The translations under genes and the position numbers were made by a program. Below are positions 1-34,876 of a DNA stretch of 34,876 nt, piece after piece. The notes under the pieces are model-generated. The model was not told the origin of the DNA. It did no database searches and was given only the letters and a program-made list of their open reading frames with translations. This DNA is from an uncultured Clostridia bacterium (GTDB lineage: Bacteria; Bacillota; Clostridia; Oscillospirales; Feifaniaceae): assembly GCA_904420075.1 (NCBI GenBank), contig CAJFTX010000080.1, forward strand, positions 1 through 34,876. Reading direction: 5' to 3'. Position 1 is the first letter of the stretch. Each line of letters begins with the position of its first letter.

Positions 1-1320
1 CCAGCCGCACTTCTCGCAGTACACGAGCGGGATCGGCTCGCCCCAGTACCGCTGGCGGGAGAACACCCAGTCGCGCAGCTTGTAGTTGACCTTCGGAGCG
101 CCCTTGCCCTCGCGCTCGAGGTACTCGGTGATCTTTTTCTTCGCCTCCTCAACGCTGAGACCGTTTAAGAAGCCGGAGTTTACCATCTCACCGGTGGCGC
201 AGTCGGTGAACGCCGCCTTCTCGATATCGCCGCCCTTCACCACCTCGATGATCGGGAGTGAAAACTTCTTCGCGAAGTCGTAGTCGCGCTCGTCGTGCGC
301 CGGCACCGCCATGATCGCGCCGGTGCCGTAGGTGATGAGCACATAGTCGGAGACGAAGATCGGGATCTCTCTCCCGTCCACCGGATTTACCGCCATCACG
401 CCCTCGAGCTTCACGCCGGTCTTCTCCTTGACAAGCTCGGTCCGCTCAAAGTCGGACTTGCGGGCCGCCGCCTCCCGATAGGCGCGCACCTCATCCATGT
501 TTGTGATCTTGTCCGCATGGTTCTCAATGAAGGGGTGCTCCGGGGCCACAACCATGTAGGTCGCGCCGAAGAGGGTATCGGGCCTCGTGGTATAGATGCG
601 CAGGCTCTCGCCCGCGGTGGTCTCAAAGGTAACCTCCGCACCGGTGCTTCTGCCGATCCAGTTTCTCTGCTGGGTCTTGACTCTCTCTATGTAGTCGAGC
701 CCGTCGAGATCGTTAATCAGCCGCTCGGCGTACTCGGTGATCTTCAGCATCCACTGGCTCTTGACCCGGCGCACCACCTCGCTGCCGCAGCGCTCGCACA
801 CGCCGTTTACAACCTCCTCGTTTGCAAGCACGCACTTGCAGGAGGTGCACCAGTTGACCGCCATCTCCTTCTTGTAGGCGAGCCCCTTTTTGAAGAGCTG
901 GAGGAAGATCCACTGGGTCCACTTGTAGTAGGAGGGATCGGTGGTGTTGATCTCGCGCGACCAGTCAAACGAGAGGCCGAGCGATTTTAATTGGCTCTTG
1001 AACCGGGCGATGTTGTTCTTTGTCACAATGCTCGGGTGGATCTTGTTCTTGATGGCGAAGTTCTCGGTCGGCAGGCCGAAAGCGTCCCACCCCATCGGAT
1101 AGAGCACATTGTACCCGTCGAGCCGCTTTTTGCGCGCGACGATGTCGAGCGCGGTGTAGCTTCTCGGGTGGCCGACGTGCAGCCCGGCCCCCGAGGGGTA
1201 CGGGAACTCCACAAGCGCGTAGAACTTCGGCTTGTCCGAATTGTTCTCCGCCCTGAAGGTCTCCTTCTCGTCCCAGATATCCTGCCACTTCTTCTCGATT
1301 TTACTAAAATCGTATCGCAC
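1..1320 (-). CDS. leuS: Leucyl-tRNA synthetase, N-terminal 440 residues (cut by window edge)
   Basis: Charges tRNA-Leu with leucine in the cytoplasm; class I synthetase. The visible part covers the Rossmann fold with the HIGH-type motif HVGH (residues 48-51), the zinc-type motif beginning CTSC (C158, C161) followed by a CERCG pair, and the CP1 editing domain with the threonine-rich motif TTRPDTLFG (244-252) and the [15 protein letters not shown] stretch. The KMSKS loop and anticodon-binding part lie outside the window, so the gene is incomplete here but not visibly broken. I chose a GTG start at 1320 because AAGGGGAG lies just upstream and the protein then begins like LeuRS family members ([12 protein letters not shown]). 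It is the last gene seen of the smc-to-leuS operon, 15 nt after rsfS. Identity is secure; the GTG start is slightly less so. Confidence 0.97.
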
Positions 1321-1335
1321 TTTTCTTCTCTCCCC

Positions 1336-1707
1336 TTATTTGTCCTTCTGCATATTCGTGAGAAATTCGACCTTCTCCGCATCGCTCCAGAGCTTGTCGA
1401 GATTGTAAAATTCTCTGGCTTCCCTGTGGAAGATGTGCACGATCACCCCGTCGTAGTCGAGCAGAATCCAGTTGGTGTTTCCTCGTCCGCCCTCGACGTG
1501 GTGCGGCTCGATGCCGAGCTTTGTCATCTGCTCCTCCACCTCGTCCGCGAGCGCCGCCACCTGGGTACTCGAATTACCGCTCGCAATGACGAAGCACTCC
1601 GCAAGAGTGGTGAGCTCCACCACGTTCAAGAGCTGCACATTCTCCGCCTTTTTCGCGTCCAAAATCTCCGCAATCTTTTTGCCGAGGTCCATATTGGTAT
1701 ATTCCAT
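1336..1707 (-). CDS. rsfS: Ribosomal silencing factor RsfS (Iojap family)
   Basis: A 123-residue cytoplasmic protein of the RsfS/Iojap family, which binds ribosomal protein L14 on the 50S subunit and blocks subunit joining when nutrients run out. Family hallmarks are visible: the LTTLAECFVIASGNSSTQV segment, the HHVEG turn and the core WILLDYDGVIVHIFHREAREFY, followed by the usual LDKLW ending. Length is normal. The ATG at 1707 lies 10 nt after the preceding membrane protein gene, and the gene ends 15 nt before leuS. The order nadD-yqeK-(LytR-type protein)-rsfS-leuS is standard in Clostridia. Identity is secure from the motifs and the neighbourhood. Confidence 0.96.
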   Translation of the reverse strand: MEYTNMDLGKKIAEILDAKKAENVQLLNVVELTTLAECFVIASGNSSTQVAALADEVEEQMTKLGIEPHHVEGGRGNTNWILLDYDGVIVHIFHREAREFYNLDKLWSDAEKVEFLTNMQKDK

Positions 1708-1717
1708 ACTGTCTCCT

Positions 1718-2158
1718 TTATCCTTGATAGTCGGTTCCGATATAGATGATATAGTCGTAATTCTCTCCGGTGAGCCCCTCTACCGAGGCGTGGGGCAGCA
1801 GATTTTTCACATCCTCTGTCCGTCTCGCCCCGCCCGAGATGTAGATCTTGCTGCGTTCAAATGAAATTGCGAGCGGCACCGGCTCCACCTGGAGTGAAAG
1901 CCCTTCGAGCGCGCCGATCAGCCCCTGTATCCGCTCTCGCGGCACACAGTAGCAGAGCTTCACCACGCCCTCGCTCTGGACGGCGGGCTCCTCCTGTTCG
2001 ACGCTCTCCTCCGCAGGCGCGGCGGGCGGCACAGCCTCCCCCTGTCGCACCTCCTCCGGCAGAAAGCTCCAGAGGAGGAAGGACCCCAGCAGGACAAGCG
2101 CCAGCAAGACTGCGAGCAGTAAAATCGTCGCCTTTCTCTTCCGTCTGTCCTTAGTCAT
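1718..2158 (-). CDS. Membrane-anchored protein with LytR_C-like C-terminal domain
   Basis: 146 residues. The N-terminus is basic (MTKDRRKRK), followed by one membrane span at about residues 10-31, so the rest is probably outside the cell. Residues 35-62 form a Pro/Ala/Glu-rich linker. The C-terminal part (about 64-146) resembles the LytR_C domain (PF13399): a beta-strand start VVKLCYCV, a middle KIYISGG, and the family-like ending YDYIIYIGTDYQG (compare the usual ...vvLGkDy). In related Clostridia this slot between yqeK and rsfS usually holds an LCP (LytR-CpsA-Psr) protein carrying LytR_C at its end; here no LCP catalytic domain is present. It starts 18 nt after yqeK. The function is unknown, possibly cell-wall related. 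The domain call is by eye and moderate. Confidence 0.6.
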   Translation of the reverse strand: MTKDRRKRKATILLLAVLLALVLLGSFLLWSFLPEEVRQGEAVPPAAPAEESVEQEEPAVQSEGVVKLCYCVPRERIQGLIGALEGLSLQVEPVPLAISFERSKIYISGGARRTEDVKNLLPHASVEGLTGENYDYIIYIGTDYQG

Positions 2159-2176
2159 TGCTCCTCCTCCCCGCCG

Positions 2177-2749
2177 CTATTCGTCCCGGTGGAGCAAAAA
2201 ATAGTTGCGGGCCTTGACCGAACTTAAGTCGAGCAGGCTGTCCCGCTCGATGTGGACCGAGATGGTTCCGGTGAGCGCGGTCAGAATCGCGGCGTTCAGT
2301 CCGTCCCGCTTCAGCGCGGCCCGGATCTTCTGCACCCCGTAGTAGTTCCTGGTGGGCTCCACACAGTCCGCGATATAGATGATCTTCTCGAGAAGTCCCA
2401 TCCTCTCGCGCCCGGTCGTGTGATACCGCACGGCGTCCAGTATCTCAGGGTCGGTGATCCCGAGCTCCCGCTCCAGCACGGCTGCCCCTGTGACCGCATG
2501 CAGAATCTTCGGAATCGCCCGCTCGCTCTCGGATACTGTTATACCAAATTTTTCGCAGAGCTGCAACTGCTCCTTCGGCCCGCACTCCTTGGTGATATCG
2601 TGGAGCAGTCCCGCGAGCTCCGCCTTCTCCGGGTCCGCTCCGAAGCGCCGTGCAAGCCTGCCGGCCTCCTTCATCACCTCGATCGAGTGCGCAAACCGCT
2701 TCTCGCTGAGCCGCTCCCTCAGAAGCTCCATATATGCCGCCTTGTCCAT
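2177..2749 (-). CDS. yqeK: YqeK family HD-domain diadenosine tetraphosphatase
   Basis: 190-residue HD-superfamily hydrolase. The YqeK family cleaves Ap4A symmetrically to two ADP. The metal-binding HD set is complete: H21, the HD pair H50-D51, H84, H110 and D128 (in IIYIADCVEP). Two further family features are VRYHTTGRE and the EPTRNYYGV loop. It sits 11 nt downstream of nadD, the classic nadD-yqeK pair in Firmicutes, and 18 nt upstream of the LytR_C-like membrane protein. The ATG at 2749 has a GGAGACGAG-type ribosome site close by. Length is normal for the family and all metal ligands are intact, so an active enzyme is expected. Confidence 0.95.
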   Translation of the reverse strand: MDKAAYMELLRERLSEKRFAHSIEVMKEAGRLARRFGADPEKAELAGLLHDITKECGPKEQLQLCEKFGITVSESERAIPKILHAVTGAAVLERELGITDPEILDAVRYHTTGRERMGLLEKIIYIADCVEPTRNYYGVQKIRAALKRDGLNAAILTALTGTISVHIERDSLLDLSSVKARNYFLLHRDE

Positions 2750-2760
2750 CTCGTCTCCTC

Positions 2761-3351
2761 CTAACCTAGGTAGAGTCCTCGACTCTCAATGTATCGGAGC
2801 ACCGGCTCCGGGATCAGCTCCCCCACCGGCTCCCGCTTTCGCAGCCGCTCGCGCAGCTGGGTGCTCGAGAGCGGGAGCGCGGAGAGCTCCGCCCGCTCGA
2901 TGTCGCCGCCCGTCTCCGCCCGCAGCCGCGCAATCTCCGCATCGAGCGCCTCCTCCTCCCCCTCACGTGGGAAAACCCGCACCTTTGCGAGCCGCAAAAT
3001 CTCTTGGTAATCGCGCCACTGGCGGAAGGTGAGCAGCATATCCCCGCCGACAAACAGCATGAGCTCCCGCCCCGGCTCCGAAAGCTCCCGGAGCGTTTCC
3101 ACCGTGTAGCTCCGGCCGCCGCGGCGAACCTCGAGGTCCAGCACCTCTGCGAGCTCCCCGAAGGCGAGCTCCGCCATTCTGAGCCGGTCCTCCGCCGAAA
3201 CCGCCCCCGCGAGCTCCTTATGCGGCGGCAGCGCGCAGGGGACCACATAGAGCGCGTCGAGCGCATACCGCTCCCTCATAAACCGCAGCAGCCTCAGATG
3301 GGCGCTGTGCGGCGGGTTGAAGGTCCCGCCGAAGATGCCGACCCTGCTCAT
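2761..3351 (-). CDS. nadD: Nicotinate-nucleotide adenylyltransferase
   Basis: Joins nicotinate mononucleotide and ATP to form deamido-NAD in NAD synthesis. Using the ATG at 3351, the protein has 196 residues and opens with the nucleotidyltransferase signature GGTFNPPHSAH (residues 8-18, HxxH at 15-18). VGGDMLL follows near 101, and the second signature SSTQLR lies at 162-167. The reading frame stays open far upstream of 3351, but those residues do not look like NadD. The ATG overlaps the stop codon of yhbY as ATGA, which indicates translational coupling, so 3351 is the right start. Length is normal and it is followed 11 nt later by yqeK. Confidence 0.96.
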   Translation of the reverse strand: MSRVGIFGGTFNPPHSAHLRLLRFMRERYALDALYVVPCALPPHKELAGAVSAEDRLRMAELAFGELAEVLDLEVRRGGRSYTVETLRELSEPGRELMLFVGGDMLLTFRQWRDYQEILRLAKVRVFPREGEEEALDAEIARLRAETGGDIERAELSALPLSSTQLRERLRKREPVGELIPEPVLRYIESRGLYLG

Positions 3352-3641
3352 CGCGGCAGTTTGATCTGTTTGTTCTTCTTCGACTCGCGGTAGAGCACAA
3401 GCCGCGCCCCGATGCACTGCACCGGCTCCGCACCGCACCGCTCGGCGAGTATTCCCGCCGCCTCTCTGGGGGTGTACTCGCACGTCTCAAGCACCTTGAG
3501 CTTGATAAGCTCCCGCGCCTCGAGCGCATCCTCCACCTGGGCGACGAGATTGTCTGTAATTCCGCCCTTGCCAATCTGAAAAATGGTCTCCGCCGTATTT
3601 GCAAGGCCGCGCAGATAGGCCCTCTGTTTGCTCGTTATCAT
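3348..3641 (-). CDS. yhbY: YhbY family RNA-binding protein
   Basis: 97-residue protein of the CRS1-YhbY (CRM) family, small RNA-binding proteins associated with pre-50S ribosome assembly. It begins MITSKQRAYLRGLAN, contains the conserved glycine-rich loop IGKGGIT, and continues with the ALEARELIKLKVLETC helix-strand unit typical of the fold. I chose ATG at 3641 rather than the in-frame GTG nine bases earlier: AAGGAG lies 8 nt before the ATG but overlaps the GTG. The chosen start overlaps the rdgB stop as ATGA, and its own stop overlaps the nadD start as ATGA, so rdgB-yhbY-nadD look translationally coupled. Normal length for the family. Confidence 0.94.
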   Translation of the reverse strand: MITSKQRAYLRGLANTAETIFQIGKGGITDNLVAQVEDALEARELIKLKVLETCEYTPREAAGILAERCGAEPVQCIGARLVLYRESKKNKQIKLPR

Positions 3642-4243
3642 CCGTCCCACTCCTTGATCTTCTCAAAAAATTTGGTCATCGCCGCCGCCCGGTGGCTCAC
3701 CCGGTTCTTCTCGTCCGGATCGATCTCGCCGAAGCTCTTCTGAAACCTCGGGTCGAAAAAGACCGGGTCGTATCCGAAGCCGAGCGTCCCCTGCGGCGCG
3801 CGCAGGATACTCCCATGGCACTCGCCGCGCACCGCGAACTCCTCCCCCTCCGGGGTGCAGAACGCGAGCGCTGAGACAAAGTGCGCCCCGCGCTCCCCGT
3901 CCGGCACCTCAGCCATGTTCCGCAGCAGCAGCGCAATCCGGTCGGCGTCGGTGGCGTCCTCCCCCGCATACCGCGCGGAGTAGATGCCGGGCGCACCGTG
4001 CAGCGCGTCGACGCAGAGCCCCGAGTCGTCCGCGATGGCGGGAAGTCCCGTGGCTCGCGCCACCGCCCGCGCCTTGATAAGCGCATTCTCCTCGAAGGTT
4101 GCGCCGTCCTCAACGATCTCGCCCGCGAAGCCCGCCTCCCCCTGGGAGAGCACCTCGACTCCGAGCGGCGAGAGCAGATCCCGGATCTCCCGGAGCTTGC
4201 CCCGGTTCCCGGTGGCCGCCACCAGCTTCGTCAGTTTATTCAT
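3638..4243 (-). CDS. rdgB: dITP/XTP pyrophosphatase (non-canonical purine NTP hydrolase, RdgB/HAM1)
   Basis: 201-residue HAM1-family enzyme that hydrolyses ITP, dITP and XTP to the monophosphates and so keeps deaminated purines out of nucleic acids. Motifs seen: TGNRGK (11-16) for the phosphate site, ADDSGLCVDALHGAPG with the catalytic acidic residues, GFGYDPVFF, and the C-terminal KNRVSHRAAA. An open frame extends upstream to 4426, but that part is the out-of-frame shadow of ftsY; the ATG at 4243 gives the family start and overlaps the end of ftsY by 8 nt. Its stop overlaps yhbY. Normal length, with all key residues present. Confidence 0.96.
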   Translation of the reverse strand: MNKLTKLVAATGNRGKLREIRDLLSPLGVEVLSQGEAGFAGEIVEDGATFEENALIKARAVARATGLPAIADDSGLCVDALHGAPGIYSARYAGEDATDADRIALLLRNMAEVPDGERGAHFVSALAFCTPEGEEFAVRGECHGSILRAPQGTLGFGYDPVFFDPRFQKSFGEIDPDEKNRVSHRAAAMTKFFEKIKEWDG

Positions 4244-5162
4244 CGCTCTCACCCCCGTCAAAGAGGGCCGCCGCGAACTCCTCCGGCGCAAAGTCCTGCA
4301 GATCGTCCATCTGCTCGCCCACTCCCACGAATTTAACCGGCACCGCAAGCTCGTTTGTGATCGCGACGACAATGCCGCCCTTCGCGGTGCCGTCGAGCTT
4401 TGTGAGGATGATTCCTGTGAGCTCACAGCTCTCCCCGAAGTCGCGCGCCTGTTGGACGCCGTTCTGCCCGGTCGTCGCGTCGATTACAAGCAGCGTCTCC
4501 CGGTCCGCGTCGGGCAGCTCCCGGTCGATCACACGCGAAATTTTTGAGAGCTCGTTCATCAGGTTCTTCTTGTTGTGCAGCCGTCCGGCCGTGTCGCAGA
4601 TGATGACATCCGCCCCGCGGGACTTGCCCGCCCGCACCGTGTCGAATACGACGGCCGCGGGGTCCGCCCCCTCACCGTGCTTGACAAGCTCCACCCCGAC
4701 CCGGTCGGCCCAGATCTGGAGCTGGTCGATCGCCGCCGCGCGGAAGGTGTCCGCCGCGCCGAGCAGCACCTTTTTGCCCTCGGACTTGAATTTGGCCGCG
4801 AGCTTCGCGATCGAGGTGGTCTTGCCGACACCGTTGACCCCCACGACGAGGATGACCGAGGGCTTCGTCTCAAGCTTCAAGCGGTTGTCACAGGCTGAGA
4901 GCATCTCGGTGATAATTGTGCGCAGCTCGGCGCGCACCTCCTCCGCATCCTTGATCCTGCCCTCCTTCACCCGCTCGCGTAGCCGCTCGATGATCTCCTC
5001 CGAGGAGCGCACACCGAGGTCCGCCATGATGAGTGCATCCTCCAGCTCCTCGAAGAGCTCCTCGTCCACCTTCACAAAACTCTTGAGCACGTTGTCAACC
5101 CCGCCCATAATGGAGTCGCGGGTCTTGGAAAGTCCCTTTTTAATCTTATCAAAAAATCCCAT
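4236..5162 (-). CDS. ftsY: Signal recognition particle receptor FtsY
   Basis: 308-residue SRP GTPase that docks ribosome-SRP complexes at the cytoplasmic membrane. It has a short N-terminal amphipathic segment (MGFFDKIKKGLSKT) instead of the long acidic A domain of Proteobacteria, then the N helical bundle. The G domain follows with P-loop GVNGVGKTT (108-116), the SRP-specific DTFRAAAIDQL insertion, DTAGR (190-194) and TKLDG (254-258). It lies 22 nt downstream of smc, the usual Firmicutes neighbour, and overlaps rdgB by 8 nt. Length and motifs are normal for a Gram-positive FtsY. Confidence 0.97.
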   Translation of the reverse strand: MGFFDKIKKGLSKTRDSIMGGVDNVLKSFVKVDEELFEELEDALIMADLGVRSSEEIIERLRERVKEGRIKDAEEVRAELRTIITEMLSACDNRLKLETKPSVILVVGVNGVGKTTSIAKLAAKFKSEGKKVLLGAADTFRAAAIDQLQIWADRVGVELVKHGEGADPAAVVFDTVRAGKSRGADVIICDTAGRLHNKKNLMNELSKISRVIDRELPDADRETLLVIDATTGQNGVQQARDFGESCELTGIILTKLDGTAKGGIVVAITNELAVPVKFVGVGEQMDDLQDFAPEEFAAALFDGGESDE

Positions 5163-5184
5163 AGTCTCTCCTTATTCTTTGGAA

Positions 5185-8100
5185 TCACACCTTGATCCCG
5201 AGCTGTTTTTCGATCTCGCTGACCTTGATGGTGAGCAGCTTTGAGACGCCCTTCTCCTGCATCGTCACACCGTAGAGGACGTCCGCCTCCTCCATCGTGC
5301 CGCGCCGGTGAGTCACGACGATGAACTGCGTCTCCGTGCAGTACTTGCGCAGGTACTGGGCAAACCGGGTGACGTTCACGTCGTCGAGCGCCGCCTCGAT
5401 CTCGTCCATGATGCAAAACGGCACCGGTTTGACCGCCAGAATCGCAAAGTAGAGCGCAATCGCTACGAAAGTCTGCTCCCCGCCGGAGAGCAGCTGCAAA
5501 TTTTTGATGAGCTTTCCGGGGGGATTTACCTTGATCTCGATGCCCGAGGTCAGCACATCCGAGGGGTCGGTGAGCTCCAGTTTCGCCGAGCCGCCGCCGA
5601 ACAGCTCCCGGAACACGAGGTTAAACTTCTCGTTAATCACAGTAAACTGTTCCCCGAAAATACTTCTCATCATCTCGGTCAAATCCTCGATGATCTTCAA
5701 AAGCTCGGTCTTGCTCTGCTCGAGATCGGCAATCTGCGCGGTGTAGAATTCATACCGCTCTCTGACCTCTTTGTATTCGGCGATCGCGTCGATGTTCACG
5801 TTGCCGAGCGCCTTCATCGCGGCGCGCAGCTCCTGGATGCGCCGCTTCGCTCCCGCGAGGTCGGCAAGCTCGGTGCGCTGGGCCATCGCCGTCGTGATGG
5901 TGAGCTCATACTCGTCCCAGAGTTTCGCGACCACCCCGTCGTACTCCGCCTCGACCGCGCCCTTCTTCTGCGCGAGGCGCATCTGCTCGGCGAGCAGCCG
6001 CTCGCGTCTCTCCTGCAGCTCCGCCGCCTCAGTCCGCAGCGCGGTCACGCTGCGCTCGATCTCGTCCCGCTCGCGCCCCCGCGCGCGGATGGCCTCCTGT
6101 CCGGCCTCCACTCGGTCGGCGAGCTGCGCGATCTCCGCCTCAAGCGCGGCGATCTCCGCGGAGATGCGCTCCGCCTCGGCGCGCTTTTCGGCCGCCGCCC
6201 GCTCACGGTCGGCGCACTCGCTTCTCAGCTCCTCGCGCTGCCGCGCGATCTCCTCAAGGCTCCGCTGGGCCGCATCCGCCCGGGCTCTGTCCTCCGCCCC
6301 GGCGAGTTTCAGCTCGGAGAGCTCCGAGAGCGTTCGCTCCCGCGCAGCCGCCGCGTCCTCGCTCTCCTGCTCGGCCGCGCGGATCTCCGCCTCAAGTGCG
6401 GCGATCTCCGCCTCGAGCGCCTCCTGCGCCCGGCTGAGCGTCTCCCGCTCGGCCCGCTCCCGCGCACTGCGGTCGAGAAGCGTCTCCCGCTCTCTGCGGA
6501 GCGCAGCCGCAGTCTCCTGCTCCGCGCGGAGCAGACCGTCCACCTGCTCTCTCTTATAGGAGAGCTCGCGCAGCCGGTCGGTCGCTGCCGTCTCCTCCGC
6601 CTTCGCCCCGGCGAGCGCGGCGCGCACCGCCGCCGTCTCCTCCGCGGCGCGGTCGAGCGTCTCCTGCGCCCGGCTGAGCGCCGCTGTGAGCGTTTCAATC
6701 TCCGCCGCCAGCGCATCGATCTGATTGCGGCGGGTCAGCACCCCTGCGCCCCGCTGCTGCGAGCCGCCGGTGAGCGAACCGCCCGCGTTCACCACCTGGC
6801 CGTCGAGCGAGACCACCTTGAACCGGTAGCCGTACTTCTTCGCAATTGCCACTGCCCGGTCGAGCGTCTCCGCGACGGCGCACCGGCCGCAGACGCTCGC
6901 CACCACCTCGGAGAACCGCTCCTCGCAGCGCAGGAGCTCGCTCGCGAGGCCGACATAGCCCGGCTCGTCCGAAAGTCCCCGCTCCGAGAGTGTTCTGCCC
7001 CGGATCGAACTCACCGGCAGGAAGGTCGCTCTGCCCGCCCGCTCGTTCTTGAGCAGCCGGATCGCCCGCTTGGCGTCCTCCTCACTCTCGGTCACGATGT
7101 GTGAGAGTGCGGCGCCGCACGCGGTCTCCACCGCCACGGCGTACTCGTCCTCCACCCGGATGAGGCCGGAGAGCGGGCCGCAGATCCCCGCAAGCGTACC
7201 GTGCGCCGCCTCCTTCATCACCCGCTTGACCGAGTGGGGCGAGCCCTCCATCTGCCGCTCCATATCGGAGAGCACCCGGCGGCGCTGTAATTTCTCCCCG
7301 CGCTCGGCTGTGAGCTTCTGCACCTCCGCCGTGAGCGTCTGCTGCTTCTCCGCCCGGGCGGCGAGCTTCCGCTCGTAGCCCGCGATCACATTCTGCGCCG
7401 AGGAGAGCGTCTCCTCCAATGCCGCGCGCTCCGTCTTGCAAAGCTCCGCCTCCTCTGCAAGCTCCGTCCGCCGCGTCTCCCGGCGGGAGAGCTCTCCGCC
7501 GATGGCGCGCTCCCGCTCGTCCGCCGCCCGCAGCGACTCCGCAAGCGCGGTGAGTTTCAGCTTGCCGTCGGTGAGCGCCGCACTCCTCTCAAAGAGAGTG
7601 CCCCTCCGTGCCGCGAGCTGTTCCCGCAGCTCGCCGCGTGCGCCGTCCGCCGTCTCCGCCTCCCGGCGGAGCGCCTCAAGCCGCCGCTCCCGTTCCTCCG
7701 CGAGCCGGAGCGCCTCCTCCCGCTCCCCGCGGAGCGCCTCCTCCCGAGCCGCAAGCTCCCGCTCGCGGCGCTCGCTCTCCGCCCCGTCCGCAAGCTCCTC
7801 CGCCCGGGCGCGGGCGTGCTGCGCGTTGTTTTTCGCCACTGCGAGCTCGCGGAGCCGCTCCCCGCTCTGCTCCTCGATCTCTTTGATCTCCCGCCGGAGC
7901 TCCTCGATCTCGACGTTCTTCTCCCGCGTGCGGTCAAACACCCCGTCGATCTCCCGCTCCTTCCGCTCGGCCTCACCTCGCAGCGTCTCGAGCTCCCACT
8001 CAATCGCGGCGCTGTCGTCCGCGATCTTCGAGAGCACGTCCCCCGTCCGCTCCACGCTGTCAAGCCAGACGTTGATCTCGAGCTGCTTGCGCTCCTCGCG

Positions 8101-8754
8101 GTAGTCGAGATACTTCTTCGCCTTCGCGCTCTGCGCACGCAGAGGTTCCACCCGCTCCGCAAGCTCGCTCTCGATGTCCCGCAGCCGCACCAGATTTTCC
8201 TCGGTCGCCGCGAGACGGCGCTCGCTCTCCAGCTTGCGGTAGCGATACTTTGAGATGCCCGCCGCCTCCTCAAAGATGGCGCGCCGGTCCTCGCTGCGCA
8301 CCGACAGGATCTCCGCAATCCGCCCCTGTCCGATCATCGAATATCCGTCCCGCCCGAGCCCGGTGTTCATAAAGAGCTCGTTGATATCCTTCAGCCGGCA
8401 GGCCCGCTTGTTGAGATAGTATTCGCTCTCCCCCGAGCGGTAGTACCGCCGGGTCACCGTCACCTCGCTAAACTCGCTCTGGAGTTCCCCGCCCGTGTTG
8501 TCGAGCGTCAGCGACACCTCCGCAAATCCCACCTGCGGGCGATCCGCCGTCCCGCCGAAGATGACGTCCTCCATCTTTGCGCCGCGCAGATTCTTGGTCG
8601 ACTGCTCGCCGAGCACCCAGCGGATCGCGTCCACGATGTTGCTCTTACCGCTGCCGTTCGGCCCGACAATCGCGGTCACCCCGCGGCCAAATTCGATATT
8701 GATTTTGTCCGGGAAGGATTTAAATCCCTGCATCTGCAACGATTTTAACTGCAA
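5185..8754 (-). CDS. smc: Chromosome segregation ATPase SMC
   Basis: 1189-residue condensin subunit that forms dimers with ScpA/ScpB to organise and segregate the chromosome. Walker A is GPNGSGKS (31-38). Two long Glu/Arg/Ala-rich coiled coils flank a hinge at about residues 515-665, which contains the glycine-rich GGSLTGGS segment. The C-terminal head has the signature LLSGGEQTFVAIAL (about 1085) and Walker B CIMDEIEAALDD (about 1112). The start is TTG at 8754, giving QLKSLQMQGFKSF, which aligns with SMC N-termini; no in-frame ATG or GTG lies just upstream, and GGGGTGG is a plausible ribosome site. It is the first gene of the smc-ftsY-rdgB-yhbY-nadD-yqeK-rsfS-leuS operon. The usual upstream neighbours rnc and the radical SAM gene are 3.6 kb away. 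Confidence 0.97.
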   Translation of the reverse strand: MQLKSLQMQGFKSFPDKINIEFGRGVTAIVGPNGSGKSNIVDAIRWVLGEQSTKNLRGAKMEDVIFGGTADRPQVGFAEVSLTLDNTGGELQSEFSEVTVTRRYYRSGESEYYLNKRACRLKDINELFMNTGLGRDGYSMIGQGRIAEILSVRSEDRRAIFEEAAGISKYRYRKLESERRLAATEENLVRLRDIESELAERVEPLRAQSAKAKKYLDYREERKQLEINVWLDSVERTGDVLSKIADDSAAIEWELETLRGEAERKEREIDGVFDRTREKNVEIEELRREIKEIEEQSGERLRELAVAKNNAQHARARAEELADGAESERRERELAAREEALRGEREEALRLAEERERRLEALRREAETADGARGELREQLAARRGTLFERSAALTDGKLKLTALAESLRAADERERAIGGELSRRETRRTELAEEAELCKTERAALEETLSSAQNVIAGYERKLAARAEKQQTLTAEVQKLTAERGEKLQRRRVLSDMERQMEGSPHSVKRVMKEAAHGTLAGICGPLSGLIRVEDEYAVAVETACGAALSHIVTESEEDAKRAIRLLKNERAGRATFLPVSSIRGRTLSERGLSDEPGYVGLASELLRCEERFSEVVASVCGRCAVAETLDRAVAIAKKYGYRFKVVSLDGQVVNAGGSLTGGSQQRGAGVLTRRNQIDALAAEIETLTAALSRAQETLDRAAEETAAVRAALAGAKAEETAATDRLRELSYKREQVDGLLRAEQETAAALRRERETLLDRSARERAERETLSRAQEALEAEIAALEAEIRAAEQESEDAAAARERTLSELSELKLAGAEDRARADAAQRSLEEIARQREELRSECADRERAAAEKRAEAERISAEIAALEAEIAQLADRVEAGQEAIRARGRERDEIERSVTALRTEAAELQERRERLLAEQMRLAQKKGAVEAEYDGVVAKLWDEYELTITTAMAQRTELADLAGAKRRIQELRAAMKALGNVNIDAIAEYKEVRERYEFYTAQIADLEQSKTELLKIIEDLTEMMRSIFGEQFTVINEKFNLVFRELFGGGSAKLELTDPSDVLTSGIEIKVNPPGKLIKNLQLLSGGEQTFVAIALYFAILAVKPVPFCIMDEIEAALDDVNVTRFAQYLRKYCTETQFIVVTHRRGTMEEADVLYGVTMQEKGVSKLLTIKVSEIEKQLGIKV

Positions 8755-8792
8755 GCCGCCACCCCATACTCTCTTTTTCGAATATTTAAATT

Positions 8793-8801
8793 ATTATAAC
8801 A
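8793..8801 (-). promoter_or_regulatory. Putative extended -10 promoter of smc operon
   Basis: On the minus strand the sequence TGTTATAAT is an extended -10 element (TGnTATAAT) about 40 nt before the smc start codon. No good -35 box is found at 16-18 nt, as is common for extended -10 promoters. It faces away from an equally placed element on the plus strand. Confidence 0.5.
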
Positions 8802-8816
8802 CACTTCGCTCGTTTG

Positions 8817-8825
8817 TGGTATAAT
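8817..8825 (+). promoter_or_regulatory. Putative extended -10 promoter of amidase gene
   Basis: TGGTATAAT fits the extended -10 consensus and points toward the amidase gene, which begins 215 nt downstream. The -10 hexamers of this and the opposite smc promoter are only 21 nt apart, so one polymerase would exclude the other. A -35 box is not evident. Confidence 0.4.
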
Positions 8826-8827
8826 AA

Positions 8828-9026
8828 CCTTATAAAATACTGATAAATCGGAGATTTTGAACGGTTCAGCGCATCGTCCAACACAAAAACGCGGGGCTCT
8901 TCTCCGGGTGCTCTCGCCGCTCATACCTTCGGCTTTCCCGGCCTGGTCTCATGCGGGCAAAATTCAAATATTTTGCCGCCACTTCTCATAGATATAGAGA
9001 GGACAGACGGCAAAATCTCAATACAT
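8828..9026. other. Non-coding stretch between the smc/amidase promoters and the amidase gene
   Basis: About 200 nt without a convincing reading frame on either strand. The middle part (about 8890-8957) is GC-rich and can fold. For example, CCGC near 8917 can pair with GCGG near 8953, enclosing ACC/GGT and GGC/GCC pairs. A second possible hairpin has arms at 8953-8963 and 8970-8979 (GCGG(G)CAAAAT / ATTTTGCCGC). I do not recognise a known riboswitch or small RNA. It could be the 5' leader of the amidase mRNA or simply spacer. Confidence 0.3.
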
Positions 9027-9039
9027 AAGGAGTGTTTCT

Positions 9040-9696
9040 GTGGCATCCCCGAACAAAAGAAAAAAGCGCCGCTCCCGTCGCGGTCTTCTGCTACTGGCCC
9101 TCGCGGGGATCATCGCACTGACCGTGCTGCTCGCCTGTTTTGCGCGGATCGGTCTCTCCCCCGGCTATACGGCGCTGCGCACCCCGACCAATGAAATTTA
9201 CGGCGTGCCGCTCTATGAGCAGCTCATCCCCGAGGGGGACAAAGGACGTCCCGGACAGAAGCGCCGGATACGCTATATTGTGATTCACGAGACGGGCAAC
9301 TTCTCCCCCAGCGCCACCGCCCGCTCCCATGCGAATTTTCTCGCCTCCGGCGGCGACGGGCAGAGCACCTCCTGGCACTACACGGTGGACGAAAACGAGA
9401 TCTATCAGCAGCTCCCCGACAATGAAATCGCCTTCCACGCGGGCGACGGCCGTAAAGCGGGCGGCGGCAACGAGGGCGGCATCGGCATTGAGATCTGCGT
9501 CAACGACGGCGCGGACTACGAGCGGGCGCTCGACAACGCCGCAAAGCTCGCAGGTTACCTCTGCAAGTGCTACGGGCTCGGCGTGGACGACATCAAACAG
9601 CACGCCGACTTCATGGACAAAAATTGCCCTCAGCGACTGCGCGACAGCGGGCGCTGGGAGGAGTTCAAATCCCGCGCGGCGGGCTATATGAAATAG
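9040..9696 (+). CDS. Membrane-anchored N-acetylmuramoyl-L-alanine amidase (Amidase_2/PGRP fold)
   Basis: 218-residue zinc amidase that cuts the bond between N-acetylmuramic acid and L-alanine in peptidoglycan. The N-terminus is very basic (KRKKRRSRR), then a hydrophobic segment at 15-32 ending LLAC; this is either a simple membrane anchor or a lipoprotein signal with C33 as the lipid site. The catalytic domain spans about 70-215. Zinc ligands are H83 (VIHETG), H188 (KQHADF) and C196 (KNCPQRL), with Y114 (HYTVDE) and H133 (FHAGDG) near the active site. GTG start at 9040, with AAGGAG 7 nt upstream. It is the only plus-strand protein gene in the window, placed between smc and a metal ATPase operon, and is followed by a hairpin. 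Likely role: wall remodelling or recycling. Confidence 0.88.
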   Translation: MASPNKRKKRRSRRGLLLLALAGIIALTVLLACFARIGLSPGYTALRTPTNEIYGVPLYEQLIPEGDKGRPGQKRRIRYIVIHETGNFSPSATARSHANFLASGGDGQSTSWHYTVDENEIYQQLPDNEIAFHAGDGRKAGGGNEGGIGIEICVNDGADYERALDNAAKLAGYLCKCYGLGVDDIKQHADFMDKNCPQRLRDSGRWEEFKSRAAGYMK

Positions 9697-9698
9697 AA

Positions 9699-9740
9699 GA
9701 GACGGCACAGATCCGAGGGCTGTGTCGTCTCTCCTATTTA
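9699..9740 (+). terminator. Probable terminator of the amidase gene
   Basis: Inverted repeat GAGACGGCACAG / CTGTGTCGTCTC (9699-9710 and 9720-9731, one G-U pair) starts 3 nt after the amidase stop codon. The T-rich tail (TCCTATTTA) is weak, so termination may be partial. Confidence 0.5.
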
Positions 9741-9821
9741 AACCGCACATCAGAACGTCGAACACCGCCCATCTCTACCGTCCTCCATCCGTTTTGCCGT
9801 CCGTGTTGGAAGATTTCTCTG

Positions 9822-9865
9822 TAAAAATAGTTGAGAGCCGTCCGCGCAAGATGCGGACAGCCCTC
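9822..9865 (-). terminator. Intrinsic terminator of the P-type ATPase operon
   Basis: On the minus strand, 7 nt after the ATPase stop codon, a 13-bp stem (GAGGGCTGTCCGC against GCGGACGGCTCTC, two G-U pairs) is followed by AACTATTTTTAC. The stem arms are 9853-9865 and 9833-9845. Together with the amidase hairpin it closes the convergent gap. Confidence 0.7.
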
Positions 9866-9871
9866 TTCCTC

Positions 9872-11944
9872 TCAGCTCAGATAGAGCCGCATGCTGCCAA
9901 GCCCCACCCCCATGGTGGAAAGATTGTGCAGCAGCGCAGCCGTGGTCGGCGGGAGTATCCCCGCCAGTCCGAGCAGCAGAAGCGCCGTATTAAATTGCAG
10001 AATAAACCGGTAGTTTCTTCCGATGCGGTCGAGCATCGCCCGGCTCAACCGCCGTAGGGTAACAAGTTCCCTCAGATCAGCCGAGAGCAGAGTGATATCC
10101 GCCACCTCCCGCGCCAGATCGGAGGCGTCCTTCAAAGAGACCGAGACGTCCGCCGCAGCGAGCGCGGGCGAATCGTTGATTCCGTCGCCCACCATGATAA
10201 CCCGGCGCCCCTCCGCCTTGAGCGACTCGATTACGCGCGCCTTTTCCTCCGGCAGAACCTGAGCGCGGTATTCTGTGATGCCGATCTGTCCGCAGGCCGC
10301 AGCGGCCGCGTTCTCGTGGTCGCCTGTCAGCAGGAGTACCCGCTCAATTCCGAGTCCCCGGAGCGCAGACACCGTCTCCGCCGCCTCCGGCCGCGGCGGG
10401 TCGCTGATACACAGAGCGCCCGCAAGCCGGCCTCCGATCGCGAGATAGAGGGCGGACGCCCCCGCCGTCTCCCGCTCCAGCCGGGCGCGCTGCTCCGGCC
10501 GGAGTTCCGTCTTTTCATCCTCAAATATGAAGTGATAGCTACCGATCAGTGCGCGCGCTCCGTGCAGCAAAGTGGAGACGCCGTGCGCCACCACATATTC
10601 GACCTCGGCGTGCTCCTCCCTGTGAGAGAGTCCGCGTTCGCTTGCACAGTTCACCACTGCGCGCGCCATACTGTGCGGGAAGTGCTCCTCAATGCAGGCG
10701 GAGATACGCAGCACCTCCTCTTCGCTGTACCCGTCAAACGCAAGCACTCGGGTCACCTTCGGACAGGCGGCCGTCAACGTCCCCGTCTTGTCAAAAACGA
10801 TCGTATCCGCCTGCGCAAACGCCTCGAGATACTTACCTCCCTTGACGACAATCTTCCGCAGCGACGCCTCCCGCATCGCGGAGATCACCGCAACCGGAGT
10901 GGAGAGTTTGATCGCGCAGGAGTAGTCCACCATCAGCACAGAGAGCGCCTTTATCAGATTTCTGGTAAAAAGCCCCACTGCGAGCGCCCCGAAGAAGCTG
11001 AACGGCACAATAGCGTCGGCGAGCCGTTCGGCGCGGCTCTGTACTCCCGCCTTGAGCGTCTCCGCCCCCTCGATCAGTTCCACGATCTGACTGATGCGAC
11101 TGTCCGAACTGAGAGCGGTCACCTCCACCACAAGGGAACCCTCCTCCACAGTGGTACCCGCGTAGACCGCACAGCCCGGCCGCTTCTCCGCGCCCAGAGG
11201 CTCTCCGGTGAGCGCCGCCTCGTTCACCACAGCCTCCCCCTCGCGCACCAGCCCGTCCACCGGGATGAGCGTCCCCGCGCGCACACGGATGCGCTGGGAG
11301 CACTGTAGCTCCGAGAGGGGTGCAGGCCGCTCCGCGCCGCTCTCCTCCACCAGCCAGACCTGGTTCACATGGATTGCGAGACTCCGTGCCAGCTCATTTT
11401 TCGTGCGCGCGCGGGTATATTCCTCCAGCAATTCCGACAGCGAGAGCAGAAACATGATCGACCCCGCCGTCCCGGAGGAGCCCTGGAGCATCGCCGCCCC
11501 AATCGACGCGGCGTCCAGCACCTCCACCCCCAATCTACCTGAGAGCAAACTCGAAATCCCGGTCCGCCAGTAGCCGCACGCGCGGCAGAAGGTGCGCACA
11601 AGGCGCACCGGAGCCGGGGCCAGCAGCCGGAAGAGCGCGCGGCGTATCAGAAGCCGCAGCAGCTTGCCGCGAAATTCCACATCCAGCGGTTTTTTCTCCG
11701 GGACAGGCACCGCCGGAAGTTCCTCCCTCCGCAGCGCCGAGATCACCTCAAGCAGCCGTTCCCGCGCCCCGGGCCGGTAACATACGAGGATACTCCCATT
11801 TGACGCGTGGGTGACAGCTTCCTCCACGCCATCCTGTGAAAAGAGCAGGGAGGCGATCGCCTCTCCCTGCTCCTTGGAAAACGCGTACTGTCCACACCGG
11901 ACCCGCAGCCGTCCCGGCGTGTCATAGACAATCTGATAGCGCAT
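9872..11944 (-). CDS. Heavy-metal P1B-type ATPase, CtpC-like with SCA in place of CPC
   Basis: 690-residue ATP-driven metal exporter of the inner membrane. Residues 1-60 look like a metal-binding-domain fold without CxxC (HMA_2-like). The A domain has TGE (246-248). The catalytic DKTGT has phosphoryl Asp385, TGD is at 540-542 and GDGIND at 586-591. The metal-site motif in the transmembrane helix, usually CPC, reads YSCAIKLSTP (341-350). The P1B 'HP' motif reads HFPHS (421-425), so Ser follows the His. The C-terminus HNLSTMGVGLGSMR is typical of the branch with mycobacterial CtpC, which is linked to manganese/iron; that comparison is from memory and the substrate is inferred. The gene starts 12 nt after a small membrane-protein gene and shares its promoter. 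A terminator follows. Confidence 0.9.
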   Translation of the reverse strand: MRYQIVYDTPGRLRVRCGQYAFSKEQGEAIASLLFSQDGVEEAVTHASNGSILVCYRPGARERLLEVISALRREELPAVPVPEKKPLDVEFRGKLLRLLIRRALFRLLAPAPVRLVRTFCRACGYWRTGISSLLSGRLGVEVLDAASIGAAMLQGSSGTAGSIMFLLSLSELLEEYTRARTKNELARSLAIHVNQVWLVEESGAERPAPLSELQCSQRIRVRAGTLIPVDGLVREGEAVVNEAALTGEPLGAEKRPGCAVYAGTTVEEGSLVVEVTALSSDSRISQIVELIEGAETLKAGVQSRAERLADAIVPFSFFGALAVGLFTRNLIKALSVLMVDYSCAIKLSTPVAVISAMREASLRKIVVKGGKYLEAFAQADTIVFDKTGTLTAACPKVTRVLAFDGYSEEEVLRISACIEEHFPHSMARAVVNCASERGLSHREEHAEVEYVVAHGVSTLLHGARALIGSYHFIFEDEKTELRPEQRARLERETAGASALYLAIGGRLAGALCISDPPRPEAAETVSALRGLGIERVLLLTGDHENAAAAACGQIGITEYRAQVLPEEKARVIESLKAEGRRVIMVGDGINDSPALAAADVSVSLKDASDLAREVADITLLSADLRELVTLRRLSRAMLDRIGRNYRFILQFNTALLLLGLAGILPPTTAALLHNLSTMGVGLGSMRLYLS

Positions 11945-11956
11945 CTTCGTCCCCTC

Positions 11957-12196
11957 TTACTCCGCGTCCTTCTCCGCCTGGAGCTTTGCGTCGTAGCAGA
12001 GGTCCTGCGCGTCCTCCCGCATGCTCTGGAAGGTGGCCTGCGCGTCCTTCTGCAGCTGCATTCCCTTCGCAAGACCGTTCACACAGAGCTTCCTCGCCCG
12101 GTCGCTCTTGAGGGCCTTCACGCCGAGTGTGGCCGCCGCCATTCCGCCGAGAAAAAACAGAAACTTTTCATTTTTCAGGCAGTCAAAACAGTTCAT
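11957..12196 (-). CDS. Small single-span membrane protein partnered with the metal ATPase (DUF6110/DUF1490-like)
   Basis: 79 residues. It begins with a CxxC pair (C3, C6), then a glycine/alanine-rich hydrophobic segment (about 12-29), then a charged amphipathic helix with A/K/Q/E periodicity. Further cysteines are C38 and C67. It is encoded directly before the P1B ATPase (12 nt) under the same promoter. The layout and the residue pattern after the membrane span recall DUF1490 (PacL) proteins, which sit before CtpC, CtpG and CtpV in mycobacteria and act as membrane metal chaperones/scaffolds. Unlike PacL, it has no Asp/His-rich tail. The DUF6110 name is recalled from ATPase neighbourhoods in Firmicutes. 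AAAGGA lies 9 nt before the ATG. Function inferred from context. Confidence 0.7.
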   Translation of the reverse strand: MNCFDCLKNEKFLFFLGGMAAATLGVKALKSDRARKLCVNGLAKGMQLQKDAQATFQSMREDAQDLCYDAKLQAEKDAE

Positions 12197-12223
12197 CTTT
12201 CAACATCCTTTCTTTTCCCCTGC

Positions 12224-12285
12224 CCGGCGTTAGCTAACGCTAACACCGGACGATAAAACAAGCGGGTTAGCACCCGCTATCTAAC
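12224..12285. promoter_or_regulatory. Palindrome-rich candidate operator of the metal ATPase operon
   Basis: Just downstream of the promoter lie repeated TTAG/CTAA half-sites. The inverted repeat CCGGCGTTAGC-TAAC-GCTAACACCGG (12224-12249) contains GTTAGC/GCTAAC, and GCGGGT-TAGC-ACCCGC is at 12262-12277. GTTAG (12266-12270) and CTAAC (12281-12285) flank the latter. The half-sites resemble DtxR/IdeR-family metal-repressor boxes (core GTTAGsCTAAC), but the spacing differs. As RNA they would form two hairpins, so a leader-based mechanism is also possible. Confidence 0.5.
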
Positions 12286-12291
12286 AGTTTT

Positions 12292-12320
12292 ACTTTACTC
12301 TTTCCCGCGCCATTTGTCAA
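12292..12320 (-). promoter_or_regulatory. Promoter of the small membrane protein-P1B ATPase operon
   Basis: Minus-strand TTGACA (12315-12320), 17-nt spacer, TAAAGT (12292-12297). The predicted start near 12285 places the TTAG/CTAA palindromes within the first 60 transcribed bases, where a bound repressor would block transcription. It lies directly after the terminator of the preceding operon. Confidence 0.65.
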
Positions 12321-12333
12321 TACAAAACGCTAC

Positions 12334-12362
12334 AAAAAAGGGGCCCCGCCGGGTCCCTTTTT
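12334..12362 (-). terminator. Terminator of the TrmH-to-radical-SAM operon
   Basis: Minus strand, starting at the radical SAM stop codon: AAAAGGGACCC, short loop, GGGGCCCC, then TTTTTT (12334-12339). There is one mismatch in the stem. It separates the rnc operon from the ATPase promoter, whose -35 box lies 14 nt downstream. Confidence 0.8.
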
Positions 12363-13380
12363 AGCTTTCAATCTCCGCCTTAAAACATCCCCTGTCGAGC
12401 GAGTCGTCCGCCGCGATCTCCACACGGCGGCAGCCGAGCCTGCGCCGCAGCTCCTCCACATTCCCCCTCCGGCATCCGACCGCCGTAGAGAGAAAATCCG
12501 GCGCCACCCGCAGCCGCAGCACGGCGGCGCCCCGGGGGACAGCACGCTCCACCTCGTCCAGAAAGAGCGCTCCCTCCACAAGCTCGCGGAAGGCGGGGTG
12601 ATACGGCCCCGCGACGAGCGCATCCCCTTCAAAATCGCTCGACGCGTGCAGGCCGAGCTTGATCACCGGAATATTCCGTCCCCGGAAAAGGGAGAGCAGC
12701 TCTCCGCAGAGCGAGACCGCCTCCGGCAGCGTCTGCGGCCGATACTCCCCCGCAGCATACATCCGTGCAAGCGCGGTCCCCCGCAGCACGAGACAGGGGT
12801 AGAGTCGCACCGCGTCCGGCCGAAGCTCCGCCGCATACCCGGCACTCGCTCTCGCCCCCGCGGCGCTGTCACCGGGGAGGCCGGTCATCAGCTGGAGCAC
12901 AAGCTCGCAGCCCGCCCTCTTTACAAGCTCCGCCGCGCGCACCGTGTCCTCCGCCGTGTGCCCGCGGCGGCTCTCTCGGAGCACCCGGGAATCAAAGCTC
13001 TGCGCTCCGAGCTCCACCGCCGTCACCCCGTGCGCGAGCAGCAGCTCCATCTTTTCCTTGTCCAGCGCATCCGGCCGGGTGGAGAGGCGGATGCCCTTCA
13101 GCCCAAAGCGCCGGACCAGCCGCGCCCCCTCCCGCAGGTAGAAGAGCATCTCCTCCTCCGGCAGCGCCGTGAAGCTCCCGCCGAAAAAGGCGAGCTCGCT
13201 CTCCTCCCGCAGCAGACGCGGACTCGCCGCGGCGCGCTCCGCCGCGCGCTCCATCTCCCGTGCGTCTGGCGGGCACTGTGCGCCGGAAATCTGCCGCTGA
13301 TCGCAGAACACGCAGGCCTGCGGACAGCCTGCGTGCGGTATAAAGAGCGCGATATTCCCCTTTTTCTTCCGCGGCGCCAT
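12361..13380 (-). CDS. Elp3-like radical SAM protein of the rnc-smc locus
   Basis: 339 residues. The radical SAM cluster motif is CPQACVFC (C19, C23, C26) and the SAM-binding GGSF motif is at 67-70 (AFFGGSFTAL). The following segments (GIRLSTRPDALD, VELGAQSFD, LMTGLPGDS, LYPCLVLRGTALARMY) match the COG1243/Elp3 radical SAM core. The C-terminal acetyltransferase (HAT) domain of true Elp3 is missing, so the exact reaction, probably an RNA modification, is unknown. The gene with this architecture commonly lies between rnc and smc in Clostridia, and here it is directly after rnc with a 1-nt overlap (TGATG). The frame is open upstream of 13380 but that part is the shadow of rnc. A terminator follows immediately. 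Confidence 0.88.
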   Translation of the reverse strand: MAPRKKKGNIALFIPHAGCPQACVFCDQRQISGAQCPPDAREMERAAERAAASPRLLREESELAFFGGSFTALPEEEMLFYLREGARLVRRFGLKGIRLSTRPDALDKEKMELLLAHGVTAVELGAQSFDSRVLRESRRGHTAEDTVRAAELVKRAGCELVLQLMTGLPGDSAAGARASAGYAAELRPDAVRLYPCLVLRGTALARMYAAGEYRPQTLPEAVSLCGELLSLFRGRNIPVIKLGLHASSDFEGDALVAGPYHPAFRELVEGALFLDEVERAVPRGAAVLRLRVAPDFLSTAVGCRRGNVEELRRRLGCRRVEIAADDSLDRGCFKAEIES

Positions 13381-14057
13381 CACTCGCCCATCAGCCGGAG
13401 CGCCGCCTTCGCCGCCATCTGCTCGGCCTCCTTCTTGCTGCGGCCGTGTCCCTCGCCGATCACATTGCTGTTTAGGAGCACCTCCACCGAGAACTGCTTT
13501 GCGTGGTCGGGCCCCTCCTCGCCGCAGAGGCGGTAGCTGAGCGTCTCCTCGTGGTTCTTCTGGACGATCTCCTGGAGGGCAGTCTTGTAGTCCTTGAAGA
13601 GTTTCCCCTCGCAGGCCGCCTTGATCTGCGGCACCAGAAAGCGCAGCGCAAAGGTCCGCGCACACTCCATCCCGCCGTCGAGATAGATCGCCGCGAGCAG
13701 CGCCTCAAACGCGTCCGCGAGGATCGAATCGCGATCTCTCCCGTTTGTGTGCTCCTCCCCGCGGCCGAGCAGCAGCTCCTCCCCGAGCCCGATCGTCCGC
13801 GAGAACTCGCAGAGTGACCGCTCGCAGACCACCGAGGCGCGGATCTTCGTAAGCTTCCCCTCCGGCAGTTTCCGGTACTCCTTATAGAGATACTCGCTCG
13901 TCACAAGCGAGAGCACTGAGTCCCCGAGAAACTCCAGCCGTTCGTTTGACTGGTAGCCCGCGAGCTTCTCCTCGTTGATATAGGAGGAGTGGGAGAGGGC
14001 AATTTTCAGATATTTCCGATTTTGAAAGGTGTAGCCGATTCGCTCTTCGAGACTCAT
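13380..14057 (-). CDS. rnc: Ribonuclease III
   Basis: 225-residue double-stranded-RNA endonuclease that matures rRNA precursors and processes structured mRNAs. The catalytic domain carries the signature ERLEFLGDSVL (39-49, with E43 and D46) and the second acidic pair D115/E118 in LADAFEALLAAIYLDGG. A double-stranded RNA-binding domain occupies about 156-224 and ends with the GRSKKEAEQMAAKAAL helix. The ATG overlaps the plsX stop as ATGA, and the stop overlaps the radical SAM start. Normal length. In many Firmicutes acpP lies between plsX and rnc; it is absent here. Confidence 0.97.
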   Translation of the reverse strand: MSLEERIGYTFQNRKYLKIALSHSSYINEEKLAGYQSNERLEFLGDSVLSLVTSEYLYKEYRKLPEGKLTKIRASVVCERSLCEFSRTIGLGEELLLGRGEEHTNGRDRDSILADAFEALLAAIYLDGGMECARTFALRFLVPQIKAACEGKLFKDYKTALQEIVQKNHEETLSYRLCGEEGPDHAKQFSVEVLLNSNVIGEGHGRSKKEAEQMAAKAALRLMGE

Positions 14058-15040
14058 TTTGTAAACCGCTCTCCAATCTCTTCAATCATGCCCGACTGGG
14101 CGAAAAACTTCGCCTGCCGCACCGCACACTCCACCGCGCGCGCGTTCGAGTTGCCGTGCGCCTTGATGACCGGCTTTGAGATGCCGAGAAACGGCGCCCC
14201 GCCCGCCTCGGACGCGTCGAGCGAGGACTTGAACGCCTTGAGTCCGCCCTTCACCGCGAGCGCCGCGAGCTTTGTGAGCGTATTTTTCAAAAAGACCTCC
14301 TTGACCTTGCCCGAGAGGAATTTTCCCATTCCCTCGATGGTCTTTAGGATGATGTTGCCCGTGAATCCGTCGCAGACGACGACGTCCACCGCCCCGAGCG
14401 GAATATTGCTCGGCTCGACGTTGCCGACAAAGCCGTCGCATCCCTCGGTGAGCAGCGGGAGCGCCGCGCGCTGGAGGTCGCCGCCCTTGCACTCCTCGGT
14501 GCCGATATTCGCAAGGCCCACCCGGGGCGACGCGATCCCGCAGACCTTCTTCATATAGAGGCTGCCCATCACGCCGAACTGCAGCAGGTACTCCGGGGTG
14601 CACTCGACGTTCGCGCCGCAGTCGATCAGCATGACGGGGCCGTCCTTGCCCGGCAGCAGCGGCGAGAGCGCCGCGCGCTTCACGCCTTTGATCCGTTTGA
14701 CAAGCAGCGTCGCCCCGGTCAGAAGCGCGCCGGTGCTTCCCGCGGAGATGAAGGCGTCTCCCTCTCCCCCGGCCAAGGCCTTGAGGCCCACCGCCATCGA
14801 GGAGTCCGGCTTCCTGCGCACCGCGGTGGACGGGTCCTCCTCCATGGTGATCACCTCCGAGGCGTGGAGAATTTCCATGCGCGCAAGCGAAATCCCCTGC
14901 TCCTGCGCCAGCCTGCGGATGATCTGCTCGTCGCCCACGAGCAGGATGTCCACATCCTGCGACTGCACCGCCGCGGCGCAGCCTTTTATGATCTCCAGCG
15001 GGGCGTTGTCCCCGCCCATCGCGTCAACAATTACCTTCAT
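14054..15040 (-). CDS. plsX: Phosphate acyltransferase PlsX
   Basis: Converts acyl-ACP to acyl-phosphate, the acyl donor for PlsY in phospholipid synthesis; acts at the inner face of the membrane. 328 residues starting MKVIVDAMGGDNAP, the family hallmark, with SAGSTGALLTGA, IDCGANVECTPEYLLQFG, GLANIGTEECKG, VVCDGFTGNIILKTIEG and the closing HGNSNARA all present. I chose ATG at 15040: AAGGAG lies 9 nt upstream, while an in-frame TTG at 15046 would be too close to it. It overlaps the end of trmFO by 17 nt, so the two are probably coupled. The frequently linked fapR, fabD/fabG and acpP genes are not here. Confidence 0.96.
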   Translation of the reverse strand: MKVIVDAMGGDNAPLEIIKGCAAAVQSQDVDILLVGDEQIIRRLAQEQGISLARMEILHASEVITMEEDPSTAVRRKPDSSMAVGLKALAGGEGDAFISAGSTGALLTGATLLVKRIKGVKRAALSPLLPGKDGPVMLIDCGANVECTPEYLLQFGVMGSLYMKKVCGIASPRVGLANIGTEECKGGDLQRAALPLLTEGCDGFVGNVEPSNIPLGAVDVVVCDGFTGNIILKTIEGMGKFLSGKVKEVFLKNTLTKLAALAVKGGLKAFKSSLDASEAGGAPFLGISKPVIKAHGNSNARAVECAVRQAKFFAQSGMIEEIGERFTK

Positions 15041-16370
15041 TTTCAAACGCTCCTTTCACCGTCTCTACTCCAAGCGCCGCCGCCTCGCGGTCGAGCGCCG
15101 CAAGCGCCGCCTCGCTCGATCTGATCCGCCGCAGCCGACGGCCCCGCGCCCTGATTTTCCCGACGTCCATGATGCCAAAGTTGATGTTCATCGGCTGAAA
15201 TTCCCTCAGTCCCTCGCAGCTCACATACGCCCCGAGCGCACCGATCGCCGTCGCCCGCGAGAAAGCGGCTTTCCCCTCTCCCCGCATCAGCCTGGCGCAG
15301 TTCAGCCCCGCCACGAGGCCGGACGCCGCCGACTCTATGTAGCCCTCGACGCCGGTCATCTGCCCCGCGAAGAAGGTTTTCGGGCTCTTTTTGACCTGAA
15401 ATACCTCGTTTAATACGCCCGGCGAGTGCAGATAGGTATTGCGGTGCATCACGCCGTAGCGGACAAATTCCGCACGCTCAAGCCCCGGGATGAGCGAGAA
15501 CACCCGCCGCTGCTCCGGGAACTTCAGATGGGTCTGGAACCCCACAAGATTGTAGAGACTGCCCGCCGCGTTGTCCGCCCGCAGCTGGACGCAGGCGTAG
15601 GGCTCCTCCCCTGTGTGCGGATCGGTAAGCCCCACCGGCTTCAAGGGACCAAACCGCATCACGTCATAGCCGCGCTTTGCCATCACCTCGATGGGCATAC
15701 ACCCCTCAAACACCCGGTCGTTCTCAAAGCCGTGCAGCTCCGCCGTCTCGGCCGAGATGAGCGCCTCATAGAAGCGGTCGTAGCCCTCCTTATCGAAGGG
15801 GCAGTTGATGTAGTCGTCCCCGCCCTTGCCGTAGCGCGAGGCGAAGAATACCTTCTCTCTGTCGATACTCTCGAGCGTCACAATCGGCGCCGCCGCGTCG
15901 AAGAAATAGAGGCTCCCCTCGCAGAAGTGCGCGGCGATGTGCGCCGAAAGTCTGTCCGTCGTGAGCGGACCGGTCGCGACCACCGTGAAGCAGTCGGGAT
16001 CGATCTCTGTCACCTCCCCGGTTTGGAAGGTGATCTTCGGGTGGGCGAGAATCCGCTCGGTGATGTAGCTCTCAAACCCGCCGCGGTCCACCGCGAGCGC
16101 CCCGCCCGCAGGGGTGCGGTTGCTGTCCGCCGCCTCCATCACAAGCGACGAAAGCCTTCGCAGCTCTTCTTTCAAAAGGCCCGCCGCATTCTCAAGGCCC
16201 GCCGCGCGCAGCGAGTTGGAGCAGCAGAGCTCCCCGAATTTGCCGCTGTGGTGCGCGGGAGTGCGCCCCTCCGGCTTGATGTCGCAGAGCTCGACCTCAA
16301 TGCCCTCATTCGCGAGCCGCCACGCCGCCTCGCAGCCCGCAAGCCCCGCGCCGATTACTCTCGCCCTCAC
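15024..16370 (-). CDS. trmFO: Methylenetetrahydrofolate-tRNA-(uracil-5-)-methyltransferase TrmFO
   Basis: 448-residue FAD enzyme that makes 5-methyluridine at position 54 of tRNAs, using methylenetetrahydrofolate. The FAD-binding motif GAGLAG is at 7-12, followed by EVELCDIKPE and the family stretch HHSGKFGELCCSNSLRA. FFAGQMTGVEGYIESAASGLVAG near the C-terminus is also diagnostic. The start is GTG at 16370, overlapping the topA stop as GTGA; upstream in-frame sequence belongs to the topA shadow. The position after topA is the common Firmicutes arrangement (dprA-topA-trmFO). Length is close to the usual 435-450. Confidence 0.96.
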   Translation of the reverse strand: MRARVIGAGLAGCEAAWRLANEGIEVELCDIKPEGRTPAHHSGKFGELCCSNSLRAAGLENAAGLLKEELRRLSSLVMEAADSNRTPAGGALAVDRGGFESYITERILAHPKITFQTGEVTEIDPDCFTVVATGPLTTDRLSAHIAAHFCEGSLYFFDAAAPIVTLESIDREKVFFASRYGKGGDDYINCPFDKEGYDRFYEALISAETAELHGFENDRVFEGCMPIEVMAKRGYDVMRFGPLKPVGLTDPHTGEEPYACVQLRADNAAGSLYNLVGFQTHLKFPEQRRVFSLIPGLERAEFVRYGVMHRNTYLHSPGVLNEVFQVKKSPKTFFAGQMTGVEGYIESAASGLVAGLNCARLMRGEGKAAFSRATAIGALGAYVSCEGLREFQPMNINFGIMDVGKIRARGRRLRRIRSSEAALAALDREAAALGVETVKGAFENEGNC

Positions 16371-18493
16371 TTCTTCTCCTCCGTCTCTTTTTTCTGCTCC
16401 TTCGGCTTCTTCTCCGGCACAATCGTGTAGCCGCAGGCCTCGTTTGCGCAGATCTGATCCTTCTTCCAAGAGTTTTTGAGAAGCATCGCCGAGCCGCACT
16501 TCGGGCACTTCTCCCCGGTCGGCTGGTACCAGGTCATAAAATCGCACTGCGGGTTGTGCTCGCAGCCGTAGTATTTGTTGCCGTTTTTGCTCTTCTTTTC
16601 GACAATCCGGCCCCCGCACTTCGGGCAGACGGCGCCGGTGTCCTTGATGAGCGGCTTTGTGTTCTTGCACTCGGGGTAACCCGGACAGGCGAGGAACTTG
16701 CCGTACCGTCCGGTCTTCACCACCATCTTCCGCCCGCAGAGTTCACAAGTTTCGTCGGTCTCCTCGTCCGGCACCTTGAGATGCACCCCCTCGAGGTCCT
16801 TCTCCGCCTTCTCGAGCATCTTGGAAAACGGCTTGTAGAACCGGTCGATTACGCTCTTCCAGCTCTCTTTACCCTCCTCGATCCGGTCGAGATCGTCCTC
16901 CATGTGCGCGGTGAAATCCACGTCCACGATCTCGGAGAAGCTCTTTTGCATCAGCTCGGTCGTGAGCTCGCCGAGCGCGGTGGGCTTGAACACCTTGCCC
17001 TCTTTGACCACATACTCCCGCTGCTGGATGGTCGTGATGGTCGGCGCGTAGGTGCTCGGGCGGCCGATGCCGTTCTCCTCCAGCGTCTTGATGAGCAGCG
17101 CCTCGGAGTAGCGGGGGGGCGGAACAGTGAAGTGCTGCTTCGGTAGCGCCTCGAGATAGCGGAGCGCATCCCCCTGCGCAAGGTCGGGGAGTCTCGCCGC
17201 TTCCTCCTCCTTCTCGTCTCTGCCCTCCTCATAGAGAACGGTAAAGCCCGGGAATTTCACCACCGACCCGCTCGCCTTGAAGAGGTAGCTCTCCTCTCTG
17301 CCCTCACGGGTGCAGTCGATCTCCGCCGCCACCGTATCGAGCACCTGACTCGCCATCTGGCTCGCGACAAACCGCTCCCAGATCAGCTTATAGATCTTAT
17401 ACTGGTCGGCCGAGAGATTCTTTTTGATCCGCTCGGGGGTGAGCGAGACCATCGTCGGTCGGATTGCCTCGTGCGCGTCCTGCGCGCCCGACTTCGTCTT
17501 ATAGACGCGCGGCGATTTTGGGAGATACGCGGACTCGTAGTTCTCACCGATGTAGCTGCGCACCTCGGCGAGCGCCTCGTTTGAGACGCGCAGGCTGTCC
17601 GTTCTCATATAGGTGATGAGACCCACAAGCCCCACTCCGGTGATCTCCACGCCCTCGTAGAGCTCCTGTGCAATCTGCATCGTGCGCCGCACCGGCATCG
17701 ACAGCTTGCGCGAGGCGTCCTGCTGGAGCGAGGAGGTGATAAACGGCGCCGCGGGGTTGCGGCGCTTCTCCCCCTTTTTGACCGCCCGCACCCGGTAATC
17801 CGCGCCGTCGGCGAAGGCACGGATCTTCTCGGCCTCGGCCTCATTTTTTACGTCGAACTTATCCTCGACATAGAAGTGGGCCAAAAAGGATTTCTTCTCC
17901 TTCTCGAGCCTCACGTCGATTGTCCAGTACTCCTCCGGCTGGAACGCCTCGATCTCCTTCTCCCGGTCGACAATCAGCTTGGTCGCCACCGACTGCACTC
18001 GGCCCGCCGAGAGCCCCTTTCTGATCTTCCTCCAGAGGAAGGGGGATATCTGGTAGCCCACCAGCCGGTCGAGCACCCGGCGCGCCTGCTGCGCGTCCAC
18101 CAGATTCATGTCGAGCCCGCGAGGATGTTTCACCCCGTTTACCACCGCATTTTTAGTGATCTCGTTGAAGATCACCCGCACGTCGTCGGTGAGCTCCAGG
18201 CCGAGCAGCTGCGCCAGATGCCAGGAGATCGCCTCGCCCTCGCGGTCGGGGTCGGTCGCGAGATAGATCTTCTCGCAGCCCTTGGCCTCCTTTTTAATGG
18301 AGTTGATAAGCTGACTCTTCCCCCGAATCGAGATGTACTTCGGCTCGTAGTTGTGCTCGATGTCAATTCCGAGCTGGCTCTTCGGCAGGTCCCGGACATG
18401 GCCCATCGAGGCGACCACGCGGTAGTCCCCCCCGAGATATTTTTTAATGGTCTTCGCCTTCGCCGGCGACTCCACAATCACTAACTTTGGCAT
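16367..18493 (-). CDS. topA: DNA topoisomerase I
   Basis: 708-residue type IA topoisomerase that relaxes negative supercoils. The Toprim domain has E8 and the DPDRE acidic motif (81-85). The active-site tyrosine is Y295 in LITYMRTDS. IGRPSTYAPTI follows. The C-terminus carries three four-cysteine zinc units (CELCG..., CPKCGGR..., CPKCGSA...ICANEAC), each complete enough to bind zinc, and then a Lys/Glu-rich tail (KKPKEQKKETEEKK). The ATG at 18493 is 46 nt after dprA. All expected motifs and the length match Clostridial TopA. Confidence 0.97.
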   Translation of the reverse strand: MPKLVIVESPAKAKTIKKYLGGDYRVVASMGHVRDLPKSQLGIDIEHNYEPKYISIRGKSQLINSIKKEAKGCEKIYLATDPDREGEAISWHLAQLLGLELTDDVRVIFNEITKNAVVNGVKHPRGLDMNLVDAQQARRVLDRLVGYQISPFLWRKIRKGLSAGRVQSVATKLIVDREKEIEAFQPEEYWTIDVRLEKEKKSFLAHFYVEDKFDVKNEAEAEKIRAFADGADYRVRAVKKGEKRRNPAAPFITSSLQQDASRKLSMPVRRTMQIAQELYEGVEITGVGLVGLITYMRTDSLRVSNEALAEVRSYIGENYESAYLPKSPRVYKTKSGAQDAHEAIRPTMVSLTPERIKKNLSADQYKIYKLIWERFVASQMASQVLDTVAAEIDCTREGREESYLFKASGSVVKFPGFTVLYEEGRDEKEEEAARLPDLAQGDALRYLEALPKQHFTVPPPRYSEALLIKTLEENGIGRPSTYAPTITTIQQREYVVKEGKVFKPTALGELTTELMQKSFSEIVDVDFTAHMEDDLDRIEEGKESWKSVIDRFYKPFSKMLEKAEKDLEGVHLKVPDEETDETCELCGRKMVVKTGRYGKFLACPGYPECKNTKPLIKDTGAVCPKCGGRIVEKKSKNGNKYYGCEHNPQCDFMTWYQPTGEKCPKCGSAMLLKNSWKKDQICANEACGYTIVPEKKPKEQKKETEEKK

Positions 18494-18539
18494 AGCTCCT
18501 CCAGTTTTTCTCTCGCAGTTCTGCGCCGGGCTCTCAGCT

Positions 18540-19739
18540 TTACACCGTAAAGCAGTCCCCCACCTTGCTCACGTGATTCTTCACCTCGAGCATGGTCAGC
18601 GCAATGGATACCTGGTCAATCGTAAGACCGGTCCTCTCCACCAGCTCATCTGCCGTCAGCGGTTCCGCGCGCAGCGCGTCTTTTATTATAGTCTCTTCGC
18701 GCGTCAGCTGCAAATCTTTTGTTGTGCTCCGCTCCGCCCGCCGCCGTAAGAGCCCCTTTTTCTTCTCCGGCGGCTCCTCCCCGGCCGGGGAACGCTCCGC
18801 CCAGACGGGCCTCTCAAAGCGCACTGCGCGTCTCTTCGGCGTTTGCGCCCTTATTGTCTGCGGGTAGAGTCCCACATATTCGCTCAGCACGTCGAGCGGC
18901 TCGGTCACCAGCTTCGCTCCCGCTTTCAGAAGGCCGTTTGTTCCGGCCGAGAGGGGCGAATCAATCCGTCCCGGTACGGCAAAGACATCCCGGTTCTGCT
19001 CCGCCGCGTGGCGGGCGGAGATCAGCGCGCCCGACCGCTCCGGAGCCTCCACCACCAGCACTCCGAGCGACAGCCCGGTGATCACCCGGTTTCTGCGCGG
19101 AAAGTTCTGAGGGCGCGTCGGCTCCCCCGGAGCAAACTCCGAGAGTACCGCCCCGTTTGACGCAATGAACTCGTAGAGGTCGCGGTTCTCTCTCGGATAG
19201 GGATTGTCAATCGCACTGCCGAGCACTGCGACCGTCCGGCCGTCCCCTTTCAGCGCGCCTTTGTGTGCGGCGGTGTCGATCCCGCGGGCCATCCCGCTGA
19301 CAATCACCACCCCGACCGAGGCGAGCCCCCGGGCGAGCGTCTCCGCCGCCCGCCAGCCGTACTCGCTGTGGTTTCGCGTGCCGACGACCGCAAGCGCAAT
19401 CTGCCGGTCTACCGCTCCGATCTCTCCGCGGAGATAGAGTACCGCCGGCGGGTCGTAGATCTCGCGCAGCCGCTCGGGGTATCCCTCGTCCGGAAGCGCG
19501 ACAATTCGCGTCCCGTCCCGCTCGCACTGCTCCGCGATTCGCTCCGGCCGGGCGAGCGAGAGCGTCTCAAACGCCTTGCGCTCCTCTCCGGTCAGACGAA
19601 CCGCCGTCTCTCTCAGAGACATTCTATTCTCATAGAGCACCTTCGCAGAACCGAACTGCTCGAGAAGCTGCCGCGGGAGCGCGAGCGACTGCCCCGCCGC
19701 GAGCGCGAGCCAGATGTCGTAGACAATTTCAGCTTTCAT
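18540..19739 (-). CDS. dprA: DNA-processing protein DprA
   Basis: 399 residues. DprA binds single-stranded DNA and loads RecA during natural transformation. The Rossmann-type DNA-processing domain shows VVGTRNHSEYG (GTR at 120-122), SGMARGIDTAAHKGAL (148-163) and FPRRNRVITGLSLGVLVVEA. A linker rich in Arg/Pro/Lys follows, then a C-terminal winged-helix domain (about 345-399, DELVERTGLTIDQVSIALTMLE). The ATG at 19739 overlaps the stop of the methyltransferase gene as ATGA. The in-frame upstream extension is a shadow of that gene. Presence of dprA alone does not prove competence; other com genes are not in the window. Confidence 0.95.
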   Translation of the reverse strand: MKAEIVYDIWLALAAGQSLALPRQLLEQFGSAKVLYENRMSLRETAVRLTGEERKAFETLSLARPERIAEQCERDGTRIVALPDEGYPERLREIYDPPAVLYLRGEIGAVDRQIALAVVGTRNHSEYGWRAAETLARGLASVGVVIVSGMARGIDTAAHKGALKGDGRTVAVLGSAIDNPYPRENRDLYEFIASNGAVLSEFAPGEPTRPQNFPRRNRVITGLSLGVLVVEAPERSGALISARHAAEQNRDVFAVPGRIDSPLSAGTNGLLKAGAKLVTEPLDVLSEYVGLYPQTIRAQTPKRRAVRFERPVWAERSPAGEEPPEKKKGLLRRRAERSTTKDLQLTREETIIKDALRAEPLTADELVERTGLTIDQVSIALTMLEVKNHVSKVGDCFTV

Positions 19740-20521
19740 CTCCGCCTCCTGAAGAGCTCCCACATCAACACTGCCGCCGCCACCGGCGCGGAGAGAGACT
19801 CGGTTTTGCCGCTCATCGGGATCTCCACCGAAGCATCCGCAAGGGCGGAGAGCTCCTCCGTAATTCCGCGCCCCTCGTTGCCGATCGCAATACAAAGTCC
19901 CCGCTCCGGCAGTTCGTCCGGCAGTCGGGAATCGCCTCGCAGCTCCGCTGTAAAGAGGGGAATTCCCGCCCCCCGCAGCGCGCAAGCGGCGGCGGCGCCG
20001 TCCGCATAGCGCGCAGTGGGCAGGCGGAAGACCGATCCCATCGAGCCGCGTACCGCCTTCGGCGTGTAGACCTCGGCCGTCTCCCCGCAGAGCAGCACTC
20101 CGTCGAAGTCAAAGCTCTCCGCCGAACGGAGAATATTTCCCACATTTCCGGGATCCTGGAGATTTTCAAGCAGTAGGTAGCGTCCGTCCGTATGCAGCTT
20201 AAGCTGCTCCTCCGGCAGCCGGACCAGCAGCACAATTCCCTGCGGGGTCTTCGCCTCGGAGATCTTCTCCACGAGGCGACGGGGCAGCAGCGCACAGGGA
20301 ACGTCTCTCCGCTCAAGCTCGGCAAACAGAATCTCCACCTCCGCGGAGCACCCCTCCTCCACAAAGGCGCGCTCGATCGTCACACCGCTCCTCAGCGCCT
20401 CGGCGGCGAGATGTGCTCCCTCCGCAAGATATAGCTGCTCCGTGCGGATCATCTTCGCCCGGTGGAGCGAGGCCGCAAGCTTGACCTGTGCGTTCTCCGC
20501 CGAAGTGATCTTCACCGCCAT
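19736..20521 (-). CDS. TrmH/SpoU-family 23S rRNA (ribose-2'-O) methyltransferase
   Basis: 261-residue SPOUT methyltransferase. An N-terminal substrate-binding part resembling L30e (about 1-100, with LYLAEGAHLAAEAL) precedes the knotted SAM domain. Motif 1 is LENLQDPGNVGNILRSAESF (118-137), motif 2 RGSMGSVFRLP (158-168), then IAIGNEGRGI and motif 3 EIPMSGKTESLSAPVAAAVL. In motif 3 the usual Asn of ESLN is Ser244. The exact rRNA position modified cannot be told from sequence. It is the first gene of the operon leading to dprA, topA, trmFO, plsX and rnc, with a good promoter directly upstream and GGGGAGGAGAG before the ATG. Confidence 0.9.
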   Translation of the reverse strand: MAVKITSAENAQVKLAASLHRAKMIRTEQLYLAEGAHLAAEALRSGVTIERAFVEEGCSAEVEILFAELERRDVPCALLPRRLVEKISEAKTPQGIVLLVRLPEEQLKLHTDGRYLLLENLQDPGNVGNILRSAESFDFDGVLLCGETAEVYTPKAVRGSMGSVFRLPTARYADGAAAACALRGAGIPLFTAELRGDSRLPDELPERGLCIAIGNEGRGITEELSALADASVEIPMSGKTESLSAPVAAAVLMWELFRRRR

Positions 20522-20554
20522 CCCATCTCTCCTCCCCAGTTACATATAATTTAT

Positions 20555-20583
20555 ATGATAGAGGAATTTTTCAGAAATTACAA
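20555..20583 (-). promoter_or_regulatory. Promoter of the TrmH-dprA-topA-trmFO-plsX-rnc operon
   Basis: Minus-strand TTGTAA (20578-20583), 17-nt spacer, TATCAT (20555-20560), about 34 nt before the methyltransferase ATG, in a locally AT-rich stretch. Both boxes have a good match to the vegetative consensus. Confidence 0.55.
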
Positions 20584-20711
20584 GCGAAATCTCAGCCGTG
20601 CGGCCAAGGCTTCGATCTGCGGCAAACGGCTCCCCCTGTCCGCTCAACGGTTCGGCTCAGTCCGTCCCCAGGGATATGGTATTCTTCGGCAGTCCGTTCT
20701 CTTCCCCTGTC
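20584..20711. other. Intergenic stretch with no recognisable gene
   Basis: 128 nt between the operon promoter and a long hairpin. Short open frames exist on both strands, but none has family resemblance or a convincing ribosome site. It may be further decayed sequence. Confidence 0.4.
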
Positions 20712-20766
20712 AAACCGGTTCAAAAAGCGGCGGGCTCAAGAAGTTCGCCGCTTTTTGAACCGGTTT
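20712..20766. terminator. Perfect 21-bp inverted repeat, probable terminator of the decayed MerR gene
   Basis: Arms 20712-20732 and 20746-20766 are perfectly complementary around a 13-nt loop. The outer arm carries CCGGTTT and the middle an A5/T5 block. On the plus strand the stem runs into TTTTT; on the minus strand it follows the remnant of the MerR-type gene and ends GGTTTGAC. It could act in either direction. No intact plus-strand gene needs it. Confidence 0.6.
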
Positions 20767-20784
20767 TTCCGCCGCACCGCACCA

Positions 20785-21520
20785 GCGCATGGGCGCCTCA
20801 CAGAGAAATTGTGCGCCGCCCGGCGCCATCTTGCCCGTAGCAGCTAAAAACATCTGCCATATAGACCCATGCGAGTCCGCATGCATCGCCTCAGAACAGC
20901 ATCCTTCTCCCCAGAAGCGGCAGAGCCATCCCGGTAAAGTTCACACAATCCCCGCGCCATCTCTCCCGCGGGGTGGCCGCTTTTACCACCTCTCTGGGAA
21001 GCGTCTCACACTGCGCGCACTGTCTCTGTCCCCCTTCTCCGCCCGCTTCGTCCATATCTGGAAAGGATTGCCGCCCCCTCTGAACCGCATCCTCTCCACA
21101 GGCTGTACGTCTCTCCTCGCCATACGTCGACTCCTGTTTCGCGAGCAGCGCCCGCTGAAGCCCTCCAATCTTCTCTCGCTCCGCCATCCCTTCCTCTCAG
21201 CGTACCGATCGTCTTTTTTACATTTGCGGCCAGTCGCCCTATCCGCTCCTTTTTTATGAAAATAGAGTCAGATGCCGTAGCAGTGTCTGTTCCCGACCAT
21301 AGTCCGGCACACTCAGCGGAGCGGCGGTCTCTGTGGGCGGCACTCTGAATTCACAGCAGAAGAGAATCTGCTGCAGCCGGTCCACCTTCTTCTCTCCATA
21401 GCTCCAGTAACCGTTCTCAGCCATTCTGGCAGAGCATAACAGATCAACCTGGCCATAGTAACGCAGGGGACGCGCTCTTACTCCCGCTAAGCCGACGGGT
21501 CTAGCCACTGTGATCCCTCC
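20785..21520 (-). pseudogene. Decayed MerR-family regulator with TipAS-like C-terminal domain
   Basis: The roughly 740 nt between two operons still encode, in pieces and several frames, a TipAL/Mta-type activator. The N-terminal winged helix (21508-21254) reads GLAGVRARPLRYYGQVDLL, then ARMAENGYWSYGEKKVDRLQ, matching MerR LRYYdqigLL...NGYRsYgek. A frameshift near 21255 leads to KKERIGRLAANVKKTIGTL, the usual MerR coiled-coil linker. Another shift near 21187 leads to AEREKIGGLQRALLAKQEST and YGEERRTACGEDAVQRG, like TipAS (EikYGeeAv). Further on, GEMARGLCELYRDG, CGLAWVYMADVFS and MAPGGAQFLCEA match the rest of TipAS in three different frames. A possible old promoter (TTGGAG, 17 nt, TAAAAT, 21645-21673) lies upstream. 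Frameshifts and stops make a functional protein impossible. Confidence 0.8.
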
Positions 21521-21687
21521 GCCCTCATCTCACAACTCCAGAATAGGGCTCGCCGCCGTTCAAGGTCAGGGCCTTTTTCGCGCAAAACACAAGAGCATTT
21601 CTTCACTCCTGCCTCGAATCTTTCTCTTCCCCGCTTCTTCCAGCATTTTACTAAACGGCCGGTCCTTCTCCAAAACAGGGCAGAACG
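21521..21687. other. Leader remnant between the tuf terminator and the MerR pseudogene
   Basis: About 170 nt with no gene. It holds two weak minus-strand promoter-like pairs: TTGGAG/TAAAAT at 21645-21673, and CTGACC/TATTCT (18-nt spacer) at 21540-21569. The second is reminiscent of the stretched promoters that MerR regulators act on. Both are tentative. Confidence 0.3.
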
Positions 21688-21720
21688 AAAAAAGCAGGAG
21701 ATGCGATTAGCATCTCCTGC
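21688..21720 (-). terminator. Intrinsic terminator of tuf
   Basis: Minus strand: GCAGGAGATG, 7-nt loop, CATCTCCTGC, then six T. A perfect 10-bp stem (21711-21720 with 21694-21703) placed 14 nt after the tuf stop. It ends the str operon. Confidence 0.92.
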
Positions 21721-21734
21721 TCGAAAGTCAAAAC

Positions 21735-22937
21735 TTACTCGTTGACCTTGGTGACAACGCCCGAACCGACAGTTCTGCCACCCTCACGGATCGCAAAACG
21801 CAGGCCCTCCTCAATCGCGATCGGCGCGATGAGCTCGACGTCCATCTCAACGTTATCGCCCGGCATGCACATCTCGGTGCCCTCCGGCAGCGCAACAACA
21901 CCGGTAACGTCGGTCGTTCTGAAATAGAACTGCGGACGGTAGTTGTTGAAGAACGGAGTATGACGGCCGCCCTCATCCTTGGTCAGAACGTAGACCTGGC
22001 CGTGGAATTTGGTGTGCGGATGGATGGTACCCGGCTTCGCGAGAACCTGGCCACGCTCGATATCCGTTCTCTGGATACCGCGGAGCAGAGCGCCGATGTT
22101 GTCGCCCGCCTCAGCGTAGTCGAGCAGCTTTCTGAACATCTCGATACCGGTGACGACAGTCTTGGTCGGAGCGTCGGCGAGACCAACGATCTCAACCTCC
22201 TCGGACAGCTTCAGCTGGCCTCTCTCAACTCTACCGGTGGCAACAGTACCACGGCCGGTGATGGTGAAGACATCCTCAACCGGCATAAGGAACGGCTGAT
22301 CAGCCTTTCTGTCCGGGGTCGGGATGAAGGTGTCGACTGCGTCCATCAGCTCATGAATGCAGGCATACTCCGGCGCGTTCGGATCGGTCGAGCTGCTCTC
22401 AATAACCGCCAGCGCAGAACCCTTGATGATCGGGGTGTCGTCGCCCGGGAAATCGTAAGAGGACAGGAGGTCACGGATCTCCATCTCGACGAGCTCGAGG
22501 AGCTCCGGATCGTCAACCTGATCGCACTTGTTCATGAAGACAACGATCGCCGGAACGCCGACCTGACGGGCGAGCAGGATGTGCTCACGGGTCTGGGGCA
22601 TCGGGCCGTCAGCAGCGGAGACAACGAGGATCGCGCCGTCCATCTGCGCAGCACCGGTGATCATGTTCTTAACGTAGTCGGCATGCCCCGGGCAGTCGAC
22701 GTGCGCATAGTGGCGCGCGTCGGTCTGATACTCAACATGAGCGGTGTTGATGGTGATGCCGCGCTCACGCTCCTCCGGAGCCTTATCGATGTTCGCGTAA
22801 TCGGTATACTCCGCCTCACCCTTCATCGCGAGAACCTTGGTGATCGCCGCGGTCAGGGTGGTCTTGCCGTGGTCAACGTGACCGATGGTACCGATGTTTA
22901 CGTGCGGTTTTGTTCTTTCAAACTTTTCCTTAGCCAT
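21735..22937 (-). CDS. tuf: Elongation factor Tu
   Basis: 400-residue GTPase that delivers aminoacyl-tRNA to the ribosome. G motifs: GHVDHGKT (19-26), DCPGH (81-85), NKCD (136-139) and GSAL (173-176). Domains II and III are complete, and the protein ends [15 protein letters not shown]. It is preceded by a strong AAGGAGGA ribosome site, lies 107 nt downstream of fusA and ends in a clear terminator. The gap contains a promoter, so tuf can be transcribed separately as well as from the str operon. Normal length. Confidence 0.98.
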
Positions 22938-22981
22938 TCCTAGAATTCCTCCTTACAATCACTGCAATACAAGTTAGGTCT

Positions 22982-23010
22982 ATCTTAATATATTTTCAGG
23001 AATTATTCAA
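22982..23010 (-). promoter_or_regulatory. Promoter upstream of tuf
   Basis: Minus-strand TTGAAT (23005-23010), 17-nt spacer, TAAGAT (22982-22987), within a very AT-rich fusA-tuf gap. It would give tuf an extra start, as expected for the most abundant translation factor. The -10 match is 4 of 6. Confidence 0.5.
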
Positions 23011-23044
23011 GATATATTTTGATAGATATTTTGAAAGCCTCTGA

Positions 23045-25126
<2,082 letters not shown>

Positions 25127-25138
25127 CTTATCCTCCTA

Positions 25139-25609
25139 TTACCATCTGTAGTGGGCGAACGCCTTGTTGGCCTCGGCCATCTTATGGGTATCTTCCTTCT
25201 TCTTGATCGCGCTTCCGGTGTTGTTCACCGCGTCAAGGATCTCACCTGCGAGCTTCTCCTTCATGGTCTTCTCGCCTCTCTGACGGGAGTAGAGCGTGAT
25301 CCAGCGGAGCCCCAGGGTCTGCCGTCTCTCAGGTCTGACCTCCATCGGAACCTGATAGGTCGCGCCGCCGACACGGCGGGCCTTGACCTCGAGCACAGGC
25401 ATGACATTCTCAAGCGCCTGCTCGAACACCTCGAGCGGATTCTTATCGGTCTTTTCTTTTACGATCTCAAAAGCATCGTACACGATCTTCTGGGCGACGC
25501 CCTTCTTCCCGTCGTACATAATGCTGTTGACAAGCCTGGTCACGAGCTTCGAATTGTAGATCGGATCAGGCAGTACATCTCTCTTGGGAACAGAACCTCT
25601 TCTTGGCAC
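25139..25609 (-). CDS. rpsG: 30S ribosomal protein S7
   Basis: 156 residues, the standard length, when the GTG at 25609 is used: [27 protein letters not shown] is the family N-terminus and AAGGAGGG lies 7 nt upstream. An in-frame ATG at 25627 overlaps that ribosome site and is rejected. S7 nucleates assembly of the 30S head and, in E. coli, represses its own operon by binding the rpsL-rpsG intercistronic mRNA. Here that gap is 149 nt and strongly folded. fusA follows after 11 nt. Confidence 0.97.
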
Positions 25610-25648
25610 TTTGCTTCCCTCCTTCATATTTTGATATCATAGGTACTC

Positions 25649-25738
25649 AAAGGCACATACGTCCTTTGTATCAGCGCCTTTCAGAAGTTTATATTTAAAC
25701 TGCTGACAAAGCCGCTGCTTTGCGTAACAGAGATACGC
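25649..25738 (-). promoter_or_regulatory. Four consecutive hairpins in the rpsL-rpsG intercistronic region
   Basis: Reading the mRNA (minus strand): GCGTA/TACGC (25734-25738 with 25722-25726), CAAAGC/GCTTTG (25717-25722 with 25707-25712), GTTTA/TAAAC (25696-25700 with 25687-25691), and a longer stem AAAGGCGC..ATAC / GTATGTGCCTTT (25670s with 25649-25660). The last ends about 40 nt before the rpsG start. The placement equals that of the E. coli S7 autoregulatory site, so a translational operator is a reasonable inference; the structures are read by eye. Confidence 0.45.
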
Positions 25739-25758
25739 ATTTTCAGGTGCAAGAAATC

Positions 25759-26181
25759 TTACTTGCCGGCAGTCTTCTGCCGCTTCGCGCCGTACTTACT
25801 TCTGGCCTGGTTTCTGCCGGATACGCCCTGAGTATCGAGCGAGCCGCGGATAATGTGGTAACGAACACCAGGCAGATCCTTAACTCTTCCGCCTCTGATC
25901 ATTACAACACTGTGCTCCTGCAGATTGTGACCCACGCCCGGGATGTAAGCGGTGACCTCGACGCCGTTGCTGAGACGGACTCTGGCGATCTTTCTGAGCG
26001 CGGAGTTCGGCTTCTTCGGAGTCATGGTCTTGACCGAGGTGCATACCCCTCTCTTCTGGGGAGCGGACTGGTCGTTGAGCTCTTTCTTCAGCGTGTTCAG
26101 GCTCTTCTGCAGCGCAGGCGCCGTGGACTTCTTCGCGATCGAGCTTCTGCCCTTTCTGACTAACTGGTTCAGTGTCATCAT
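25759..26181 (-). CDS. rpsL: 30S ribosomal protein S12
   Basis: 140 residues of the Gram-positive type, with the extra segment around [19 protein letters not shown] before the conserved [11 protein letters not shown] and the [17 protein letters not shown] loop. S12 sits at the decoding centre. Both Lys residues where streptomycin-resistance changes occur (in PKKPNS and in GRVKDLP) are the sensitive wild type. The ATG at 26181 aligns [12 protein letters not shown] with the family [12 protein letters not shown], and GGAGG lies 10 nt upstream; in-frame sequence further upstream is rejected. It lies 82 nt after the L7Ae-like gene. That gap holds a small hairpin (26228-26244) and a TGGTATAGT extended -10-like element, so a minor internal promoter is possible. 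Confidence 0.97.
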
Positions 26182-26263
26182 GGTAGTAGTTCCTCCTTCC
26201 TCATAAAATACTATACCAAACCCGGCAGAGGAAAAAACTTCCTCCACGAGGTCAGTAACACGG

Positions 26264-26500
26264 TTAGATCAGCGCGACCACCGCCGCGCCGACGTCAATT
26301 CCACAGGCGGAGCCGAGCTCCTTCATCGAGTCAACATAGGTCACTGCGACCGACGACCGCTCGCAGAGCTCCACGAGAGGCGCGACAATCCGCTCCTCCG
26401 CGTCCTGGGCGATCAGCACTGAGCGCACCACTCCGTCCGACAGCGCTTTCTTGGTCTGTTTGATTCCGACGACTCGCTTCCCTGTCCCGAGATCAATCAT
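26264..26500 (-). CDS. rplGB: L7Ae-family K-turn RNA-binding protein (YbxF/RplGB type)
   Basis: 78 residues of the L7Ae/L30e/S12e/Gadd45 fold: [15 protein letters not shown], then [20 protein letters not shown], then [23 protein letters not shown], the classic K-turn-binding arrangement. In B. subtilis the homologue YbxF lies in the same place, between rpoC and rpsL, and binds kink-turn RNAs. A GGAGGG ribosome site precedes the ATG. It is the first gene after a strong promoter, so it leads the str operon. Role on the ribosome is inferred from the homologue. Confidence 0.9.
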
Positions 26501-26531
26501 TTTGATATCCCTCCGTTTTTGACACTCTGAT

Positions 26532-26560
26532 AGTATACAATTCTTTTAACTGCTTGTCAA
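26532..26560 (-). promoter_or_regulatory. Promoter of the rplGB-rpsL-rpsG-fusA(-tuf) operon
   Basis: Minus-strand TTGACA (26555-26560), 17-nt spacer, TATACT (26532-26537). Nearly ideal vegetative promoter, 32 nt before the rplGB ATG. The -35 box lies 3 nt beyond the rpoC terminator stem. Confidence 0.8.
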
Positions 26561-26562
26561 TA

Positions 26563-26590
26563 GGGCTCCGAGGGAATTTCCTCGGAGCCC
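26563..26590 (-). terminator. Hairpin after rpoC, probable terminator
   Basis: Perfect 11-bp stem GGGCTCCGAGG / CCTCGGAGCCC with a 6-nt loop, 7 nt after the rpoC stop. The run of T after it is poor (TATTGACA), so some read-through into the str operon is likely. Confidence 0.65.
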
Positions 26591-26597
26591 TTACTAT

Positions 26598-30197
<3,600 letters not shown>

Positions 30198-30215
30198 GCT
30201 TTCTTCCCCTTTCGA

Positions 30216-33200
30216 TTATTCCTCGTCCATAAGGTCGAGGTCCTCTTCCTCCTCGCCGATGTCGCCGAGGAAATCATCCTCCTCGTCGAGCTCCGGCTCC
30301 TCGATATCAAAGCCGGCCTCGATCTCCTCGTCGATCGCGACGTTGCCGCCGATATCCTCAAGCGGCTTGATGCCGAACTCGTCCTCCTCGTCGAAGTTCT
30401 CGCCGAGCTCGATCTCGTCGCCGTGTTCGTCGAGCACCTTCACGTCGAGCGCGAGCGACTGGAGCTCCTTGATGAGCACCTTGAACGACTCCGGAATCCC
30501 CGGCTTCGGCACATTCTGGCCCTTTACGATCGCCTCGTAGGTCTTGACACGTCCGACCACGTCGTCCGACTTGACCGTCAGAATCTCCTGCAGGGTGTAG
30601 GCCGCGCCGTACGCCTCGAGCGCCCAGACCTCCATCTCGCCGAACCGCTGGCCGCCGAACTGCGCCTTACCGCCGAGCGGCTGCTGGGTGACCAGCGAGT
30701 ACGGGCCGGTCGAGCGGGCGTGAATCTTATCGTCAACCAGGTGGGCGAGCTTTAAGAAGTAGATATATCCGACTGTGACGGGGTTGTCAAACGGGAGACC
30801 CGTCCGTCCGTCGTAGAGCTGGGTCTTACCGTTGCGGTTGTAGCCCGCCTCCTCGAGCGCGTCCATGATCTCATACTCGTTCGCGCCGTCGAATACCGGG
30901 GTCGCAATCTTCCAGCCGAGCGCCTTCGCCGCGTACCCGAGGTGCACCTCGAGCACCTGTCCGATGTTCATACGGGACGGAACGCCGAGCGGGTTTAATA
31001 CGATGTCGAGCGGGGTGCCGTCCGGCAGGAAGGGCATATCCTCCTGCGGGAGAATTCTCGAGATAACACCCTTATTTCCGTGACGTCCGGCCATCTTGTC
31101 GCCGACCGAGATCTTTCTCTTCTGCGCGATGTAGCAGCGGACAACCATGTTGACGCCCGGCGCCATCTCGTCGCCGTTCTCGCGGGTGAACACCTTGACA
31201 TCCACAACGATGCCGTACTCGCCGTGCGGCACCTTGAGCGAGGTATCTCTGACCTCTCTGGCCTTCTCGCCGAAGATCGCCCGCAGCAGCCGCTCCTCCG
31301 CGGTGAGCTCGGTCTCGCCCTTCGGGGTGACCTTGCCGACCAGGATGTCGCCGCTTCTCACCTCGGCGCCCACGCGGATGATGCCGCGCGCGTCGAGGTC
31401 CTTGAGCGCGTCCTCGCCGACGTTCGGAATGTCACGCGTGATCTCCTCCGGGCCGAGCTTGGTATCTCTCGCCTCGAGCTCATACTCCTCGATGTGAATC
31501 GATGTAAAGATATCGTTCTTTACAAGGTTCTCGTTTAAGAGGACCGCATCCTCGTAGTTATAACCCTCCCAGGTCATAAAGCCGACGAGCACATTCCGCC
31601 CGAGCGCGATCTCGCCGTTGTTGGTCGACGGGCCATCCGCAATCACTTCGCCCGCCTTCACGCGCTGACCGTTGTTCACGATCGGCTTCTGGTTGAAGCA
31701 GGTACCCTGGTTGGAGCGCAGGAACTTGATCAGTTCGTAGTCGTCGGTTGTGCCGTCGTCGTTCCGCATGTGGATGTGGGTCGCGGAGACACGCTCCACA
31801 ACGCCATCCTTCTTCGCGACAACCACAACGCCCGAATCAACGGCCGCCTTGTACTCCATTCCGGTGCCGACAATCGGGCTCTGGGTGCGCAGCAGCGGCA
31901 CTGCCTGACGCTGCATGTTCGCTCCCATCAGGGCGCGGTTCGCATCGTCATTCTCAAGGAAGGGAATCATCGCACTCGCGACCGACACCGCCATTCTCGG
32001 CGACACGTCGACATAGTCCACGCGCGAGCGGTCCACTTCGAGCATCTCATCCTTATAGCGGACTGCAACTTTCTTTTTTAAGAAGCAGCCGTTCTCGTCG
32101 AGCGGCTCGGCGGCCTGCGCGATCACAAGGCCGTCCTCCTTGTCCGCCGTCATATACTCGATCTCGTCGGTGACTCTACCTGTCGCCTTGTCCACCTTCC
32201 GGTAGGGCGCCTCGATAAAGCCGTACTCATTCACTCTCGCAAAGGTGGAGAGGTAGGAGATTAGACCGATATTCGGGCCCTCAGGCGTTTCGATCGGACA
32301 CATTCTGCCGTAGTGCGAGTGGTGGACGTCGCGAACCTCGAATCCCGCGCGGTCTCTGGAGAGGCCGCCGGGGCCGAGCGCGGAGAGACGGCGCTTGTGG
32401 GTCAGCTCCGCAAGCGGATTTGTCTGATCCATGAACTGGGACAGCGGCGAGGAGCCGAAGAACTCCTTGATCGCCGCGACCACCGGGCGGATGTTGATCA
32501 GCGCCTGCGGGGTCACGATGTCGAGATCCTGGATGGTCATCCGCTCGCGGATGACCCGCTCCATCCGGGCAAAGCCGATGCGGAACTGGTTCTGCAGGAG
32601 CTCGCCCACCGAGCGCAGGCGGCGGTTGCCGAGGTGATCGATGTCGTCCTTCACGCCGATGTCAAAGGCGAGGCAGTTTAAGTAGTTGATCGAGGCGAAG
32701 ATGTCGTCCACCGTGATGTGCTTCGGAATGAGCTCATCCATTCTCGCGGAGAGCTCCTCGGTGAGCGCATCACCCTCAAGATTTTTATCGAGAATCTCGC
32801 AGAGCACCGAGAACTTGACCATCTCGTGGATGTCGAGCTCCTCCGGCAGCTCCGGAATGAAATTCTTGATGTCGACCATACCGTTGGAGAACACCTTGAC
32901 CGTATTCTCCTCCACGGTGAGATAGACGGTATCGACGCCGGCGGCCTGGATGGCCTCCGCCTTCTCCCTGGTGAGCACCTCGCCCGCGTCCGCCAGAATC
33001 TCGCCGGTGCGCGGCGCGACGGCCGGGCTCGCCAGCTGCTTCCCGGTGATCCGGTCCGCAAGCGCCAGCTTCTTATTATACTTATAGCGGCCGACCTTTG
33101 AGAGATCGTAGCGCCGCACATCGAAGAACATGCTGTTAAAGAGCGACTGCGCGCTGTCCAAGGTGGGCGGCTCGCCCGGACGCAGCTTCTTGTAGACCTC

Positions 33201-33914
33201 GATCAGGGCCTCCTCCGAGTTTGTCGCCACATCCTTTTCAAGTGTCGCCAGAATCCGCTCGTCCTCGCCGAAGATATCGGTGATCTGCGCGTTGGTCGCA
33301 GCGCCCAGCGCGCGGATCAGCGTGGTCACGGGCAGCTTTCTGTTCTTGTCGATCCGGACGTAGAACACCCCGTTTGAGTCGGTCTCGTACTCGAGCCATG
33401 CGCCGCGGTTCGGGATGACGGTGGTAGTGAAGAGACGGGTCCCGGTCTTGTCAAAGCTGACGTCGTAGTAGATGCCTGGGCTTCTGACCAGCTGGGAGAC
33501 AATCACACGCTCCGCGCCGTTGATCACAAAGGTGCCGCTCTCGGTCATCAGCGGGAAATCTCCCATGAAGATCTCCTGCTCTTTGACCTCGCCGGTCTCC
33601 TTGTTCACAAGGCGCACCTTCACCTTAAGCGGCGCGGCGTAGGTCGCGTCGCGCACTTTACATTCGGTCACGGTGTACTTCGACTTCTCCTCGAGGGTGT
33701 AGTCGATGAAGTCGAGCACCATATTCCCCGTGTAGTCGGTAATCGAGGAGACGTCCCGGAAGACCTCCTTGAGTCCCTCCGTCAGAAACCACTGGTAGGA
33801 CTTCTTCTGGATTTCGATGAGATTCGGCATCTCCAGAATCTCCCGCATCTTGGCAAAGCTCATGCGAACATTGTTGCCAAGCTGCATCGGCGTAACTTTG
33901 AGGTTACTCGCCAT
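30216..33914 (-). CDS. rpoB: DNA-directed RNA polymerase subunit beta, with long acidic C-terminal tail
   Basis: 1232 residues. The rifampicin pocket reads [20 protein letters not shown], then [12 protein letters not shown]; the main resistance positions (Asp, His, Arg and Ser of MDQ, THK, KRR and LSAL) are the sensitive forms. GHVDKxA-type and [13 protein letters not shown] motifs and the C-terminal [24 protein letters not shown] are intact. After the last core segment ([14 protein letters not shown]-like) the protein continues in a tail in which 34 of the last 69 residues are Asp or Glu. The ATG at 33914 has GGAG 11 nt upstream. It is not preceded by rplJ-rplL, the usual neighbours, but by its own promoter and an Rrf2-family gene. 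Confidence 0.98.
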
Positions 33915-34090
33915 TTGTCAGTTCACTCCAATCTTCAGTATTTTCGTTATAGAAAATTCCTGCCGACTGCGGCTAAAACGCATATCGTCGAAAGTATAAA
34001 GTCAGGGGTTGCAAATGCAAAAATTATGTGCTATAGTAATGCACAGGACAGAAAAAAAACAATATTTTGTCCATTATGATGCAGTTTAAA
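33915..34090 (-). other. rpoBC 5' leader
   Basis: About 170 nt of AT-rich leader between the rpoB promoter and start codon. A second promoter-like pair, TTGCAT with TATACT at 16 nt (34015-34020 and 33993-33998), may provide a nearer start. No L10-leader or other known element was recognised. Confidence 0.35.
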
Positions 34091-34119
34091 ATTGTATCAA
34101 ATTCAATATGAGAAGTCAA
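34091..34119 (-). promoter_or_regulatory. Promoter of rpoBC
   Basis: Minus-strand TTGACT (34114-34119), 17-nt spacer, TACAAT (34091-34096). Strong match, just beyond the terminator of the Rrf2-family gene. Confidence 0.7.
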
Positions 34120-34139
34120 TGTATTTTTTGTAAATATTC

Positions 34140-34168
34140 AAAAAGGGCTGTGGTTTTTTCCACAGCCC
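34140..34168 (-). terminator. Terminator of the Rrf2-family gene (possibly bidirectional)
   Basis: Perfect 9-bp stem GGGCTGTGG / CCACAGCCC with an A6 loop on the minus strand, then TTTTT. It starts 11 nt after the stop codon. On the plus strand it is followed, two bases on, by T6, so it may work both ways. Confidence 0.88.
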
Positions 34169-34179
34169 ACTTTTTTCAA

Positions 34180-34581
34180 TCAGGATTTCTCCAGGATTTT
34201 GTCGAATGTCTCCGCCGCGAGCGAGCGCTCCACCGACTCCGAGAGATCCGCCCAGAGCCGCCGGAAGGTGCAGTCGCACTCTCCTCTGTTACAGGGAGAG
34301 TGTGACTCGAGGCATTTGTTGAGCCGCACCGGCCCGTCGATCAGTCGAATCACGTCGAGCACAGAGATCTCGGCGGGCGTCTTTGCAAGGGCGTACCCCC
34401 CCTCCGCTCCCTTATAGGAGCAGGCGAGCTCCCCGTGTACCAGCTTGCGCAGAATCTTGAGCGTAAACTGCATCGAGACCTCGGTCCGTTCCGAGATCTC
34501 CTTCGCGCCCATCTTGCGCCCCTCTCTGCACAGGCAGTAGATAATGCGGACAGCGTAATCCGCCTCTGATGTTATTCTCAC
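34180..34581 (-). CDS. Rrf2-family transcriptional regulator with Fe-S-type cysteines
   Basis: 133 residues with the GTG start at 34581 (AGGAG 7 nt upstream). It begins RITSEADYAVRIIYCL, the standard Rrf2 start; a longer frame to 34602 lacks a ribosome site. The winged helix spans about 1-65 (KEISERTEVSMQFTLKILRKL is the recognition part, KGAEGGYALAK the wing). The long dimer helix follows, and the sensor loop has C90, C97, C102 and C104. IscR, NsrR and RsrR place three Cys here to hold an iron-sulfur cluster, so redox, iron or NO sensing is plausible. There is no isc/suf gene beside it, so the target is unknown. It has its own promoter, divergent from the tRNA genes, and its own terminator. 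Confidence 0.88.
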   Translation of the reverse strand: MRITSEADYAVRIIYCLCREGRKMGAKEISERTEVSMQFTLKILRKLVHGELACSYKGAEGGYALAKTPAEISVLDVIRLIDGPVRLNKCLESHSPCNRGECDCTFRRLWADLSESVERSLAAETFDKILEKS

Positions 34582-34613
34582 GTTATCTCTCCTAAAAAAC
34601 ACTGTTTGAGGAC

Positions 34614-34642
34614 ATTATACAGGATTTTTCAAAAAAATTCAA
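34614..34642 (-). promoter_or_regulatory. Promoter of the Rrf2-family gene
   Basis: Minus-strand TTGAAT (34637-34642), 17-nt spacer, TATAAT (34614-34619), 32 nt before the GTG. The -10 region lies in one arm of an 11-bp inverted repeat shared with the divergent tRNA promoter. Confidence 0.7.
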
Positions 34643-34650
34643 ATTTCTAG

Positions 34651-34680
34651 TTGACAACTCACCGCCTGCTCCTGTATAAT
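34651..34680 (+). promoter_or_regulatory. Promoter of the tRNA-Leu genes
   Basis: TTGACA (34651-34656), 18-nt spacer, TATAAT (34675-34680), both perfect consensus, 21 nt before the first tRNA. The two divergent -35 boxes are only 8 nt apart. Confidence 0.85.
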
Positions 34681-34701
34681 AACCCTTGTCGCAAACGACA
34701 T

Positions 34702-34785
34702 GCGAGAGTGGCGGAACTGGCAGACGCGCACGTTTGAGGGGCGTGTGGTTTTACCATACGGGTTCAAGTCCCGTCTCTCGCACCA
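34702..34785 (+). tRNA. tRNA-Leu (anticodon GAG)
   Basis: 84 nt including the encoded CCA. Acceptor GCGAGAG pairs with CTCTCGC. The anticodon stem CACGT/GCGTG encloses the loop TTGAGGG, giving GAG, which reads CUC and CUU codons. A long variable arm and the GGTTCAAGTCC T-arm are typical of class II tRNA-Leu. Confidence 0.95.
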
Positions 34786-34789
34786 ATAT

Positions 34790-34876
34790 GCGGATATGGC
34801 GGAATTGGCAGACGCGCTAGATTCAGGTTCTAGTGGGGGCAACTCCATGGAGGTTCAAGTCCTCTTATCCGCACCA
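34790..34876 (+). tRNA. tRNA-Leu (anticodon CAG)
   Basis: 87 nt including CCA, ending exactly at the window edge. Acceptor GCGGATA pairs with TATCCGC. The anticodon stem CTAGA/TCTAG encloses TTCAGGT, giving CAG, which reads CUG. It has a long variable arm. It follows the first tRNA by 4 nt, so both come from one transcript. Confidence 0.95.

Follow-up and report, generated by a model that had tools for sequence, protein, structure and literature searches.

A DUF6110-P1B6 ATPase gene pair of probable FezA-FezB type in an uncultured Clostridia bacterium

The gene pair and its products

The DNA analyzed here, referred to as the window, comprises 34,876 nt of contig CAJFTX010000080.1 from the 1.9-Mb genome of an uncultured, gut-type anaerobic Clostridia bacterium (Feifaniaceae). 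On its minus strand lie an ORF for a 79-residue, FezA-like (PacL-like) single-span protein (12196-11957) and, 12 nt further on, an ORF for a 690-residue P-type ATPase of the P1B6 (FezB-type) family (11944-9872). This order and spacing had been described in an earlier sequence-only reading and are borne out by the ORF coordinates. A homologous small gene sits immediately 5′ of the ATPase in 51 of the 54 non-redundant P1B6 loci examined, and chance pairing is therefore excluded. The flanks hold ordinary housekeeping genes: plsX, rnc and a radical-SAM gene (about 13377-12361) on one side, and an Amidase_2 gene (9040-9696, plus strand) and smc on the other. The pair thus does lie between rnc and smc as first proposed, except that the radical-SAM and Amidase_2 genes intervene. 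Because it has its own promoter-like sequence (12320-12292, minus strand) and a terminator-like hairpin with a T-rich tail 3′ of the ATPase gene (9865-9833, minus strand), it looks like a separate unit and not an extension of the rnc or smc operon.

The small protein is a divergent homologue of the DUF6110 family (PF19605). Residues 14-76 match the family at E 6e-5 and 23.5 bits, just below the curated cut-off of 26, and no other Pfam family, DUF1490 (PF07371) included, is matched at an E limit of 10. A divergent DUF6110 subfamily unites it with proteins from loci L062, L113, L115, L110 and L117 and from Anaerotignum, the last of which scores 27 against DUF6110; the closest by identity are those of L113 (62%), L062 (56%), L115 (53%) and L110 (52%). 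Among solved structures no relatives were found (best E 0.08).

Hydrophobicity peaks in the 19 residues that begin at residue 12, in agreement with the hydrophobic segment 12-29 noted earlier, and the transmembrane segment is placed at residues 12-30 (12107..12163, minus strand), with a conserved FxGG..G.K glycine pattern. An AlphaFold model of modest confidence (pLDDT 67) contains helices at residues 10-28 and 33-78; the second is long and amphipathic, again as anticipated. Across 22 aligned DUF6110 proteins, conservation is found in two elements, FxGG...G.K.L.S in or just past the transmembrane helix and an E..A.DI..EAK amphipathic helix, and the window protein carries the transmembrane glycines, the basic segment and the ED[IL]..EAK helix. 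Since the N-terminus preceding the membrane span is near-neutral and the KALKSDRARK segment following it is net positive, an N-out/C-in topology is likely by the positive-inside rule. The C-terminus reads KLQAEKDAE and has no PacL-type DLHDHDH metal motif.

Cysteines occur at residues 3, 6, 38 and 67. The first two form a genuine CxxC, in which the sequence-only reading had seen a metal site relocated to the N-terminus. This proposal does not hold. An N-terminal CxxC is found in only 2 of 51 homologues, the window protein and that of Anaerotignum lactatifermentans (L126), at different alignment columns, and is absent from L062, which encodes the nearest relative of the window ATPase; it is therefore not a conserved metal site, and the positive-inside rule would put it on the non-cytoplasmic side. 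C67, within D[IL]CYEAK, is better conserved in the divergent subfamily.

Cysteine-rich C-terminal tails, such as ECDCDCGCE and CSDDCECGCGCD, are a separate trait of several DUF6110 proteins (L070:2839-3126, L077:4157-4459, L112:38-355, L067:4090-4392 and L071:3333-3656). A script count assigns at least two cysteines in the C-terminal tail to 10 of 51 DUF6110 proteins, one of which (L072) is a wrong-start artefact. These tails parallel the C-terminal metal tail of PacL, in a family that had been described without a metal motif.

The ATPase has all of its catalytic motifs intact, including the phosphorylation motif DKTGT (10778..10792, minus strand). Its TM4 metal-site motif is SCA (residues 342-344; 10913..10921, minus strand), invariant in a 16-row ATPase alignment, and an HNLST sequence near the C-terminus, in TM6 (residues 673-677; 9914..9928, minus strand), supplies the HN motif common to CtpC-like pumps. 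A C-terminal HN motif has been described for these pumps (PMC9374683). As the initial reading had stated, CPC is absent throughout the 690 residues and no CxxC occurs in residues 1-80. DUF6110-paired ATPases have SCA or a close variant (single cases of CCA, SCG and SCV), nearly always with HN, whereas DUF1490-paired ATPases of Mycobacteriaceae have CPC with HN in 11 of 11 cases. SCA is thus a mark of the P1B6 family and, judged by its motifs, the window ATPase is a canonical P1B6 pump, in which SCA and the C-terminal HN are the hallmark and no oddity.

The N-terminal 72 residues (11729..11944, minus strand) are modeled by AlphaFold as a ferredoxin-like fold with high confidence (pLDDT 96.9). 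Foldseek matches include the HMA domains of ATP7B, ZiaA and CopZ, none individually significant, along with other ferredoxin-like folds, and the corresponding ATPase presumed to be from Clostridioides difficile matches HMA_2 at 5e-6. On this modeling the most plausible reading is a degenerate HMA domain, in which PGRLRVR stands in place of the CxxC loop.

Relation to PacL-CtpC and FezA-FezB

A paper of 2022 (PMC9374683) had already described both the likeness of DUF6110 to PacL/DUF1490 and its association with P1B6 ATPases, and one of 2026 (PMC13043812) returned to the subject; the pair can no longer be called a little-described variant. With the DUF6110 proteins termed "PacL-like" in the first of these papers, the window protein shares the family match over residues 14-76, the single span followed by an amphipathic helix and the P1B6 partner, and differs in its sub-threshold score and membership of the divergent subfamily.

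Profile comparisons support a deeper relationship. An HMM built from five DUF6110 proteins recovers DUF1490 proteins at E 1e-5, and PF07371 is matched by 7 of the 22 DUF6110 proteins in the alignment, at 3.4e-5 in the best case, so that the two families look distantly homologous. In phylogenetic trees the P1B6 and DUF1490-paired ATPases form a joint group to which most other P1B pumps do not belong (support 100/99), and within it two sister clades; the window ATPase lies firmly in the P1B6 clade. Orthology to CtpC is ruled out by this placement and by the SCA motif. The sequence-only reading, which had presented the small protein as a PacL counterpart and expected its ATPase in the CtpC branch, therefore stands in part: the distant homology of the families and the sister relationship of the pumps are upheld, as is the profile match to DUF6110, while the window protein itself yields no match to DUF1490, the ATPase falls outside the CtpC branch and other parts of the interpretation fail.

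With PacL1-CtpC of Mycobacterium tuberculosis (DUF1490 and a P1B6-like ATPase), the window pair has in common the architecture, the gene order, homologous small proteins and the HN motif. It departs from that system in having SCA where the CtpC-like pumps of the sister clade have CPC, in lacking the C-terminal His/Asp metal motif of PacL, and in a predicted low-iron response in place of resistance to excess zinc. Near the base of the CtpC and P1B6 branches lies an Anaerosolibacter ATPase with CPC and HN (L148:4529-7208), preceded by a small transmembrane coiled-coil protein that matches neither DUF6110 nor DUF1490 and is possibly another type of partner.

The closest characterized pair is found in C. 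difficile. According to PMC12574912, ferrosomes of this species store iron and need the membrane protein FezA and the transporter FezB, both Fur-repressed; fezAB corresponds to CD630_05910-05920 (PMC11651100). An iron study (PMC6311696) gives the annotation "ATPase" for CD630_05910 and "Hypothetical protein" for CD630_05920. At low iron, their log2 changes are 2.41 and 2.04 in RNA and 6.77 and 5.21 in protein, respectively, and a fur mutant shows similar changes. DUF6110 occurs in exactly 6 of 71 genomes of the Clostridioides mangenotii family. One of these (G682; 4,109,692 bp) encodes at 714 kb, on the minus strand of a 28% GC region, a DUF6110 protein (PF19605, E 1.6e-22) followed by a P1B6 ATPase. 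This genome is presumed to be C. difficile and its pair fezAB, as gene order and map position fit CD630_05920/05910; on that basis, FezA most probably belongs to the DUF6110 family.

The window pair matches this presumed fezAB in its two genes and their order, with 41% identity between the ATPases over their full length and 34% between the small proteins over 65 residues, and the two ATPases fall in one clade (support 99/98). The window protein is the shorter, at 79 against 131 residues, and is without the long C-terminal tail. Further differences lie in control, which is predicted to run through a DtxR-type operator at the window pair and through Fur at fezAB; in low-iron expression, shown for C. 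difficile and predicted here; and in the ferrosomes themselves, known for C. difficile and predicted here.

Operator, predicted regulon and neighboring iron genes

The promoter of the pair is sigma-70-like, TTGACA-N17-TAAAGT, with its -35 box at 12315..12320 and its -10 box at 12292..12297 (minus strand); TTGACAAATGG is also present 5′ of the L062 pair. Just downstream of the -10 box lies an imperfectly spaced 20-bp repeat, GTTAG-N10-CTAAC (12266..12285), and beyond it a 16-bp operator-like site, GTTAG-N6-CTAAC (GTTAGCTAACGCTAAC; 12229..12244). In L062, a GTTAG-N6-CTAAC site directly follows a -10-like sequence. A first operator pattern, GCGTTAGCTAACGC with three mismatches, proved uninformative (29 sites versus 106 for the reversed control).

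The core GTTAGCTAAC occurs once in the genome of the window. A pattern search of the same genome gives seven exact GTTAG-N6-CTAAC sites versus none for the reversed control pattern. Of the other six, two precede a DUF3793-flavodoxin operon, flavodoxin being a classic protein of iron starvation. Another falls in the interval separating a TetR gene from an ABC exporter pair, and a fourth is close to the beginning of a pyruvate formate-lyase-like gene. Homologues of DUF3793, flavodoxin and TetR adjoin the P1B6 pair in 5, 5 and 6 of 55 loci, respectively, versus none of 70 control loci. The two remaining sites are at the promoter of a 1612-residue LRR_5/SLH surface protein (L264:1076-1158; G000:C40), which may possibly be iron-regulated.

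Across genomes, the motif is concentrated at P1B6 loci, with 36 sites in 497 kb versus one in 650 kb of other P1B loci (p=1.8e-12), and, when the controls are restricted to clostridia, 36 in 459 kb versus one in 182 kb (p=6.6e-5). The pattern was chosen after five sites had been seen in two genomes, a choice on which the test on loci of other genomes depends little. Among the proteins of the genome there is one clear short DtxR-family regulator, of 124 residues (G000:C25; PF01325 and PF02742), which is the candidate protein for binding GTTAG-N6-CTAAC. The motif was found neither at the presumed C. difficile locus, where Fur acts, nor upstream of three feoB genes of the window's own genome; the regulon is thus not a simple copy.

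Iron genes also adjoin related pairs. In Candidatus Ruminococcus intestinipullorum (L130), a DtxR-family gene accompanies the series feoA, feoB, a FeoB-associated gene, a 26-residue ORF, DUF6110 and P1B6. The order is feoA-feoA-DUF6110-P1B6 in L115 and DUF6110-P1B6-DtxR-family in L113; feoA lies upstream of the pair in L069 and L121, and DtxR-family genes adjoin it in L123 and L126. Taken together, feo or DtxR genes occur within 5 kb of 9 of 55 P1B6 loci versus 1 of 70 other P1B loci (p=0.003), as counted with queries taken from the genome of the window; an earlier run, with queries drawn from the P1B6 loci themselves, was biased and was repeated for this reason. Counts of feoA and of feoB, taken individually, are not significant in these 55 P1B6 and 70 control loci.

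The 26-residue ORF is a single-span micro-ORF (MKxHrFWAw...TGYkhK) found directly 5′ of DUF6110 in 13 of 54 P1B6 loci (including L129:4558-4638, L130:3273-3353, L074:2551-2634 and L078:4074-4154) and absent from the window. Its product aligns with the beginning of Pfam DUF6219 (E 2e-5) and is a candidate third component.

P1B6 units also occur outside the Clostridia. On plasmid p3 of Azospirillum brasilense (L270), a P1B6 ATPase with SCA and HN has small single-span neighbors and adjoins an iron ABC transporter; this is probably a plasmid-borne proteobacterial fez operon. Its six genes (1686-5725; HMA2, HMA, two hypotheticals, YtxH and the ATPase) contrast with the two-gene unit of the window in their extra HMA-like proteins and YtxH. 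The Deinococcus peraridilitoris plasmid pDEIPE02 carries a "DUF6110 family protein" gene followed by a P1B6 ATPase gene, with transposase genes upstream (L269:2491-5121). Contigs assigned to Methanobrevibacter (L127) and Methanovirga (L128) hold P1B6 ATPases nested in the clostridial subfamily of the window, a placement that suggests transfer from clostridia to methanogens, although an error of contig binning might also account for it.

Predicted function and wider meaning

The pair is probably a FezA-FezB-type unit, induced by iron starvation, in which an Fe(II) pump works under a FezA-like scaffold, most likely for storage of iron in ferrosomes. When iron is plentiful, the short DtxR-family repressor would occupy the promoter at GTTAG-N6-CTAAC, and iron starvation would lift the repression. 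The small protein would then insert N-out/C-in and pack through its glycine-patterned transmembrane helix, with its amphipathic helix lying on the cytoplasmic face, and would cluster and stabilize the ATPase. The pump in turn would remove Fe(II) from the cytosol, its most likely destination being membrane-bound ferrosomes, and iron acquired once starvation ends would thereby be stored. Each part of this scheme has its own footing. Iron as the substrate is a prediction that is well supported indirectly, P1B6 specificity not being readable from sequence; repression by iron is predicted from the operator and regulon; and organelle formation would be an extrapolation from C. difficile.

The metal efflux role first assigned to the pair now appears unlikely. 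On that account the small protein would cluster the pump at the plasma membrane as PacL does for CtpC, and the platform would export toxic zinc, cadmium or excess iron, as the homology of DUF6110 to DUF1490, the sister ATPase clades and the published PacL analogy (PMC9374683, PMC13043812) might lead one to expect. However, the ATPase stands outside the CtpC clade and has no CPC, and the small protein lacks the C-terminal His/Asp metal motif. Moreover, the operator also occurs at a flavodoxin operon and has links to feo and DtxR genes, which implies expression under iron starvation, the reverse of what detoxification would require. The closest characterized pair is FezA-FezB.

A rather unlikely but nearer alternative keeps iron (or manganese) as the substrate and dispenses with the organelle: a FezB-like pump in the plasma membrane could re-balance cytosolic Fe(II) after uptake by Feo. 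Operon linkage with feoA and feoB is compatible with such an exporter, and ferrosomes are not known for every P1B6 locus; yet the sole experimentally studied clostridial pair makes ferrosomes (PMC12574912), and low-iron induction suits storage better than export. Co-regulation with iron-starvation genes could also be accommodated by an importer, the pump then running in reverse, or by a regulatory subunit for Feo. The catalytic motifs of the ATPase are all intact, though, and those P1B ATPases that have been characterized pump metal outward from the cytosol, which makes this reading very improbable. Storage by a FezA-FezB-type unit is the better fit than detoxification because the pump motifs are intact and low-iron induction is predicted.

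A broader proposal is more tentative and could about as easily prove wrong. FezA-FezB ferrosomes and PacL-CtpC effluxosomes may be two offshoots of a single ancient system based on small glycine-patterned membrane proteins that cluster P1B6-type pumps, giving rise to zinc and cadmium export patches in Actinobacteria and to iron-storage organelles in anaerobes, with the clostridial iron branch placed under a short DtxR repressor acting at GTTAG-N6-CTAAC. A literature search, which did not cover the primary ferrosome papers, found no paper containing both "ferrosome" and "effluxosome" and no relevant paper linking ferrosomes with PacL, DUF1490 or DUF6110; a prior mention elsewhere is possible. 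The window pair is a divergent addition to a known kind of DUF6110-P1B6 unit; the less expected parts are the operator with its regulon and the meeting of two literatures.

A gene pair that resembles a zinc/cadmium resistance unit is thus reassigned to iron storage, at the strength given above, and the ferrosome-type pair is extended to further gut clostridia. The concrete operator and its candidate regulator predict when such pairs are made. Mutations of transmembrane glycines reportedly break PacL clustering; since the scaffolds of ferrosomes and effluxosomes are suggested to be homologous, the same mutations may be applicable to FezA-type proteins.
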